A stretch of DNA of 64,000 nt from Comamonas testosteroni. Lineage in GTDB: Bacteria > Pseudomonadota > Gammaproteobacteria > Burkholderiales > Burkholderiaceae_C. A program made the translations under genes and the position numbers. Below the pieces are notes generated by a model. That model was not told the DNA's origin. It saw only the letters and a list, made by a program, of their open reading frames with translations, and made no database searches. Positions 1-64,000 of this stretch are shown piece after piece. How positions within the stretch are numbered: position 1 is the stretch's first letter; every line of letters begins with the position of its first letter. The stretch covers positions 1 to 64,000 of the forward strand of contig NZ_KZ984455.1 of the NCBI RefSeq assembly GCF_003569915.1. Direction: 5' to 3'.

Positions 1-97
1 GAGCCAGCTCAGCAACGGTGCGCTCACCGCGCACCGCTTCCAGCGCCACCTTGGCTTTGAAGGCTGGGCTGTGTTTACGTCGTGATTTGATGGTCAT
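1..97 (-). CDS. IS3-family transposase OrfA, N-terminal part only
   Basis: The 32 visible residues begin MTIKSRRKHSPAFKAKVALE and continue with VRGERTVAELA. This is the typical start of the IS3-family OrfA helix-turn-helix protein, which binds the element's ends and normally makes the active transposase by frameshifting into OrfB. A GGAGAG ribosome-binding site lies just upstream of the ATG at 97. The rest of the gene is outside the window, so whether the element is intact cannot be judged. Confidence 0.8.
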   Translation of the reverse strand, partial: MTIKSRRKHSPAFKAKVALEAVRGERTVAELA

Positions 98-180
98 AGA
101 TCTCTCCAAATTGGGCCCTGACTCAGGCCTATTTTTACGGAAAGATCTCGCTTAGCTACTTGTTCAAAAAACCGGGACCA
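1..180 (-). mobile_element. End of an IS3-family insertion sequence (rest lies left of the window)
   Basis: The first codons of an IS3-type transposase read leftward out of the window from position 97, so this is the end that carries the transposase promoter. The outer boundary is inferred. A TG...CA-type terminus is expected, and the stretch at 161-180, read on the minus strand, starts TGGTCCCGG. The next bases are in frame with the gene fragment that follows. Without the other end or the target duplication, the boundary is uncertain by about 20 bp. Confidence 0.6.
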
Positions 181-181
181 C

Positions 182-685
182 TTCTCTGAGACGCAAGTTG
201 TGCTGGCTCCCGCGACTTTTAACGGCCATGCCAATGCAGACCATACCCAGACGAGCAACGGCACCGTGGTCACGGATCTTTACTCAAATGTAATTTCCGG
301 TGTGGCTCATACTTGGGGCGGTTTCTCGCAGGGCCTGGCCTATGAGTTCCGCTATCAGCCCAGCATGGCCATGCCACTGGATTTGCCGCTCAATCAAACC
401 TATAGCCAGACCTACCAGAGCGTGACGATTCAAGGAGGAACCAGCACGACCGCATCGATCACCCAGACGGCGACCTACCGCGGCAGAGAGTCCATCACCA
501 CCGCATTTGGCACTTTTGACACTTGCAGAATTGATTTCACATCCACAGGCGTTGGCTCTCCGGGCATTGTCAGCTGGAGCAACTGGTATTTCTCCGATGC
601 CAAATACGCGGGATTGGTGGCGCAGCAGTCTTCGGTGCAGGATGGCACGCAGCAACCGAGCAAAATCGAGGTGAGCTGGAATTGA
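182..685 (+). pseudogene. 3' fragment of an unrecognised gene, 5' end replaced by an IS
   Basis: The frame is open from the IS border to the stop at 685, with no credible start. The first possible initiator is a GTG at 200 without a ribosome-binding site. The product (about 165 residues) is rich in Thr, Ser, Gln and Gly, with repeated stretches such as GGTSTTASITQTATYRG, and has a beta-rich, secreted look (YSQTYQSVTIQ, IVSWSNWYFSD). I do not recognise a family. The simplest reading is that an insertion sequence separated the signal peptide and N-terminus from this part. Expression could only come from a promoter inside the IS. Confidence 0.6.
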
Positions 686-817
686 GTTGTCGGTTTTCAG
701 TGAGAGAAGCCATTGCCTGACAGGCTCTTGCGTAGAGTTAAGGCGTGCGTGCTGGTTGGGCGCGTATAACCATGTTCTGAGCTGATTCCCATGTTCAGAC
801 ACACAGGAGCTTTCAAG

Positions 818-1066
818 ATGGCTGATTCCGATACTTCCAGCGTCATGCACAAGATCATGTATTTGCTGGTATCCGTGCAGAAGCTGCGCGCCGGCGAAGG
901 CATTTCGCCCCAGTTGCTGGGTCAGGACCTGGACAAACACGGTGTTTCAGCCGCCGATCAGAAGGCGGGGCTGGAGCTGGCATACAGCAAAGGCTGGTTG
1001 CTGCAGGGGCCTGAGGGCGAAATTCAGCTGACCGAAAAAGGCTTCAGGGTAGACCTGGCGCAATAG
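818..1066 (+). CDS. Small unknown protein, winged-helix-like
   Basis: This gene encodes 82 residues starting MADSDTSSVMHKIMYLLVSV. The ATG at 818 is preferred over an in-frame ATG at 791 because an AGGAGC ribosome-binding site ends 7 nt before it. The layout is a helix-rich N-terminus followed by GLELAYSKGWLLQGPEGEIQLTEKGF, which reads like the recognition helix and beta-wing of a small winged-helix fold. That is inference from pattern only. It has no signal peptide or membrane segment. A perfect intrinsic terminator follows at 1091, so it is probably transcribed alone. Confidence 0.7.
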   Translation: MADSDTSSVMHKIMYLLVSVQKLRAGEGISPQLLGQDLDKHGVSAADQKAGLELAYSKGWLLQGPEGEIQLTEKGFRVDLAQ

Positions 1067-1090
1067 CGCGAAGAACCATCAATACCTACC

Positions 1091-1126
1091 AAGGCGTTTA
1101 CTCCAGGTAAACGCCTTTTTCTTTTT
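1091..1126 (+). terminator. Intrinsic terminator after the 82-residue gene
   Basis: A perfect 11-bp stem (AAGGCGTTTAC and GTAAACGCCTT) encloses a 5-nt TCCAG loop and is followed by TTTCTTTTTT. The stem contains the stop codon of the convergent minus-strand gene (1098-1100), so that gene ends inside the hairpin. Confidence 0.9.
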
Positions 1127-1481
1127 TGCGCGCACGCATGCCGGTGCGTAAAAACAGTTCGCTGCCATCCTGCACGGCCAGTGGTTTGCCGGTGGCTGCT
1201 GCTAGGTGAGTGTCTGCGCGATTCGTCCAGTCATTGAGCAGGCTCTGCAAGGTGCTGCGGCTGGCGTCGCTCAGCTGCGGGTGCTCCTGCAAAAAACGCT
1301 GCAGGTACTCGCGGGCGTCCTTGTCCAGTTGCTCGCGCGTGGTGGCCAGCGAGATATAGCTGATGTCATCGTCGCGCCCGCTGGTGTGCGTGCCCAGCAG
1401 ATAGCAGCCGATATAGTCGCCGCGGGTCTGACCCACCTCCGGGTCCTGGCTGAGTTTTTTGAGCAGGCTAAAAGGCCACAT
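1098..1481 (-). CDS. Unknown 127-residue protein
   Basis: The product begins MWPFSLLKKLSQDPEVGQTR. The ATG at 1481 has an AGGAA ribosome-binding site about 8 nt upstream, so it is preferred over an in-frame ATG at 1514. The protein is soluble, with no signal peptide. Its middle is helical and charged (REQLDKDAREYLQRFLQEH), and its C-terminus carries a basic cluster MRARKKEKG. I recognise no family. It diverges from the penicillin-acylase gene across about 105 bp that should hold both promoters. Confidence 0.65.
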   Translation of the reverse strand: MWPFSLLKKLSQDPEVGQTRGDYIGCYLLGTHTSGRDDDISYISLATTREQLDKDAREYLQRFLQEHPQLSDASRSTLQSLLNDWTNRADTHLAAATGKPLAVQDGSELFLRTGMRARKKEKGVYLE

Positions 1482-1587
1482 GCGTTGAATTCCTAAGACC
1501 GGGCCATGGCCCAAACGGGTATTGTCTCTGATGGATCAAGGCTGCGGCGATGTGGTTGTTGCGGACATTTTCATAAAAAGAGGGCGC

Positions 1588-4131
1588 ATGACAAAGACAA
1601 TTTCGGCTCGAGGCGAGAGCCGCTCCTGGACTCGCCGTGGGCTGCAGGCCGTCGCCGCGGTGACGGGGCTGGTGCTGCTGGCAGGCAGTGTGGTCGCGGT
1701 GTATGGCGTGCGGGCGCAGCCCCAATTGGACGGTAAGCTGAGCATGGCGGGCTTGAGCCAGAAGGTGCAGGTACGCCGTGATGCATCGGATGTCACGCAC
1801 ATCAGCGCTCAATCTCCGCAGGACGCATGGCGCGCACTGGGTTTTGTTCATGCGCAGGAGCGCGGCTGGCAGCTGGAATTCAACCGCCGCCTGATGCAGG
1901 GCAGGCTGTCCGAGATTCTTGGCCCTGCCACGCTGGAGCTGGACAAGCTGATGCGCGCTCTGGATATCAAAGGCACGGCGCAGCGCCAGTATCAGGCCAT
2001 GCCGCCATTGGTGCAGGAGGCTTTGCAGGCCTATAGCCAGGGCATTGCCGCTTTTTACGCCAGTCCATCCCAAGCCAAAGCGCCTGAATTTCTGCTGCTG
2101 GGCACCAGTGCCGGTGCGGGCACTGACAAAGCATGGGAGCCACAAGACACGGTGGGCTGGGCGCTGATGATGGCGCTGGACCTGGGTGGCAACTGGGGCA
2201 ATGAATTTGCGCGGCTTAATTTGCTACAGACCTTGAGTACCGAGCAGCTGTGGCAGCTGATGCCTGCGTATCCGGGTGAGCAGCCCGCCACAGCGGTTGA
2301 TCTGGCCCGGCTGTACCGCGAAATGGGTGTGTACCGTGATGAAAAAGCTGCCCAGGTCTCTGAACCCGCCGCACAGATTCAGTCTGCCTTGCAGCAATGG
2401 GCAGCGGCCACCGTGCGTGATATGGGCACGAACGATGGGCTGGGCAGCAATAACTGGGTGGTGGCGGGCAGCAAGACAAAAAGTGGCAAGCCCTTGCTGG
2501 CCAATGACCCGCATCTGGGCCTGAACGCTCCGGCCATCTGGTACTTTGCCCATCTGCAGGCACCCGAAGGCAAGGCTGCCGATGGCAGTGCACTGGCGGC
2601 GCTGGATGTGACGGGCGCGACCTTGCCCGGCATGCCATTCGTGGTGCTGGGCCGCACGGCAGAAGTGGCCTGGGGCTTTACCAATACCAACCCCGATGTG
2701 CAGGACCTGTATATCGAGCAGATCAACCCGCAGGACAGCACCCAGTACCGAACGCCCACAGGCTGGTAAAAATTTGGCGTGCGCGAGGAAGTCTTCAAGG
2801 TCAAAGGGCAGGGCGATGTGAAGATCAGCTTGCGCAGCACCCGCCATGGCCCGGTCATCAGCGATGCGCAGTTGCAGTATGGCAAGGTCATCAACACGGC
2901 CAGATACGCACTGGCTTTGCGCTGGGCCGCGCTGGATACGGACAACCGCACGGTGGAGGCCGGCCTCAAAGCCAATGGCGCGCGCACCGTGCAGCAGTTG
3001 TTTGATGCCTTTGCCGACTACCACTCGCCCATGCAGAGCATTGTGGCGGCTGATGTGCAAGGGCATATCGGCTTCAAGGCCGCTGGCAAGGTGCCTGTAC
3101 GCGCGGCAGACCATGATTTGCGCGGTGTGGCCCCGGCACCGGGCTGGGATGCGCGCTATGACTGGCAAGGTTGGCTTAGCTACGACCAGACCCCGCAGGA
3201 TGATGGCAGCGCGCGCGGCTTTGTGGCCACGGCTAACCAGCGTGTGACGGCTGCCGGTTATGCGCATTTTCTGACCCAGGACTGGAGCCTGCCTTACCGC
3301 TACCAGCGCATAGAGCAATTGCTGGCGGCCAGTGACAAGCATGACGCGGCGAGCATGGCGGCTATTCAGAACGATGTGCAGTCGCTGGCGGTGCAGACGC
3401 TGATGCCTTATCTGCGCAAAGCCGCGTCCAGCCACGCACTGGCAGCCAAGGCGCAGCAATTGATGAGCGAGTTTGACGGGCGCATGGACAGGAACCGGGC
3501 CGAGCCGCTGATCTTTTCCGTCTGGGTTGATGAGCTGACGCGCGGCATTGTCATCCCCCGCATTGGTGAGCAGCGCTTTGTCATGACCTACGGCAAACGC
3601 GACTTCCGCGCCGGGCTGGAAGGCATTCTGGCGCGCAATGACGCCTGGTGGTGCGCGCCGCAAAGCTGCGAGCAGCAGGCGGGTGATGCCTTGACCCGCA
3701 CGCTGAGCAAGCTGCAGGCGGCTTATGGCGCTGATCTGTCAAAGTGGCGCTGGGGCGATGCACATCCGGCGCTCAGTGCCCATCGTCCGTTCGGTGCCGT
3801 GGCAGCGCTGGCTCCGGTCTTCAATGTCAGCGTGGCATCAAGCGGTGACAACTACACGGTGAACGTGGGCCAGTACAACCCCAACCCTTTGCCAGCGGAC
3901 GCCAAAGGTGCGCTGGCTGGGCGCTTTGTCAATCGCCATGCGCCATCGTTGCGTGCCATCTATGACCTGAGCGATCTGGAGTCTTCGCGCTTTATCTATC
4001 AGACGGGGCAAAGCGGGCTGGCGCTTTCGGGCCGCTATGCCAATATGCGCGATGAATGGGCCAGTGGCCGCTATCGCCCGTTGCAGATGAAGCCTGCACG
4101 CTGGGCGCATAGCCTGCAACTTGTGCCGTAG
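1588..4131 (+). pseudogene. Penicillin-acylase-family N-terminal-Ser hydrolase broken by one in-frame TAA
   Basis: Members of this family are periplasmic Ntn hydrolases that cleave side-chain amides of beta-lactams or acyl-homoserine lactones. The precursor shows a signal peptide (about residues 1-45), an alpha chain, and the self-cleavage site GSNNWVV, with Ser287 as the expected beta-chain N-terminal nucleophile. The beta chain continues to 4131 with typical blocks (LLANDPHLGLNAPAIWYFAH, STRHGPVISD, ALRWAALDTDNRTVEAGL). Codon 394 (2767-2769) is TAA in a context TGG-TAA-AAA-TTT. The frame is unchanged on both sides, so a single CAA to TAA change explains the break. If read through, the protein has the usual length of about 850 residues. 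It is either a recent null mutation or a sequencing error. The start at 1588 follows an AAGAGGG ribosome-binding site. Confidence 0.9.
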
Positions 4132-4133
4132 CT

Positions 4134-4201
4134 GATTGCTATTAAAAGAGAAGCTTTAAGCCTATATGATTTAAGGACTATAGGGCTAAAAGGCATCAAA
4201 T
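4134..4201 (+). repeat. Dispersed 60-bp AT-rich element, copy 1
   Basis: An AT-rich stretch starts 2 nt after the acylase stop codon. It shares the blocks AGCCTATATG, AAGGACTA, GGGCT and ATCAAA, in that order, with the other copies described in the findings. It fills most of the gap to the convergent TetR gene. Confidence 0.6.
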
Positions 4202-4243
4202 TGGTATTTGATTCACTTTGATGCTGAGCTGCCAGCTTCCATT

Positions 4244-4870
4244 TCAAAGCGCCTTGCTTTTGCCTTGAGGTTTGGCTTTGGGCTTCTGCTGAGGTGCTTG
4301 AGCTGCGGTGAGCGTGGCCGCCATCTGCCGCAGCATCTGCTTGGCGGCATCCAGACAAGCGCGCTGGGACGTTTCATCAGGCAGGGCGCGGGCCATCATC
4401 ACCGCACCCACCATCTGCTGCAAAAAAGCCTGAGCCAGGGCCGCGCTGCCCAGGCGCTGCTCCATCACGGCAAGGCCTTTGGCCAGCTCCTGCTGGTACA
4501 GCGTTTTCACAGCTTCATCAGCGCGCGCAATTTCGGCGGCCAGCGTGGGGATGATGCAGCCGGCCTCAGGGTGGCGCACATGGCTCAGCGTCAGATAGCG
4601 GTTTAGCTCATGCTCCAGCCAGTCTGGCAAGGATTCATGCGGGTTGCCCGCCCATAGCTCGCGGCTGGCGGCCAGCTCATGGCTGACGACGGCCTTGAGC
4701 AACTCGTTCTTGGAGCCAAAGTGGCTGTAGAACGCGCCGCTGGTCACGCCTGCGGCTTTCATCAGCGCATCCACGCCGCTGGCCGCAAAACCATTTTGTT
4801 TGACCATGGCGGCACTGGCCTGCAGCAGGTGCTGGCGTTTTTCTGTTTTGTGGCCGGGCTGGTAGCGCAT
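4244..4870 (-). CDS. TetR/AcrR-family transcriptional repressor
   Basis: This 208-residue protein has a canonical N-terminal TetR DNA-binding domain (about 12-60: RQHLLQASAAMVKQNGF, then the helix-turn-helix GVDALMKAAGVTSGAFYSHF, then GSKNELLKAV). Its C-terminal ligand domain is helical and ends in a Gln/Lys-rich tail. The GVTSGAFYSHFGSK signature is diagnostic of the family. It is divergent from the dehydrogenase at 4974, and the shared 103-bp gap holds a strong inverted repeat. It most likely represses that operon and itself. The ligand is unknown. Confidence 0.92.
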   Translation of the reverse strand: MRYQPGHKTEKRQHLLQASAAMVKQNGFAASGVDALMKAAGVTSGAFYSHFGSKNELLKAVVSHELAASRELWAGNPHESLPDWLEHELNRYLTLSHVRHPEAGCIIPTLAAEIARADEAVKTLYQQELAKGLAVMEQRLGSAALAQAFLQQMVGAVMMARALPDETSQRACLDAAKQMLRQMAATLTAAQAPQQKPKAKPQGKSKAL

Positions 4871-4927
4871 GGAAATATCTCCTCGGTGTCTTCGTAGTGT
4901 CTCGCTTGACAGCGATTCGAGGCAATC

Positions 4928-4956
4928 ATAACGTTCGTTACGGTAACGGTCGTTAT
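4928..4956. promoter_or_regulatory. Palindromic operator, probably of the adjacent TetR regulator
   Basis: Half-sites ATAACGTTCGTTAC and GTAACGGTCGTTAT flank a central G and match as an inverted repeat at 12 of 14 positions. The palindrome lies 18 bp upstream of the dehydrogenase start and within the divergent promoter gap. This is the usual placement and size of a TetR operator. Function is inferred. Confidence 0.75.
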
Positions 4957-4973
4957 TTTAAAAAGGAGACCTC

Positions 4974-5705
4974 ATGACTTCCAGTCCACAGGCCGCACTT
5001 GTCATTGGTGCGGGCGATGCCACCGGCGGTGAAATCGCCAAGCGTTTTGCGCGCGAAGGGCTGATTGCCTGCGCCACGCGCCGCTCAGCCGACAAGCTGC
5101 AGCCGCTGATTGACGAGATCAAGGCCGCAGGCGGTCAGGCGCACGGCTTTGCATCGGACGCGCGCAAGGAGGAAGAGGTTGTGGCGCTGGTCGAGCGCAT
5201 CGAGAGCGAGATCGCGCCGATTGAAGTCATGGTCTTCAATATCGGCGCCAACGTGCCGTGCAGCATTCTGGACGAGACAGCGCGCAAATACTTCAAGATC
5301 TGGGAGATGGCCTGCTTCAGCGCCTTTCTGGTGGGGCGTGAAGTGGCCAAGCGCATGGTCAGCCGTGGGCGCGGCACCATCATCTTTACGGGCGCAACCG
5401 CAGGCATGCGTGGCGCAGCCAATTTTGCGGCCTTTGCCGGCGCCAAGCATGCGCTGCGCGCACTGGCCCAGAGCATGGCGCGGGAGCTGGGTCCGCGCGG
5501 CGTGCATGTGGCGCATGTGGTGGTCGATGGTGCGATCGACACCGATTTCATCCGCGAGAACTTCCCCGAGCGCTATGCGCTGCGCAGCGAGGACGGCATT
5601 CTGAACCCCGCCCATATCGCCGACAACTACTGGCATCTGCACACCCAGCCGCGTGATGCGTGGACGCATGAGCTGGATCTGCGCCCCTGGATCGAGCGCT
5701 GGTAA
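4974..5705 (+). CDS. Short-chain dehydrogenase-like protein lacking the catalytic tyrosine
   Basis: The 243-residue protein has a Rossmann fold of SDR type with the cofactor motif GAGDATGG (12-19) and an NIGAN segment (89-93) where NNAG is normal. The active-site YxxxK reads F154-AGA-K158, so the Tyr is Phe. The usual Ser about 13 residues earlier falls in GATAG, with no Ser. Such proteins may bind NAD(P) without classical dehydrogenase chemistry or use another acid. The gene has a strong AAGGAGA ribosome-binding site and is followed 26 bp later by the HCCA-isomerase-like gene, so the two probably form a TetR-controlled operon. Confidence 0.85.
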   Translation: MTSSPQAALVIGAGDATGGEIAKRFAREGLIACATRRSADKLQPLIDEIKAAGGQAHGFASDARKEEEVVALVERIESEIAPIEVMVFNIGANVPCSILDETARKYFKIWEMACFSAFLVGREVAKRMVSRGRGTIIFTGATAGMRGAANFAAFAGAKHALRALAQSMARELGPRGVHVAHVVVDGAIDTDFIRENFPERYALRSEDGILNPAHIADNYWHLHTQPRDAWTHELDLRPWIERW

Positions 5706-5731
5706 GAGCCGAACAATAAGGAGACAGAACC

Positions 5732-6319
5732 ATGAAGCAAGTGGAGTTCTATTTCGACGTGGGCAGCCCCTACAGCTATCTGGCCTACCATCAGTTGCAG
5801 AAGATTGCGCAGGCCAGGGGCGCGCAGATTGTGTGGCGGCCCATGTTGCTGGGTGGCGTGTTTCAGGCCACGGGTAACCACAGCCCGGCGGAGATTCCGC
5901 TCAAAAGCGAGCACCTGAATGTGGACCTCAAACGCTGGGCGCGGCATTTTGAGGTGCCGTTTGAGCACAATCCCTTCTTTCCCATCAATACCTTGCAGCT
6001 CATGCGCGGCGCAACCGGCCTGCTGATGCGCGATGAGGCGGCGTTTCAGCGCTATCTGGCAGCGGTGTTTGATGCCATGTTTCATCAGCCGAGAAATCTG
6101 CAGGAGCCGCAGGAGGTGGCGCAGGTGCTGCAGCGAGCAGGCATTGATGCGGCAGAGTTCATGGCGCTGATTCAGCAGCCGGAAGTCAAGGATGAACTCA
6201 AGCGCGCCACGCAACAGGCTGTGGCGCGCGGCGTGTTTGGCGCGCCGACCTTCTTTGTGGGCGATGAGATGTTTTGGGGCCAGGACCGCCTGCAGTTTGT
6301 GGAGGAGGCCCTGGCCTGA
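5732..6319 (+). CDS. 2-hydroxychromene-2-carboxylate isomerase-like (DsbA/GST-kappa fold)
   Basis: This 195-residue protein begins MKQVEFYFDVGSPYSYLAYH. The FDxGSPYSYL motif, with Ser12 at the glutathione-binding position, and the C-terminal VFGAPTFFVGDEMFWGQDRL block are hallmarks of the HCCA isomerase family. That family catalyses glutathione-dependent isomerisations in naphthalene-type degradation, and many members have unknown substrates. It has a strong AAGGAGA ribosome-binding site. No aromatic-ring dioxygenase or aldolase lies nearby, so a naphthalene role is not supported. Detoxification together with the upstream SDR-like protein is a plausible alternative. Confidence 0.88.
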   Translation: MKQVEFYFDVGSPYSYLAYHQLQKIAQARGAQIVWRPMLLGGVFQATGNHSPAEIPLKSEHLNVDLKRWARHFEVPFEHNPFFPINTLQLMRGATGLLMRDEAAFQRYLAAVFDAMFHQPRNLQEPQEVAQVLQRAGIDAAEFMALIQQPEVKDELKRATQQAVARGVFGAPTFFVGDEMFWGQDRLQFVEEALA

Positions 6320-6339
6320 GCCTCTCTTACTTCACGCTC

Positions 6340-7311
6340 TTACTTCGTGCTCAGGAAGTCCTCGATCAGCCCGGCCACGGCCTCGGGCTGGTCGTGGTGC
6401 AGCATGTGACCTGCGTCCTGCACCACGGCAATTTCGCACTGCTTGATGTGCTGCAGGCGCTGGTGATATTGCGCAAGCGTGTAGCGCTCCTTGTACCAGC
6501 CGCCCAGGCTGTCATCCGAGGCTTCCACTGACAGCGTGGGCGCGGTGATGGCGGCCAGGCAGGCAATGGCTTCGTCGGCACGGTACACATAAGGGTTGAC
6601 GACTTTGTGCGAGGCGTCACCCAGAATGCGCCACTGGCCTTGCTCATCGGGCGCAGACCAGTGATGGGCCAGCCACAGCGCCTTGTCGCGCGGCAGGCGG
6701 CGGTTGGTTTTTTGCAGACGGTTGGCCACGGCTTCCACGCTGTCGTAAGGGGCCAGCGCCATGCCGCCCGCACGCTGCTCGCGCAGTTCGTTCATCCACT
6801 GCGCCAGGCGCTCCGGTGCTTTGGCCGCTGGCATATCGGGCATGCCAAAGCCTTCCAGGTTGACAAAGCGGCGAATGCGCTCGGCTCTGGCTCCTGCGTA
6901 CCAGCAAGAGACATTGCCGCCCATGCTGTGGCCCACCAGGTCAATGGGCTGATCGGGCGAGAGCTGCTCGAGCAGCATGTCCAGATCGGCCAGATAGTCG
7001 GTGAAGTAAAAGCTGTCGCAAGGCGCGGCTGTGCGGCTCAAGCCAAAACCACGCCAGTCGGCGGCGACGATGCGGCGGCCCTGCACAAAGGCGTCGCTGA
7101 AGGCATCGACCACAAATTGGTAGGACGCAGCCACATCCATCCAGCCGTGAGCCAGCACCAGCAGCGGCAGATCGGGGTTGACCTGCTCGGGCTCCCAGCT
7201 GCGCAGGTGGTAGTGCATATTGCGCACCGGCAGCATCTGAGATTTCCACAGTCTGCGGGGCTCGTAGGGTTGGTTGGCGGATTGGATATCAGGCTGGGTG
7301 TCGGTATTCAT
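6340..7311 (-). CDS. Alpha/beta-hydrolase
   Basis: This 323-residue hydrolase has an oxyanion-region HGWMDVAASY (55-64), a nucleophile elbow GHSMGG with Ser129, a probable acid Asp in SVEASDDSLGG and the catalytic His in QDAGHMLHHDQPEAV. A lid-like helical insert sits between. The start at 7311 (MNTDTQPD) follows an ACGGAGAC ribosome-binding site 8 nt upstream; an ATG seven codons earlier has none. There is no signal peptide, so it is cytoplasmic. The substrate is unknown, with esters or epoxides plausible. It diverges from the Tas-like reductase gene. Confidence 0.9.
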   Translation of the reverse strand: MNTDTQPDIQSANQPYEPRRLWKSQMLPVRNMHYHLRSWEPEQVNPDLPLLVLAHGWMDVAASYQFVVDAFSDAFVQGRRIVAADWRGFGLSRTAAPCDSFYFTDYLADLDMLLEQLSPDQPIDLVGHSMGGNVSCWYAGARAERIRRFVNLEGFGMPDMPAAKAPERLAQWMNELREQRAGGMALAPYDSVEAVANRLQKTNRRLPRDKALWLAHHWSAPDEQGQWRILGDASHKVVNPYVYRADEAIACLAAITAPTLSVEASDDSLGGWYKERYTLAQYHQRLQHIKQCEIAVVQDAGHMLHHDQPEAVAGLIEDFLSTK

Positions 7312-7452
7312 ATTTTTTGTCTCCGTGGGCATTCATTATTGCGGCAGCCCATCTAGCCTTCGTCGTGCACGAGACAGGGCGGGCTCTGCTGTGAGCAAAA
7401 AACACCGCGTCCAGCTCGTGGTCTTGGGGCGGCAGGACATAAACTTGGGCGC

Positions 7453-8547
7453 ATGACTTCAGCCGCCAATACCCACCGTCTTTCCATGAATCCTGTTGCT
7501 CTGGGCCAGAGCGATCTGCGCGTCAGCCCCATCTGTCTGGGCACCATGACTTTTGGTGAGCAGGTGGTCGAGGCCGAAGCCCACCGCATCATGGACCGTG
7601 CGGTGGAGCGCGGTGTGGACTTTTTCGACACGGCCGAGATGTACGCTGTGCCCGCCCGCGAAGCGACGTTTGGCGCGACGGAAGCCATTATTGGCCGCTG
7701 GCTCAAGGCCCGGCCCGGCATGCGCGAGAAGCTGACCATCGCCAGCAAGGTGGCCGGCCCATCGCGCGGCATGCCCTGGATTCGTGAGGGCTCGGGCATG
7801 ACGGCCGCCGATATTCAGCGCTCTTGCGATGCCAGCCTCAAGCGCCTGCAGACCGAGGTGATCGACCTTTACCAGATTCACTGGCCCGAGCGCCATGTGC
7901 CGGCCTTTGGCGCCATGTATTACGACCCGAAGAAGGAAACCTCGGCCACGCCGATTCATGAGCAGCTTGAAGCGCTGGCTGCGCTGGTCAAGCAGGGCAA
8001 GATTCGCCATATCGGCCTCTCGAATGAGTCGCCCTATGGTGTGCATGAGTTTGTGCGCCTGGCCGAGCAGCATGGTCTGCCGCGCGTTGCCACCACGCAG
8101 AACCCGTATTGCCTGGTCAACCGCAGCTATGAAAACGCGCTGGATGAAACCTGCCACCGCCTGAATGTGTCGCTGCTGGCTTATTCGCCACTGGCCTTTG
8201 GCCTGCTGACCGGCAAATTTGACGAATTTGCCCCCACCGATGCTGCTGCTCCCAAGCAAGCGCGCATTGCCAAATATGAATCCGTGCAAAAGCAGCGCTG
8301 GGGCCGCCCTGACGCCTTGGCCGCCGCGCGCCGCTACAACGCGCTGGCGCGCGAAAACGGCATGACGCCGGTGCAGATGGCGCTGGCGTTCTGCTACACC
8401 AAGTGGCAGGTAGCGAGCACCATCATCGGCGTGACTTCGGTGGCGCAGCTTGACGAAGACCTGAACGCCTGGGGCACGCAGCTTTCGCCTGAGCTGCTGG
8501 CGCAGATTGACAAGATCCGCTGGGAAAGCCGCGACCCGGCGGTTTGA
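7453..8547 (+). CDS. tas: Aldo/keto reductase, Tas type
   Basis: This 364-residue protein folds as an NADP(H)-dependent TIM-barrel reductase. The catalytic tetrad is visible: Asp59 and Tyr64 (FFDTAEMY), Lys99 (TIASKVAG) and His143 (LYQIHWPER). Blocks LGTMTFGEQ, KIRHIGLSNES, TTQNPYCLVNRS and LAYSPLAFG match the Escherichia coli Tas lineage closely over the whole length. The physiological substrate is unknown. The start is not certain: 7453 has only a weak ribosome-binding site, and ATG 7486 is a possible alternative. Confidence 0.9.
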   Translation: MTSAANTHRLSMNPVALGQSDLRVSPICLGTMTFGEQVVEAEAHRIMDRAVERGVDFFDTAEMYAVPAREATFGATEAIIGRWLKARPGMREKLTIASKVAGPSRGMPWIREGSGMTAADIQRSCDASLKRLQTEVIDLYQIHWPERHVPAFGAMYYDPKKETSATPIHEQLEALAALVKQGKIRHIGLSNESPYGVHEFVRLAEQHGLPRVATTQNPYCLVNRSYENALDETCHRLNVSLLAYSPLAFGLLTGKFDEFAPTDAAAPKQARIAKYESVQKQRWGRPDALAAARRYNALARENGMTPVQMALAFCYTKWQVASTIIGVTSVAQLDEDLNAWGTQLSPELLAQIDKIRWESRDPAV

Positions 8548-8549
8548 GG

Positions 8550-8622
8550 TTGAAATTTCAGAAAATGAAGTGAAATTGGCATCATGTCTATATAAAACAT
8601 AGACTTGTTGCTATCAAATTTG
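8550..8622 (-). repeat. Dispersed 60-bp AT-rich element, copy 2
   Basis: Read on the minus strand it gives TTTGATAGC, then CTATGT, TAGACAT, and ACTTCA in the family order. It fills the gap between the reductase stop and the ybaK start, and its last bases sit 4 nt before the ybaK ATG. Confidence 0.6.
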
Positions 8623-8626
8623 AATC

Positions 8627-9127
8627 ATGGCAAAAAAAGACAAAAACGCCCATGTGAGCGAAACCCTGGCTACGCAGATGCTCAAGGCCCACAAGGTCGA
8701 ATTTACCGAGCATCCGTATGAGTATGTCGAGCATGGCGGTACGGAGGAATCCGCCAAACAACTGGGCTTGCCCGAGCATATGGTCGTCAAGACGCTGGTC
8801 ATGCAGGATCAGGATGCCAAGCCGCTGATCGTGCTCATGCATGGAGACTGCAAGGTCTCAACCAAGAATCTGGCCCGCCAGATCGGAGCCAAGAGCGTGG
8901 AGCCCTGCAAGCCCGAGGTGGCCAATCGCCACAGCGGCTATCTGGTGGGCGGTACTTCACCCTTCGGCACCAAGCGCGAGATGCCGGTCTATATCGAGGA
9001 CACAATTTTGGAGCTGCCGCGCATTGCCATCAACGGCGGGCGGCGTGGCTATCTGGTGCAACTGGCCCCTGAGGTTTGTACCCGGTTGCTCAATGCCAAG
9101 CCGGTGCACTGCGCGCTGGCAGAATAA
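8627..9127 (+). CDS. ybaK: YbaK-type Cys-tRNA(Pro) deacylase
   Basis: This 166-residue protein is of the YbaK/ProX editing family. In its characterised relatives it removes Cys from mischarged tRNA-Pro together with ProRS. The conserved blocks are [49 protein letters not shown] and the [13 protein letters not shown] motif of the active site, followed by the [12 protein letters not shown] strand. The length is typical. No good ribosome-binding site precedes the ATG because a repeat element abuts it. Confidence 0.93.
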
Positions 9128-9192
9128 GCACTGTGGCAGCAGTCGCTGCTTTGCCAATAACAACACAGGCCAGAACCTGGCAAGGATTTCAA

Positions 9193-9879
9193 TTGAACGC
9201 CCTCTATCCCCTGATCGCCGTGGTCGCGGCCTATCTGATCGGCTCTCTGTCATTCGCCGTCATCGTCAGCCGTGTCATGGGCCTGAACGACCCGCGCACC
9301 TATGGCAGCGGCAACCCCGGTGCTACCAATGTGCTGCGCTCGGGCAGCAAGGCGGCAGCGGCCGTCACGCTGCTGCTGGACGCTGTCAAGGGCTGGGTGC
9401 CCGTGGTGCTGGTCAAGTGGTTTGGCCCCCAGTTCGGTCTGGGCGACAACACGCTGGCGCTGGTCGCGCTGGCGGCCTTTCTGGGCCATCTTTACCCCGT
9501 GTTCTTCAGCTTCAAGGGCGGCAAGGGCGTGGCCACGGCACTGGGCGTGCTGCTGGGCATCAGCGGCTGGCTGGGGCTGGCGACGGCGCTGACATGGCTG
9601 ATCATTGCCGTGTTCTTCCGTTACTCGTCGCTGGCTGCGCTGGTGGCTGCGGTGTTCGCGCCGGTGTACTACGTGCTGTGCAGCGGCCTGGTGTGGGATG
9701 CCGAAACCCCGGTCACCGTGGCGATTGTGGTGATGTCCATGCTGCTGATCTGGCGTCACCGCGAGAACATCCAGCGCCTGATGGCAGGCAAGGAATCCAA
9801 GCTGGGCCAGAAAAAAGCCGATGCGGCCAAGCCTGCACCGGCCGCCCCCAAAAATGCAAGCAAGGGTAAGCGCCGCTGA
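9193..9879 (+). CDS. plsY: Acyl-phosphate:glycerol-3-phosphate acyltransferase PlsY
   Basis: PlsY is an integral membrane enzyme that uses acyl-phosphate to make lysophosphatidate, the first step of phospholipid synthesis. The protein shows about five to six membrane segments and the three PlsY motifs: [37 protein letters not shown] and [15 protein letters not shown]. The start is taken as TTG at 9193 ([17 protein letters not shown]), preceded by AAGGAT. This gives 228 residues, and upstream in-frame ATGs lie inside ybaK. The C-terminal tail is Lys/Ala-rich and low in complexity. Confidence 0.93.
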
Positions 9880-10018
9880 GCGCCCGCCGCAGGATGCGAG
9901 CCGCATGGGATACTCGGCCCGCCCAGTTCATCTCAATAGGGACTGAATTTTCTGTATTTTTCTGCCCAAGCCTAATATCAAAGAGCGCTTTTAGCTCCTA
10001 ACAAAATAGCACTTCAGT

Positions 10019-11542
10019 ATGGCATCCAGCCCATCGCAGCGTGACTACAGCGCTCCCTGTCCTGGTTGTGGCGCGCCGGTTCATTTCAGCAGCGCGCAGG
10101 CCAGCTTTGCCGTCTGCGAGTTTTGTCGCAGCACCGTGGTGCGCGACGGTGAGGTGCTCAAGCGCATCGGCTCCATGGCCGAGGTGTTCGAGGACTACAG
10201 CCCGCTGCGCATCGGTGCCACGGGCATGTTCAAGCGCAACGGCAAGGCCGAAGCCTTCACCATCGTGGGCCGCGCCCAGTACAAGAGCGGGGCGGGCAAC
10301 TGGTCGGAATGGCTTGCCACGCTGCACGACGGCGATCTGGCCTATCTGAGCGAGGACAACGGCAGCTTTGTCTTTGCCATGTCCTGGCAGCCTCCGGGCT
10401 GGGAGCACAAAGGCTTTTCCCCCAACGAATGGCGCATGGGGCGTGAGCTGAAGGCGGGCACGGAATCGTTTACCGTCACCAGCATTCAGGACGCCCAGCT
10501 AATGGCTGCGCAGGGCGAGCTGGCCCAACTGCCTGCGCTGGGCAAAAGCTTCAAGCTGGTAGAGCTGAGAAACGACAAGAACCAGATTCTGTCGGTGGAC
10601 TTCAGCGGCAAGCAGCCCGGCTATACGCTGGGTGTGCCGGTACAGCTCGACGGCCTGCAGATGCAGGGCCTGCGCGATGTGACCAAGAAGGAGCAGGGCC
10701 GCCACTTCAACTGCCCCGAGTGTGGCGCGGTGGTGCCCGTCAAGTTTGAGAGCACCAAGGCCATGAGCTGCCCGAGCTGCGGCAGTCTGGTCGATATGTC
10801 CAAGGGCATGGGCGGTGAACTCAGCTATGCCGAGCAGCGCAAGAAGGTCAAGCCCGCCATCCCGCTGGGCAGCGAAGGCATGCTGGACGGCCTGAAGTGG
10901 CAGGTTGTCGGCTTTCAGCGCCGCAGCGGTCGCGGTGTGGGCGAGGATGAGGACGACAGCTTTTTCTGGGATGAGTACCTGCTCTACAACAAGAAGGCAG
11001 GCTTTTCCTTCATCGTCGATTCGGAAGACGGCTGGAGCACGGCGCGGGTTGTCTCGGGGGCGCCCAAGCTCACCAAAAATGGCGCAACGGCCACCTATCT
11101 GCAGCGCAAATACCAGCGCGACTATGCCTATCTGGCCGTGACGGACTACGCCGAAGGCGAGTTCTACTGGCCGGTGTACAAAGGCCAAAAGAGCAGCAAT
11201 GTGGACTATGCCTATGGCGGCAAGCAGTCCACGCTGGCGCAGGAAACAGCCAACAACGAAACCACCTGGACGCATGGCCAGCGCGCATCGGCGCAGACCA
11301 TTGCCAGTGCTTTTGGCGTAGACAAGCTCAAGGATCGCTCACAGGTCAATCCTCTGTCGGGCAGCCGTTTTAGCTGGGGCACGATTTTGTTCTGGCTGTT
11401 TGTGCTGCTGTTCATACTGCCATTCATTCGCGCCTGCGTGTCCAGCCCCAACTGCGACCCGCGCACCGACCCCAATTGCAGCTACAGCCGCTCCAGCAGC
11501 GGCTCCTACGGCGGCTATACCTCTGGCGGCAGCCACAAGTAA
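10019..11542 (+). CDS. DUF4178 protein with two zinc ribbons and a C-terminal membrane anchor
   Basis: This 507-residue protein has an N-terminal zinc ribbon (C14-x2-C17 ... C33-x2-C36), then a first DUF4178-like beta domain (about 50-220), a second zinc ribbon (C232-x2-C235 ... C251-x2-C254), and a second copy of the beta domain (about 280-420, with WDEYLLYNKKAGFSFIVDSE). A single hydrophobic segment (FWLFVLLFILPFIRACV) is followed by a short Cys- and Ser/Gly/Tyr-rich tail. Function is unknown. It is followed 30 bp later by a DUF350 gene and then by a spermidine-synthase-like gene, a recurrent association as far as I recall. It is probably the cytosolic adaptor of a membrane complex. Confidence 0.85.
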   Translation: MASSPSQRDYSAPCPGCGAPVHFSSAQASFAVCEFCRSTVVRDGEVLKRIGSMAEVFEDYSPLRIGATGMFKRNGKAEAFTIVGRAQYKSGAGNWSEWLATLHDGDLAYLSEDNGSFVFAMSWQPPGWEHKGFSPNEWRMGRELKAGTESFTVTSIQDAQLMAAQGELAQLPALGKSFKLVELRNDKNQILSVDFSGKQPGYTLGVPVQLDGLQMQGLRDVTKKEQGRHFNCPECGAVVPVKFESTKAMSCPSCGSLVDMSKGMGGELSYAEQRKKVKPAIPLGSEGMLDGLKWQVVGFQRRSGRGVGEDEDDSFFWDEYLLYNKKAGFSFIVDSEDGWSTARVVSGAPKLTKNGATATYLQRKYQRDYAYLAVTDYAEGEFYWPVYKGQKSSNVDYAYGGKQSTLAQETANNETTWTHGQRASAQTIASAFGVDKLKDRSQVNPLSGSRFSWGTILFWLFVLLFILPFIRACVSSPNCDPRTDPNCSYSRSSSGSYGGYTSGGSHK

Positions 11543-11572
11543 GTCAGACCCTCTGATTCAAGGAGAACAAAC

Positions 11573-11791
11573 ATGATCGCTGAATGGTTTACCCCGATGA
11601 ACTTGCTGGGCACCGTCACCTATGCCGTAGTTGGCGTGGCGGTGTTCTGGGTCAGCTTCATCATCATCGACAAGATCACGCCCGTGGACCTGTGGGCGGA
11701 GATCATCGAAAAACACAACAAGGCGTTGGCCATGGTGGTGGCGGCGATGTGTCTGGGGATATCGATCATTGTTGCCGCGGCTATTCATTGA
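11573..11791 (+). CDS. DUF350 small membrane protein
   Basis: This 72-residue protein has two hydrophobic helices (about 10-31 and 48-70) separated by a charged loop IDKITPVDLWAEIIEKHNKA. The DKITP...W.EI...N.A pattern is the DUF350 signature. Many members contain two such units in about 130 residues, while this one is a single unit. It has a strong AAGGAGA ribosome-binding site and sits between the DUF4178 gene and the spermidine-synthase-like gene. It is probably a membrane subunit of the same system. Confidence 0.85.
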   Translation: MIAEWFTPMNLLGTVTYAVVGVAVFWVSFIIIDKITPVDLWAEIIEKHNKALAMVVAAMCLGISIIVAAAIH

Positions 11792-11915
11792 GGCTCCCCC
11801 TGAGCGGCTTTGCCGCTTCCCCCTCTCTCGCTGCGCTGCGCTTGCGGGAGGGGGACGACAGCCTCGCTGCGCGGCGGCGCTTGCTCGCTGTCTCTTTGTT
11901 GGGGCGCGCCAGTTT
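11792..11915 (+). repeat. GC-rich dispersed repeat, copy 1 (inside the DUF4178 cluster)
   Basis: The stretch starts with GGCTCCCCCTGAGCGGC, continues with TTGCCGCTTCCCCCT and GGGAGGGGGACG, and ends near TTGTTGGGGCGCGCC. The same blocks in the same order recur on the minus strand at 17025-17118. It separates the DUF350 gene from the next gene by 161 bp and can form GC-rich hairpins, so it may lower read-through within the cluster. Confidence 0.75.
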
Positions 11916-11952
11916 TGGCGAGTTGTGCCTGTTTTACGGTTAAAGGAATTGG

Positions 11953-13503
11953 ATGACTTCGATGGTGGCTGAGCCTGATAGCGCTCGCCAGGGGCCGCGG
12001 CCTGTTGATGTGGCTTTGCTGGCCAGCGTGTTTGTCATTGCGGCCTGTGGTCTGCTGTATGAGCTGGCTGCGGGGGCGCTGGCGTCCTATCTGCTGGGCG
12101 ATTCGGTTCTGCAGTTTTCCACCATCATCGGCACCTATCTGTTTGCCATGGGCATAGGCTCATGGCTGTCGCGTTATTTTGAGGAGCAGCTGCCTGCGCA
12201 TTTTCTGCGCGTGGAGCTGATGGTGGCGCTGATTGGCGGCGCCTTGCCTGCGGTGCTGTTTCTGGCCAATGCCTATGCGCCGGGGGCGTTTCGTTTTCTG
12301 CTCTACGGCATGGTGCTGCTGGTTGGTACGCTGGTGGGGCTGGAGATTCCGCTGGTCATGCGTATCCTGAAGCGCAGCGCCTCGCTCAAGGATCTGGTCT
12401 CCAAGGTTCTGACTTTTGACTATCTGGGCGCGCTGGCCGTGTCGCTGGCTTTCCCTATCGTGCTGGTGCCCAAGCTGGGGCTGGTGCGCACGGGCCTGCT
12501 GTTTGGCTTTATGAATGCGGCCATTGCCGTGTGGGCGCTGGTGCTGTTCAAACGTGAGCTGCGCAATCTGCGCGCCCATGCCTGGGCCTGCGCGGTGGTG
12601 ATGACTACGCTGGCTCTGGGCGTCTTTGGCGCAGACCATCTGACCCGGCTGGCAGACGACCATTTCTATCAGGACCGCATTGTGCTGAGCAGCAGCTCGC
12701 CTTATCAGCGCATCGTGGTCACCCAGGGGCGTCAGGGCGCGCGCCTGTATCTGAATGGCAATCTGCAGTTTGCCCAGAGTGATGAGTATCGCTATCACGA
12801 AGCGCTGGTTCACCCCGTCATGGCTGCGCATGGTGCTCCGAAAAAAGTAGCTGTTCTGGGTGGCGGTGATGGTATGGCAGTGCGCGAAGTGCTCAAGTAC
12901 CCCAGCGTCGAATCCGTCACGCTGGTGGAGCTGGACCCGGCCATGACCGATCTGTTCCGAACCAACGCCATGATGACGGCGCTGAACCATAACGCGCTCA
13001 ACGACCCACGTGTGAAGATCGTCAATACCGACGCTTTTCACTGGCTGCAGGAGGCGGCGGACACTTTTGATGTCATTGTGGTGGACTTTCCCGACCCCAC
13101 CAACTTTGCCATTGGCAAGCTGTTCACCAACAGTTTTTATTCGCTGATGGACAAGCGCCTGGCTGCCAGCGGCTATGCCGTGGTGCAGACCACATCACCG
13201 TTGATTGCGCGGCAAAGTTTCTGGACGGTGGCAACCACCATTGAATCCGTGGGCCTGACGGCCAAGCCCTATCACGTGCATGTGCCCAGCTTTGGCGAGT
13301 GGGGCTTTGTCATGGCCAGCCACCGGCCCTGGCACGAGCCGACCAGCCTGCCTGAGGGCATGCGCTTTCTCACGCTGCCCACGCTGCGGCTGATGTTTGA
13401 CTTTCCGCTGGATATGGCGCGCGTGCCCACCGAGGTGAATCGCCTGTCCAATCAGGTGCTGGTCAACACTTACGAGCGCGAATGGGGCAAGGTGGAGCAT
13501 TGA
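11953..13503 (+). CDS. Membrane-embedded spermidine-synthase-like aminopropyltransferase
   Basis: This 516-residue protein has an N-terminal half with about seven membrane helices (residues 20-230). The C-terminal half is a spermidine-synthase fold: SSPYQRIVV, YLNGNLQFAQSDEYRYHE, the nucleotide motif LGGGDG (302-307), VTLVELDP and the catalytic-loop Asp in VVDFPDP. Soluble SpeE transfers aminopropyl groups from decarboxylated AdoMet to putrescine. Fusion to a membrane domain suggests a membrane-bound or lipid-linked acceptor, which is inference. It has a strong AAAGGAA ribosome-binding site. The stop overlaps the next start as TGATG, indicating translational coupling to the flavoprotein. Confidence 0.9.
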   Translation: MTSMVAEPDSARQGPRPVDVALLASVFVIAACGLLYELAAGALASYLLGDSVLQFSTIIGTYLFAMGIGSWLSRYFEEQLPAHFLRVELMVALIGGALPAVLFLANAYAPGAFRFLLYGMVLLVGTLVGLEIPLVMRILKRSASLKDLVSKVLTFDYLGALAVSLAFPIVLVPKLGLVRTGLLFGFMNAAIAVWALVLFKRELRNLRAHAWACAVVMTTLALGVFGADHLTRLADDHFYQDRIVLSSSSPYQRIVVTQGRQGARLYLNGNLQFAQSDEYRYHEALVHPVMAAHGAPKKVAVLGGGDGMAVREVLKYPSVESVTLVELDPAMTDLFRTNAMMTALNHNALNDPRVKIVNTDAFHWLQEAADTFDVIVVDFPDPTNFAIGKLFTNSFYSLMDKRLAASGYAVVQTTSPLIARQSFWTVATTIESVGLTAKPYHVHVPSFGEWGFVMASHRPWHEPTSLPEGMRFLTLPTLRLMFDFPLDMARVPTEVNRLSNQVLVNTYEREWGKVEH

Positions 13504-15230
13504 TGAGCGGCGAGTTGCATCGCCGTGACTGGCTCAAGCTGGCAGCCGCGGGCGCTGCTGCACTTTCTGGCTGCAAACCAGCGGCCCCTTTGCTGGATGA
13601 ACTGCCCGGCGGCTTTACCGGCGTGGCGCTGGAGCGTGGCCATAGCTTGCGCCCGTTCTGGCAGCGTCTGGCGCAAGGGCTGGACTTGCCCGCGCCTGCC
13701 GTGGTGCACCACGCGCCTGTAGTGATTGCCGGTGGCGGCATGGCAGGCATGGCCGCCACGCGCGCGCTGGAGTCTGCTGGCGTGCAGGGCGCGGCGTTGC
13801 TCGATACGCAGGCTGCCATGGGCGGCAACAGCCAGGGAGGTCAGATCAAAGGCATTGCCTGCCCTCTGGGCGCGCACTATCTGCCCGTGCCCGGCGATGA
13901 CGCCAGCGAGGTACAGGACTGGCTGCAGGAGCTGGGTCTGCGCCAGCAGATTGCGGGGCGCTGGGTCTACGACGAGCGCTATCTATGCCACAGCCCGCAG
14001 GAGCGGCTGTACCTGCACGGCCACTGGCAGGAAGGCCTGCTACCCGTGCAAAGCGTGGGCGAGCGCACGCTGGCCCAATATGTGCGCTTTGAGCAGTGCA
14101 TGAATGCAGCCATGGCCGAATCCGCCTTTGCCATGCCCTCGATCCGCGTCTGGCAGCGCGAGGGACGCTTGCCTGCATCTCATGCGCGGCTGGATGCGCA
14201 GCGCTTTGACCAGTGGCTGGCCCAGCAGGGGCTGGATGATGAATATCTGCTCTGGTACCTGAATTACTGCTGCCGCGACGACTTTGGTGCGGGCATACAG
14301 CGCGTCTCGGCCTGGGCCGGTATTCATTACTTTGCCAGCCGCCATGGCTTTCATGCACCACGCTCTGCCTCAGAGCATGCTCATGAAGAAGAGGGCGAGC
14401 AGGTGCTGACCTGGCCGCAGGGCAATGGCTGGCTGTCGCAGCAACTGGTGGCGCGGCTCAAGGCCACGCAGCTCATCACGGACTGCAGCGTGCTCTCGAT
14501 CACCGAGGGACGGGACGGCGTGCAGATCGATACCTGGCACCATGGCCGCCAGCAGCATGAGCGCTGGCTGGCTCAGAGCTGCGTGGTGGCGCTGCCCACA
14601 TTCATTGCGGCGCGTGTGTTGCGTAACCCGCCGGATTTTCTGCGCAGCGTGGCTGAACGTCTGGACTGGGCACCGTGGCTGGTGGCCAATATTCATATCG
14701 ACCAGCAACTGGCCGACTACCCGGGGGCGGAGCCAGCCTGGGACAATGTGCTGTACCAGGACGGCAATGCGGGCGGGCTGGGCTATGTGGACGCAGGCGG
14801 GCAGCGGCTGGACCGCATTACGCGCCAGCCTACGGTGCTGAGCTATTACCAGGCGCTGGGCGACTGGGAAGATGGCCGCAAGCAGTTGCTGCAGCAGCCG
14901 TTTGCCTTCTGGCGCGAGCGCATTGTCAAAACGTTGAGCGAGCCACATGCCGACCTGCTGCAGCGCGCCACGCGCATGGAGATCACGCGCTACGGTCACG
15001 CCATGCCGGTGCCCAGAGTGGGTGATCAGCAGATTTTGAGTGAAATCGCCTTGAAGTCCAGAAAAGATATAGGCAAGCAGCTATCAAATGGAGAGCGGGT
15101 GGAGCTGCTGCCCACACCAATAGCAGGCCGTCTGGCTTTTGCGCATTCGGACTGGGCCGGATATTCGGTGCTGGAAGAAGCTTTTACCCGTGGCCACCAT
15201 GCAGGCCTGTGGGCCGCGCATCAGCTTTAG
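13503..15230 (+). CDS. Exported FAD-dependent oxidoreductase (amine-oxidase-like) with Tat-type lipoprotein signal
   Basis: This 575-residue protein begins MSGELHRRDWLKLAAAGAAA, followed by LSGC. The twin arginines (7-8) and a lipobox ending at Cys24 suggest Tat export and lipid anchoring. The FAD-binding Rossmann motif VVIAGGGMAGMAATRALE lies near residue 80, and a C-terminal SDWAGYSVLEEAF block is typical of amine-oxidase/phytoene-desaturase-like flavoproteins. The start overlaps the stop of the aminopropyltransferase. About 20 residues near 15034-15091 are encoded by a dispersed repeat inserted in frame. The substrate is unknown. An oxidised polyamine-like product of the upstream enzyme is a reasonable guess. 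Confidence 0.85.
   Translation: MSGELHRRDWLKLAAAGAAALSGCKPAAPLLDELPGGFTGVALERGHSLRPFWQRLAQGLDLPAPAVVHHAPVVIAGGGMAGMAATRALESAGVQGAALLDTQAAMGGNSQGGQIKGIACPLGAHYLPVPGDDASEVQDWLQELGLRQQIAGRWVYDERYLCHSPQERLYLHGHWQEGLLPVQSVGERTLAQYVRFEQCMNAAMAESAFAMPSIRVWQREGRLPASHARLDAQRFDQWLAQQGLDDEYLLWYLNYCCRDDFGAGIQRVSAWAGIHYFASRHGFHAPRSASEHAHEEEGEQVLTWPQGNGWLSQQLVARLKATQLITDCSVLSITEGRDGVQIDTWHHGRQQHERWLAQSCVVALPTFIAARVLRNPPDFLRSVAERLDWAPWLVANIHIDQQLADYPGAEPAWDNVLYQDGNAGGLGYVDAGGQRLDRITRQPTVLSYYQALGDWEDGRKQLLQQPFAFWRERIVKTLSEPHADLLQRATRMEITRYGHAMPVPRVGDQQILSEIALKSRKDIGKQLSNGERVELLPTPIAGRLAFAHSDWAGYSVLEEAFTRGHHAGLWAAHQL
15034..15091 (-). repeat. Dispersed 60-bp AT-rich element inside a coding sequence, copy 3
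   Basis: Read on the minus strand it gives ATTTGATAGCTG, TTGCCTATAT, TTTCTGGACTT and AAGGCGATTTCACT in the family order. It is translated in the flavoprotein as EIALKSRKDIGKQLSNGE, between two conserved blocks where relatives, as I recall, have a short loop. Confidence 0.75.
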
Positions 15231-15239
15231 AGCCCGCTC

Positions 15240-15366
15240 TTAGAGCCGCTAACACGACCCAGCAAACCGAAGGTTTGCGTTTGAGACGAGGCGCGAAGCC
15301 GCAGGCAGTACGGTAGTACAACAAGGCGAAGCAACGACGTATCAAGGGTTGTGTTAGTGGGTCTTA
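15240..15366. repeat. Dispersed element of about 125 bp with inverted termini, copy 1
   Basis: Ends TTAGAGCCGCTAACACGACCC and, read inward from the other side, TAAGACCCACTAACACAACCC match at 17 of 21 positions. Inside are a perfect hairpin GCAAACC-GAA-GGTTTGC and GTACGGTAGTAC. A second copy with over 90% identity in the core is at 33919-34050. It lies between two convergent genes. Its right terminus supplies the TAA of the minus-strand HD-GYP-like gene (15364-15366). Confidence 0.88.
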
Positions 15367-16362
15367 ATACACCTTGCTGCCCGGCAGCTTGACCATGCGA
15401 TAAAGCGCCGCACTGCCGCGTGCGCTGTGCACGCCCAGCTGGGCCATGGAGCGCAGGTCCAGATCCAGCGTCAGCGACGAGCGCGCGAGAGCCGAGCTGA
15501 TTTGCGGCTTGCGGTCTGCCATGTGCAAGATCGGTGGATACAGGCCGTGGCCGCTCGCGTCAATCACGCTGGCAATCTGCGGGTCTGCAGCCGTGGGGCC
15601 ACGGCGCAGCACCACGGCGATCTCACCGTTGTCCAGCTGCACATAGGTGCCGGGCGGGTACAGGCCCACCACATCGGCCAGTGCTTGTTTGACCTCATCG
15701 GCATATTGCTGGCCCTGCTGCAGAATCTGCAGCGACTCGGTGGCCGAGCGCCCGCTACGCGTCTTGCGCGGGCTGATCAGCGCGGCATAGCGGTCCACCG
15801 TGCCCAGAATGCGTACTAGCCGCTGCACGGGCTGCAATTGCGCCAGCGGCACAGGGGGCAGCACTTCATGGTGGTGCTGCACGGTCTCCAGCCACAGCGC
15901 ATCGCGCACCAGCAGGCGCTCCAGCAGCACGCGGCCTTCCATGGGGTGCAGCTTCACGGTTTCTGCCTGAGACGGCGACAGCGGCTCGCGCTGCTCGGCC
16001 AGTTGGTTTTGCAGCGCCGTCATGCCGATATTCATGGTCAGCGCCGCTTGAATCAGCGTATCGCGCTCGCTCTGGATCAGCTGCAGCCGCTTGGCCAGCA
16101 CATGGCATAGACTGGCGCAAACCAGCGCATGCGAAGGGCTGTAGCCCACGGTGGTGGAGCTGGCGCGCTGGAACATCAGGTACAGCGCCACATCAGTGTC
16201 GTGGGTGATCAGGTCCTGCAGCCACAGGTCGATCTGCTGCAGCTTGAGCGTGAAGCCCGGTATGCGCAGTGGCTCGCTCAGCAGCACGGACAGCGCCGCC
16301 TCCAGGTCTGACCACAGGCCTAGCAGGTCTTCGTAAGGCTCGTCGTAGCGGGCTGCTCGCAT
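15364..16362 (-). CDS. Degenerate HD-GYP-domain protein
   Basis: This 332-residue soluble protein aligns by eye with cyclic-di-GMP phosphodiesterases of HD-GYP type. HALVCASLCHVLAKRLQL is followed by the position of HDxGK, which here reads MNIGM (110-114). Later comes HPMEGRVLL, then HHHEVLPP where HHExxDGxGYP is expected. The metal-binding HD pair and the GYP motif are lost, while HP and HHHE remain. Enzyme activity is therefore unlikely, and a binding or regulatory role is more plausible. The upstream retropepsin gene ends 5 bp before its start, so the two are probably co-transcribed. Confidence 0.75.
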   Translation of the reverse strand: MRAARYDEPYEDLLGLWSDLEAALSVLLSEPLRIPGFTLKLQQIDLWLQDLITHDTDVALYLMFQRASSTTVGYSPSHALVCASLCHVLAKRLQLIQSERDTLIQAALTMNIGMTALQNQLAEQREPLSPSQAETVKLHPMEGRVLLERLLVRDALWLETVQHHHEVLPPVPLAQLQPVQRLVRILGTVDRYAALISPRKTRSGRSATESLQILQQGQQYADEVKQALADVVGLYPPGTYVQLDNGEIAVVLRRGPTAADPQIASVIDASGHGLYPPILHMADRKPQISSALARSSLTLDLDLRSMAQLGVHSARGSAALYRMVKLPGSKVY

Positions 16363-16367
16363 GGGTA

Positions 16368-17120
16368 TCAGTGCTTTTCCAGCACCATCTGGTTGCCTTT
16401 GCGCGTCATCTGAAACTGGGCCAGAAAATTATTGCCCAGCAGCACATAAGGCATGGACTCCGGGCCGACGACGGCTTCGAGGCCGTAGACTTCAATATCG
16501 CCAAGGCGCACGCTGTCGAGCTTGACGCGCCAGCCCTGTGCGGTGCCATTGGCCGTGCGCATCATCACGGGTGTGCCTTGCTGGTAGGGCAGACCCAGGC
16601 GCTCGGCATCGGCGCGGCCCATGGAGATGGTGCTGGCACCGGTATCGACCATGTACTGCATGGTCTTGCCATTGATAAAGCCCCGGTCGATGAAGTGCCC
16701 GCGTGAATCTGCAATCAGTACCAGCGTGTTGGAGCGCGAACCGCCCCCCGCCCCGCCACGGCTGCCCACGCTCACTGGCGCCTCGCCCAGTCGCAGGCTC
16801 TGGCGCTCGCCCTTGATCTCCACCACAGCAGATTCGCCGGCAAGCTGCAGCAAACGCACCCCCTGATGTGTTTCATTGACGGCGAGCGCCTTCGGCGGCC
16901 CGCCGTTGACCACCAGCAAGGCCTTGCTTCCCAACACCCCCGTCAGCGCGACAGATTGAGCCCAGGCCGAGGCAGTTGCCATTGTCAGCAAGAGCACAAA
17001 ACCGGCGCGGCCCAAGCGAGAGATGCCAAGCAAGGGCCTAGGCTGGCCGCGCCGCCCCGCTGCGAGGGCAGCGTCCCCCTTCAAGGGGGAAGCGGCAACG
17101 CCGCTCAGGGGGTGATCCAT
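16368..17120 (-). CDS. Retropepsin-like aspartic protease, exported (TIGR02281-like)
   Basis: The catalytic motif is in MQYMVDTGASTISMGRADAE, followed by flap-like VMMRTANGTAQG and a C-terminal block MPYVLLGNNFLAQFQMTRKG. These fit the bacterial clan-AA retropepsins, which act as dimers in the periplasm. A hydrophobic signal segment (FVLLLTMATASAWAQ) comes about 40 residues after the ATG at 17120. The residues before it are encoded by a GC-rich dispersed repeat. The true start may therefore be a TTG near 17030, which would give a normal signal peptide. Confidence 0.85.
   Translation of the reverse strand: MDHPLSGVAASPLKGDAALAAGRRGQPRPLLGISRLGRAGFVLLLTMATASAWAQSVALTGVLGSKALLVVNGGPPKALAVNETHQGVRLLQLAGESAVVEIKGERQSLRLGEAPVSVGSRGGAGGGSRSNTLVLIADSRGHFIDRGFINGKTMQYMVDTGASTISMGRADAERLGLPYQQGTPVMMRTANGTAQGWRVKLDSVRLGDIEVYGLEAVVGPESMPYVLLGNNFLAQFQMTRKGNQMVLEKH
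17025..17118 (-). repeat. GC-rich dispersed repeat, copy 2 (overlaps the retropepsin 5' end)
   Basis: On the minus strand it reads CCCCCTGAGCGGCGTTGCC, GCTTCCCCCTTGAAGGGGG, ACGCTGCCCTCGCAGCGG and GGCGCGGCCAGCC. It shares the order and sequence of blocks with copy 1. It contains the hairpin CCCCCTTGAAGGGGG. Confidence 0.78.
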
Positions 17121-17121
17121 C

Positions 17122-17607
17122 TCAATCCCTGAAGTTATTGAAAGACAGAGGATGGTCGGACAGATCCTTGCGGATCAGTGCCATCGCGGCTTGCAGATCA
17201 TCACGCTTGGCACCCGTCACGCGCACCTTGTCTTCCTGAATGGCGGCCTGCACCTTGAGCTTGCTTTCCTTCATCAGCTTCTGGATTTGCTTGCCCAGCT
17301 CGGACTCGATGCCGTTCTTGACCTTGATGACCTGCTTGACCTTGTCGCCGCCGATCTTCTGGGCCTTCTGGATGTCGAGGAAGCGCACATCCACATTGCG
17401 CTTGGTCAGCTTGTTGCGCAGCAGGTCTTCGACTTGCTGCAGCTGGAACTCGGCATCGCCAAACATGGTGATTTCCTTGTCCTTGAGCTCGACGGCAGCG
17501 GATGTGCCCTTGAAGTCAAAACGGGTGCCAATTTCCTTGGTCGCGTTGTCAACGGCGTTCTTGACTTCGACGAAATTGGCTTCGCAAACGGTGTCAAAAG
17601 AGGGCAT
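17122..17607 (-). CDS. YajQ-family nucleotide-binding protein
   Basis: The protein has 161 residues from [20 protein letters not shown]. The start at 17607 follows TAGGAATTG, and upstream in-frame ATGs lack one. YajQ proteins have two alpha/beta (RRM-like) halves. Some members bind cyclic di-GMP and act with transcription factors in virulence control. Conserved blocks seen are [57 protein letters not shown] and the terminus LSFNNFRD. The length is normal. Confidence 0.95.
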
Positions 17608-17711
17608 GAAACAATTCCTATCAATATCAATACGGTAACAAGTCACAGTGTGCCCGCTGGAGATGGGGCTGTTGCCAGCAGTGGTGCAGACGCAGTGCGA
17701 CAATTGCTTGG

Positions 17712-18809
17712 ATGTTAGTCGAGAAAAATGTTCCCCTGCAGCATTGCAACACCTTTGGCATTGCTGCGCGTGCCGAAACGCTGGTACGTATCCGCAGTCA
17801 GGAAGATATTCGCCAATTCCTGAGTGATCCGCTATGGGGGCGTCAGCCGGTGTTTGTGCTGGGCGGTGGCAGCAATGTGGTGCTGACGGGCGACGTCGCT
17901 CCTGTGGTTCTGAAGATGGAAATCATGGGCAAGCGCCTGCTGCGTGAGACAGACAAGCACTGGATTGTCGAGATCGGCGCGGGCGAGCGTTGGCACGACA
18001 TGGTGGCCTGGACGCTGGCCCAGGGCTATACAGGCCTCGAGAACATGGCACTGATTCCCGGCACCGTAGGCGCGGCCCCTGTGCAGAACATTGGTGCTTA
18101 CGGGCTTGAACTGCAGGATCGCTTCGACTCGCTGGATGCGATTGACTTGGTCACAGGTGAGCAGTTCAGTCTGGATGCGGCGCAGTGCGCATTTGGCTAC
18201 CGTGACTCCGTCTTCAAGCATGCGCCTGCGCAGCCCAAATACTGGCCTGTCACCGGCAGCTCGGCCGCGCCGCGCGGGCTGGGACTCAAGGGCAGGGCGG
18301 TAATCACCCATGTACGGCTGGCGCTGCCCAAGGCCTGGAAGCCGGATATGGGTTATCTGGACCTGCAGCGCAAGCAGGCCGAAAAAGGCATTGAGCAGCC
18401 CACGGCGCAGCAAATTTTTGAATGGGTTTGCGAAATTCGCAGCGCCAAGCTGCCTGACCCTGAAGTCATCGGCAATGCGGGCAGCTTCTTCAAGAACCCC
18501 ACCGTCACTCCAGAGCAATGCGCGGACATCATCGCGCGTGAGCCCAAGATCGTGCACTACCCCATGGCAGATGGCTCCATCAAGCTGGCTGCTGGCTGGC
18601 TGATTGACGCCTGTGGCTGGAAGGGCAAGACGCTGGGGCGCGCCGGGGTTTATGACAAGCAGGCGCTGGTGCTGGTCAACCGCGGCGATCGTCATAGCGC
18701 AGAAGGCAGTGTGACGGGCGGCGAGGTGATGACCCTGGCTGGCGCGATTCAGACCAGTGTCTATGAGCGCTTTGGCATTCGTCTGGAGCCCGAGCCTGTG
18801 GTGATCTGA
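17712..18809 (+). CDS. murB: UDP-N-acetylenolpyruvoylglucosamine reductase MurB
   Basis: MurB reduces UDP-GlcNAc-enolpyruvate to UDP-MurNAc with NADPH and FAD in peptidoglycan synthesis. The 365-residue protein has [10 protein letters not shown] at the start, the FAD-binding [15 protein letters not shown], the MurB signature [31 protein letters not shown], and the catalytic [11 protein letters not shown] with the proton-donor Ser. It diverges from yajQ across about 100 bp and ends at a bidirectional terminator. It has a weak ribosome-binding site. Confidence 0.97.
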
Positions 18810-18826
18810 GCTGGTTCCGACATAAA

Positions 18827-18855
18827 AAAAATGGGTCCATCAAGGACCCATTTTT
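18827..18855. terminator. Bidirectional intrinsic terminator between murB and the gene at 18870
   Basis: A 12-bp stem (AAAAATGGGTCC and GGACCCATTTTT) has a 5-nt loop, with A-runs and T-runs on the two sides, between convergent genes. Confidence 0.92.
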
Positions 18856-18869
18856 GCGAGCGGGAAGGC

Positions 18870-19346
18870 TTACTTCCAGAAAGCAGGGTGCAGCGAGATA
18901 CCGACGATGCGATAGGGCTCCTTGGGCTCGATCGCGAACTCCAGAGGCACATAGCCCTTGGTGCAGTTCAGCAGCACGCTGGTGGCAATGGGGGTGCCAG
19001 TCTGCATACGGCCAGCTGTCTGGCAGGTGCCAACACCGGTGCGCACGGTCTCCAGAGCCTTTTGCACGGTGTCCAGAGGCGAGTTTTTCAGAAACTCTTC
19101 GGTGAAATTGTTCGATGCCAGCTTGGTCTTGCCGTCCAGCGCTGCGGTAATGGCCTGCAGACGCTTGCGCAGAGCTGCATCAGCGGCGGCTGCGTCAACG
19201 TTGATCGCAGGAGCGGCATCGGCCTGAGGGGCTGCGCCATTGGCGGCCGGTGCTGCAGGTTGTTGAGCCTGTGCGCTGGCCATGAAACCTGTGGATGCCA
19301 GCACAGCGGTCAGAAGCAGAGTTTTGGATGTTTTAGTGGAAACCAT
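18870..19346 (-). CDS. Exported unknown protein
   Basis: This 158-residue protein has a clear Sec signal peptide (MVSTKTSKTLLLTAVLASTG, cleavage near AQA-QQ). A low-complexity Ala/Pro/Gln/Asp linker covers about residues 28-60. A small C-terminal domain contains two cysteines (VGTCQTAGR and LLNCTKGYVP) that could form a disulfide. It is probably periplasmic. I do not recognise a family. The 235-bp gap to phaR should hold promoters for both genes. Confidence 0.75.
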   Translation of the reverse strand: MVSTKTSKTLLLTAVLASTGFMASAQAQQPAAPAANGAAPQADAAPAINVDAAAADAALRKRLQAITAALDGKTKLASNNFTEEFLKNSPLDTVQKALETVRTGVGTCQTAGRMQTGTPIATSVLLNCTKGYVPLEFAIEPKEPYRIVGISLHPAFWK

Positions 19347-19581
19347 TCATTGAGCCTTTCGTCAAACAACCTACCCACTGTAAACCTTCTGCAAGCTCTT
19401 CTGTGCAAGACAGCAAGCTGTCTCTGATTTAAGTCTTGTAATTAATGTACGGAATGTCTTACAAGTCAGGGTTACTGCCTGCAAAAGCAGCGACTTGCTT
19501 GCCTAAAATCTGTTGCAGTGCAATAGCAAGCTTGAATTTTGGGTCTGCCCCACCACTACGGATCACCACGGAGGATTTCCG

Positions 19582-20106
19582 ATGTCAGAAAATCATGAGG
19601 GTGCTGCCCAGCGCGTCATCAAAAAATATCCCAACCGCCGTCTCTACGACACCGACACTTCTTCCTACATCACGCTGGCAGAAGTCAAGCAACTGGTGAT
19701 GGACAACGAAGCCGTGGTCATCAAGGATGCGAAAACCGGTGAAGACCTGACCCGCTCCATCCTTTTGCAGATCATTCTGGAAGAGGAGGCCGGCGGGGCG
19801 CCTATGTTCTCCGAAGCCATGCTGGCCAACATCATTCGCTTTTATGGGCATGCCATGCAGGGTTTCATGGGCAGCTACATCGAAAAAAATGTGCAGATGT
19901 TCACGGATTTTCAAAACAAGCTGGCGGAGAACTCTCACAGCGTGAGTCCTGAAGCCTGGAAGCAGTTCATGGGCATGCAACCTGCGGCCATGCAGGCCAT
20001 GATGGGCAGCTATATGGAGAAGTCCCAGAATATGTTCACCCAGATGCAGGAGCAGATGCAAAAGCAGACCGAACAGATGCTTGGAGTCTTTGGAATCAAG
20101 CGCTAA
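19582..20106 (+). CDS. phaR: Polyhydroxyalkanoate synthesis regulator PhaR
   Basis: PhaR represses phasin genes and binds PHA granules. The 174-residue protein has the conserved N-terminal DNA-binding domain (RVIKKYPNRRLYDTDTSSYI, residues 10-29, then TLAEVKQLVMDNEAVVIKDA) and the PHB-accumulation domain ILLQIILEEEAGGAPMFSE. The tail is Met/Gln-rich and probably coiled-coil (TQMQEQMQKQTEQMLG). The start at 19582 has a GGAGG ribosome-binding site. It indicates that the host makes polyhydroxyalkanoate. Confidence 0.95.
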   Translation: MSENHEGAAQRVIKKYPNRRLYDTDTSSYITLAEVKQLVMDNEAVVIKDAKTGEDLTRSILLQIILEEEAGGAPMFSEAMLANIIRFYGHAMQGFMGSYIEKNVQMFTDFQNKLAENSHSVSPEAWKQFMGMQPAAMQAMMGSYMEKSQNMFTQMQEQMQKQTEQMLGVFGIKR

Positions 20107-20124
20107 ACCCTACAACTACCCAGC

Positions 20125-20149
20125 AAGCGAGCCTAGTGCTCGCTTTTTT
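20125..20149 (+). terminator. Intrinsic terminator of phaR
   Basis: An 8-bp stem (AAGCGAGC and GCTCGCTT) with loop CTAGT is followed by a T-run, 19 nt after the phaR stop. Confidence 0.92.
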
Positions 20150-20313
20150 ATATCTGCAAGATTCGCGCGGTCTAGTCCCATTTGACGATGTTGCTGAGAG
20201 TGGGCAGTCGAACAATGGTTTCGTCACCTCCAGAGCTTTAAGCAAAAAGCCGCAGGAGACGCGAATGTTCGATGAAAGACGATGCATCAGGGATGCATCA
20301 AAGGAGACTGAGA

Positions 20314-21696
20314 ATGACGGCAGGAATGGGGCCACGCTTGCTGGTGGCCTGTGCAGTAGGCGCACTGACAATGGGTTCGGCATGGGCAAAGGCGACGCCC
20401 GACGAAGTTGCAAAGCTGGGCAAATCGCTCAATTGCACCGGAGGTGAAAAAGCAGGTACGGCCAGCGGCGTGCCGGAGTTCACAGGCAAGTGGCTGGGTA
20501 CGCCTCCTGGTGTGAAATACGAGGCCCATAGCGGCCAGCACCCGGTGGACCCGTATGCGAGCGAAAAGCCGCTGTTTACCATCACGGCTGAAAACCTGAG
20601 CCAGTATGCGGAGCGCCTGAGCGATGGTCAGAAGGCCATGTTCGCCAAGTATCCCAAGACCTATCGCATTCCGGTGTACCCAGGTCATCGTGACTTCCGT
20701 TTCTCGGATGCCGTCTGCGCCGCAGCCAAGAAGAATGCCGAGAATGCCACACTGGATGCCGACGGGCTCGGCACCAATGGCGCTGTCAAGGGCGCACTGC
20801 CATTCCCCATTCCCAAGAGCGGTCTGGAGCTAGCCTTCAACAACCTGCTGCCTTCGCGCGCCTTTACCGAGCACACGCTGCGTGACAACGCCAATGTGCT
20901 GGCCGATGGCTCCATCGTCTGGGGTCGTGCAGACAACAAGGCGTTCAGCCAGATCAATGACCCCGCCAATGTGGGGCAACCTCTGACCAGCCCCATGTCG
21001 CAGGGCTCCAATGCCGTCAAACTGCCTGAGCGTGAAAAAGGGGGCGTGAGCATCGTTTCCGAGCCTGTGGAGTTCGGCAAGGAAAAGCGTCTGGGCTGGA
21101 GCTACGACCCTGGCACTCGCCGTGTGCGTCAGATTCCCGAATATGGCTTTGACCAGCCGCTGTCCGGCACCGGCGGCAAGCTGACCATTGATTCGGACCG
21201 CTTGTTCAACGGCTCGCCCATCCGCTACAACTGGAAGAATCTGGGCAAGAAGGAAATCTTTGTTCCCGCCAACGCGTACAAGATCCACGCCAATACCGTG
21301 AAGTACGCCGATCTGCTCAAGCCCGGTCACGAAAACCCCGATTTCATGCGCTATGAGCCGCGCCGCGTGTGGGTGCTGGAAGCCACGCTCAAGGACGGCT
21401 ACCGCCACATGTTCGGCAAGCGCGTGCTCTTCCTGGATGAAGATACTGGCCAGGCGCTGATGAGCGATTACTACGACGTGCGTGGCCAGCTCTGGTTGCA
21501 TGCTTTGGTCAATCACTACTACGCGTTTGATGCGAAGATCTGGCACGCAGGCACCAGCTTCTATCACGACCTGAACTCGGGTAGCTATGTGGCCTACAAC
21601 CTGTTCCAGGAGCGCCCGCTCGGTCCTGTGTTGAACAAGGGCAATATGAACGCTTCCATGTTCACACCGGAGGCAGCCCGCAACGCAGGCAACTAA
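20314..21696 (+). CDS. DUF1329 exported protein
   Basis: The 460-residue protein has a signal peptide (MTAGMGPRLLVACAVGALTM, cleavage near AWA-KA) and the DUF1329 fold. Recognisable blocks are PEFTGKWLGTPPGVKYEAHS, FRFSDAVCAAAKKNAENATL, RRVRQIPEYGFDQPLSG and YEPRRVWVLEATLKDGYRHM. DUF1329 proteins resemble LolB-like lipid carriers and often occur with DUF1302 proteins in steroid or hydrocarbon users. Here no DUF1302 gene is adjacent, but the steroid dehydrogenase follows. The start at 20314 has AAAGGAG 8 nt upstream. A role in handling a hydrophobic substrate in the envelope is inference. Confidence 0.9.
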   Translation: MTAGMGPRLLVACAVGALTMGSAWAKATPDEVAKLGKSLNCTGGEKAGTASGVPEFTGKWLGTPPGVKYEAHSGQHPVDPYASEKPLFTITAENLSQYAERLSDGQKAMFAKYPKTYRIPVYPGHRDFRFSDAVCAAAKKNAENATLDADGLGTNGAVKGALPFPIPKSGLELAFNNLLPSRAFTEHTLRDNANVLADGSIVWGRADNKAFSQINDPANVGQPLTSPMSQGSNAVKLPEREKGGVSIVSEPVEFGKEKRLGWSYDPGTRRVRQIPEYGFDQPLSGTGGKLTIDSDRLFNGSPIRYNWKNLGKKEIFVPANAYKIHANTVKYADLLKPGHENPDFMRYEPRRVWVLEATLKDGYRHMFGKRVLFLDEDTGQALMSDYYDVRGQLWLHALVNHYYAFDAKIWHAGTSFYHDLNSGSYVAYNLFQERPLGPVLNKGNMNASMFTPEAARNAGN

Positions 21697-21750
21697 GCAG
21701 ATATGTCAAGACGGCTGCTGAAACAGGTGGTGCGTCTTGCCATTGCAGTC

Positions 21751-21775
21751 AGGAGGCGCAGTGCGCCTCCTTTTT
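21751..21775 (+). terminator. Intrinsic terminator after the DUF1329 gene
   Basis: A 9-bp GC-rich stem (AGGAGGCGC and GCGCCTCCT) with a 3-nt loop is followed by TTTT. It separates the DUF1329 gene from the steroid dehydrogenase gene, which must therefore have its own promoter in the next 57 bp or depend on read-through. Confidence 0.88.
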
Positions 21776-21832
21776 CATGGGCATTGAACAACAGGCTGGC
21801 CCAGGCCGATAACAACTTGTGAGGAGACAGGT

Positions 21833-22597
21833 ATGGCAGATCGTCTGCAGGGAAAAATTGCACTGGTGACCGGTGGTGCCAGTGGTGTGGGGCTGGAAGT
21901 CGTCAAGCTGCTGCTCAAGGAAGGGGCAACAGTGGCATTCAGTGATCTCAATGAGGCAGTGGGTCAGCCGCTGGCGATGGAGCTGGGCGAGCGTGCGCTG
22001 TTCGTGCGCCATGATGTGAGCAGCGAAGCCGACTGGAAGCAGGTGATGAGCACCGTGCAGCAAAAGCTGGGCACGATCAATGTGCTGGTCAACAACGCCG
22101 GCATTCTGCTGCCGGGCGACATGGAAACGGGTCGTGTGGAGGACTTCAGTCGTCTGCTCAAGATCAACACCGAGTCCGTCTTCATTGGCTGTCAGCAAGG
22201 CATTGCGGCAATGAAAGAGGGTGGCGGCTCGATCATCAATATGGCCTCGGTGTCAAGCTGGCTGCCCGTTGAGCAATATGCAGGCTACAGCGCCAGCAAG
22301 GCTGCAGTGTCTGCGCTGACGCGCGCCGCAGCCCTCAACTGCCGCAAGCAGGGCTACGCGATTCGTGTGAACTCCATTCACCCCGATGGCATCTACACGC
22401 CGATGATGCAGGCCTCGTTGCCCAAGGGCGTAAGCAAGGAAATGGTGTTGCACAACGCCAAGAACAACCGTGCAGGTCGTGCCTACATGCCTGAGCGCAT
22501 TGCGCAACTGGTGCTGTTCTTGGCCAGCGACGAGTCCAGTGTGATGAGTGGCAGCGAGCTGCATGCCGACAATTCGATTCTGGGCATGGGTCTGTAA
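21833..22597 (+). CDS. 3-beta/17-beta-hydroxysteroid dehydrogenase
   Basis: This 254-residue short-chain dehydrogenase oxidises 3-beta- and 17-beta-hydroxyl groups of steroids with NAD and so starts testosterone-type degradation. The fold is complete: TGGASGVG cofactor motif, NNAG, catalytic Ser in NMASVSSW and YSASK. Asp in AFSDLNE fits NAD preference. From memory, the sequence is nearly collinear with the C. testosteroni enzyme through LLKINTESVFIGCQQGIAAM and VRVNSIHPDGIYTPMM-type blocks and the same C-terminus LHADNSILGMGL. It differs at scattered positions, for example in VLHNAKNNRAG. It has a GAGGAGACAG ribosome-binding site. A hairpin (22606-22628) follows the stop. Confidence 0.96.
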   Translation: MADRLQGKIALVTGGASGVGLEVVKLLLKEGATVAFSDLNEAVGQPLAMELGERALFVRHDVSSEADWKQVMSTVQQKLGTINVLVNNAGILLPGDMETGRVEDFSRLLKINTESVFIGCQQGIAAMKEGGGSIINMASVSSWLPVEQYAGYSASKAAVSALTRAAALNCRKQGYAIRVNSIHPDGIYTPMMQASLPKGVSKEMVLHNAKNNRAGRAYMPERIAQLVLFLASDESSVMSGSELHADNSILGMGL

Positions 22598-22631
22598 TTG
22601 GGAAATTTGCCTGCATGACGCAGGCAAAGAA

Positions 22632-22661
22632 AAAAGGCCTTGAATTGCTTCAAGGCCTTTT
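22632..22661 (-). terminator. Intrinsic terminator after the downstream tRNA-Ser
   Basis: On the minus strand a 13-bp stem (AAAAGGCCTTGAA and TTCAAGGCCTTTT) with a GCAA tetraloop is followed by TTTC, 6 nt after the tRNA 3' end. Confidence 0.9.
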
Positions 22662-22667
22662 GTCTTT

Positions 22668-22758
22668 TGGCGGAGCAGGCGGGATTCGAACCCGCGGTGG
22701 GCTATTAACCCACACACGCTTTCCAGGCGTGCGACTTAAACCACTCATCCACCGCTCC
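22668..22758 (-). tRNA. tRNA-Ser(GGA), copy 1
   Basis: This 91-nt class II tRNA has a 7-bp acceptor stem (GGAGCGG with CTGCTCC), discriminator G and an encoded CCA. The anticodon loop CTGGAAA gives anticodon GGA (reads UCC and UCU). It has a long variable arm (GTGTGGGTTAATAGCCCAC) and T-loop GGTTCGAATCCC. It is identical to the copy 159 bp away. Confidence 0.97.
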
Positions 22759-22792
22759 ACGCAATACCGGAATTACTTCATGGCTGAAGTAA

Positions 22793-22820
22793 AAAACCAA
22801 GCCGGTTCAAGCTTGGTTTT
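22793..22820 (-). terminator. Intrinsic terminator between the two tRNA-Ser genes
   Basis: On the minus strand a 10-bp stem (AAAACCAAGC and GCTTGGTTTT) with an 8-nt loop starts 7 nt after the upstream tRNA. A second small hairpin (TTACTTCA-GCCA-TGAAGTAA) follows at 22773-22792. The two tRNA genes therefore look separately terminated rather than a single long transcript. Confidence 0.85.
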
Positions 22821-22826
22821 CAAATC

Positions 22827-22917
22827 TGGCGGAGCAGGCGGGATTCGAACCCGCGGTGGGCTATTAACCCACACACGCTTTCCAGGCGTGCGACTTAAAC
22901 CACTCATCCACCGCTCC
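22827..22917 (-). tRNA. tRNA-Ser(GGA), copy 2
   Basis: It is identical over all 91 nt, including encoded CCA, to the copy at 22668-22758. The flanks differ beyond the mature ends, so the duplication covers little more than the tRNA itself. Confidence 0.97.
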
Positions 22918-23008
22918 GTGTGATGAAGCCGCTATTCTAACCAGAAATCCAGGCCACAAAAGAAAAGTGCCGCAAGTTCTTTGCGGCACGGTGTGGAAAG
23001 CTTGGGAA

Positions 23009-23929
23009 TCAGGCGTTCTTGCCGACCTGCACCATCTTCATGGCGGAGGCAATCAGGCCCGAGACCTCAGTCATATTGCCAGGCACCACCAGCGTGGTGT
23101 TGGAGTCTGCTGCAACCTTGCTGTAGGCCTGAACGGCGCTTTCAGCCACCTTCAACTGCACGGCCTGCTCGCCGCCGGGCTGGCGGATGGCGGTGGCAAT
23201 GCGCTCCAGCGCCTGCGCAGTGGCGTCAGCCACGGCGGTAATCGATGCTGCCTCACCTTGTGCCTGGTTGATGGCGGCTTGCTTTTCACCTTCAGAGCGC
23301 GCAATGAAGGCTTCGCGTTCACCGGTGGCGATATTGATCTGTTCTTGGCGGCGGCCTTCGGAGGCGGCAATCAGCGCGCGCTTTTCGCGCTCTGCGGTGA
23401 TCTGGGCTTGCATGGAGCGCAGAATTTCTGCGGGTGGTGTCAGGTCCTTGATTTCATAACGCAGCACCTTTACGCCCCAGTTCAGTGCGGCTTCGTCAAT
23501 GGCGGACACCACTTGCGCGTTGATCATGTCGCGCTCTTCAAAGGTCTTGTCGAGCTCCAGCTTACCGATCACGCTGCGCAGCGAGGTCTGCGCGAGTTGC
23601 GTCACGGCCATGATGTAGTTGGACGAGCCATAGCTGGCGCGCATGGGGTCGGTGACCTGGAAGTACAGAATGCCGTCCACCGTCAGCTGGGTGTTGTCGC
23701 GTGTGATGCAGACCTGGCTGGGCACGTCGAGGGGAATTTCCTTCAGGCTGTGCTTGTATGCGATGCGATCCACAAAGGGAATCAGAAAGTTCAGACCAGG
23801 AGTCAGCGTGCCCGCATATTTACCCAGACGCTCCTTGACCCATGCATGCTGTTGAGGCACCACCTTGACCGAGCGAACGATGAAGATGATGGCGATGATG
23901 GCAATAGCCAAAGGAACTGCGTATTCCAT
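23009..23929 (-). CDS. qmcA: SPFH/Band-7 membrane protein, QmcA type
   Basis: This 306-residue protein has one N-terminal membrane helix (MEYAVPLAIAIIAIIFIVRS). A Band-7 domain (about 25-190: VVPQQHAWVKERLGKY, LKEIPLDVPSQVCITRDN, FEERDMINAQVV) and a long Ala/Glu/Gln helix (about 190-260) drive oligomerisation. QmcA-type SPFH proteins form large ring complexes around membrane proteases. The start at 23929 follows a GGAGACAAT ribosome-binding site. The NfeD gene lies 88 bp upstream on the same strand, the usual stomatin/NfeD operon. Confidence 0.94.
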   Translation of the reverse strand: MEYAVPLAIAIIAIIFIVRSVKVVPQQHAWVKERLGKYAGTLTPGLNFLIPFVDRIAYKHSLKEIPLDVPSQVCITRDNTQLTVDGILYFQVTDPMRASYGSSNYIMAVTQLAQTSLRSVIGKLELDKTFEERDMINAQVVSAIDEAALNWGVKVLRYEIKDLTPPAEILRSMQAQITAEREKRALIAASEGRRQEQINIATGEREAFIARSEGEKQAAINQAQGEAASITAVADATAQALERIATAIRQPGGEQAVQLKVAESAVQAYSKVAADSNTTLVVPGNMTEVSGLIASAMKMVQVGKNA

Positions 23930-24017
23930 ATTGTCTCCGGCCCTTTTGGGGCAATGGCGTAAAGGATAGGGTGAACTTTGTCGCACTCAGCATAAGCATG
24001 CCGAGAATGAAAAGGCG

Positions 24018-24443
24018 TCAGACTTTGTCAACGAGGAGGCGGTTGCCCACCACTTCTGCGACCCGGTGCGTGCCGGGAATGGACAGGGAGCCGGGGCGGC
24101 CGAAGACCGTCCATGTGGCACCTCGGTAGCGAACCTGCGCCGTGCCGTCGGAGCCCCATTGCTCGACCACCACGGTCTCGCCCACATCCATGTTGACATC
24201 ACGATTGCTGGAGGCCGGTTGTCTGCGCGGGTTGCGCTTGCGCTTGAGGTAGCAGACCAGCACGGCGGCCGAGGCGAGCAGGGCGGCTGCAACAATCTGA
24301 GGAACGAGGCCGAAGCCGGAGAGAGCCACCAGCGCTCCGATGACGGCACCCAGGGCCAGCATCAGAAGATAAAAGGTGCCTGTCAGCAGTTCTGCAATGA
24401 CCAGCAAACCTGCAAGCAACCACCACATGGTGGAATGATCCAT
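24018..24443 (-). CDS. NfeD-family membrane protein
   Basis: This 141-residue protein has two to three N-terminal membrane helices (WWLLAGLLVIAELLTGTFYL and LVPQIVAAALLASAAVLVCY). A C-terminal OB-fold is recognised by GETVVVEQWGSDGTAQVRYR, GATWTVFG and GTHRVAEVVGNRLLV. This is the short YbbJ-like form without a protease domain, which partners the SPFH protein downstream. It has a GGGAGC ribosome-binding site. It diverges from the amino-acid decarboxylase gene. Confidence 0.94.
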   Translation of the reverse strand: MDHSTMWWLLAGLLVIAELLTGTFYLLMLALGAVIGALVALSGFGLVPQIVAAALLASAAVLVCYLKRKRNPRRQPASSNRDVNMDVGETVVVEQWGSDGTAQVRYRGATWTVFGRPGSLSIPGTHRVAEVVGNRLLVDKV

Positions 24444-24584
24444 ACCTAAGCTCCCGTTTGTTCCATGTATTTAGTGCACCACATTCTGGGTTAAAAAGCT
24501 CATGTTTCAAAGCCGCAATAAGGATATTCCTTACACTTCGCGGCTGTTTCGTTTTTTAGGCCTGATTGGTACCGGAGGCTGTCC

Positions 24585-27170
24585 ATGAAGTTTCGCTTTC
24601 CCATCGTCATCATCGACGAGGACTATCGTTCCGAGAACACCTCGGGTCTGGGCATCCGTGCCCTTGCGCAAGCCATTGAGGAAGAAGGCTTTGAAGTTCT
24701 GGGCGTGACCAGCTATGGTGACCTGAGTCAGTTCGCGCAGCAGCAAAGCCGTGCCAGCGCCTTCATCCTGTCCATCGACGACGAAGAGTTTCAGCTCGGC
24801 GGCGACAAGGACCCCATCATTCACAGCCTGCGTGACTTCATCGGTGAAGTGCGCCGCAAAAATGAAGATGTGCCCATCTACATCTACGGCGAGACCAAGA
24901 CCAGCCAGCATTTGCCCAACGACATCCTGCGCGAGCTGCACGGTTTCATCCACATGTTCGAGGACACCCCCGAATTCGTGGCCAAGCACATCATCCGCGA
25001 AGCCAAGAGCTACCTGGAAAGCGTGCAGCCCCCGTTCTTCAAGGCGCTGCTGGACTACGCCGAAGACGGCTCGTACAGCTGGCATTGCCCCGGTCACTCG
25101 GGTGGCGTGGCCTTTTTGAAGAGCCCCGTGGGCCAGATGTACCACCAGTTCTATGGTGAAAACATGCTGCGCGCCGACGTGTGCAACGCCGTGGAAGAGC
25201 TGGGCCAGTTGCTGGACCACAATGGTGCGATTGGCGAGTCCGAGCGCAATGCCGCACGCATCTTCAATGCCGATCACTGCTACTTTGTGACCAATGGCAC
25301 ATCGACCTCCAACAAGATCGTCTGGCACCACACCGTGGCCCCCGGCGATGTGGTGGTCGTGGACCGCAACTGCCACAAGTCCATCCTGCACTCCATCATC
25401 ATGACGGGTGCGATTCCGGTGTTCTTGAAGCCCACGCGCAACCATTTCGGCATCATCGGCCCGATTCCGCAAAGCGAATTCAGCGTGGAATCGATCCAGG
25501 CCAAGATTGCCGCCAACCCGCTGCTCAAGGGCGTGGATGCCAAGGCCGTCAAGCCGCGCGTGCTGACGCTGACGCAGTCCACCTACGACGGCGTGCTCTA
25601 CAACACCGAAACCATCAAGGGCATGCTGGACGGCTACGTGGCCAATCTGCACTTTGATGAAGCCTGGCTGCCCCACGCTGCCTTCCACCCCTTCTATGGC
25701 AGCTACCACGCCATGGGCAAGAAGCGTGCGCGTCCAAAGCATTCCGTGGTCTACGCGACGCAGTCCATCCACAAGCTGCTGGCCGGTATCAGCCAGGCAT
25801 CGCATGTGCTGGTGCAGGACAGCCAGACCGAAAAGCTGGACCACCCGCTGTTCAACGAGGCGTATTTGATGCACACCTCGACTTCGCCGCAGTACAGCAT
25901 CATCGCCAGTTGCGACGTGGCCGCTGCCATGATGGAGCCGCCCGGCGGCACCGCGCTGGTGGAGGAGTCGATTCTGGAAGCGCTGAACTTCCGCCGCGCC
26001 ATGCGCAAGGTGGATGATGAGTTTGGTGACGACGACTGGTGGTTCGAAGTCTGGGGCCCGGAGGCTCTCGCCGAAGAAGGCGTGGGCACGGCCCAGGACT
26101 GGATCATTCGTGGCCCCGATGCCTCGCGCAAGCACAAGGCCAAGGGCAAGAACGGCAAGGAATTCGACAACTGGCATGGCTTTGGCGATCTGGCCGATGG
26201 CTTCAACATGCTGGACCCGATCAAGTCCACCATCGTCACGCCCGGTCTGGACCTGGACGGCGACTTCGCCGACACCGGCATTCCCGCCTCCATCGTCACC
26301 AAGTACCTGGCCGAGCACGGCGTGGTGGTCGAGAAGACGGGTCTGTACTCGTTCTTCATCATGTTCACCATCGGCATCACCAAGGGCCGCTGGAACACCA
26401 TGCTGACCGCGCTGCAGCAGTTCAAGGATGACTATGACCGCAACCAGCCGCTGGCGCGCATCCTGCCCGAGTTTGTGCAGCAGCACCGCCGCTACGAGCG
26501 CATGGGCCTGAAGGATCTGTGCCAGCATGTGCACGAGCTGTACGCCAAGTACGACATCGCCCGCCTGACGACCGAGATGTACCTGTCCGATCTGAAGCCT
26601 GCGATGAAGCCTTCGGACGCCTACGCCCACATTGCCCAGCGCAAGACCGAGCGCGTGGAGATCGACCATCTGGTGGGTCGCACCACCGTGGGTCTGGTCA
26701 CGCCGTACCCACCCGGCATTCCGCTGCTGATTCCCGGCGAAGTCTTCAACAAGAAGATCGTGGACTACCTTGTGTTCGCGCGCGAATTTGCCAAGGAGTG
26801 CCCGGGCTTCGAGACCGATATCCACGGTCTGGTGGAGCTGGAAGACGAGAACGGCGAAATCCGCTACTACGCTGACTGCGTGGCAGAACCTGCCAAGAAG
26901 GTGGCGGCTGCGAAGAAGCCTGCGACCAAGAATGTGGTGAAGGCGGGTGAGACCGTGGGCACCAAGGCTTTGAAGGTTGCCAAGCCGGCCGCAAAGGCGG
27001 TTGCCAAGGCCACCACCAAACCTGCAGCCAAGCCCGCTGCAAAGAAAACCAGCAAAAAGGCCCCTGCCGACATGGATGTGCGCGTGGTCGGCACGGCTGC
27101 CAAGCCCGCCAAAAAAGGCAAGATCGAAGTGCAGGTTGGCGACAACGGCCCCTTCGGCCGTACGATCTGA
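24585..27170 (+). CDS. Arg/Lys/Orn decarboxylase (fold type I PLP) with histone-H1-like C-terminal tail
   Basis: This 861-residue protein has an N-terminal response-regulator-like wing (1-130), a PLP domain with SWHCPGHSGGVAF, FVTNGTSTSNK, LHFDEAW and the PLP-binding Lys397 in ATQSIHKLLAGIS, and a C-terminal domain ending near residue 766. It decarboxylates a basic amino acid to a polyamine precursor (putrescine, agmatine or cadaverine); the exact substrate cannot be read. Residues about 767-861 form an added Ala/Lys/Pro-rich tail with PAAKAVAK and PAAKPAAKK repeats. This resembles bacterial histone-H1-like proteins and is absent from standard enzymes of about 750 residues. A strong terminator follows. 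Confidence 0.93.
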   Translation: MKFRFPIVIIDEDYRSENTSGLGIRALAQAIEEEGFEVLGVTSYGDLSQFAQQQSRASAFILSIDDEEFQLGGDKDPIIHSLRDFIGEVRRKNEDVPIYIYGETKTSQHLPNDILRELHGFIHMFEDTPEFVAKHIIREAKSYLESVQPPFFKALLDYAEDGSYSWHCPGHSGGVAFLKSPVGQMYHQFYGENMLRADVCNAVEELGQLLDHNGAIGESERNAARIFNADHCYFVTNGTSTSNKIVWHHTVAPGDVVVVDRNCHKSILHSIIMTGAIPVFLKPTRNHFGIIGPIPQSEFSVESIQAKIAANPLLKGVDAKAVKPRVLTLTQSTYDGVLYNTETIKGMLDGYVANLHFDEAWLPHAAFHPFYGSYHAMGKKRARPKHSVVYATQSIHKLLAGISQASHVLVQDSQTEKLDHPLFNEAYLMHTSTSPQYSIIASCDVAAAMMEPPGGTALVEESILEALNFRRAMRKVDDEFGDDDWWFEVWGPEALAEEGVGTAQDWIIRGPDASRKHKAKGKNGKEFDNWHGFGDLADGFNMLDPIKSTIVTPGLDLDGDFADTGIPASIVTKYLAEHGVVVEKTGLYSFFIMFTIGITKGRWNTMLTALQQFKDDYDRNQPLARILPEFVQQHRRYERMGLKDLCQHVHELYAKYDIARLTTEMYLSDLKPAMKPSDAYAHIAQRKTERVEIDHLVGRTTVGLVTPYPPGIPLLIPGEVFNKKIVDYLVFAREFAKECPGFETDIHGLVELEDENGEIRYYADCVAEPAKKVAAAKKPATKNVVKAGETVGTKALKVAKPAAKAVAKATTKPAAKPAAKKTSKKAPADMDVRVVGTAAKPAKKGKIEVQVGDNGPFGRTI

Positions 27171-27214
27171 TCGTTGACTGACCGGGCATGTCAGCCCGGC
27201 GTCCGCTCTCCATC

Positions 27215-27246
27215 AGCCCGGGGTGCCAAGCACTTCGGGCTTTTTC
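27215..27246 (+). terminator. Intrinsic terminator of the decarboxylase gene
   Basis: A 12-bp RNA stem (AGCCCGGGGTGC with GCACTTCGGGCT, two G-U pairs) has a CAA loop and is followed by TTTTCTT. The VanZ start codon lies only 11 nt beyond it. Confidence 0.88.
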
Positions 27247-27256
27247 TTGTCTGACG

Positions 27257-27709
27257 ATGAACGCTGTATCCACATCGCTTTCAATCCACCGGTTCTGGAA
27301 GGCTCTGGTTACACTGAGCCTGTGCTGGGCGCTGTTTGTGCTATGGGGCTGCTTGACGGAAACCGGGGCCAGCGGCGGGCTGATCCTGCGGCTGTTCCCG
27401 TTTCTCAAAGGCTTTGCGTATACCGACAAGCTGGTGCATGCCGGGCTGCATGGCGTGCTGGCGACGCTGCTGTGGTGCACGGGCGTGGCGCGTGCAAAAG
27501 CGCATGTGCAGCACTGGACGGCAGCATGGGCGTTGGCAATTGTGCTGCTGTGCGCAGCCTATGGCGGCGTGATCGAGCTGCTGCAGGCCAGCCTCACCAC
27601 CACGCGCGGTGCAGAGTGGCTGGATGCGCTGGCAAACACCACAGGTGCAAGCCTGGCCGTGCTGCTTTGGCAAGGCTTGCGTGCTCTAATCATCAAAAAA
27701 GATAGCTAG
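27257..27709 (+). CDS. VanZ-like membrane protein
   Basis: This 150-residue protein has four predicted membrane helices (LVTLSLCWALFVLWGCL, VHAGLHGVLATLLWCTG, WALAIVLLCAAYGGVIELLQ and ALANTTGASLAVLLWQGL). The pattern YTDKLVHAGLH ... GGVIELLQ ... EWLDALANTTGA is typical of VanZ-family proteins. Despite the name, most members have no proven link to teicoplanin resistance. The ATG at 27257 was chosen because it follows the upstream terminator; it has a poor ribosome-binding site. Its last codons (KKDS-stop) are encoded by a dispersed repeat. Confidence 0.85.
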   Translation: MNAVSTSLSIHRFWKALVTLSLCWALFVLWGCLTETGASGGLILRLFPFLKGFAYTDKLVHAGLHGVLATLLWCTGVARAKAHVQHWTAAWALAIVLLCAAYGGVIELLQASLTTTRGAEWLDALANTTGASLAVLLWQGLRALIIKKDS

Positions 27710-27755
27710 TTGCCTATGTAAATACTGGACTAGAGAGCTGTTTTATCTCAAATCC
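27693..27755 (+). repeat. Dispersed 60-bp AT-rich element, copy 4
   Basis: The blocks are AAGATAGCTAG, TTGCCTATGT, ATACTGGACTAGAGAGCTG, and TTTTATCTCAAA. It supplies the last residues and stop codon of the VanZ-like gene and lies before the convergent Bug gene. Confidence 0.85.
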
Positions 27756-27805
27756 AGGTTCACGAGTCTGAAGGGCTGGCGGCTCAGGTCATGCAGACCC
27801 AGCCA

Positions 27806-28825
27806 TCATTCCAGCGTGATCTTGGCGTCGCGGATCAGGGAGCTCCAGCTGGCTTGCTCTTTTTGCAGATAGCCTTGCGCGTCCTGCATGTTGCCGCCCA
27901 TGGGCGTGCTGCCTTCGTCCTGAAGCTGTTTGAGCACACCGGGGTCTTTCAGGGCCGTGTTCACCGCGGTGTTGAGCTTTTGCGCAATGGCGGCGGGTGT
28001 GTTCTTGGGCGCGACGATCAGCTTCCAGTCCACCGCTTCAAAGCCCGGAAATCCTGATTCAGCCACGGTGGGCACCTGCGGCAGGATCGGCAGACGCTTG
28101 GCGGAGGTCACGGCCAGGGCGCGCAGTCGCTGGCCCTTGAGCAGCGGGTACACGGCCTGCGGCGTGCCAAACATATAGTGGGTCTGCTTGCCCAGCAAAT
28201 CGGTTACCGCTGGTGCCGCGCCTTTGTACGGCACGTTGAGCACATCGATCTTGGCGCGATACGACAGCATCTCTCCGGCCAGATGGCCCACGGTGCCGGT
28301 CGATGCCAGGCCTTGCTTGATGCCGCCGGGCTGGGCCTTGGCCGCGGCAATCATGTCCTGCAGCGACTTCCATGGTGAGTCAGCAGGAACCACCAGCACT
28401 ACAGGTTGCGATGCCACAAGCGCGACCGGAATAAAGTCTGTCTTGGGGTTGAAGGGCATGCTGGGCAGCAGAGCCGGATTGATGGCCAGATTGGCCGTCT
28501 GTCCCATGCCAAAGGTGTAGCCATCGGCGGCAGCCTTGGCCACTGCATCCAGACCAATATTGCCGCCAGCGCCGGGCTTGTTGTCCACTACGATGACCCA
28601 GCGGTTGGCCGTGCCCACGCGCTCGCTGATCTGGCGCGTGACGGCGTCAGTACCGCCACCCGGTGTATAGGGCACGACCATGCGAATCGATTTCGCAGGC
28701 CATTCGCCGGGCTGCGCCTGAACACTGCCTGCTGCAATAGTCATAGCTAGCAGCGCAGAAGATGTAAGGACTGCACGGCGATTGAAATGCGATTTTGCGG
28801 TTTTCGAGTAGCTGGCTTGCTGCAT
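27806..28825 (-). CDS. Bug-family solute-binding protein (TctC-like), operon member
   Basis: This 339-residue periplasmic binding protein has a twin-Arg-containing signal (FNRRAVLTSSALLAMTIAAG, cleavage near VQA-QP). Bug landmarks are IRMVVPYTPGGGTDAVTR, VDNKPGAGGNIGLDAVAKAA, VPYKGAAPAVTDLLG and the C-terminal APKNTPAAIAQKLN. Bug proteins bind carboxylates or amides. No TctA/TctB membrane partners are nearby, the usual orphan state in this group. It is downstream of the CoA-transferase and HMG-CoA-lyase genes, so the ligand is probably the acid that these enzymes process. Confidence 0.92.
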   Translation of the reverse strand: MQQASYSKTAKSHFNRRAVLTSSALLAMTIAAGSVQAQPGEWPAKSIRMVVPYTPGGGTDAVTRQISERVGTANRWVIVVDNKPGAGGNIGLDAVAKAAADGYTFGMGQTANLAINPALLPSMPFNPKTDFIPVALVASQPVVLVVPADSPWKSLQDMIAAAKAQPGGIKQGLASTGTVGHLAGEMLSYRAKIDVLNVPYKGAAPAVTDLLGKQTHYMFGTPQAVYPLLKGQRLRALAVTSAKRLPILPQVPTVAESGFPGFEAVDWKLIVAPKNTPAAIAQKLNTAVNTALKDPGVLKQLQDEGSTPMGGNMQDAQGYLQKEQASWSSLIRDAKITLE

Positions 28826-28922
28826 TGTTTTGTCTCCTGAATCTGGAAAATTTTGGGTAAAGCCATCCCCGCAGAGCGCGCGATGGCGCTCTGTCGATGG
28901 CTGTCTGGGGGAGGGTGTGGGT

Positions 28923-30146
28923 TTAAGTCGTCTGGCCCTGTGCCAGTGCCTGGGCTTCTTGCAGGCTGTAACCCAGCGCGCTCAGAATTTCCAGGCTGTG
29001 CTCACCCAGCTTGGGCGGCGACAGGCGCACTTCAAGGTGCTTGCCGTCCAGCGTCAGCGGCAGCAGCACGGTTTTGCTGTCGCGGCCATCGGGCAAGGTG
29101 ATGGGCGAGAGCGCACCCGTGGCGTTCAGGTGCGGATCGTCCAGCAGGTCATGTGGGCGCACGATGGGCGCAAACGGCAGGCCTTTTCCTTCAAACACTT
29201 TGGCGATATGCGCGGCGCTGTAGGTCGCCATTTTTTCGCGCAGCAGCGGCATCAGCCAGCTGCGGGCCTGCACGCGGTCGTTATTGCTGGCAAGGCGCGG
29301 GTCGCCCTGCAGCTCCTGCAGCTCAAACGCATTGCAGAACTCGCGCCACGCGCCGTCGCTGACCACGGCCAGGAAAATCTGCTCGCCATCCTTGACTTCA
29401 AACACGTCGTAAATCGCCCAAGCCGAAATGCGTGCGGGCATGGGCGCAGCAGGCTTGCCGGTCACGGCAAACTGCATCATATGCTGGGCGATGAGGAACA
29501 CATTGTTCTCGAACAGCGCGCTTTGCACTTCCTGGCCCTTGCCGGTCTTCTCGCGCTGAGCCAGGGCAGCCATGGCACCCATGGCGCCAAACATGCCGCC
29601 CATGATGTCGTTGACGCTGGTGCCCGCGCGCAGAGGGTCGCCGGGGCGGCCCGTCATATAAGCCAGCCCGCCCATCATCTGCACGACTTCATCGAGCGCC
29701 GTGCGGTGCTCGTAAGGGCCGGGCAGAAAGCCTTTGTGGCTGACATAGATCAGGCGGGGGAACTGTTCTTTGAGGCTGTCATAGTCCAGCCCCAGCTTTT
29801 TCATGGTGCCGGGCTTGAAGTTTTCGGTCACCAGATCAGCCGTGGCAATCAGCTTGAGAGCGGCTTCCTTGCCTTCGGGCGTCTGCAAATCCAGCGTCAG
29901 GCTTTTCTTGTTGCGGTTGAACAGCGGAAAAAAGCCCGCGCCAGAGCCCAGCAGCTTGCGTGTGGCATCGCCATTGCGGCCATGGCCCACGGGCTCGACC
30001 TTGATGACTTCGGCCCCCAAGTCGGCCAGCATCAGGCCGCAGCTCGGGCCCATGACCATGTGCGTGAACTCCACCACGCGCACGCCCGCATAGGGCAGCG
30101 GCGCGGCGGATTGGGTTGAGGTTTCTGTGGAAGAGTGCATGTTCAT
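28923..30146 (-). CDS. CaiB/BaiF-type (class III) CoA-transferase
   Basis: This 407-residue enzyme moves CoA between carboxylic acids through an Asp-bound mixed anhydride. Family blocks are YAGVRVVEFTHMVMGPSCGL, LADLGAEVIKVEPVGHGR, FNRNKKSLTLDLQTPEGK, and GDPLRAGTSVNDIMGGMFGA, with the catalytic Asp in VND. It sits 36 bp downstream of the HMG-CoA-lyase gene and 97 bp before the Bug gene on the same strand. The combination fits uptake, CoA activation and retro-aldol cleavage of a hydroxy-dicarboxylic acid, a pathway inference. ATG 30146 and 30140 are both possible starts. Confidence 0.93.
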   Translation of the reverse strand: MNMHSSTETSTQSAAPLPYAGVRVVEFTHMVMGPSCGLMLADLGAEVIKVEPVGHGRNGDATRKLLGSGAGFFPLFNRNKKSLTLDLQTPEGKEAALKLIATADLVTENFKPGTMKKLGLDYDSLKEQFPRLIYVSHKGFLPGPYEHRTALDEVVQMMGGLAYMTGRPGDPLRAGTSVNDIMGGMFGAMGAMAALAQREKTGKGQEVQSALFENNVFLIAQHMMQFAVTGKPAAPMPARISAWAIYDVFEVKDGEQIFLAVVSDGAWREFCNAFELQELQGDPRLASNNDRVQARSWLMPLLREKMATYSAAHIAKVFEGKGLPFAPIVRPHDLLDDPHLNATGALSPITLPDGRDSKTVLLPLTLDGKHLEVRLSPPKLGEHSLEILSALGYSLQEAQALAQGQTT

Positions 30147-30182
30147 CTCTGTTCTTGTTATGGGTTCAGGAATATTGAGGCG

Positions 30183-31121
30183 TTAAAAATAGCGGTGCGG
30201 CGCAAAGCCCTTGGGCAGGCCTGCGGGAGGCAGCATGCCGTAAAGCGCTTCGCCGGGCAGGCCTGCGGCCAGCGTTTCTCGCGCAGCGAGCAATCGCTCA
30301 ATATCAATGCCGGTGCGCAGGCCCATGGCTTCAAACATGAAGACCAAGTCTTCGGTCACCACATTGCCCGAAGCACCGGGCGCATAAGGGCAGCCGCCAA
30401 GCCCGGCTTGGGATGAGTCAAAAGTGCGCACGCCAGCTTCATAGGCTGCCAGGCAGTTGGCCAGGCCCAGCCCGCGCGTATTGTGCATATGGGCCGCACC
30501 CGCCTTGTCACCCAGCTCGGCACGCAGTCGCGTAAACAGGCGCTTGACCTGGGCCGGGTTGGCCATGCCGGTGGTGTCCGACAGGCCGGATTCATTGGCG
30601 CCAGCGGCCACGCAGGCGACAGACAGAGCAATCACATCATCTTCAGGAATCAGGCCTTGCAGCGTGCAGCCAAAGGCGGTGGAGATGCCAGCTTCGATGT
30701 ACACCTGCGGCGCAATCTCATCACGCAGCATGGCGATGGCACGCACTTCTTCCACCATCTGCTCGGGCGTCTTGCGCACATTGGCCATGGAGTGGGCGGG
30801 GCTGGCCGAAACGGGCAGGGTGATCTTGTGCGCGCCTGCGCGCATCGCAGCTTCTGCGCCCTTGAGATTGGGCACCAGCGCCATGATGGTGACATCAGCG
30901 TGGGTGACGGCGTGCTGCACGACTTGCGCGGCATCGGCCATTTGCGGCAGCAGCTTGGGCGAGACAAAGCTGCCGACTTCGATCTCCTGCACACCAGCGG
31001 CGACCAGCGCGTCGATCCACGCGCATTTATCGGCAGTGCTCATGGTGGCGGAAATGGATTGCAGCCCGTCGCGCGGACCGACTTCGCTGATCAGGACATC
31101 GAAACGGGGTTGAAAAGACAT
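30183..31121 (-). CDS. Hydroxymethylglutaryl-CoA lyase-like enzyme
   Basis: This 312-residue TIM-barrel lyase belongs to the DRE-TIM family. It shows SEVGPRDGLQSI with the Arg-Asp pair, EVGSFVSPKLLPQMADA, SDTTGMANP, HMHNTRGLGLANCLAAYEAG with metal-binding His residues, and the catalytic-Cys loop GLGGCPYAPGASGNVVTEDL. The family cleaves HMG-CoA to acetoacetate and acetyl-CoA. Some relatives cleave other 3-hydroxyacyl-CoAs. It is the first gene of an operon that diverges from an IclR regulator, without leucine-degradation genes nearby. The substrate may therefore be 3-hydroxy-3-methylglutarate or an analogue taken up from outside. Confidence 0.93.
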   Translation of the reverse strand: MSFQPRFDVLISEVGPRDGLQSISATMSTADKCAWIDALVAAGVQEIEVGSFVSPKLLPQMADAAQVVQHAVTHADVTIMALVPNLKGAEAAMRAGAHKITLPVSASPAHSMANVRKTPEQMVEEVRAIAMLRDEIAPQVYIEAGISTAFGCTLQGLIPEDDVIALSVACVAAGANESGLSDTTGMANPAQVKRLFTRLRAELGDKAGAAHMHNTRGLGLANCLAAYEAGVRTFDSSQAGLGGCPYAPGASGNVVTEDLVFMFEAMGLRTGIDIERLLAARETLAAGLPGEALYGMLPPAGLPKGFAPHRYF

Positions 31122-31183
31122 AGGAGTGAAAGCCTGACGGAGAGTTTGTACTTGCCTTGCGGCGCGGCGGGTGTTGTAATTGA

Positions 31184-31202
31184 AGTTCTATCTGATAGAA
31201 CT
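31184..31202. promoter_or_regulatory. Perfect 19-bp palindrome, probable IclR-type operator
   Basis: AGTTCTATC, a central T, and GATAGAACT form a perfect inverted repeat. It lies in the 160-bp gap between the lyase operon and the IclR-family gene, about 62 bp upstream of the lyase start. Size and placement match an IclR-family operator. Function is inferred. Confidence 0.8.
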
Positions 31203-31281
31203 AAATTCTTTCTATTGAAATATTGCATGGGGCTTTGCGCTGCTGTCAAGCGCCAGAGCGTTTTTTGGAGGCAGGAGTTTT

Positions 31282-32010
31282 ATGCCGCGCAAATCTCAAA
31301 ATGAGTCGGTGGCCGATGAAAACGCGGCAGAGGGCGGGGTCGCCGCGGTGGACCGCGCGCTGAGCGTGCTGGCCGCATTCAAGGATGGCGATGCCGCGCT
31401 GAGTCTGGCTGAGCTGGCCGAGCGTACGCGCTTGTACAAAAGCACGGTGCTGCGTTTGTTGGCATCGCTGGAGCATGGCGGCTGGGTGCAGCGCCAGGAC
31501 GATGGCCGCTATGCCGTAGGGCCCGCAGTGGCGCGGCTGCATGCGGTGTATGAGCAGAGTTTTTCGCTGGATAAGCTGGTCATGCCTGTGCTCAAGGCCT
31601 TGGTCAGGGCTACGGGCGAGAGTGCGGCCTACCATGTGCGCCAGGGCCGGGAGCGGCTGTGTCTGTATCGCGTTGATTCCCCCCACCCCGTGCGCGACCA
31701 CGCGCGTGTGGGCGATCTGCTGCCGCTGGGCAAAGGGGCCGGTGGGCGCGTGCTGGTGGCGTTTGACCCGGAGCTGGGCGACTGGGTCAAGAAAGACCGC
31801 AACCATTACGCCCGGGTGCGCGCCGATGGCTATGAGGCGCTGGTGGGCGATCGGCATAGTGAGATTGCGGGTATCTCGGCGCCTGTGTTTCGCAAGGATG
31901 GTGAACTGACAGCAGCACTGACGCTGACCATGCCCGTGCATCGCTATGACGAGCGCTATGTGAAGAATGTGCTGGAGGCTGCGCGCGAGCTGGGGGCAAA
32001 CCTGCCTTGA
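31282..32010 (+). CDS. IclR-family transcriptional regulator
   Basis: This 242-residue protein has an N-terminal winged helix (AVDRALSVLAAF, LAELAERTRLYKSTVLRLLA, SLEHGGWVQR) and a C-terminal effector domain (RVDSPHPVRDHARVGDLLPL, KGAGGRVLVAF, EIAGISAPVFRKDGELTAAL). It has a GGAGGCAGGAG ribosome-binding site. It most likely controls the divergent lyase/CoA-transferase/Bug operon through the palindrome at 31184. IclR regulators of such operons may be activators or repressors. Confidence 0.94.
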   Translation: MPRKSQNESVADENAAEGGVAAVDRALSVLAAFKDGDAALSLAELAERTRLYKSTVLRLLASLEHGGWVQRQDDGRYAVGPAVARLHAVYEQSFSLDKLVMPVLKALVRATGESAAYHVRQGRERLCLYRVDSPHPVRDHARVGDLLPLGKGAGGRVLVAFDPELGDWVKKDRNHYARVRADGYEALVGDRHSEIAGISAPVFRKDGELTAALTLTMPVHRYDERYVKNVLEAARELGANLP

Positions 32011-32032
32011 GCAGATAATGTGAGTTAAACAA

Positions 32033-32076
32033 TGCGGTAGTCCATCATTTATATGGACATCAAGCTATTGTTTTGG
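32033..32076 (-). repeat. Dispersed AT-rich element, partial copy 5
   Basis: On the minus strand it reads AACAATAGCTTGATG, CCATATAAATGATGGACTA. It is shorter than the others and overlaps the stop codon and last residues of the ligase gene. It is a weaker family match. Confidence 0.45.
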
Positions 32077-32991
32077 GAGCGTTTGTGCCGATGAATCCGG
32101 CTGAACCCCCAGCTCATTGCGCACCCGCATGAAACGTGCAAAGCGCGGCAGGCCGCTTTTTTCATGCAGGCCCTGATAACGGTAGGTGACCCAACTGCCC
32201 AGCGGCGGCGGGTTTTGGCGCAGCTCTGCAGTCAGGCCCGCGCCCAGCCAGAACTGCCTCCCCTCGGGGCTTTGCACCAGCAGCGCACCGGTCATGCCTT
32301 GCCACTGGCCGCGCCCCGGTTTGTAGCCAATGACACGGGCTTCGGCATCATCAAACGGTTTGAGCTTGAGCAGGTCGTCGCTGCGCCCTGATCGATAGGG
32401 GGCGCTGCCTTTGTGCAGCATCAGGCCTTCGCCGCCTGCTTTGACGACTTGATTCAGCCATTGCTGCAGCTCGGTTTCGTTTTTGAGCTTGCGCTGCTCA
32501 ACGGCTTGCACCCAGCTTTGGCCAATCGCGGCCACGGTGCTCTGCAGCACGGGCAGACGCTGGTCAAAGCTGCCAGGAGCCGCAGGCAGATCAAACACCA
32601 TAAAGCGCATTTGCCGCCAGGCGGCGTCATTAGCGGTGCCTTGTACGGGGCCTTGTGCGGTGGTGGACTGTGCATGGCTGAACTGGCCGCGTCCGGCCCA
32701 GAGTTCGCCGTCCATCGGCGTCGCTGGCCAGCCAGCGGTGAACCACGCTGGCGCGGCAATCGGTTGGCCCCCACGGCTGATGAGCTGCTGACCGTTCCAG
32801 TAGCCGCGCACGCCGTCGTATTTCTCGCTGACCCAGTAATCCTGCAGCGGCAGGCCTTTTTCCCAGATTTGAGCGAGCATCAGCGCCGGAGCCTTGGGGG
32901 ACGGCTGCGCCGCCTGTGCGGGTTCGGCCAGCAGCAGCGTGGCCGCGAGTATCAGCTGAAGGTACAGAGCAAGCCGTGAGAAAACATGCAT
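32065..32991 (-). CDS. Periplasmic ATP-dependent DNA ligase (Lig E type)
   Basis: This 308-residue protein has a signal peptide (MHVFSRLALYLQLILAATLL, cleavage near AQA-AQ). It is a minimal ATP-dependent ligase: adenylation motif I SEKYDGVRGYW with Lys57, motif III FMVFDLP, motif IV GGEGLMLH, motif V LLKLKPFDDAEARVIG, and an OB domain ending PRFARFMRVR. Lig E enzymes in naturally competent Proteobacteria are exported and seal nicks with ATP. The in vivo role is debated (uptake of DNA or biofilm DNA). It has no extra DNA-binding domain. Confidence 0.93.
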   Translation of the reverse strand: MHVFSRLALYLQLILAATLLLAEPAQAAQPSPKAPALMLAQIWEKGLPLQDYWVSEKYDGVRGYWNGQQLISRGGQPIAAPAWFTAGWPATPMDGELWAGRGQFSHAQSTTAQGPVQGTANDAAWRQMRFMVFDLPAAPGSFDQRLPVLQSTVAAIGQSWVQAVEQRKLKNETELQQWLNQVVKAGGEGLMLHKGSAPYRSGRSDDLLKLKPFDDAEARVIGYKPGRGQWQGMTGALLVQSPEGRQFWLGAGLTAELRQNPPPLGSWVTYRYQGLHEKSGLPRFARFMRVRNELGVQPDSSAQTLPKQ

Positions 32992-33080
32992 GACAGCTCC
33001 TGCTTGAAGCCGGGACGGTGGTCTGAATGATGCTAGTCAAGCTCGTGGGGCTTGTCGAGGTCGATGCTGTGTAGTCCTGA

Positions 33081-33132
33081 TTTGATAGCGGATAGCCTAT
33101 GAATAATCTGGACTAGAGTGCTATTTGAAGCA
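33081..33132 (+). repeat. Dispersed 60-bp AT-rich element, copy 6
   Basis: TTTGATAGCGGATAGCCTAT is followed by ATCTGGACTAGAGTGCT and ATTTGAAG. This is one of the cleanest copies. It lies between the sodC terminator and the ligase gene promoter region. Confidence 0.88.
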
Positions 33133-33134
33133 AA

Positions 33135-33164
33135 AAAGCCACCGCTTTGGAAGGCGGTGGCTTT
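33135..33164 (-). terminator. Intrinsic terminator of sodC
   Basis: An 11-bp stem (AAAGCCACCGC and GCGGTGGCTTT) is followed on the minus strand by a T-run. It is 41 nt beyond the sodC stop. Confidence 0.9.
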
Positions 33165-33205
33165 ACAGCGCAGCGGCTGAGTGAGCTTCAGTGATCAGTC
33201 AGCGA

Positions 33206-33727
33206 TCAGTCGCGCTCAATCACTGCGCAGGCGATGCGTCCGCCCGCATTGCCCGTGGGTTGGCTCACATAGTCATCGGGGTTGGCATGCACGATCAGGC
33301 CACGGCCGATGATGTTGGTGGGGCCAGCGAGCAGCGTGATGTCGTTGGATTCCATATTCAGCTTGGCCACGCCATTGGAGTCGGCCTGCAGGCTGGGCAG
33401 GTCACCCACATGGTGCATGACAGCGTCGTACTTGCCATGGCTGCCTTGCTTGGGGTTGAAGTGGCCGCCGGCGGCATTGCCATTGTCGGCGCAGTTGCCG
33501 TTTTCATGGATGTGAAAGCCATGCTCGGAATTGGGCTTGAGGCCGCGCACCAGTGCATTCATCACCACGCGGCCGCCGGGCTTTTGCGTGAATGTCACCT
33601 CACCGGAGACATTGCTACCGCTGGTGGCTTGCAGCTTGCCCACGGCCTTGGCTTGTTCCAGATCGGTGCTGCTGCAGGCCGTCAAGGCGGCAGCGCTGAG
33701 GGCGAGAATGACAAAGCCGTATTTCAT
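33206..33727 (-). CDS. sodC: Cu/Zn superoxide dismutase, lipoprotein
   Basis: This 173-residue periplasmic enzyme converts superoxide to peroxide and oxygen. It has a lipoprotein signal (MKYGFVILALSAAALTACSS, Cys18). Metal ligands are visible in HGFHIHENGNCADNGNAAGG and HFNPKQGSHG, and in VGDLPSLQADSNG. The active-site Arg is in GGRIACAVIE. The start at 33727 follows AAGGAAAC; upstream in-frame codons have none. Confidence 0.95.
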   Translation of the reverse strand: MKYGFVILALSAAALTACSSTDLEQAKAVGKLQATSGSNVSGEVTFTQKPGGRVVMNALVRGLKPNSEHGFHIHENGNCADNGNAAGGHFNPKQGSHGKYDAVMHHVGDLPSLQADSNGVAKLNMESNDITLLAGPTNIIGRGLIVHANPDDYVSQPTGNAGGRIACAVIERD

Positions 33728-33864
33728 GGTGTTTCCTTGGATGAGTGAATGGAATGGATCAAAGCCAGCCAACCTTATCTGCTCGGAATCACTGCGCTTG
33801 TAGGGGAATGGCGGTGCTGTATTTCAGTGAACTTCAGTCAAAGGGCGCGATCAGCGCGCAAAAC

Positions 33865-33899
33865 AAAGCCCCGCAGGCCTGGCAGCGCTGCGGGGCTTT
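33865..33899. terminator. Intrinsic terminator, probably for fabI
   Basis: A perfect 12-bp stem (AAAGCCCCGCAG and CTGCGGGGCTTT) has an 11-nt loop. It lies in the 317-bp gap between fabI and sodC, about 145 nt past the fabI stop and beyond the 125-bp element. The A- and T-runs are short. Confidence 0.75.
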
Positions 33900-33918
33900 A
33901 GGTGTCAAGTCGGTGCTT

Positions 33919-34050
33919 ACTTGGAGCGGTTAACACGGCCCAGCAAACCGAAGGTTTGCGTTTGAGACGAGGCGCGGAGCCGCAGGCAGTACTTCAGTAC
34001 GACAAGGCAAAGCAACGACGTATCAAGGGTTGTGTTAACGGCTCTTAGAC
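33919..34050. repeat. Dispersed element of about 125 bp with inverted termini, copy 2
   Basis: The core from AACACGGCCCAGCAAACC through AAGGGTTGTGTTAA matches copy 1 (15240-15366) base for base except about eight substitutions. The inner termini GTTAACACGGCCC and GGGTTGTGTTAAC are inverted. The outer end GGCTCTTAGAC contains the fabI stop codon (34045-34047). Together with the terminator at 33865, it accounts for the whole gene-free stretch 33728-34044. Confidence 0.9.
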
Positions 34051-34845
34051 TTGATCGGCCGACAGGCCTGCAGTCTGGCTGAAGCCGCCGTCCACATAGG
34101 TGATCTCGGCAGTCACGCCCGAAGCCAGGTCGCTCAGCAGGAAGGCGGCGACATTGCCCACGTCTTCAATCGTCACATTGCGGCGCAGAGGCGCAGCGTC
34201 GGCCACGCGGCCCAGCAGCTTGCCGAAGTCCTTGATGCCCGAAGCGGCCAGGGTCTTGATGGGGCCGGCGGAGATGCCGTTGGCGCGGATGGCGCGGCCA
34301 TCTTCGGTGCGGCCCACGGCTTCAGCCAGGTAGCGCACGGAAGCTTCCAGCGATGCCTTGGCCAGACCCATGGTGTTGTAGTTGGGGATGGAGCGCAGCG
34401 CACCCAGGTACGACAGAGTCAGCAGCGAGGACTTGTCGTTCAGGTAAGGCAGGGCCGCCTTGGCCATGGCGGGGAAGCTGTAGGCGCTGATGTCGTGGGC
34501 GATCTTGAAGGATTCGCGGCTCAGACCTTCCAGGAAGTTGCCGGCAATCGCTTCGCGGGGCGCGAAGCCGATGGAGTGCACAAAACCGTCGAACTTGCCC
34601 CAGGCGTCGCCCAGGCCCTTGAACATGGCTTCGATCTGTGCGTCGTTGGCCACGTCGCAGTCAAACACCAGAGTCGAGTTGAACTCGGAAGCGAATTCGG
34701 TGATACGGTCCTTGAAGCGCTCGCCCACATAGCTGAAGGCCAGTTCTGCACCTTGCTCGTGGCAGGCCTTGGCAATGCCATAGGCAATGGAGCGGTTGGA
34801 CAGAACGCCCGTGATCAGCAGTTTTTTACCGGCGAGAAAACCCAT
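34045..34845 (-). CDS. fabI: Enoyl-[acyl-carrier-protein] reductase (NADH) FabI
   Basis: FabI carries out the last reduction of each fatty-acid elongation cycle and is the triclosan target. The 266-residue protein starts [20 protein letters not shown], with the FabI form of the cofactor motif. The active-site pattern Y-x6-K is in [17 protein letters not shown], with a second Tyr upstream in [27 protein letters not shown] forms the substrate loop. The start at 34845 follows GGAGAACAAC; an in-frame ATG 17 codons upstream is not needed. The TAA stop is in a dispersed repeat. Confidence 0.97.
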
Positions 34846-34967
34846 TGTTGTTCTCCAGAGAAGATTGAAAAGGGGAAATTGCGCCGCCTGTGGCAACTGC
34901 GCAATCTTTTGAACACATGTCCCGGCAAGCTAGGTCGCAGCCAGCCGGGCTAGGGCAGAATTGTCGC

Positions 34968-36782
34968 ATGCGCCATTGGATGATTTGTTCAGCCCTGATT
35001 GCGGGCACCCAAGTTGCCAGTCCTGCCTGGGCCGCTCACGCCTATGCACTGTGGGGGCAGCCTCGCTACGCGGCAGATTTCAAGCACTTTGATTATGTGA
35101 ATCCGCAGGCCCCCAAGGGCGGCGAGCTGCGCATGGTCAGCAATCTGCGCTATTCCACCTTCGACAAGTACAACCCCTTCACCATCAAGGGCTCGCCGCC
35201 AGCCTATCTGGCCGATATGTTGTTCGAGACCTTGCTCGCGCCCAGTCTGGACGAGACCGCCACGGGCTACGGCCTGCTGGCCGAGGACGTGGAGGTTGCT
35301 GCCGACGGCATGGCGGCCACCTTCAGGCTGCGCAAGCAGGCCCGCTTTCACAATGGCAAGCCGGTGCAGGCGCAGGATGTGAAGCACAGCTACGAGACGC
35401 TGCTGAGCAAATATGTCTCGCCGGGCTACAAGACGGTGTTTGCAGAAGTCGCGGGCTGCGATGTGCTCGATGACCGTACCGTGCGCTTTCGCTTCAAAAA
35501 GCCCAACCGCGACCTGCCGCTGACCGTGGGCGCGGCGCTGCCGGTCTTCAGCCGCGACTGGGGGCTGGGCGCGGATGGCAAGCCCAAGCCCTTTGATCAG
35601 GTGGTGACGGATATGCCGATTGGCAGCGGCCCGTACAAGGTGGGGCCGGTCAAGTTCGGCAAGGACATCACCTATGTGCGTGACCCGGCTTACTGGGGCA
35701 AGGATTTGCCGGTGCGCGTGGGCACAGGCAATTTCGATCGCATCACCATCAAGATCTACAAGGACGGCACGGCGCGGCTGGAGGCCCTGAAGGCCGGTGA
35801 GTTCGATCTCATGCGCATCAACAGCGCGGGCGACTGGGCCAGGCGCCTGACCGGGCGGCGCTTTGATTCGGGCGAGCTGGTCAAGGGCCAGTTTGAGAAC
35901 AAGCTGCCCTCGGGCTTTCAGAGCTTTTTCATCAACACGCGCCGCCCGCAGCTGGCCGATGTGCGCGTGCGCGAGGCGCTGGGGCTGGCCTATGACTTTG
36001 AGTGGATGAGCCGCCAGATGTTCTACGGCGCCTACCAGCGCGTGCATGGGCTGTTTGGCAACACGGCCTGCGAAACCCGTGGCCAGTCGACCGAGGCAGA
36101 ACTGGCGCTGCTCAAGCCCTATGCGGGCAGCCTGCCCGCTGCCACGCTGGGCGCGATGGCCGAGCCTCCGCGCACCGATGGCCCGGACGGCCTGCGCGGC
36201 AATCTGCGCCGCGCCCAGAAGCTGCTGGCCGAGGCGGGCTGGACGGTCAGGGACGGAGCGTTGCGCAATGCCAAGGGCGAGCCCATGGTGATCGAGTATC
36301 TGGATAGCGGCGAAAGCGGCGTCAAGATCGTCAGCAGCTGGATGCGCAATCTGGAAAAGCTGGGCATCACGCTCAAGGTGCGTAATGTGGACTACGCGCT
36401 TTATCAGCAGCGCATGGACAAGTACGACTTCGACATCGTGACGCTGAACGTGCCTGGCACGCACAACCCGGGCCAGGAATATGCCGAGCTGTTTGGCAGC
36501 GCAGCGGCTGATGTGGAGGGCGGCTCCAACTATGTGGGCCTCAAGAGCAAGGCCGTGGACGCGATCATTGCGCAGATGGCATCGGCCAAGTCCGAGCAGG
36601 AGATGCTGCCTGCCTGCCATGCACTGGAGCGCATCATTGCCCATGGCCACTATCTGATTCCGCAGTACTACTCGGGCACGCACCGCATGGTTTATGACGC
36701 ATGGCGGCTGGCGCTGCCAGCGCAGATTCCTGCTTATTCGCCGGGCGAGCTGTGGGCTGTCTATACCTGGTGGGCAAAGTAA
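34968..36782 (+). CDS. yejA: Peptide ABC transporter substrate-binding protein, YejA type
   Basis: This 604-residue protein has a signal peptide (MRHWMICSALIAGTQVASPA, cleavage near AWA-AH) and the SBP family-5 fold. YejA landmarks are HAYALWGQPRYAADFKHFDY, NPQAPKGGELRM, KHSYETLLSKY, FFINTRRPQLADVRVREALG and AYSPGELWAVYTWWAK. It is the first gene of a yejABEF-type operon, which imports oligopeptides and, in enterobacteria, microcin C. The start at 34968 was chosen for the signal peptide; it has a modest AGGG ribosome-binding site. Confidence 0.92.
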   Translation: MRHWMICSALIAGTQVASPAWAAHAYALWGQPRYAADFKHFDYVNPQAPKGGELRMVSNLRYSTFDKYNPFTIKGSPPAYLADMLFETLLAPSLDETATGYGLLAEDVEVAADGMAATFRLRKQARFHNGKPVQAQDVKHSYETLLSKYVSPGYKTVFAEVAGCDVLDDRTVRFRFKKPNRDLPLTVGAALPVFSRDWGLGADGKPKPFDQVVTDMPIGSGPYKVGPVKFGKDITYVRDPAYWGKDLPVRVGTGNFDRITIKIYKDGTARLEALKAGEFDLMRINSAGDWARRLTGRRFDSGELVKGQFENKLPSGFQSFFINTRRPQLADVRVREALGLAYDFEWMSRQMFYGAYQRVHGLFGNTACETRGQSTEAELALLKPYAGSLPAATLGAMAEPPRTDGPDGLRGNLRRAQKLLAEAGWTVRDGALRNAKGEPMVIEYLDSGESGVKIVSSWMRNLEKLGITLKVRNVDYALYQQRMDKYDFDIVTLNVPGTHNPGQEYAELFGSAAADVEGGSNYVGLKSKAVDAIIAQMASAKSEQEMLPACHALERIIAHGHYLIPQYYSGTHRMVYDAWRLALPAQIPAYSPGELWAVYTWWAK

Positions 36783-36783
36783 A

Positions 36784-36880
36784 TGAGGCCCCCACGCTCC
36801 ACCGTTGCACGGGTCGCTGCCCCCCGCGGGGGCTGGCCTTGCTTGGGGCGGCCCGGCGCTGCGGCCCCCGCCGCAGAGGC
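36784..36880 (+). repeat. GC-rich dispersed repeat, copy 3 (divergent, between yejA and yejB)
   Basis: GAGGCCCCCACGCTCCACCG, GCCCCCCGCGGGGGC, GGCCTTGCTTGGGGCGGCCC and GCGGCCCC resemble the other two copies in block order but not base for base. It contains the strong hairpin GCCCCC-GC-GGGGGC. It sits inside the yej operon and may adjust expression of yejB relative to yejA. Confidence 0.6.
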
Positions 36881-36902
36881 TGAAAACAAGGGTTGATCGA
36901 AG

Positions 36903-37931
36903 ATGTTTGCCTATATTCTCAAACGCATTTTGCTGATGATCCCCACGTTGCTGGGTGTGCTGCTGCTGACCTTTATCGTCATCCAGTTTGTGCCCGGTGG
37001 CCCGGTGGAGCAATATCTGGCCGAAGCCAAGGCGGGGGCGGGAAGCGGTGCCGAAGGCGCATCCATGAGCTATCGCGGCGGGCAGGGGGTGGACCCGAAG
37101 CGGCTGGAAGAAATCAAGGCGCTGTATGGCTTTGACAAGCCGCCCGTGGAGCGCTTTGTGCAGATGCTGGGCCAGTTTGCGCGCTTTGATCTGGGCACCA
37201 GTTTTTTCCAGAACAAAAGCGTCTGGGCGCTGGTCAAGGAAAAGTTGCCCGTCTCCATCAGCCTGGGCCTGTGGACGTTCTTCATCAGCTATCTGGTTGC
37301 CGTGCCGCTGGGCATTGCCAAGGCCGTGCGTGCAGGCTCGCGCTTTGATCTGGCCACCACGGTGCTGATTCTGATTGGCTACGCGATTCCGGGCTTTGTG
37401 CTGGGCGTGGCGCTGCTGGTCATCTTTGGTGGGCAGTTGCAGTGGTTTCCGCTGCGCGGGCTGACCTCATCGAACTTTGATGAATTGAGCGCCATGGGCA
37501 AGGTGGTCGATTACCTCTGGCATATCGCGCTGCCGGTCACGGCCATGGTGGCGGGCAGCTTTGCGGTGACGGCCATGCTGACCAAGAACTCGTTTCTCGA
37601 AGAAATCCGCAAGCAATATGTGCTGACGGCGCGGGCCAAGGGCCTGTCCGAGAAGCAGGTGCTCTACAAGCATGTGTTTCGCAATGCGCTGATTCCCATC
37701 ATCACGGGCTTCCCATCGGCGTTTATCGGCGCGTTCTTTGCCGGGGCGCTGCTGATCGAGACGCTGTTTTCGCTGGACGGGCTGGGCCTGCTCAGCTACG
37801 AGAGCGTGATTCGCCGCGACTTTCCGGTCGTGCTGGGTACCTTGTATCTGTTCACGCTGATCGGGTTGGTGACCAAGCTGGTCAGCGACCTTTGCTATGT
37901 CTGGGTCGATCCTAGAGTCAAATTTGACTGA
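36903..37931 (+). CDS. yejB: Peptide ABC transporter permease YejB
   Basis: This 342-residue inner-membrane permease has six membrane helices. It has the family N-terminus MFAYILKRILLMIPTLLGVL, an insert with EAKAGAG and PKRLEEIKALYGFDKP, and the cytoplasmic EAA loop (YVLTARAKGLSEKQVLYKHV, then FRNALIPIITG) that contacts the ATPase. The C-terminus CYVWVDPRVKFD is typical. It pairs with YejE. Confidence 0.96.
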   Translation: MFAYILKRILLMIPTLLGVLLLTFIVIQFVPGGPVEQYLAEAKAGAGSGAEGASMSYRGGQGVDPKRLEEIKALYGFDKPPVERFVQMLGQFARFDLGTSFFQNKSVWALVKEKLPVSISLGLWTFFISYLVAVPLGIAKAVRAGSRFDLATTVLILIGYAIPGFVLGVALLVIFGGQLQWFPLRGLTSSNFDELSAMGKVVDYLWHIALPVTAMVAGSFAVTAMLTKNSFLEEIRKQYVLTARAKGLSEKQVLYKHVFRNALIPIITGFPSAFIGAFFAGALLIETLFSLDGLGLLSYESVIRRDFPVVLGTLYLFTLIGLVTKLVSDLCYVWVDPRVKFD

Positions 37932-37933
37932 TT

Positions 37934-37990
37934 TCATGCAAAAACAGCCTCTAGTCCAGACAATGAATACGCAGGTAGCTATGAATTCAG
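37934..37990 (-). repeat. Dispersed 60-bp AT-rich element, copy 7 (yejB/yejE junction)
   Basis: On the minus strand it reads TTCATAGCTACCTGCG, TTGTCTGGACTAGAGGCTG and TTTTTGCATGAAAT in family order. It spans the yejB stop region and reaches into the yejE start. Three in-frame ATGs of yejE lie in it. Confidence 0.8.
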
Positions 37991-39057
37991 GAGTGAATGC
38001 AGCGACAAAGTCCGAGTCACCTGGCCGCCGGGCCTGGCGGCGCTTCAAGGCCAACCGGCTGGGCTTTGTCAGTCTGGTGATCTTCGGCGTGCTGGTCGTG
38101 CTCAGCCTGTTTGCCGAGCTGCTGTCCAACGACAAACCGCTCATCGTGCGTTATGAAGGCCAGACCTATCTGCCGCTGCTGCATGACTACCCCGAGACCA
38201 CATTTGGCGGCGACTTCCATACGCCTACCGACTATCTGGACCCGTTCATCCGGCAAAAGCTCAGCGAAGGCGATAACTGGGCCATCTTCCCCATCAACCG
38301 CTACGGCAAGGCCACGATCAACTACTTTGCCAAACAGCCCAATCCGTCTGCACCATCGGCGGACAACTGGCTGGGCACGGACGACCGCGGGCGCGACCTG
38401 CTGGCGCAGCTGATCTATGGCTTTCGCGTCAGCGTGCTGTTCGGGCTGGCGCTGACGGTGGTGGGCGTGCTGCTGGGTGTGCTGGCCGGGGCAGTGCAGG
38501 GCTTTTTTGGCGGCAAGACCGATCTGGCCTTCCAGCGCTTTACGGAAATCTGGGGCTCCATGCCCGAGCTGTATCTGCTCATCATCTTCAGCGCGCTGTT
38601 TGCGCCCAGCGTCTCGCTGCTGCTGATCTTGCTCAGCCTGTTCGGCTGGATGGGGCTGGCCGACTATGTGCGCGCCGAGTTTCTGCGCAATCGCCAGCTC
38701 GACTATGTGAAGTCTGCGCAGGCGCTGGGTGCCAGCAACCGCTCCATCATCTTTCGCCACATCCTGCCCAATAGCATGACGCCGGTGATCACCTTTTTGC
38801 CGTTTCGCATGAGCGGCGCAATTCTGGCGCTGACTTCGCTCGATTTTCTAGGTCTGGGTGTGCCGCCCGGAACGCCCAGCCTGGGCGAGCTGCTGAGCCA
38901 GGGCAAGAACAATATTGATGCGTGGTGGATTTCTCTGTCCACCTTTGGTGTGCTGGTCATCACGCTGCTGCTGCTGACCTTCATGGGCGACGCGCTGCGC
39001 GATGCGCTCGATCCGCGCAAGCAGGCTGCCACACCAGCAACGAAAGGCAAGTTATGA
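37981..39057 (+). CDS. yejE: Peptide ABC transporter permease YejE
   Basis: This 358-residue permease has PGRRAWRRFKANRLGFVSLV at the N-terminus and a large periplasmic insert (YLDPFIRQKLSEGDNWAIFP). LGTDDRGRDLLAQLIYGFRV and the EAA loop (YVKSAQALGASNRSIIFRHI) follow. The ATG at 37981 has AGGT upstream. Earlier in-frame ATGs at 37936 and 37963 lie in a dispersed repeat and would add up to 15 residues, so the N-terminus is uncertain. The stop overlaps the yejF start (ATGA). Confidence 0.94.
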   Translation: MNSGVNAATKSESPGRRAWRRFKANRLGFVSLVIFGVLVVLSLFAELLSNDKPLIVRYEGQTYLPLLHDYPETTFGGDFHTPTDYLDPFIRQKLSEGDNWAIFPINRYGKATINYFAKQPNPSAPSADNWLGTDDRGRDLLAQLIYGFRVSVLFGLALTVVGVLLGVLAGAVQGFFGGKTDLAFQRFTEIWGSMPELYLLIIFSALFAPSVSLLLILLSLFGWMGLADYVRAEFLRNRQLDYVKSAQALGASNRSIIFRHILPNSMTPVITFLPFRMSGAILALTSLDFLGLGVPPGTPSLGELLSQGKNNIDAWWISLSTFGVLVITLLLLTFMGDALRDALDPRKQAATPATKGKL

Positions 39058-40688
39058 GCGAGCAGGGCAAGCTGCTTTCAGTGCGTGATCTGGGTGTGCG
39101 CTTTGGCAGCAAACAGGTGGTGCAGGGCGTGAGCTTTGAGATGGCCGCTGGCGAAAAGCTGGCGCTGGTGGGAGAGTCCGGCTCGGGCAAGTCCGTCACC
39201 GCGCTGTCGCTGCTGCGGCTGGTCGGTGATGGCCAACTGAGCGGCCAGGCCATGCTGGACGGACGTGATCTGCTACGCTTTTCAGAGCGCGAGATGCAGG
39301 CCGTGCGCGGTGGTGATATCGCCATGATCTTTCAGGAGCCGATGACGGCGCTCAACCCGCTGATGACCGTGGGCGAGCAAGTGGCCGAGGTGCTGCAGCT
39401 CAAGCAGGCGCTGAGCAAGGTCCAAGCAGGTAAGCAGGCGGTGGAGCTGCTGGCAACCACGGGCATCCCTGAGCCGCAGCGCCGCGCGCAGAGCTTTCCG
39501 CACCAGCTCAGCGGCGGTCAGCGTCAGCGTGCCATGATTGCCATGGCACTGGCCAGCCGCCCGCGCTTGCTGCTGGCCGATGAGCCGACCACGGCGCTTG
39601 ATGTCACGCTGCGCGGCCAGATTCTGGACCTGCTGGCCGATTTGCAGCGCCAGACTGGCATGGCCGTGCTGATGATCACCCACGACCTGAACCTGGTGCG
39701 CCGCTTTGCCGACCGCGTGGCAGTGATGGAAAAAGGCCTGCTGTTGGAGCAAGGCGCTGTGGCCCAAGTCATGCAAGACCCGCAGCACGCCTATACCCGC
39801 AAGCTGCTGGCCAGCACGCCGGTGCGCGATGTGGACGAAACGCCGCCCGGCCCGGACGCCAAAGATGTGGTGCAGGCCCGGTCGCTGCGCGTGAGCTATG
39901 CCACGCCGCTGCCCGGCATACGTGGCTGGTTTCGCAAAGGCGAGTTTGTGGCCGTCAAAGGCGCAGACATGACCTTGAAGCCCGGTCGCACTCTGGGTGT
40001 GATTGGTGAGTCCGGCTCGGGCAAGTCCACTCTGGCGCAGGCCGTGCTCGGTTTGCTGCCCCATGCGGGCGACTTGCGGGTGGCGGGCAAGGCCTGGCAG
40101 CAACCGGCCATCCGCAACAGTGCGGCCAATCTGGCATTGCGGCGCAAGGTGCAGGTGGTGTTTCAGGACCCGTTCTCGTCCCTGTCGCCGCGCATGACGG
40201 TGGAAGAAATCGTGGGCGAGGGTCTGCAGATTCACGCTCCGCAGCTGAACGCCGCCCAGCGCCAGGAAAAAATCGTGCAGATGCTGGCCGAGGTCGGGAT
40301 GACCGAGGCGCAATTTCCCGGCCTGCTGCAGCGCTATCCGCATGAATTTTCGGGAGGGCAGCGGCAGCGGCTGGCGGTTTCGCGTGCGCTGATCATGGAG
40401 CCCGAGGTGCTGGTGCTCGATGAGCCGACCAGCGCGCTTGATGTGACGATTCAGCAGCAGGTGCTGGCCTTGCTGCAGCGCCTGCAAAAAGAGCGTGGAC
40501 TGGCCTATCTGCTGATTACCCACGATATGGACGTGATTCGCGCCATGGCGCATGAGGTGCTGGTGATGAAGGATGGCCAGATCGTGGAGCAGGGCAGCGT
40601 CCAGACCATTCTGTCAGCGCCGCGCGAAGCCTATACCTGCAAGCTGGTCGAAGCGGCAAGCGTCGCTGGCGTGCAGCAAGCTCTCTGA
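39054..40688 (+). CDS. yejF: Peptide ABC transporter ATPase YejF, double-domain
   Basis: The 544-residue protein holds two ABC ATPase domains. Each has a Walker A GESGSGKS, an ABC signature (LSGGQRQRAM and FSGGQRQRLA), Walker B (LLLADEPTTALD and LVLDEPTSALD) and an H-loop (ITHD). The link DVDETPPGPDAKDVVQA joins the halves. It powers the YejBE permease. The start at 39054 overlaps the yejE stop, as expected for translational coupling. Confidence 0.96.
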   Translation: MSEQGKLLSVRDLGVRFGSKQVVQGVSFEMAAGEKLALVGESGSGKSVTALSLLRLVGDGQLSGQAMLDGRDLLRFSEREMQAVRGGDIAMIFQEPMTALNPLMTVGEQVAEVLQLKQALSKVQAGKQAVELLATTGIPEPQRRAQSFPHQLSGGQRQRAMIAMALASRPRLLLADEPTTALDVTLRGQILDLLADLQRQTGMAVLMITHDLNLVRRFADRVAVMEKGLLLEQGAVAQVMQDPQHAYTRKLLASTPVRDVDETPPGPDAKDVVQARSLRVSYATPLPGIRGWFRKGEFVAVKGADMTLKPGRTLGVIGESGSGKSTLAQAVLGLLPHAGDLRVAGKAWQQPAIRNSAANLALRRKVQVVFQDPFSSLSPRMTVEEIVGEGLQIHAPQLNAAQRQEKIVQMLAEVGMTEAQFPGLLQRYPHEFSGGQRQRLAVSRALIMEPEVLVLDEPTSALDVTIQQQVLALLQRLQKERGLAYLLITHDMDVIRAMAHEVLVMKDGQIVEQGSVQTILSAPREAYTCKLVEAASVAGVQQAL

Positions 40689-40745
40689 ATTGATAGCGCA
40701 CAGCCTATGTCACGTAATGACTTGAGGGCTGAAACGCCTGAAATA
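40688..40745 (+). repeat. Dispersed 60-bp AT-rich element, copy 8
   Basis: ATTGATAGCGCACAGCCTAT, then GTAATGACTTGAGGGCTG and CCTGAAAT follow directly after the yejF stop codon. Confidence 0.72.
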
Positions 40746-40885
40746 TGGGCGACTTGGCTGGATTTCAGGCTTTTGCGCCCCGCAATACACGGAGTCCCCA
40801 CTCGAAAGTCTGCATTTTTTCGGCGGGATTTCTCTGGCTGTGGCCTAATATGACGTTTTTCTAACCAACCATTTGAGAATTCGAC

Positions 40886-41047
40886 ATGGGCAACAAGATC
40901 GTTACCGAAGCAGACCGCAAGGCCTCTCCCCGTCCCCAAGCTCCTAATGGCGTGACACTGCCCACTCCCGGCCGTGGCCAGCGCGTGAGCCTGGAGCGTG
41001 GTTCGCACACTCGCAGCAAGAAGCAACCCGGCAAGCGCCACGGTTAA
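40886..41047 (+). CDS. Small basic protein, 53 residues, unknown
   Basis: The product begins MGNKIVTEADRKASPRPQAP and ends TRSKKQPGKRHG. It is rich in Arg, Lys, Gly and Pro and looks disordered, without membrane segments. Codon use is normal for the region, with regular third-position G/C. It is followed by a strong terminator, which supports a real transcript. The ribosome-binding site is weak (GAGAATTC). It may bind RNA or the ribosome, which is only a guess from its charge. Confidence 0.7.
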   Translation: MGNKIVTEADRKASPRPQAPNGVTLPTPGRGQRVSLERGSHTRSKKQPGKRHG

Positions 41048-41082
41048 TTCCTGCCGCTGGCCGCAGCCTGCTGCGGTCGCTG

Positions 41083-41126
41083 CGAAAAAGCCCTTGTCAA
41101 CTTCGGTTGCGAGGGCTTTCGTTTTT
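41083..41126 (+). terminator. Intrinsic terminator between the 53-residue gene and cbpM
   Basis: CGAAAAAGCCCTTG pairs with CGAGGGCTTTCG around an inner CAAC-TTCG-GTTG hairpin and is followed by TTTTT. Confidence 0.85.
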
Positions 41127-41138
41127 GGCGGCGCTGGT

Positions 41139-41501
41139 CTAGCGCTGCAGGTTCTGCAGCTTGCGGCGCAGCTGGTGGACTTCTTCGATCAGGTCAGTAG
41201 TCAGCGCAGCGAGCTGCGGGTCGGCATCAAAGCTGTGCTCCAGCTGGGCAATGCGGCGCGCTCGCACCAGCGTCTGGCTGCTGAAGCGCCATTGCTCTGC
41301 AGTGTTCTCTGACGTGATCTCGGTAGTGACTTGTGCGGTGGCCGTGCCATCAGCACTCTCGTAGCTGATCACGCCCGTCTGCACATGCTCAATCACCCAC
41401 TGCGGGCTGGTGCTGCAGTGGCGGGCCAGATCGTGCAGGCTCAGCATGGCATGGTCCAGCAGCTCGGCGGGCTCGTAAAAAGGGTAGTGTTTCGTGCTCA
41501 T
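41139..41501 (-). CDS. cbpM: CbpM-family chaperone modulator
   Basis: This 120-residue protein starts MSTKHYPFYEPAELLDHAML. CbpM inhibits the co-chaperone CbpA by binding its J domain, and the fold resembles MerR helices. The signature SLHDLARHCSTSPQWVIEHV and the C-terminal coiled coil ALTTDLIEEVHQLRRKLQNL fit. It lies 11 bp downstream of cbpA, the standard gene pair. Confidence 0.88.
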   Translation of the reverse strand: MSTKHYPFYEPAELLDHAMLSLHDLARHCSTSPQWVIEHVQTGVISYESADGTATAQVTTEITSENTAEQWRFSSQTLVRARRIAQLEHSFDADPQLAALTTDLIEEVHQLRRKLQNLQR

Positions 41502-41512
41502 CTTCGGGCCTC

Positions 41513-42487
41513 TCAGCTCAGACTGCGGGCATCAAAACCCGGAAATGCCTTGGCAAACTCGGCATAAGCCTGTTTTTGTTCGGGGCTGACGGCGGGCGGA
41601 AACACCACGTCCAGCACCAGATACAGATCGCCGGGCGTGGAAGCGGGCAGGCCCTTGCCCTTGATGCGCAGCTTGCGCCCGCTGCGGTAGCCTGCGGGCA
41701 CGGTCACTTCCAGCTCACCCGCCAGTGTCTTGAACGGGATGGGGCCGCCCAGCTCGGCCTCCCACGGTGCCAGCGGCACACGCTGATAGACATCCTTGCC
41801 TTCGGCCCACCAGCGCGGGTCGCTGTTGAAGTGCACTTCCAGCAGCAGATCGCCCGCCGCGCCTTTGCCCAGGCCGGGGTTGCCCTGGCCGGCCAGACGG
41901 ATCATCTGCCCTTCACGCACGCCCTTGGGAATGCTGACTTGCAGCTCTTTGTTCTTGTACGCAGGCATGCCCTGATCATCAAGCACGGTAGTGCGCAGAT
42001 GAATCGAGCGCATCGCGCCGCTATAGCTGTCCTGCAGGTCCAGCTCTATGCTGGCATGCTGATCCTGGCCGCGCATGTCGGGCGCGCTGCGCGGGCCCTG
42101 GCTGCGGCGTGCGCGCTGGGCCTGGCCGAACATCTGCGAGAAAAAGTCGCTGAAGTCGGCGTCGCTGGCTCCGCCTGCGCCATCCTGGCTGTGGAAGTGA
42201 AAGTCCTGCTGGTCCCAGCCCGGAGGCGGCTGAAAGCCTGCACCTGCGCCGCCCGCGCCGCGCGCGTATTGCGATCCATCGCCCATGGCGTCATAGGCGG
42301 CACGCTTTTCGGGGTCCGACAGCACGGTATTGGCCTCGTTGACCTCGGCCATGCGTGCGGCGGCATCTTTTTCCTTGCTGATGTCAGGGTGGTATTTGCG
42401 GGCGAGCTTTCGAAAGGCCTTTTTTATATCGTCGGCCGAAGCGCTCTTGTCCACACCAAGTATCTTGTAATAGTCCTTGTAGTCCAT
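41513..42487 (-). CDS. cbpA: Curved-DNA-binding DnaJ-type co-chaperone CbpA
   Basis: This 324-residue protein has an N-terminal J domain (MDYKDYYKILGVDKSASADD, HPD motif in KYHPDISKEKD), a Gly/Phe-rich linker (GAGGAGAGFQPPPGWDQQDF) and two DnaJ C-terminal substrate domains (SIELDLQDSYSGAMRSIHLR, GDLLLEVHFNSDP, YRSGRKLRIKGKGLPA). It has no zinc-finger domain, as expected for CbpA rather than DnaJ. It acts with DnaK and binds curved DNA. Confidence 0.94.
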   Translation of the reverse strand: MDYKDYYKILGVDKSASADDIKKAFRKLARKYHPDISKEKDAAARMAEVNEANTVLSDPEKRAAYDAMGDGSQYARGAGGAGAGFQPPPGWDQQDFHFHSQDGAGGASDADFSDFFSQMFGQAQRARRSQGPRSAPDMRGQDQHASIELDLQDSYSGAMRSIHLRTTVLDDQGMPAYKNKELQVSIPKGVREGQMIRLAGQGNPGLGKGAAGDLLLEVHFNSDPRWWAEGKDVYQRVPLAPWEAELGGPIPFKTLAGELEVTVPAGYRSGRKLRIKGKGLPASTPGDLYLVLDVVFPPAVSPEQKQAYAEFAKAFPGFDARSLS

Positions 42488-42623
42488 GGGTTCACCGGTT
42501 ATCGAGCCAAAACGGAGCAGAGCTGCACTTCAGTGCACATGCTATTGCCATAGATACAGAATAAGGGCGCAGCTCTTGCGCTTCAAGCGTGACAGTGCTG
42601 CCAGTGGTAACGCTTACGGTCGG

Positions 42624-42894
42624 CCTAGGGCCTGTTCACATAACCCTCGGGGTCGCGCAAGCTGGACAGGGCTGCCAATGCGCGACGCGTGATGCAGTGC
42701 GGGTCGGGACCCGCACAAGGCACGCAACAAAGCAGTGGTAGCCCTGCCCAGCTTGCCCTTCGGGTTGAGAATCTTGGGCGGTCTGCGGCGTTGCAGGTAC
42801 TTGCAAGGTACCTACCTTGCTGCGTCCCTGCGCCTTGCATCCCATCCCAAGATTCCCAACGCGATCCCCGTGCGTTATGTGAACAGGCCCTAGG
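42624..42894. mobile_element. MITE-like element with perfect 21-bp terminal inverted repeats
   Basis: CCTAGGGCCTGTTCACATAA plus C at 42624-42644 is the exact inverse of the sequence at 42874-42894. The imperfect inverted match continues inward (CGGGGTCGCG against CGCGATCCCCG). A nested hairpin (GTTGAGAATCTTGGG with CCCAAGATTCCCAAC) fills the right half. At 271 bp it holds no believable gene. It occupies most of the 487-bp gap between cbpA and the thioredoxin gene; the rest of that gap shows nothing recognisable. Confidence 0.85.
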
Positions 42895-42974
42895 GCATGG
42901 CTGTTTGGCGCTAATATTGGCCCGCCCGCTAAAAGCTGGATCGGCAGCCGCCGACCCCATGGGCATGAACAGAG

Positions 42975-43355
42975 ATGACGCAAGAAATAAACAAGGCCGG
43001 TGAATGGCTGGTGGTTTGCCTGTGTGCCGAATGGTGTGGTACCTGCAAACAGTACCAGCAGCCTTTTGCCGAGATGGCAGCCCAGTTTCCGCAAATGCGC
43101 TTTGTCTGGCTGGATGTGGAAGACCATGAAGAGCTGGCCGGCGACCTGGACATAGAAACTTTCCCCTCCATTTTGGTGGCGCAGGGCGAGCAGGCGCGCT
43201 TTCTGGGGCCGGTGCTGCCTCAGCCAGCCGTACTGGTGCGCATGCTGCAGTCGTTGCTCCATGATGCGGGTGCCAAACCGGCCGATGTGCAGCAGGCCCA
43301 GGATTTGCTGCAGCGCCTGTTACGCGCTGATGACTTGCCGGATGCCTTGCGCTGA
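42975..43355 (+). CDS. Thioredoxin-family protein
   Basis: This 126-residue protein has a thioredoxin fold with the active site AEWCGTCKQY (Cys26 to Cys29 region) and the cis-Pro in IETFPSILV. The motif WCGTC differs from the WCGPC of classical thioredoxin. It has no signal peptide, so it is cytoplasmic. A C-terminal helical extension AKPADVQQAQDLLQRLLRAD follows. No partner reductase is adjacent. It starts 80 bp after the MITE-like element, which may contain or displace its promoter. Confidence 0.88.
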   Translation: MTQEINKAGEWLVVCLCAEWCGTCKQYQQPFAEMAAQFPQMRFVWLDVEDHEELAGDLDIETFPSILVAQGEQARFLGPVLPQPAVLVRMLQSLLHDAGAKPADVQQAQDLLQRLLRADDLPDALR

Positions 43356-43379
43356 CGCTGTTTTTATGCACGGTGCTTT

Positions 43380-43408
43380 TTGCGGAAACAATGGTTTGCG
43401 GCTACAAT
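43380..43408 (+). promoter_or_regulatory. Sigma-70-type promoter of the rimP-nusA-infB operon
   Basis: TTGCGG (43380-43385) and TACAAT (43403-43408) are separated by exactly 17 bp. Transcription would start near 43415, just ahead of the leader hairpin and about 120 nt before rimP. Confidence 0.75.
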
Positions 43409-43423
43409 TGCGGCTTCACGACC

Positions 43424-43455
43424 AAACGGGCGGGTACTCACCGCCCGTTTTTTTT
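43424..43455 (+). terminator. Attenuator-like terminator in the rimP leader
   Basis: A perfect 10-bp stem (AAACGGGCGG and CCGCCCGTTT) with loop GTACTCA is followed by five more Ts. It lies between the promoter and rimP, so most transcripts would have to pass it. Rfam lists a rimP-leader attenuator upstream of this operon in gamma-proteobacteria, and NusA is known to autoregulate. It could instead end thioredoxin-gene transcripts. Confidence 0.8.
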
Positions 43456-43535
43456 GGGCAAATCAAAGTGAAGCCTGCTGAAAACAGAGCTAAGTACTTG
43501 ATTTGACGGATTTTTCGGGACTGAACTGAATACAC

Positions 43536-44129
43536 GTGGCATTACAGCAAATCGTTGAACAAACCGTGACGGGTCTTGGTTATGACCTGGTCGAAATTGA
43601 ACGCACAGCAGGTGGACTGCTGCGCATCACGATTGATTTGCCTTGGCAGGCGCCGGAGGAAGCTGCGCCTGAGCTGCCCGCTGGGGCTGCCCCCGAGCAG
43701 TTTGTGACGGTGGATGACTGCGAGAAGGTGACACGCCAGCTGCAGTTTGCGCTGGAAGTCGATGGCGTGGATTACGCCCGCCTGGAGGTTTCCTCTCCAG
43801 GTATTGATCGCTTGCTGCGTCACGAACAGGACTTCACGCGCTTTGAAGGCGCTGTGGTGGACTTGACGCTCAAGCAGCCTATCGGAGCTGCTGGTGGCGA
43901 GACGATCAACGCAAATCGCAAAAAATTTCGCGGCACGCTCGAGCGTACTGAAGAAGGTGGCTGGCAGATCGTCTGGAGCGATGAGCCTCCCGTCAAGCCC
44001 GGCGTGCGTGTGAGCAAGAAGCGTGAGCCAGCACCACTGCAGGCCATGGGTTTTACGCTCGATGAGCTGCGTGAAGCTCGTCTGGCACCGATTGTGAATT
44101 TCAAAGGACGCGCAGCCAAGCCTGAGTAA
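43536..44129 (+). CDS. rimP: Ribosome maturation factor RimP
   Basis: RimP helps assemble the 30S subunit. The 197-residue protein begins with a GTG codon. Conserved blocks are QQIVEQTVTGLGYDLVEIER, VTVDDCEKVTRQLQFALEVD, YARLEVSSPGIDRLLRHEQD and FTRFEGAVVDLTLKQPI. An insert of Pro, Ala and Glu (QAPEEAAPELPAGAAPEQ) is typical of this genus. It is the first gene of the translation operon. Confidence 0.95.
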   Translation: MALQQIVEQTVTGLGYDLVEIERTAGGLLRITIDLPWQAPEEAAPELPAGAAPEQFVTVDDCEKVTRQLQFALEVDGVDYARLEVSSPGIDRLLRHEQDFTRFEGAVVDLTLKQPIGAAGGETINANRKKFRGTLERTEEGGWQIVWSDEPPVKPGVRVSKKREPAPLQAMGFTLDELREARLAPIVNFKGRAAKPE

Positions 44130-44212
44130 GGCCGCTGGCGTGTTTGAGTCGTTGGGGCAAAGAGGCTGAAAACTGTGTCCTCTTTGTGTGATTGAAATAG
44201 GAGAGTCGTCGC

Positions 44213-45700
44213 ATGAATCGCGAACTGTTGATGTTGGTTGAAGCCATTTCGCGTGAAAAGAACGTGGAACGCGATGTGGTTTTTGGTGCCGTGGAATCCG
44301 CGCTGGCACAGGCCACCAAGAAGCTGTACCAAGGTGAAGTAGACATCCGCGTGTCCATCGATCGCGAAAGCGGCGACTACGACACCTTCCGCCGCTGGGT
44401 GGTCGTGTCCGATGATGCGGGTCTGCAAAATCCCGAAGCTGAAGAAATGCTGATGGACGCGGAAGACCGCGTGCCCGGTATTCAGATCGGTGAGTTCATC
44501 GAGGAACAGATCGAATCCCTGCCCATTGGCCGTATCGGCGCCATGGCTGCTAAGCAGGTCATCCTGCAGAAGATTCGTGACGCCGAGCGCGAAATGCTGC
44601 TCAACGAGTTTCTGGCTCGTGGCGACAAGATCTTCACCGGCACCGTCAAGCGCATGGACAAGGGCGACATCATTGTCGAATCCGGCCGTGTGGAAGGACG
44701 TCTGAAGCGCGGCGAGATGATCCCCAAGGAGAATCTGCGCAGCGGTGACCGCGTGCGCGCCATGATCATGGAAGTGGACGCAACCCTGCGTGGCGCTCCC
44801 ATCATCCTGTCGCGCTCGGCCCCTGAATTCATGGTGGAACTGTTCCGCAATGAAGTGCCTGAAATCGAGCAGGGCCTGCTGGAGATCAAGAGCTGCGCCC
44901 GTGACGCTGGCAGCCGTGCCAAGATTGCCGTGCTGAGCCACGACAAGCGCGTGGACCCCATCGGCACCTGCGTCGGCGTGCGCGGCACCCGTGTGAACGC
45001 CGTGACCAATGAACTGGCTGGCGAGCGCGTGGACATCGTGCTGTGGTCCGAAGACCCCGCCCAGTTCGTGATCGGTGCTCTGGCTCCTGCCAATGTCTCC
45101 TCCATCATGGTGGACGAGGAAAAGCACGCCATGGACGTGGTGGTGGACGAGGAAAACCTGGCCATCGCTATCGGTCGCGGCGGCCAGAACGTGCGTCTGG
45201 CCTCCGAACTGACGGGCTGGAAGATCAACATCATGGACGCTGCCGAGTCTGCTCAGAAGCAGGCCGACGAGTCGGCTGTCTCGCGCAAGCTGTTCATGGA
45301 GAAGCTGGATGTGGACGAGGAAATCGCCAACATCCTGATCGAAGAAGGTTTCGAGACCCTGGAAGAAGTGGCCTATGTGCCGCTGCAGGAAATGCTCGAA
45401 ATCGAATCCTTCGATGAAGAGACGGTGAACGAGCTGCGTAGCCGCGCCAAGGACGCTCTGCTGAGTCAGGAAATCGCTCGCGAGGAAAATGTGAGCAAGG
45501 CGTCCGAGGATCTGCTGTCGCTGGAAGGCATCACGTCCGAACTGGTGGACAAGCTGGCAGGCGCCGGCGTGCACACCCGTGATGATCTGGCCGATCTGGC
45601 CATCGACGAGCTGACCGAAATTACCGGTCAGACCGCTGAAGAGGCCAAGGCCTTGATCATGAAGGCACGTGAGCACTGGTTTACCGATGGGCAAGAGTAA
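44213..45700 (+). CDS. nusA: Transcription termination/antitermination factor NusA
   Basis: The 495-residue protein binds RNA polymerase and modulates pausing, termination and antitermination. Domains in order are the N-terminal RNAP-binding domain ([20 protein letters not shown]), S1 (about 135-200: [20 protein letters not shown]), two KH domains ([20 protein letters not shown] and [20 protein letters not shown]), and two C-terminal acidic repeats ([20 protein letters not shown] and [20 protein letters not shown]). It has a strong AGGAGAG ribosome-binding site. Confidence 0.98.
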
Positions 45701-45723
45701 GGTCAGGGAGGTTCAGAGCATTT

Positions 45724-48558
45724 ATGTCGAGTAATACGGTTGCAGAATTTGCGAAAGAGCGCAACACGACCCCTGATACCTTGCTGCAGCAGCTCAAGGC
45801 CGCCGGGGTTGACAAAGCCAATGCTGCCGACGCACTGACAGAAGGCGACAAGCAGCGTTTGCTGAGTCACCTGCAGGCCAGTCATGGCAGCGGAGCCAAG
45901 AAGATCACGCTGACCAAGAAGTCCACCAGCGAAATCAAGCAGGCGGATGCCACGGGCCGTGCCCGTACGATTCAGGTGGAAGTGCGCAAGAAGCGCACTT
46001 TCGTCAAGCGTGAAGATACGCCCGCAGAGGTCCAGGCCAATGCGGAAAGCATGGCCAAGGCCGTGCAGGAGCGTGCCGCCACTCAAGAGCTGGCACGCCG
46101 TGAAGAAGAAGCTCGCCGTCAGGCCGAGCAGTTGCTCCATCAGGAAGAAGAATTGGCCAAGGAACGTCAAGAGCGCGAAGAGCGCGAGCGCCGTGAGCGC
46201 GAAGCCGAAGAGCGCGCCGCTGCATACGCTGCAGCCGAAGCCGCTAAAGTGGCTGAAGCCAAGGCTGCCAAGGAAGAGGAAAAGCGCGAGCATGCTGCGG
46301 AAGCTGCAGCTCGCAATGCCGCACAAGCTGAAGCTCGTGCCAAGGCTGAAGCAGAATCTCAGGCCAAGGCTGCTGAAGAGGCTTCGCGCGCCAAGGATCT
46401 GGACGAGCGTCGTCGTAAGGCCCTGGCCGAAGCCGAAGCCATTCGCGCCATGATGGCAGCGCCCAAGAAGGTGCTGGTCGCCAAGAAGCCCGAGGAGCCC
46501 AAGAAGGCTGCTCCCGCTGCTGCCGAAGCCAAGAAGGCGGCTCCCGCCAAGGATGGTGCCAAGCCTGCTGCAGGCGCGGGTGCCAGCGCTGGAGCCGGTG
46601 CGCGTCCTGGCAAGGAAGTCAAGTCGGCCAAGCTGTCTTCGAGCTGGTCCAACGACAGCAACGGCAAGAAAAAGGAAATCAAGACCCGCGGCGACAGCTC
46701 GGGCGGCGTGGGCCGTTCGAACTGGCGCGGTGGTCCTCGTGGCGGCGGCCGCCGTGGTAATGATCGCAATGATCAGCACCAGCAGCAGGCCCCCGAGTTC
46801 CGTCAGCTGGAGATCTCGGTGCCCGAGACCATCACAGTGGCCGAACTGGCGCACAAGATGGCCATCAAGGCTTCCGAAGTCATCAAGGTGCTGATGAAGA
46901 TGGGCCAGATGGTCACCATCAACCAGCCGCTGGACCAAGACACCGCCATGATCGTGGTGGAAGAAATGGGCCACACCGCCAAGGTTGCCGCACTGGACGA
47001 TCCCGAAGCCTTCACGGCCGAGGAAGTCTCCAACGCCGAAGCCGAGCTGATTGCCCGCGCTCCTGTGGTGACCGTCATGGGTCACGTGGACCACGGCAAG
47101 ACCTCGCTGCTGGACTACATCCGTCGCACCAAGGTGGCGTCGGGCGAAGCCGGTGGCATTACCCAGCACATCGGTGCCTATCACGTGAAGACGCCTCGCG
47201 GCATCGTCACCTTCCTGGACACTCCCGGTCACGAGGCCTTCACGGCCATGCGTGCTCGCGGTGCCAAGTCCACCGACATCGTGATTCTGGTGGCCGCTGC
47301 CGACGACGGCGTGATGCCCCAGACCAAGGAAGCCATCAAACACGCCAAGGCGGCTGGTGTTCCTATCGTGGTGGCCATCACCAAGGCCGACAAGCCCGAA
47401 GCCAACCCCGAACGCGTCAAGCAGGAGCTGGTCGTAGAAGAGGTGGTGCCGGAAGAATACGGCGGAGACTCTCCGTTCATCGCCGTGTCCTCCAAGACCG
47501 GCCAGGGCATCGACGATCTGCTGGAGCAAGTGCTGCTGCAGGCCGAAGTGCTGGAGCTGAAGGCGCCTGTGGATGCCGCAGCCAAGGGTATCGTGATCGA
47601 AGCCCAGCTGGACAAGGGCCGCGGTACCGTGGCCACCGTGCTGGTGCAGTCCGGTACGCTGAAGGTCGGCGACGTGGTGCTGGCAGGTCAGACCTATGGC
47701 CGCGTGCGTGCCATGCTGGACGAAGACGGCAAGCAGACCAAGGAAGCCGGTCCTTCGATCCCTGTGGAAATTCAGGGTCTGAACGAAGTGCCCATGGCTG
47801 GTGACGACTTCATGGTGCTGCAGGACGAACGCCGCGCCCGCGAAATCGCGACCTACCGCGCTGGCAAGTTCCGCAATACCAAGCTGGCCAAGCAACAAGC
47901 GGCCAAGCTGGAGAACATGTTCGCCGAAATGTCCGCTGGCGATGTGCAGACGCTGCCCATCATCATCAAGGCCGACATGCAAGGCTCGCAGGAAGCTCTG
48001 GCTGCCTCGCTGCTCAAGCTGTCCACCGACGAGATCAAGGTCCAGCTGGTGTACTCCGGCGTGGGTGGTATCTCCGAGTCCGACGTCAACCTGGCGCTGG
48101 CTTCCAAGGCCATCATCATTGGTTTCAACGTCCGTGCCGACGCCCAGGCCCGCAAGACGGCCGAAGGCAACGATGTGGATATCCGCTACTACAACATCAT
48201 TTACGACGCCGTGGATGAAGTGAAGGCGGCCATGTCGGGCATGCTGGCTCCCGAAAAGCGCGAAGAGATCATCGGTATGGCCGAGATCCGCACCGTGTTC
48301 GTGGCAACGAAGATCGGCACGATTGCCGGTTCGTACATCACGCAAGGTCACGTCACCCGCAACGCACACTTCCGTCTGCTGCGCGACAACGTGGTCGTCT
48401 ACACGGGCGAAATCGAGTCGCTGCGTCGCATGAAGGACGATGTCAAGGAAGTCAAGGAAGGCTTCGAGTGCGGTATCAAGCTGCGCAACTACAACGACAT
48501 CAAAGAAGGCGACATGCTGGAAGTCTTCGAGATCAAGGAAATCGCTCGTACGCTGTAA
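45724..48558 (+). CDS. infB: Translation initiation factor IF-2
   Basis: IF-2 is the GTPase that brings fMet-tRNA to the 30S subunit. The 944-residue protein has an N-terminal IF2 domain, a long charged Ala/Glu/Arg/Lys helix (about 100-260), a Lys/Ala and Gly/Arg linker, a second IF2 N-domain ([20 protein letters not shown]), and the G domain. G1 is GHVDHGKT from Gly453, then DTPGHEAF and [10 protein letters not shown]. Domains II to IV follow. The very long helical N-terminus explains the size. A shorter internal-start form, as in enteric bacteria, cannot be confirmed. Confidence 0.98.
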
Positions 48559-48620
48559 AAGCTATAGCTGCTAGTGCAGGAAGAACAAGGGTTTGAGGCT
48601 TTAACAGCCTTGAACCCTTT
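48558..48620 (+). repeat. Dispersed AT-rich element, copy 9, with hairpin
   Basis: AAAGCTATAGCTGCTAGTGC follows the infB stop, then AAGGGTTTGAGGCT-TTAAC-AGCCTTGAACCCTT forms a 14-bp hairpin with two G-U pairs. The first half resembles the dispersed family. The hairpin separates infB from rbfA and may cause partial termination or RNA processing. Confidence 0.55.
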
Positions 48621-48651
48621 GTGAATCAGGCACTGCATGCTCTTTGAATCA

Positions 48652-49029
48652 ATGGCAACCAAACGCAAATCCGCTGCACCCAACCGCAGCTTCAAGGTCT
48701 CCGACCAGATCCAGCGCGATCTGTCGGAGCTGATCGCCCGCGAGTTGAAGGACCCGCGCGTCGGCATGGTCACGCTGCAAGGCGTGGAGGTGACTCCTGA
48801 CTATGCCCACGCCAAGGTGTTCTTCAGCGTGCTCGTTGGCGACCCTGAAGTGACCAAGGATGCACTCAATCAGGCCGCAGGCTTTCTGCGCAACGGCCTG
48901 TTCAAGCGTCTGCACATTCACACCGTGCCCACGCTGCACTTCATCTACGACCGCACGACTGAACGCGCTGCCGATATGAACGCCCTGATCGCCAAGGCGG
49001 TGGCGTCGCGCGGTCCCGAACAGGAATAG
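48652..49029 (+). CDS. rbfA: Ribosome-binding factor A
   Basis: RbfA is a 30S maturation factor that acts on 16S rRNA helix 1. The 125-residue protein has a KH-like fold: [48 protein letters not shown], and [20 protein letters not shown] 48652 ([10 protein letters not shown]) is preferred from family length; an ATG at 48637 is possible. Confidence 0.94.
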
Positions 49030-49032
49030 CAC

Positions 49033-50025
49033 ATGAACGCCCCTCGCACCCGGGTGCAGCGGCGCCCTGTGCATGGGGTGTTGCTGCTCGACAAACCGCT
49101 GGGATGGTCCAGCAACGATATCTTGCAGAAGGTCAAGTGGCTGCTGCGCGCTGAAAAAGCCGGGCATACAGGCACGCTTGACCCGCTGGCCAGTGGCGTG
49201 CTGCCGCTGTGCTTTGGCGCAGCCACCAAATTCAGTCAGCTTCAGCTTGAAGCTGAAAAGACTTACGAAGCCATTGCCCGCCTGGGTCAGACCACGACCA
49301 CGGCAGATGCCGAGGGCGATGTGGTGCTGGAGCGCGCAGTGGATCTGGCCTCCATCACGCCTGAGCGCCTGGCTCAGGTGCAGGCGCAGTTCACGGGCGA
49401 TATCCAGCAGGTGCCGCCCATGCACAGCGCGCTGAAGAAAGATGGCAAGGCCTTGTACGAATATGCCCGTGCGGGCATAGAGGTCGAGCGTCCTGCTCGT
49501 GATGTCACGATTCATGCACTGAATCTGGCTCTAGTCCAGGACGATCAAGGGTATCCAGCTATCAAGATGAGAGTGACCTGCAGCAAGGGAACCTACATCC
49601 GCACGCTGGGTGAAGATGTGGGCGAGGCCTTGGGCTTCGGCGCTCACTTGCGCTTTTTGCGCCGTGTGGAAACCGGTGGCCTGGACGTTGCGCGTTGCGT
49701 GACGCTGGAGGCGCTGGAGGCCATGGGTGACGAAGAACGCGTGGCCCAGGTGCAACCGGTGGATACGCTGCTGCACCGTCACGCCGTCGTCACGCTGGGG
49801 CAAGAGGATGCAGGGCGCTTTCTGTCAGGCCTGCGCCGCCGAGGGGCTTGGGCAGACGCTCCGGCCGTGGCGGTGTATGGTGAGCGCCCGCATGCCCTTT
49901 TGGGGGTAGGCCGAGTGGTGCGCGGGGAGCTGATCCCCGAGCGCCTGCTCAGTCCGCTGGAAATTCAACAGATTTTGGAAGGAACGCCGCGTCCACAAGC
50001 AAGCGGCATTTTGGAAACATTATGA
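49033..50025 (+). CDS. truB: tRNA pseudouridine(55) synthase TruB
   Basis: TruB makes pseudouridine 55 in the T-loop of tRNAs. The 330-residue protein has [20 protein letters not shown], the catalytic Asp in [38 protein letters not shown], and the C-terminal PUA-like part. Residues near 163-180 ([17 protein letters not shown]) are encoded by a dispersed repeat inserted in frame at a surface turn just before the conserved [15 protein letters not shown]. It starts 3 nt after rbfA and overlaps typA by ATGA. Confidence 0.97.
49520..49572 (-). repeat. Dispersed 60-bp AT-rich element inside truB, copy 10
   Basis: On the minus strand it reads ATCTTGATAGCTGG, ATACCCTTG, GTCCTGGACTAGAGCCAG in the family order, including the CTGGACTAGAG core. 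It is read in frame as part of truB without a stop. Confidence 0.82.
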
Positions 50026-51848
50026 GCAAACAAATCCGCAACATTGCGATCATTGCGCACGTTGACCACGGTAAGACCACCATGGTGGACCAGCTGCTGC
50101 GCCAGTCCGGCACTTTTGCCGAGCACGAAAAAGTCGTCGACACCGTGATGGACAACCATGCCATCGAACGCGAGCGCGGCATCACCATTCTGGCCAAGAA
50201 CTGCGCCGTGTCCTGGAAGGACACCCACATCAATATTCTCGACACACCCGGCCACGCGGACTTCGGCGGTGAAGTTGAACGTGCTCTGTCCATGGTTGAC
50301 GGCGTGGTGCTGCTGATCGATGCGCAAGAAGGCCCCATGCCTCAAACGCGTTTCGTGACCAAGAAGGCTCTGGCCCTGGGTCTGCGCCCCATCGTGGTGG
50401 TCAACAAGGTTGACAAGCCCGGTGCCAACCCCGACAAGGTGATCAACGCTGCTTTCGACCTGTTCGACAAGCTCGGCGCTACCGACGAACAGCTGGACTT
50501 CCCCGTGGTGTACGCCTCCGGTATCAACGGCTGGTCCTCCAAGGTCGAGGGCGAGCCCGGTGCCAAGTGGGGTGAAGACATGTCGGCTCTGTTCGACACC
50601 ATCCTCGAACACGTGCCTTCCGTGCAAGGCGATGCTTCGGCACCTCTGCAGCTGCAAATCTCCGCGCTGGACTACTCCACCTTCGTGGGCCGTATTGGCG
50701 TGGGCCGTATCACTCAAGGTACGCTCAAGCCCGGTCAGCAAGTGGCCATCATGGCGGGCCCCGAAGGCAAGCCCTACACCGGCAAGATCAACCAGGTCCA
50801 CACCTTCCAGGGTCTGGATCGCGTGCAGGCCACCGAAGCTGGTCCTTCCGAGATCGTGCTGGTCAGCGGTATCGAAAACATCGGTATCGGTGAAACCATC
50901 ACCGACCCCGCCAATCCCCAGCCTCTGCCCATGCTGAAGATTGACGAGCCCACACTGACCATGAACTTCTGCGTGAACACCTCGCCCCTGGCAGGTCGTG
51001 AAGGCAAGTACGTGACCAGCCGCCAGATCTGGGACCGTCTGCAAAAGGAACTGCGCTCCAACGTGGCTCTGCGCGTCAAGGAAACCGACGAAGACGGTAT
51101 CTTTGAGGTCTCCGGCCGTGGTGAACTGCACTTGACCATTCTGCTGGAAGAAATGCGCCGCGAAGGCTACGAGCTGGCCGTGTCCAAGCCCCGCGTGGTG
51201 ATGCAGATGATCGACGGCGTGAAGTACGAGCCAATCGAATTGGTGACTGCCGACATCGAAGAAGGCCACCAAGGCGGCGTGATGCAAGCTCTGGGCGAGC
51301 GCAAGGGCGAGCTGGTGAACATGGAACCCGATGGCCGCGGTCGCGTGCGTCTGGAATACCGCATTCCTGCCCGTGGCCTGATCGGTTTCACCAACGAATT
51401 CCTGAACCTGACACGTGGTTCCGGTCTGATCGCCAACATCTTCGACAGCTACGAACCCCATAAGGGCGACATCGGTGGCCGCAAGAACGGCGTGCTGATC
51501 TCCATGGACGACGGTGAAATCTTCACCTACGCCCTGGGCAAGCTGGATGACCGTGGCCGCATGTTCGTCAAGCCCAACGACCCCGTGTACGAAGGCATGA
51601 TCGTCGGCATCCACAGCCGCGACAACGACCTGGTGGTGAACGCTACCCGTACCAAGCAGCTGACCAACTTCCGCGTGAGCGGCAAGGAAGACGCGATCAA
51701 GATCACGCCTCCCATCGAGCTGTCGCTGGAATACGGCGTGGAATTCATCGAAGACGACGAGCTGCTGGAAATCACCCCCACCAGCCTGCGCGTGCGCAAG
51801 CGTCACCTGAAGGAACACGACCGCAAGCGTGCTTCCCGCGAAGCCTGA
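50022..51848 (+). CDS. typA: Ribosome-associated GTPase TypA/BipA
   Basis: This 608-residue translational GTPase is involved in 50S assembly and stress adaptation. It has [19 protein letters not shown], the switch-[22 protein letters not shown], and [14 protein letters not shown]-like domains III and V and the TypA-specific C-terminus ([20 protein letters not shown]) follow. Its start overlaps the truB stop. A terminator follows, which ends the rimP operon. Confidence 0.98.
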
Positions 51849-51869
51849 TCAGCCTCGTCTGACGCTTAC

Positions 51870-51895
51870 AAAAAAGGCCCTCCGGGGCCTTTTTT
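51870..51895. terminator. Bidirectional terminator after typA
   Basis: AAAAAAGGCCC and GGGCCTTTTTT pair around a short TCCG loop, between typA and the convergent LysR gene. Confidence 0.92.
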
Positions 51896-52800
51896 CATGC
51901 CGGTACGGCCAGCTCGCTCACCTGCTGCACCAGCCATTCGGCCATGGGCGAAAGACTGCGCCCGCGCTGCCAGACCACGCCATAGTGCGATGTCATGGAG
52001 GGCACATCTCTGGCATGAACCTGTTGAAGTTGGCTGCCTTGCAGCAAATGACGCACAGAAGGCTCGATGGCGGCCAGCACGGTATCGGTCTGTAGCGTCA
52101 GCGCAATCAGGCTGTGCACATCATCACATTCCACGGCCAGCAGCTCGCGCTCATGCCCCAGTTGCAGCTGAGCGCACAGGGCTTCGCGCACGGTCTGCGG
52201 CAGGCGCACGGCAGCCAGCCCATAGGCATGCAGCTGGGGCAGCGTAAAGCGGGTGCCAGCCTGTTGCAGCAGCGGATGGCCGCTGCGCACATACAGCCCG
52301 CCGCGCTGGGGCGGCAGAGGGCGGATGACCCAGTCGCCGCTGACAGGCAGCTCGCGGGTCTCTGCCACAAAGAATTCAATCTCCTCATCCTTGAGCCGCT
52401 GCAGCAACTGCTGCCAGTTGCCCATGATGGCGCGCACATGCACCTGCGGGTACTGGTTGCGGGCGCGCTGCAGCAGCGGAGCCAGTAGAAACTGCGTGGG
52501 AAACGGCCCAAACCCGCAGGCCGTGTCGCCCATCAGCCGTTCGCGGTACAGCTGCATATCGCGCTGCAGATTGCGGCTTTGTTGTACCAACTGACGTGCG
52601 CGCTCCAGCACAAAAAGCCCGGCCGCCGTGGGCCGCACTTCGCCCGCGCCCCGGTCGAACAGGCGCACGCCAAATTCCTGCTCGGCCGCCTGCACGCTGC
52701 GCGTGAGTGCGGGCTGACTCAGATGCAGCTGCTCGGCAGCGCGTGCGTAGTTGGCCTTGTCGGCCAGCGTGACCAGATGCTGCAGGCGGCGTATGTCCAT
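51895..52800 (-). CDS. LysR-family regulator, SdsB-like by position
   Basis: The protein has 301 residues from MDIRRLQHLVTLADKANYAR. The helix-turn-helix (AAEQLHLSQPALTRSVQAAE) and FGVRLFDRGAGEVRPTAAGL are canonical. The C-terminal effector domain has two periplasmic-binding-like lobes. It diverges from an alkyl sulfatase gene, the same arrangement as sdsB/sdsA in Pseudomonas, so it probably activates that gene in response to a sulfate ester. The start at 52800 is the family norm; an in-frame ATG at 52830 would overlap the iterons. Confidence 0.92.
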   Translation of the reverse strand: MDIRRLQHLVTLADKANYARAAEQLHLSQPALTRSVQAAEQEFGVRLFDRGAGEVRPTAAGLFVLERARQLVQQSRNLQRDMQLYRERLMGDTACGFGPFPTQFLLAPLLQRARNQYPQVHVRAIMGNWQQLLQRLKDEEIEFFVAETRELPVSGDWVIRPLPPQRGGLYVRSGHPLLQQAGTRFTLPQLHAYGLAAVRLPQTVREALCAQLQLGHERELLAVECDDVHSLIALTLQTDTVLAAIEPSVRHLLQGSQLQQVHARDVPSMTSHYGVVWQRGRSLSPMAEWLVQQVSELAVPA

Positions 52801-52814
52801 GGCAATGACTTCAG

Positions 52815-52843
52815 TGCATTGAAATTGCATTGACTATGCATTG
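52815..52843. promoter_or_regulatory. Three TGCATTG repeats spaced by 11 bp, probable LysR binding site
   Basis: TGCATTG occurs at 52815, 52826 and 52837, exactly one helical turn apart, so all three face the same side of the DNA. The last two overlap an inverted repeat TGCAT-N5-ATGCA. The site is just upstream of the LysR gene start and 114 bp before the sulfatase start. Confidence 0.72.
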
Positions 52844-52884
52844 GACGCAAGCCAAAGCGCTGCCCAGAATGTGACAGCGTTTCT

Positions 52885-52947
52885 GAAATTTTGAGGGTTT
52901 TAGCCCTCTAGTCCAGAACTATTAAAGGCTGATAGCTATAAAAACAG
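52885..52947 (-). repeat. Dispersed 60-bp AT-rich element, copy 11
   Basis: On the minus strand it reads TTTTTATAGCTATCAGCC, TTCTGGACTAGAGGGCTA, AAACCCTCAAAATTTCAG. It lies just upstream of the alkyl sulfatase and ends at its AGGAG ribosome-binding site. Confidence 0.88.
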
Positions 52948-52956
52948 GAGACAGAC

Positions 52957-54942
52957 ATGAGACCTCAGTGGACTTTGAAGGCCGGCACTGCGGCATTGAT
53001 GGCGAGCACTTTGCTGGCGGCCTGTGCCCACGACCCGGGCGCACAGCAAAGCGCAGCCACCTTGCAGGCGGGGCAAGCTAGCGTGCACACGCAGCAGGCA
53101 CTGGCCGCGTTTGCGCAGACCTTGCCGCCCGATGATGCGCAGGACCGCGAAGACGCCCAGCGCGGCCTGATTGCGCAGGCAACAGGGCAGATCAAGGCAG
53201 CCGATGGCCGCGTGCTCAAGGACTTCGGCGCTTATGACTTTGTGAAAGCGCCAGCGCCCGGCACCGTCAACCCCAGCCTCTGGCGTCATGCCCAGCTCAA
53301 TGCGCAGGCAGGGCTGTTCAAGGTCACGGACGGCATCTACCAGTTGCGTGGCTTCGACATGGGCAATATCACGCTGGTCGATGGCCAATCGGGCTGGATT
53401 GTGGTGGACGCGCTGACCAGCCGCGAAATCGCGGCAGCGGCCATGGCTTTTGCGCGCCAGCACCTGGGCAACAAACCCGTCACCGCACTGATCTTCACCC
53501 ACAGCCATGTGGACCATTTTGGCGGCGCGCTAGGCATCATCACGCCCGCCGAAGTCGCTCAGCGCCTTGTGCCCGTGGTGGCACCCGCCGGGTTTATGGA
53601 TGAAGCGACCAGCGAGAACCTGCTCGCAGGCACGGCCATGGCCAGACGCGCCATCTACCAGTTCGGGACTCGGTTGCCGCAGTCGGCCAGCGGCAATGTA
53701 GACACCGGCCTGGGCAAGGATCTGGTCAGCGGCCACATGGGCATACTTGCGCCCACCATCAGCATCGAGAAAGCGAATCAGGAACTGGTGCTGGACGGTG
53801 TGCGCTTTGTCTTTCACAACATGCCGGGGGCCGAAGCCCCAGCGGAGCTGACTTTCAGCATCCCCGAGCGCAAGGCCTTTGGCGGCGCGGAAATTCTGGC
53901 CCAGACCATGCACAACCTTCTGCCCATCCGCGGGGCCAAGGTGCGCGATGCGCTGCAGTGGTCTGCCTATCTGCAACAGGCGCTGGAGCACAGCCGCGAT
54001 GCCGAGGTCGTCTTCAACCAGCACAACTGGCCCGTGTGGGGGCAGGCGCGTATTGCCAGTTTTATCAGCCGCCAGCGTGATCTCTATAAATTCATGCATG
54101 ACCAGACGGTGCGCCTGATGAATCAGGGCCTGGTGCCCAGCGAGATTGCAACGCAGATCCGTCTGCCGCCCGAGCTGGCTGCCTTCTGGGGCGGGCGTGG
54201 CTACTACGGCGATCTGCGCCACAACGTCAAGGCCATCTACCAGTTCTATCTGGGTCACTACGACGGCAATCCAGCCCATCTGGACCCCTTGCCGCCCCAG
54301 GAAAAAGCGCAGAAATATGTGGCTGCGCTGGGCGGCGCAGGCAAGGTGCTTGAGCAAGGCCGGCTGGCGGCAGAGCAGGGCGACTATCGCTGGGCGGTGG
54401 AGCTGCTGCAGCAACTGGTATTTGCTGCGCCGGACCATGCCGAGGCCAAGGAGCTTCTGGCCCGCTGCCATGAGCAACTGGGCTACCGCGCAGAATCGGC
54501 CACCTGGCGCAACAGCTATCTGACGGCAGCGCAGGAGTTGCGTGCAGGCGTTGCGCCGATGTCCAAGGACGTATCCGCCATGGCCGAGATGACGGCCCAT
54601 ATCCCCACCGAGCGCTTTCTGGAGCTGCTGGCCACGCGGCTGGACGCCAGCAAGGCCGCAGGCCGACGCTTTGCCATGAATCTGGCGCTGGACGATGTGG
54701 GCGAGCGCTATGTGATCTGGCTGGAGAATGCCGTGCTGCATTTCCGCCGCGGTGAGCCGCAAAAAGATGCCCATGTCTCTCTGCGCTTGACCCGAGCGGC
54801 ATTTTTGAGGCTTTTATCGGGTGCAGTCAGGACAGAACAAGCGCCTGCTGCTATGAAAATTGAAGGTGACAGGGCCGCGCTTGGTCAGTTTCTGCAACTC
54901 TTTGACGGCAGCAAGCCGGACTTTCCCATCGTCACGCGCTGA
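52957..54942 (+). CDS. sdsA: Alkyl sulfatase, SdsA1/BDS1 type, lipoprotein
   Basis: This 661-residue enzyme hydrolyses alkyl sulfates such as dodecyl sulfate. It has a lipoprotein signal (KAGTAALMASTLLAACAH), a metallo-beta-lactamase core with THSHVDHFGGALGI and the later acid/His ligands, a dimerisation domain (GGRGYYGDLRHNVKAIYQFY), and a C-terminal SCP2-like domain (VSLRLTRAAFLRLLSG and KIEGDRAALGQFLQLFD). Most SdsA1 enzymes are secreted; this one is probably lipid-anchored. Positions 54800-54866 are a dispersed repeat read in frame. Confidence 0.94.
   Translation: MRPQWTLKAGTAALMASTLLAACAHDPGAQQSAATLQAGQASVHTQQALAAFAQTLPPDDAQDREDAQRGLIAQATGQIKAADGRVLKDFGAYDFVKAPAPGTVNPSLWRHAQLNAQAGLFKVTDGIYQLRGFDMGNITLVDGQSGWIVVDALTSREIAAAAMAFARQHLGNKPVTALIFTHSHVDHFGGALGIITPAEVAQRLVPVVAPAGFMDEATSENLLAGTAMARRAIYQFGTRLPQSASGNVDTGLGKDLVSGHMGILAPTISIEKANQELVLDGVRFVFHNMPGAEAPAELTFSIPERKAFGGAEILAQTMHNLLPIRGAKVRDALQWSAYLQQALEHSRDAEVVFNQHNWPVWGQARIASFISRQRDLYKFMHDQTVRLMNQGLVPSEIATQIRLPPELAAFWGGRGYYGDLRHNVKAIYQFYLGHYDGNPAHLDPLPPQEKAQKYVAALGGAGKVLEQGRLAAEQGDYRWAVELLQQLVFAAPDHAEAKELLARCHEQLGYRAESATWRNSYLTAAQELRAGVAPMSKDVSAMAEMTAHIPTERFLELLATRLDASKAAGRRFAMNLALDDVGERYVIWLENAVLHFRRGEPQKDAHVSLRLTRAAFLRLLSGAVRTEQAPAAMKIEGDRAALGQFLQLFDGSKPDFPIVTR
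54800..54866 (-). repeat. Dispersed 60-bp AT-rich element inside the alkyl sulfatase, copy 12
   Basis: On the minus strand it reads CAATTTTCATAGCAGCAGGC, GCTTGTTCTGTCCTGACTG and AAAAGCCTCAAAAATG in family order. It encodes the stretch LLSGAVRTEQAPAAMKIEG in the SCP2-like domain. Confidence 0.62.
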
Positions 54943-54999
54943 ACACCGATGGCGCATTGCGCGCCATGGTGTGCTGAATTTTGCAGCGCCCAAAAACAA

Positions 55000-55028
55000 A
55001 AAAACCGCATGGCTGGCATGCGGTTTTT
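55000..55028. terminator. Bidirectional terminator between sdsA and the cytochrome gene
   Basis: A 12-bp stem (AAAAACCGCATG and CATGCGGTTTTT) has a GCTGG loop and lies between convergent genes. Confidence 0.93.
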
Positions 55029-55058
55029 CTGATTTGCAGCGGGCGCTGCGGGCCATGA

Positions 55059-55367
55059 TCACTTCTGCGCCAGAATCCAGGCGACCAGCTTCTTGGCGTC
55101 GGCTTCGTTCACCTGAGCATTGGCGGGCATGGGCACGGGGCCCCAGACGCCAGAGCCACCCTTGATGACCTTGGTGGCCAGCTTGTCCGCAGCGTCCTTC
55201 TGGCCGGCGTACTTGGCAGCCACTTCCTTGAAGGCGGGGCCGACCAGCTTCTTGTCCACGGCGTGGCAGGCCATGCAGTTCTTGGACTGGGCCAGCGCCT
55301 GGTCAGCCATGGCGGGAGCCACAGCAGCAGCGGACAGGGCGAGGGCGATCAGAGTTTTCTTCATCAT
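55059..55367 (-). CDS. Small cytochrome c (c551/c552 type)
   Basis: This 102-residue precursor has a signal peptide (MMKKTLIALALSAAAVAPAM, cleavage at AMA-DQ). The mature part is about 80 residues with the haem motif CMACH, KLVGPAFKEVAAKYAGQKDA, and axial Met in VPMPANAQVNEADAKKLVAW. It is a periplasmic electron carrier. The start at 55367 follows GGGAACTC; an in-frame ATG 20 codons upstream is not needed. Confidence 0.94.
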   Translation of the reverse strand: MMKKTLIALALSAAAVAPAMADQALAQSKNCMACHAVDKKLVGPAFKEVAAKYAGQKDAADKLATKVIKGGSGVWGPVPMPANAQVNEADAKKLVAWILAQK

Positions 55368-55474
55368 GAGTTCCCGATACAAATTTATAGTGGGGGGTGT
55401 ATTTGTAGCGCATTCTAAGGCGTTCATTGCGTATGTAATGGTGAACGCATTGTTGAGAAAACCAAGGAGGGTGT

Positions 55475-55711
55475 ATGTATTTGTTAGGTCTGGCCATTTT
55501 GTTATCGCTGCTCAAACTGGCTGAAATCGGCCCGCCCGCCACCTGGAGTTGGTGGTACATCCTCGCCGTGTACGGCGCCACGGCGGTATGGTGGGCCTGG
55601 GCGGACGCATCGGGCTATACCAAGCGCAAGGCCATGCAGAAGATGGACAAGCGGGTTCAGGACCGCGTCAACCGCCAGAAAGAGGCGATGCAACCGGGCA
55701 AACGACGCTGA
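55475..55711 (+). CDS. Small Trp-rich membrane protein (TIGR04438-like)
   Basis: The 78-residue protein begins MYLLGLAILLSLLKLAEIGP. Two hydrophobic helices flank a PATWSWWYILAVYGATAVWW segment with six Trp in total. A basic amphipathic tail follows (KRKAMQKMDKRVQDRVNRQK). The arrangement matches the TIGR04438 small Trp-rich family known mostly in Burkholderiales, of unknown function. It diverges from the cytochrome gene. Confidence 0.85.
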   Translation: MYLLGLAILLSLLKLAEIGPPATWSWWYILAVYGATAVWWAWADASGYTKRKAMQKMDKRVQDRVNRQKEAMQPGKRR

Positions 55712-55731
55712 GCGTCGCTGAAAGCGAGGTG

Positions 55732-55756
55732 CAGACATCGTGATTGACGATGTCTG
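55732..55756 (+). other. Perfect hairpin upstream of ilvD
   Basis: CAGACATCGT and ACGATGTCTG form a 10-bp stem around GATTG, 20 nt after the Trp-rich gene and about 100 nt before ilvD. There is no T-run, so it is not a standard terminator. It could be an ilvD leader structure or an operator. Confidence 0.5.
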
Positions 55757-55858
55757 TGTCGCCCGATTGACCCAGCGCCGTCAGAGGCTGCATGCACTGC
55801 CGCGCAGTGCTGCGCCATAATCCAAAGTTCATTTCGATAACGTCTGATAGCGAACCCC

Positions 55859-57718
55859 ATGCCCGCATACCGTTCCAAAACCTCCACTGGCGGCCGCAAC
55901 ATGGCTGGTGCGCGCGCCCTGTGGCGTGCCACTGGCATGAAAGATGGCGACTTTGACAAGCCCATCATCGCCATTGCCAACTCCTTCACCCAGTTCGTGC
56001 CCGGCCATGTGCACCTGAAGGACCTGGGCCAGCTGGTCGCGCGCGAGATCGAAAAGGCCGGTGGCGTGGCCAAGGAATTCAACACCATCGCCGTGGACGA
56101 TGGCATTGCCATGGGCCACGACGGCATGCTGTATTCGCTGCCCAGCCGTGACCTGATTGCGGATTCGGTCGAGTACATGGTCAATGCCCATTGCGCCGAT
56201 GCGCTGGTGTGCATCTCCAACTGCGACAAGATCACCCCCGGCATGCTGATGGCCGCCATGCGCCTGAACATTCCGGTGATCTTTGTCTCCGGTGGCCCCA
56301 TGGAAGCGGGCAAGACCAAGCTGGCCAACCCCGACACCAAGGTCATCGAGTTCAAGAAGCTGGACCTGGTGGACGCCATGGTGATTGCGGCCGACCAGCG
56401 TTTTTCTGACGAAGAAGTGGCCCAGGTCGAGCGCTCGGCCTGCCCCACCTGCGGTTCGTGCTCGGGCATGTTTACCGCCAACTCCATGAACTGCCTGACC
56501 GAGGCGCTGGGCCTGTCCCTGCCCGGTAACGGCACGGTGGTGGCCACGCACGCCGACCGTGAAGAGCTGTTCCTGCGCGCCGGTCGCCGCATTGTGGAGC
56601 TGGCCCGCCAGCACTACGAGCAGGATGACGACTCCGTGCTGCCGCGCTCCGTGGGCTTCAAGGCCTTCGAGAACGCCATCACGCTGGACATCGCCATGGG
56701 CGGCTCCACCAACACCATCCTGCACCTGCTGGCGATTGCCCAGGAAGCCGGTATCGACTTCACCATGGCCGACATCGACCGCCTCTCGCGCGTCGTGCCC
56801 CAGCTGTGCAAGGTGGCGCCCAATACGCAGAAGTACCACATCGAAGACGTCCACCGCGCTGGCGGCATCATGGCCATCCTGGGTGAGCTGGACCGCGCCG
56901 GCAAGCTGCACACCGATGTGCCCACCGTGCACGCCAAGACCATGAAGGAAGCGCTGGACCAGTGGGACATCGTGCGCACGCAGGACGAAGCCGTGCGCCA
57001 CTTCTACATGGCGGGCCCCGCAGGCATCCCCACGCAAGTGGCGTTCAGCCAGAACACGCGCTGGCCCAGCCTGGATCTGGACCGCGCCGAAGGCTGCATC
57101 CGCTCTTACGAGCACGCTTTCAGCAAGGAAGGCGGCCTGGCCGTGCTGACCGGCAATATCGCTGAAAAGGGTTGCGTGGTGAAGTCCGCTGGCGTGGACG
57201 AATCCATTCTGGTCTTTGAAGGCCCCGCCCACGTGGTGGAGTCGCAGGACGAAGCCGTGGAGCATATCCTCAACGACCAGGTCAAGGCTGGTGATGTGGT
57301 CATCGTGCGCTACGAAGGCCCCAAGGGCGGCCCCGGCATGCAGGAAATGCTCTACCCCACGAGCTACATCAAGTCCAAGGGCCTGGGCAAAGCCTGCGCG
57401 CTGCTGACCGATGGCCGCTTCTCGGGCGGTACCTCTGGCCTGTCGATTGGTCACTGCTCGCCCGAAGCGGCTGCTGGCGGCGCGATTGGTTTGGTCAAGA
57501 ATGGCGACATCATCCGCATCGACATTCCGAACCGCACCATCAATATGCTGGTCAGCGACGAAGAACTGGCCAAGCGCCGCGAAGCGCAGAACGCCAAGGG
57601 CTGGAAGCCTGCCGAAGCTCGTCCCCGCAAGGTGTCTGCTGCACTCAAGGCCTATGCCAAGCTGGTGACCAGCGCCGACACGGGCGCCGTGCGCGACCTG
57701 TCTTTGCTGGACGACTAA
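55859..57718 (+). CDS. ilvD: Dihydroxy-acid dehydratase
   Basis: IlvD dehydrates 2,3-dihydroxy-isovalerate and its homologue in branched-chain amino-acid synthesis. The 619-residue enzyme shows Fe-S cysteines in [11 protein letters not shown] and [33 protein letters not shown], and the C-terminal [20 protein letters not shown]. It belongs to the longer E. coli-like class. It has a weak ribosome-binding site. A terminator follows at 57776. Confidence 0.98.
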
Positions 57719-57775
57719 GTTACGCTTGTTTCGTCATATCGTCAGCACGGCCTTCCGTGTTGACGGACAATGCGG

Positions 57776-57807
57776 CAGCCGCCCGGTGCAAATCGGGCGG
57801 CTGTTTT
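57776..57807 (+). terminator. Intrinsic terminator of ilvD
   Basis: A 10-bp GC-rich stem (CAGCCGCCCG and CGGGCGGCTG) has an 8-nt loop and is followed by TTTT, 57 nt after the ilvD stop. It ends just before the Bug gene's possible start codons. Confidence 0.9.
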
Positions 57808-57824
57808 CAATGGTGTTGTCCGAA

Positions 57825-58874
57825 ATGAAGTTCCAGTCTGCTGCCCTCACGCGCCTTGCCTCCTCACTCACTGCAAGCAGGGGGCGCAGAGCCTGTGCCC
57901 TGGCCTTGCTGGCGCTGATGGGGGCGGCAGTCAGCGGCGCTGCGCAAGCCAATGAGCCGCGCTACCCGCAGCGGCCTGTGCGGCTGGTCGTGCCTTTCAC
58001 CCCCGGCGGCTCCACCGACATCGTGGCGCGAGTGATTGCCGAGGCCATGCACAGCAGTCTGGGGCAGCCTGTGGTGGTGGACAACCGCTCGGGTGCCAGC
58101 GGCCTGATTGGCGCGGAGTACGTGGCCCATGCCGCGCCGGACGGCTACACCATTGGTCTTGGCACCATCAGCACGCTGGTGGTCAACCCCGTCATGCTGC
58201 CCCAGTCCACACGCATTGACCCAGCCAAAGCCTTTGTGCCCGTGGTGGCGTTGGCCTCCATTCCTTCGGTGTTTTCCGTCAACCCGGCGCTGGGTGTGCG
58301 CAGCACGGCACAACTGGTGGCGCTGGCGCGCAGCAAGCCTGACCAACTCAATATCGGCTCTGCAGGCGTGGGCTCCATCGGCCACCTGATTGCCGAGCGC
58401 ATCAATGCGGACCTCAAGATCAAGCTGCACCACATTCCCTACAAAGGTCAGGGCCCGGTGGTCAGCAGCGCCTTGTCGGGAGAGACGCAGGTGCTCAGCG
58501 ACCAGTACCCGTCATCAGCGCCGCATGTGGCATCGGGCCGCTTGATTCCCTTCGCCGTGGCGGCCCAGCAGCGCCTGCCAGCCTTGCCACAGGTGCCCAC
58601 TTTCAAGGAACTGGGCCACCCCACGCTCAACAATCTGGCGATTACCTGGTTTGGCATCGTGGCCCCGGCAGGCACGCCTGCGGTGGTGATCCAGACCCTG
58701 AACAGCGCCGCCAATGCCGCGCTGCAGGACCCTGCCGTGCTGGACCGCCTGCAAAGCCTGGGCGTGCAGCCGCTGGGCGGCCCCGCGCAGCGCCTGCGCG
58801 AGATGATGGATGAGACCGCCCAGACCGTGCGCGAAACGGTGCAGGAGCATGGCGGGCAGCTCACAGTGCGCTGA
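57825..58874 (+). CDS. Bug-family solute-binding protein (TctC-like), orphan
   Basis: The protein has about 349 residues. The signal peptide is ACALALLALMGAAVSGAAQA-N. Bug landmarks are RPVRLVVPFTPGGSTDIVAR, VVVDNRSGASGLIGAEYVAH, LHHIPYKGQGPVVSSALSGE, and a C-terminal VAPAGTPAVVIQTLN. No transporter or enzyme genes adjoin it, so the ligand is unknown. The start is uncertain: 57825 and 57810 both lack a good ribosome-binding site. Upstream in-frame ATGs fall inside the ilvD terminator and are unlikely. Confidence 0.88.
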   Translation: MKFQSAALTRLASSLTASRGRRACALALLALMGAAVSGAAQANEPRYPQRPVRLVVPFTPGGSTDIVARVIAEAMHSSLGQPVVVDNRSGASGLIGAEYVAHAAPDGYTIGLGTISTLVVNPVMLPQSTRIDPAKAFVPVVALASIPSVFSVNPALGVRSTAQLVALARSKPDQLNIGSAGVGSIGHLIAERINADLKIKLHHIPYKGQGPVVSSALSGETQVLSDQYPSSAPHVASGRLIPFAVAAQQRLPALPQVPTFKELGHPTLNNLAITWFGIVAPAGTPAVVIQTLNSAANAALQDPAVLDRLQSLGVQPLGGPAQRLREMMDETAQTVRETVQEHGGQLTVR

Positions 58875-58882
58875 TTGCTTCT

Positions 58883-58940
58883 GTTTTGATAGCTGATGGC
58901 CTATATATCATTTAGACATCAGCCTTGTTTGGCTTCAAAT
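58883..58940 (+). repeat. Dispersed 60-bp AT-rich element, copy 13
   Basis: TTTTGATAGCTGATGGCC, TATATATCATTTAGACATC, AGCCTTGTTTGGCTTCAAAT. It starts 8 nt after the Bug stop, and its right end supplies the stop codon of the convergent MFS gene (58935-58937). Confidence 0.8.
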
Positions 58941-60125
58941 CACTGCCGCAGCACCTGCGCGAGGGCTGCGCCACATCCACAGCGCCAGCACCGCAATCAC
59001 CAGCAGCGCGGCCAGATTGATGGCCTCCCAGCCCAGCGTCTGCACCAGCACGCCGCAGCTCAGCGACATGGCGGCGGCCATGCCGTTATTGCTCCACTCC
59101 ATCAAGGGCTGGGCGGCGGCGCGTTCATCGGGCGTATGGGCCTGCGACAGCAGCGTGGTACCTGCCAGCAGCATCAGATTCCAGCCCGCGCCCAGCAGCA
59201 GCGAGCTGGCCAGAAATAGCGTTTGAGACAGCCCGCTCAAGGCCAGCGTGGCACTGGTGGCCAGCAAAGCGGTGCCCAGCCAGGCCACCCGCCGCGCGCC
59301 CAGCTTGTCAATTGCGGGGCCGGCCAGCAGCGATGGCGCAAACATGCCCAGCACATGCCACTGAATCACATGGGTGGAGTGGGCCAGACTCATGCCCAGC
59401 CCATGCATGGCCAGCGGCGTGGCATTCATCACCAGAATCATCAGCCCATGGCCGCAGGCCGTGACCACCAGCGCCTGACGGATGGCAGGGCGCTGCAGCA
59501 AAGCCTTGCGCTGCGCCTTGAGCGTTGCTGGCATGCCGGACTGGGGCGGTGCGGCTGGGCTTGCCGCATCTGGCAGATAACGCAGCAGCACCATGGCGCA
59601 GGCCGCCAGCACCGCAATGCACAGATAAGCCCCGGCAGCGGCCACGCTTAGCCAGTTCTGCGCCTGCAAGGCCAGACTGGGCGCAAGCAGCGCAGCCAGA
59701 ATGCCGCCGCCCACCACCCATGATGCCGCGCGGCCCTTGTGCTGGGCGTCCACCCCATCGAGCGCGGCAAAGCGGTAAAAGCCGCTCGACGCCTGATAGC
59801 CGCCCAGCAGCAGCATGGCCGCGCAAAACAGCGCAAAGCTCTGCAGATAGAGTGCCGCCGCAGCCGCCAGCCCCGCCAGCACGCCCAGCGCCGCACCGCG
59901 CTGCAGGCCGATGGAGCGGCCGCACTGCTGCATCCAGCGCGCCAGCCGGCCAATGGCCAGCAGATTGCCCACGACCAGCAGTGTCAGCGGCAAGGTGGCA
60001 AGCATGGGCCAGGGCGTGAGCTTCTGGCCCATCAGCCCCGTCAGCGCAATGCCAATGATGGAGCAACTCCAGTACAGGGCCTGAGCCAGACTCAGCAGCC
60101 CCAGAGCAGGGTAGCGACGCAACAT
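58935..60125 (-). CDS. Major-facilitator-superfamily transporter
   Basis: This 396-residue inner-membrane protein has about 12 helices. It begins MLRRYPALGLLSLAQALYWS; an AGAGAG ribosome-binding site precedes the ATG at 60125. The central cytoplasmic loop (RYLPDAASPAAPPQSGMPAT) divides the two six-helix halves, and motif-A-like GPAIDKLGARRVAWLGTALL lies in the second half. The substrate is unknown. The arrangement recalls the YfcJ/YnfM-type efflux group, but I cannot place it further. Confidence 0.85.
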   Translation of the reverse strand: MLRRYPALGLLSLAQALYWSCSIIGIALTGLMGQKLTPWPMLATLPLTLLVVGNLLAIGRLARWMQQCGRSIGLQRGAALGVLAGLAAAAALYLQSFALFCAAMLLLGGYQASSGFYRFAALDGVDAQHKGRAASWVVGGGILAALLAPSLALQAQNWLSVAAAGAYLCIAVLAACAMVLLRYLPDAASPAAPPQSGMPATLKAQRKALLQRPAIRQALVVTACGHGLMILVMNATPLAMHGLGMSLAHSTHVIQWHVLGMFAPSLLAGPAIDKLGARRVAWLGTALLATSATLALSGLSQTLFLASSLLLGAGWNLMLLAGTTLLSQAHTPDERAAAQPLMEWSNNGMAAAMSLSCGVLVQTLGWEAINLAALLVIAVLALWMWRSPRAGAAAVI

Positions 60126-60200
60126 GGTGTTCTCTCTTTCTCGTGAAGAAGGCCAAGCAATCCCCTGGCGCAGCGGCACGCCATTGGGTTGCGGTACTAT

Positions 60201-60260
60201 GAAATGAGTAGCTGCTAGCGCTTATGTTGTAAGGACTAGAGCCTGCTTTTGCTTGAAATC
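60201..60260 (+). repeat. Dispersed 60-bp AT-rich element, copy 14
   Basis: GAGTAGCTGCTAGCGCTTAT, TTGTAAGGACTAGAGCCTGC and TTTTGCTTGAAAT. It borders the stop codon of the GlxA-like gene (60259-60261) and lies upstream of the MFS gene. Confidence 0.75.
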
Positions 60261-61302
60261 AGCCTGCGCCAAAGCGCTCGGCAAAAGCCTGCGGGCTGAT
60301 GGACAGATGCTTGTGAAAACTGCGGCGCAGGTTTTCCGGGTGGCCAAAGCCGCACAGCCGCGCCACGGTGGAGACCGATGCCTGTCGCTGGCCCAGCAAG
60401 GTGGCGGCGGCCTGCACACGCACATGCTCCACATAACGCGCGGGCGTGGTGCCCAGCTCGCGCTGAAAGACGCGCGCCAGCGTGCGCGGCGGCAGGCAGG
60501 ACTGGTCGGCCAGCCGCTCCACGCTGAGGTCGCTGCCGAGCTGCCCTGGAATCCACTCCAGCAACTGCGCCAGACGCGGCGCATGCGAAGGCTCGGGCGT
60601 GAGCAGCGGCGAGAACTGGGCCTGCCCGCCGGGCCGGCGCACAAACATCACCAGCTGGCGCGCCACGGCCAGCGCCATGGCGCTGCCCAGATCGTCCTCC
60701 ACCAGCGCCAGAGCCAGATCGATCCCTGCCGTCACGCCTGCCGAAGTAAACACATGGCGAGCCTGGGCATCGTTCGTGTCATAGGTGTGCAGCCGGTCAT
60801 GATCGACCGCGATATCGGGGTGGGCCTGGCTTAGCTCTTGCACGCGGCACCAGTGCGTGGTGGCGCTGCGGCCTTGCAGCAGCCCGGCATTGGCCAGAAT
60901 CAAGGCGCCCGAGCAGACCGAGCCCAGGCGCTGCACCACAGGCTCGGCCTTGCGCAGCCACAGGCGCAGGGCTTCATCGTGCTGGGCGACATCCACACCA
61001 TCGCCGCCGGGCACCAGCACGGTGCAGTTGGCTTGCGGTACCACGCCTTTCCAGCTTTGCGTTGCCAGCATCTGCAGGCCGCAACTGGTGGTCAGCGGGC
61101 CTGCTTGTGCGGCCAGCAGCGCGACCTGGTAAAACGGCTCAAGCCCCTGCTTGGCGCGCACATCATTGGCCGTGGCAAACACCTGCAGCGGGCCGGTGAT
61201 ATCAAGACTCATGGCATTGGCATAGCCCATGCACAGCACCTGATGGCCAAGGGCGGCCTTGAGGGAGCCTGAGCGTCGGGATGGGGCAGGGCGAGAAGAC
61301 AT
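60259..61302 (-). CDS. GlxA-type AraC-family regulator with DJ-1/PfpI domain
   Basis: The protein has 347 residues from [20 protein letters not shown]. The N-terminal class-I amidotransferase-like domain ([20 protein letters not shown] to about 190) has Cys in the elbow [16 protein letters not shown]. The C-terminal AraC helix-turn-helix pair has [20 protein letters not shown] and [20 protein letters not shown]. The effector is unknown, but relatives sense amines or carnitine-like compounds. The reading frame is open far upstream, but only this ATG fits the family. It diverges from lgt, and could control the MFS gene, which lies downstream. Confidence 0.92.
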
Positions 61303-61461
61303 GGCTGCAGTGTGCGCCGCAATCCAGTTGGCAGCAATGACATTGAGCCCACAATTTTTGCCACTTCGGCCAGAGGTGCCGAGAGCGCATGCGGCGGCCA
61401 GCCATCGCGCGGCAGGGCTTGTTTGCCGCAGTGCATCCAGCTCTGCGGCACAATGCCTGCC

Positions 61462-62295
61462 ATGCTGATGTATCCGCACATTGATCCCGTTGCCGTGCAG
61501 ATTGGCCCGCTGGCCGTGCACTGGTATGGCTTGACCTATCTGGCTGCCTTCGGCCTGTTCCTGTTTCTGGGAACGCGCCGCCTGCACCATCCTCCGTTTA
61601 GCTTCATGACCGGCGAGCGCGCCTGGTCGCGAAAGGATGTGGAGGACATTCTGTTCCTCGGCGTGCTGGGCGTGGTCGTTGGTGGCCGCATCGGCTACTG
61701 CCTGTTCTACAAGCCCGGTTACTACCTCACGCATCCGCTGGAGATTTTTGCCGTCTGGCAAGGCGGCATGAGCTTTCACGGTGGTCTGCTGGGCGTGATT
61801 GCTTCCATGATCTGGTTTGCCCGCTCGCGCAAGCGCAACTGGCTGGAAGTTGCAGATTTTGTAGCACCCTGCGTACCTACCGGGCTGGCTGCAGGCCGAA
61901 TTGGCAACTTCATCAACGGCGAACTCTGGGGGCGCGCTGCCAGCGCCGATCTGCCCTGGGCCATGGTGTTTCCGCAAAGCGGCTCCATGATCCCGCGTCA
62001 CCCCTCGCAGATCTATCAGGTGCTGATGGAAGGCATTTTGCTGTTCATCATCCTGTGGATTTATGCGCGCAAGGAGCACAAGCCAGGGCAGGTGGCCGCA
62101 GTCTTCCTGCTGGGCTATGGCGTGTTCCGTTTTATGGCTGAATACTTCCGCGAGCCAGACGACTTCCTGGGCATTCTCTCGCTGGGCATGAGCATGGGCC
62201 AGTGGCTGTGCATTCCCATGATCGTGGGCGGCGTGCTGATGTGGTGGCTGTGCGGCAAGCGCCAGCCCTACGATGTGCAGCGAACGGCAGCTTGA
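61462..62295 (+). CDS. lgt: Prolipoprotein diacylglyceryl transferase
   Basis: Lgt attaches diacylglycerol to the lipobox Cys of prelipoproteins, such as the SodC, SdsA and flavoprotein precursors here. The 277-residue protein has about seven helices. It starts [20 protein letters not shown] and includes [14 protein letters not shown] with the essential His, and the Lgt signature [14 protein letters not shown]. The start at 61462 was chosen by family alignment; ATGs at 61453 and 61468 are also possible. Confidence 0.96.
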
Positions 62296-62313
62296 GCACC
62301 CAGCGCATGAAAC

Positions 62314-62341
62314 AAAGCAGACCTCAGGGTCTGCTTTTTTG
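62314..62341 (+). terminator. Intrinsic terminator of lgt
   Basis: A 10-bp stem (AAAGCAGACC and GGTCTGCTTT) with a TCAG loop is followed by a T-run, 18 nt after the stop. Confidence 0.93.
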
Positions 62342-62439
62342 TGCCCGAACAATGCACATAATGGCGCAAAGCGTTACTGTATATGCGGTATTTGCTTCGC
62401 GAATGAGAGCATCATTCCTTCAAAGCATGGGAGACCGAT

Positions 62440-63855
62440 ATGGGCTGGGCAGCAGACTGGATTGAGCAAACCAAACTCTGGGCGCGAGGGGCCGAAGGCG
62501 GCAAGGCCGACGAGCAGCAGCGCCCGCTGGCGCAGCGCTTGGACGCCACACTGCGGCGCGGGCAGGAGGCGCTGTCGCCGCGTGAGCTGCGCCGTCTGCT
62601 GCAGGATATGCAGCAGGTGGCTGATGCCTCGCTCAGCGATGTGGAAGGGGGCCGCTACGCGCAGCTGCTGATGGACTGGTATGCCAAGGCCGATGCGCCT
62701 GCGCACAAGGACTTCTGGCTGCTGGCCATCGAACAGTTTGGCCCTGACGCCAAGGCACTGCAGGCCGCACGCGAGCGCTATGACAAAGCCGAAAGCGATG
62801 TGGAGCGCAGCGAAGCCGAGATGGCGCTGCGCCGCGCGCTGATCTCATCGCGCACGCGGCTGCTGCAGCGTTTTGCCCAGCCGCAGGGCGGCATGGGTTT
62901 TCTGGTCGATATGCGCGCCGAGTTGCTGGCTCTGCCCAAGGCCGAACAGCGTTATGTGGCGCTGGACGCGGAGCTGGAGCATCTTTTCTCCAACTGGTTT
63001 GATGTGGCGTTGCTGGAACTGCGCCGCCTGAGCTGGGATTCACCCGCGTCGCTGATCGAAAAACTGATCCAGTACGAAGCGGTGCACGATATTCGCAGCT
63101 GGGCCGATCTGAAAAATCGCCTAGACAGTGACCGCCGCTGCTACGGCTTTTTTCACCCGCGCATGCCCAATGTGCCGCTGATCTTTGTGGAAGTGGCGCT
63201 GCTCGACAAGATGGCGGGCAGCATGGCGCCGCTGCTGGACGAGACTGCTGCGGCAGCCGATCTGTCCAAGGCCAATACCGCCATCTTCTACTCGATCAGC
63301 AATACGCAGACCGGCCTCAAGGGCGTGAGCTTTGGTGACTCGCTGATCAAGCATGTGGTGGAGACGCTCACCCAGGAGTTCCCCAAGCTCAAGCAGTTCG
63401 CCACGCTGTCGCCCATTCCGGGCCTGCGCAACTGGATCAGCAAGAACGGCGAAGCCCTGCTGGCCGGGCTGGACGACAAGCAAAAAGCGGCGCTGGAAAA
63501 AGCCGCTGGTGGCGTAGATGTCGCGCATCTGCTGGCGGCGCTCGAAGCACCGGACTCGCTGAACGAAAAATCCCCCGTGCGCCAGGCGGCCATGTTCTGC
63601 GCGGCACGTTATCTGGGGCGGGAAACTGCCAAGGGCCGCCCGCTTGATGCCGTGGCACGCTTTCACCTGGGCAATGGTGCGCGCGTGGAGCGTCTGAACT
63701 GGGCGGCAGATCTGTCGGCCAAAGGGCTCAAGCAATCCATGGGGCTGATGGTCAACTATCTGTATGACTTGAAGCGCCTGGACAAGCACCGCAGTCTGTT
63801 GGCGCAGGGCAAGATTGCGGTCTCCTCCGAGATTGAATCGCTGTGCAAGGGGTGA
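62440..63855 (+). CDS. Malonyl-CoA decarboxylase
   Basis: This 471-residue enzyme converts malonyl-CoA to acetyl-CoA and CO2. The N-terminal half is helical (MGWAADWIEQTKLWARGAEG to about 180). The catalytic half has an acetyltransferase-like fold: RRCYGFFHPRMPNVPLIFVE, FYSISNTQTGLKGVSFGDSL, LIKHVVETLTQEFPKLKQFA and the LSPIPGLRNWI block. It has a GGGAGACC ribosome-binding site. A gene with a probable export signal follows after 85 bp, which fits a malonate-use locus in which a binding protein accompanies the decarboxylase. That is inference. Confidence 0.93.
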   Translation: MGWAADWIEQTKLWARGAEGGKADEQQRPLAQRLDATLRRGQEALSPRELRRLLQDMQQVADASLSDVEGGRYAQLLMDWYAKADAPAHKDFWLLAIEQFGPDAKALQAARERYDKAESDVERSEAEMALRRALISSRTRLLQRFAQPQGGMGFLVDMRAELLALPKAEQRYVALDAELEHLFSNWFDVALLELRRLSWDSPASLIEKLIQYEAVHDIRSWADLKNRLDSDRRCYGFFHPRMPNVPLIFVEVALLDKMAGSMAPLLDETAAAADLSKANTAIFYSISNTQTGLKGVSFGDSLIKHVVETLTQEFPKLKQFATLSPIPGLRNWISKNGEALLAGLDDKQKAALEKAAGGVDVAHLLAALEAPDSLNEKSPVRQAAMFCAARYLGRETAKGRPLDAVARFHLGNGARVERLNWAADLSAKGLKQSMGLMVNYLYDLKRLDKHRSLLAQGKIAVSSEIESLCKG

Positions 63856-63940
63856 GTCACTGACGCATCGCCTGCACTCCCGCGCCTGATAACCACAAGC
63901 TCGACAGCTCAGAGCGAATCGAGCACGCAGGAGACACGCA

Positions 63941-64000
63941 ATGCAGGCTTTTTCACTGGCAGATCCGATGGCAGAGCAGGGGCGGCGCAAGCTGCTCAAA
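63941..64000 (+). CDS. Start of a gene with a probable Tat/Sec signal, cut by the window end
   Basis: Only 20 codons are visible: MQAFSLADPMAEQGRRKLLK. A strong GCAGGAGACACG ribosome-binding site precedes the ATG. The RRKLLK end looks like the n-region of a signal peptide as found in Bug proteins and Tat substrates. The family cannot be read from this length. A solute-binding protein is the likeliest guess from the malonyl-CoA context. Confidence 0.5.
   Translation, partial: MQAFSLADPMAEQGRRKLLK

Follow-up and report, generated by a model that had tools for sequence, protein, structure and literature searches.

The window analysed here, a stretch of 64,000 nucleotides of Comamonas testosteroni (contig NZ_KZ984455.1), carries at positions 10019-15230 four co-directional genes on the forward strand, encoding a DUF4178 protein, a DUF350 protein, a spermidine synthase-type (SpeE) domain fused to a membrane domain (TM-SpeE) and a flavoprotein of the amine oxidase superfamily (Table 1). 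The initial annotation had placed all four correctly, each domain scoring above its Pfam cut-off, and the TGATG by which it joined the last two genes is present, the TGA of TM-SpeE (13501-13503) overlapping the ATG at 13503-13505 that is the likely start of the flavoprotein. Of 73 pairs of TM-SpeE and flavoprotein genes at related loci, 51 have a possible flavoprotein start no more than 30 bp from the stop of TM-SpeE, and in 36 the two genes overlap. A second in-frame ATG for the flavoprotein occurs upstream, at 13482. The genes flanking the set belong to the Pfam families tRNA_edit, PlsY, HD_5 and aspartyl protease; no PspA, CesT/Tir, band-7 or SpeD gene was found adjoining the four genes, and no inverted repeat was found in the gap before TM-SpeE (11780-11960). 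The set had also been described as having no soluble polyamine genes nearby, which agrees with the finding of no further SpeE or SpeD match within the window.

Table 1. Coordinates of the four genes and of features within them.
Feature	Position	Strand	Description
DUF4178 protein	10019..11542	+	507 aa, two DUF4178 domains, zinc-ribbon-like CxxC pairs, C-terminal membrane anchor
DUF350 protein	11573..11791	+	72 aa, two predicted membrane helices
TM-SpeE	11953..13503	+	516 aa, seven-helix membrane domain fused to aminopropyltransferase domain
TM-SpeE, seven-helix part	11953..12627	+	residues 1-225; AlphaFold2 helices, charge bias
TM-SpeE, SpeE (aminopropyltransferase) domain	12673..13503	+	from about residue 241
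TGATG overlap of TM-SpeE stop and flavoprotein start	13501..13505	+	sequence
Flavoprotein, amine oxidase superfamily	13503..15230	+	575 aa, Tat-lipoprotein signal

The DUF4178 protein matches PF13785 at 83.2 bits (cut-off 25) and contains the domain twice, at 10250-10645 and 10865-11287. Its earlier description as a membrane-anchored zinc-ribbon protein stands with respect to the anchor, a single hydrophobic segment at residues 456-474, and to the CxxC pairs that can be read directly from the sequence (CPGC/CEFC and CPEC/CPSC), although the Pfam model Zn_ribbon_3 reaches 19.4 bits, under its cut-off of 27. The DUF350 protein (PF03994, 53 bits; cut-off 26) has the two predicted helices that had been ascribed to it.

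TM-SpeE scores 144.9 bits against PF01564 (cut-off 22.9) and, over residues 7-513, 691.6 bits against the curated full-length family NF002956 (cut-off 472), and it displays the layout of NF002956/PRK03612, a membrane domain plus an aminopropyltransferase domain in which the donor-side and catalytic residues are present. Those residues, which we take to be the GGGDG motif with D306, D328, D378, D381 and Y281, are kept in all 75 TM-SpeE compared, a set that excludes six homologues below 450 bits included in the charge comparison of 95 sequences given below. The absence of a pocket for decarboxylated AdoMet (dcAdoMet), which had been named at the outset as a finding that would speak against the proposal, is thus not observed: the Asp of GGGDG and the other donor-side residues are invariant. 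At positions 272, 280, 412 and 447 all 75 sequences are unlike the 13 soluble SpeE of the order, these being the ones with loci given in the searches of the window's genome and of the order, the latter of which lists further soluble matches. With seven helices and four deviating positions, TM-SpeE does not conform to a soluble spermidine synthase.

The earlier view of a spermidine synthase domain joined to about seven membrane helices is borne out by an AlphaFold2 model (61 sequences, mean pLDDT 87.9, pTM 0.71), in which seven helices of membrane-spanning length precede the SpeE domain (residues 17-48, 51-75, 80-108, 110-140, 145-175, 177-198 and 206-225). With loop boundaries chosen by hand, Lys plus Arg are more numerous in loops 2-3, 4-5 and 6-7 than in loops 1-2, 3-4 and 5-6 in 95/95 homologues, the respective means being 10.0 versus 2.1 (n=75), 9.6 versus 1.5 (n=14) and 8.3 versus 2.5 (n=6). 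Helix 7 is hydrophobic throughout the homologues (mean peak 1.88 to 2.20, lowest 1.29). By the positive-inside rule, loops 2-3, 4-5 and 6-7 and the N-terminus would be inside, and the SpeE domain, coming after seven helices, is therefore predicted, from charge bias and model, to lie on the periplasmic side of the inner membrane.

The flavoprotein, annotated at first as a Tat-type lipoprotein resembling amine oxidases, matches PF01593 at 40.8 bits (cut-off 19.8), and both score and fold are those of the flavin amine oxidase superfamily. Its N-terminus, RRDWLKLAAAGAAALSGC, combines a twin arginine, a hydrophobic stretch and a lipobox Cys, a pattern that fits an exported Tat lipoprotein. The twin arginine is present in 16/16 aligned flavoproteins, and the Cys is absent in one of them (L068). 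Of 73 related flavoproteins examined for export patterns, three were without an FAD motif by our own pattern and 70 were counted; the Tat pattern is found in 62/70, the lipobox pattern in 62/70 and both in 55/70. Among the 15 that fail one or both patterns, a twin arginine and a later Cys can be seen by eye in 14, the exception being L101. The annotated start of the L101 flavoprotein may be misplaced. The best profile matches are monoamine oxidase (8.9e-13) and putrescine oxidase (5.4e-12), with protoporphyrinogen oxidase near (2e-11).

The distribution of these genes was followed in two samples. Among 120 genomes of the order (flavoprotein at E <= 1e-20; TM-SpeE at 375 bits or more with both halves matched), full-length TM-SpeE, the flavoprotein and DUF4178 each occur in 18, which are the identical 18 genomes and carry nine family labels. 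TM-SpeE and the flavoprotein match are no more than 200 bp apart in 15 of these genomes, about 18 kb apart in G111 and on different contigs in G032 and G077; the DUF4178 match lies within 5 kb in 17, at 19 kb in G111. Among 299 genomes of the phylum (TM-SpeE at E <= 1e-60; at most 5 and 4 candidates scored in each genome, with misses possible), TM-SpeE is present in at least 31 and the flavoprotein in at least 10, all 10 among the 31, and the two adjoin in 9/10, being about 5 kb apart in G336. No flavoprotein was found without TM-SpeE in either sample among the candidates scored. The reverse does not hold, as 21 of the 31 TM-SpeE carriers of the phylum sample show no flavoprotein match among the candidates scored and 3 of the 18 in the order have it non-adjacent, which suggests that the flavoprotein is dispensable for some TM-SpeE.

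Among the best 80 of 584 relatives, some of whose loci are short and cut, the short form of DUF350 is a neighbour in 76, DUF4178 in 75, the flavoprotein in 74, band-7 in 61 and SpeD in 23; the initial annotation had stated that DUF350 and DUF4178 recur with SpeE-like genes, and this is what is seen. Since these 80 are nearly all Burkholderiales, the frequencies hold for close relatives. The commonest arrangement is band-7, DUF4178, DUF350, TM-SpeE, flavoprotein, found in exactly this order in 36 of the best 80, and the flavoprotein precedes TM-SpeE in L121 and L130. A band-7 gene was not seen nearby in Delftia (L073-L075), in Comamonas suwonensis (L096) or in the window; C. suwonensis is the closest named locus among the best 80 of 584, with a TM-SpeE 92% identical. 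This neighbourhood survey, which the initial annotation had put forward as a check, finds the genes together in other genera and families, and the grouping is thus more than chance: the four-gene set is a real, widespread and partly described module. As judged by eye, several more distant carriers without the flavoprotein encode SpeD, PspA, a protein resembling CesT/Tir, a shorter protein of DUF4178 type, DUF350 and a protein whose two hydrophobic helices flank a soluble domain; the PspA and CesT/Tir identities in L195-L203 were assigned by comparison with Ravi et al. (2024).

In the window's genome, the sole AdoMet decarboxylase match is part of a SpeD-SpeE fusion on another contig (C6), in one frame of 434 aa. 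A Band_7_1 protein on contig C5 scores 326.8 bits against the operon band-7 profile and is a candidate orthologue. In the order sample, AdoMet decarboxylase is present in 18/18 module genomes versus 24/102 others (Fisher p 3e-10, kinship ignored), and AdoMet decarboxylase and a SpeE-type match of any kind are found in exactly the same 42 genomes.

Fusions of a membrane domain to spermidine synthase, which resemble TM-SpeE in this respect and in having DUF350 as a neighbour, are reported to occur with AdoMet decarboxylase and DUF350, and a role outside polyamine synthesis has reportedly been proposed for them. Literature searches for DUF4178, and for DUF350 together with DUF4178, found only Ravi et al. 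(2024; PMC11237479). That article describes an operon of 7TM-SpeE, DUF350 and DUF4178 with PspA and CesT/Tir, as well as a band-7/SHOCT variant carrying AdoMet decarboxylase and a "polyamine oxidase," and suggests that membrane structure may be affected by polyamine levels or by aminopropylation of other substrates. As in those operons, TM-SpeE, DUF350 and DUF4178 stand in one operon here; unlike them, it holds neither the PspA-CesT/Tir dyad nor a band-7/SHOCT protein, and, unlike in the band-7 variant, AdoMet decarboxylase lies outside it. The PF01593 flavoprotein may correspond to the polyamine oxidase of that variant. The word "periplasm" does not occur in the main text of the article (PMC11237479), and no claim about topology was seen there. 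As far as seen, additions to this prior art are the strict co-inheritance, the active-site comparison, the predicted topology, a Tat-lipoprotein signal on the flavoprotein and a distant fusion as the source of SpeD. The speD2-speE2-PA4775 genes of Pseudomonas aeruginosa, in which AdoMet decarboxylase and a second SpeE have been tied in print to cell-surface polyamines, were considered as the same system and ruled out with respect to SpeE2, a described thermospermine synthase of 349 aa, whereas TM-SpeE has 516 aa and seven helices; PA4775 is reported to have no homologue.

The likeliest single reading, which we place at a probability of roughly 0.45, is that aminopropyl transfer to an amine is envelope-facing and coupled to amine oxidation by an exported enzyme. 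This model proposes that SpeD, as part of the fusion elsewhere in the genome, makes dcAdoMet, from which TM-SpeE would transfer the aminopropyl moiety to an amine on the outer side of the inner membrane; the transporter-like membrane part of TM-SpeE might carry either the donor or the acceptor across. The flavoenzyme, an exported lipoprotein whose translation would be coupled to that of TM-SpeE, would then oxidise or trim the aminopropylated amine, or might instead make its acceptor. DUF4178 and DUF350, together with band-7 in most close relatives, may build a scaffold on the membrane side that is linked to envelope stress. The initial annotation had proposed aminopropylation of a membrane acceptor followed by oxidation outside the cytoplasm; this is supported in part. 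Gene composition, co-inheritance, the dcAdoMet-type pocket, the consistent differences from soluble SpeE, the export signal and the seven helices with their positive-inside bias come from computation; periplasmic catalysis, donor transport, the sequence of the two reactions, the acceptor and the role as scaffold are what we infer. The fuller version, in which dcAdoMet crosses the inner membrane via the seven-helix domain and an envelope component is aminopropylated in the periplasm before oxidation by the Tat flavoenzyme, is doubtful. Against envelope-facing transfer, dcAdoMet has to our knowledge not been reported beyond the cytoplasm, and DUF4178 and band-7, its partners in the module, have the look of cytosolic proteins or of proteins peripheral to the membrane. 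The TM-SpeE genes without an adjacent or any matching flavoprotein, and the residues shared with the Thermus enzyme and thermospermine synthase described below, also count against it.

Envelope-facing transfer nevertheless ranks ahead of two other explanations. One, itself rather unlikely, is that the SpeE domain is cytosolic and aminopropylates a small amine there, the fused membrane part exporting the cationic product and the exported flavoprotein processing it at the envelope. As SpeD is expected in the cytosol, transport of dcAdoMet would then be unnecessary, and a transporting function would suit both the score of TM-SpeE just over the cut-off for the fused MFS/spermidine synthase family NF037959 (43.6 versus 40) and the description of the membrane part of 7TM-SpeE as transporter-like by Ravi et al. 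(2024; PMC11237479). However, the positive-inside bias in 95/95 homologues, combined with seven helices, would put the C-terminal domain outside. A lower probability still attaches to ordinary polyamine metabolism, whereby TM-SpeE would be a membrane-bound aminopropyltransferase of the spermidine, thermospermine or agmatine kind and the flavoprotein would act in the periplasm, as an oxidase or dehydrogenase of polyamines serving uptake or catabolism. The NCBIfam name of the TM-SpeE family is indeed polyamine aminopropyltransferase, and the closest structures are a Thermus triamine/agmatine enzyme and thermospermine synthase; in the alignments Q272 and F447 are common to TM-SpeE and the Thermus enzyme, and Q272 also to thermospermine synthase, so that an ordinary larger polyamine would be compatible as acceptor. 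Putrescine oxidase and spermidine dehydrogenase (SpdH), which have a fold like that of the flavoprotein model, are among its top Foldseek matches, although these matches are tied and no single substrate is favoured by fold. On the other hand, a SpeD-SpeE fusion is already present in the window's genome, TM-SpeE travels with DUF4178 and with band-7 or PspA-type genes in the loci surveyed, and membrane-spermidine synthase fusions reportedly do not replace spermidine synthase.

It is very improbable that the SpeE-like domain uses AdoMet to methylate envelope proteins. The precedent is NHMT of Aspergillus nidulans, which likewise joins seven TM helices to a spermidine synthase-like domain and modifies secreted proteins (PMC10349129). 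However, NHMT is without the acidic residue of the GxG(D/E)G motif, given there as needed for dcAdoMet, and TM-SpeE has Asp at this position (D306) in 75/75 sequences; an NHMT-like identity is accordingly disfavoured, and the occurrence of AdoMet decarboxylase in every module genome of the order sample likewise argues against it.

The question at stake is the use of AdoMet decarboxylase in bacteria without an ordinary spermidine synthase. If the fuller version, with dcAdoMet crossing the membrane, is true, the enzyme would have a job outside free-polyamine synthesis in bacteria that possess SpeD and no strong soluble SpeE, and a new envelope modification is a possible outcome. Strict co-inheritance across the order sample, together with an overlapping start, here links a likely user of dcAdoMet, with a predicted topology, to an exported partner enzyme. 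No article on the polyamine content of Comamonas was found in the literature searched. In 15 of the 18 module genomes, all PF01564 matches other than TM-SpeE are at or below 66 bits, the exceptions being G000, G093 and G105; the weaker matches in those module genomes (about 23 to 65 bits) could include unusual aminopropyltransferases.

In the genome that carries the window, AdoMet decarboxylase and SpeE are joined in a single frame of 428 aa, counted from the first start, and frames of fused length (410-652 aa) matching both are present in further genomes of the order sample. The same genome encodes a band-7 protein that scores 326.8 bits against the operon band-7 profile and is adjoined by a zinc-ribbon protein that matches the DUF4178 profile weakly (14.4 bits); these two genes are possibly an in-trans partner of the operon, or else an independent pair. 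A stand-alone DUF4178 domain in G061, a genome of the order sample, lies 114 bp from the AdoMet decarboxylase SpeD, the pair being separate from the TM-SpeE operon, which is on contig C25.

Among the operon-bearing loci in the best 80 of 584 relatives, two (L088 and L109) each have two flavoprotein-profile matches downstream of TM-SpeE, and the gene there is either duplicated or split. A third, L116, is on a contig labelled as an Akkermansia muciniphila MAG, and its TM-SpeE is 68% identical to that of Burkholderiales, with neighbouring genes as in Burkholderiales loci; the label is probably a binning error.

A GC-rich stretch was also observed inside the 160-bp DUF350/TM-SpeE gap. Its 20-base core occurs once more in the window, and plasmids from Comamonas odontotermitis and Diaphorobacter carry comparable intergenic stretches. 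The gap stretch may belong to a repeat dispersed within the family.

Coordinates of the features discussed
Feature	Location	Strand	Remark
AdoMet decarboxylase-SpeE fusion	L215:5284-6570		own genome, contig C6
Band-7 protein and neighbouring zinc-ribbon protein	L214:4682-7196		own genome, contig C5
Stand-alone DUF4178 domain	G061, contig C24:299864-300687		235-aa frame
GC-rich stretch	window 11804	+	DUF350/TM-SpeE gap
Second copy of its 20-base core	window 17085	-	<=3 mismatches
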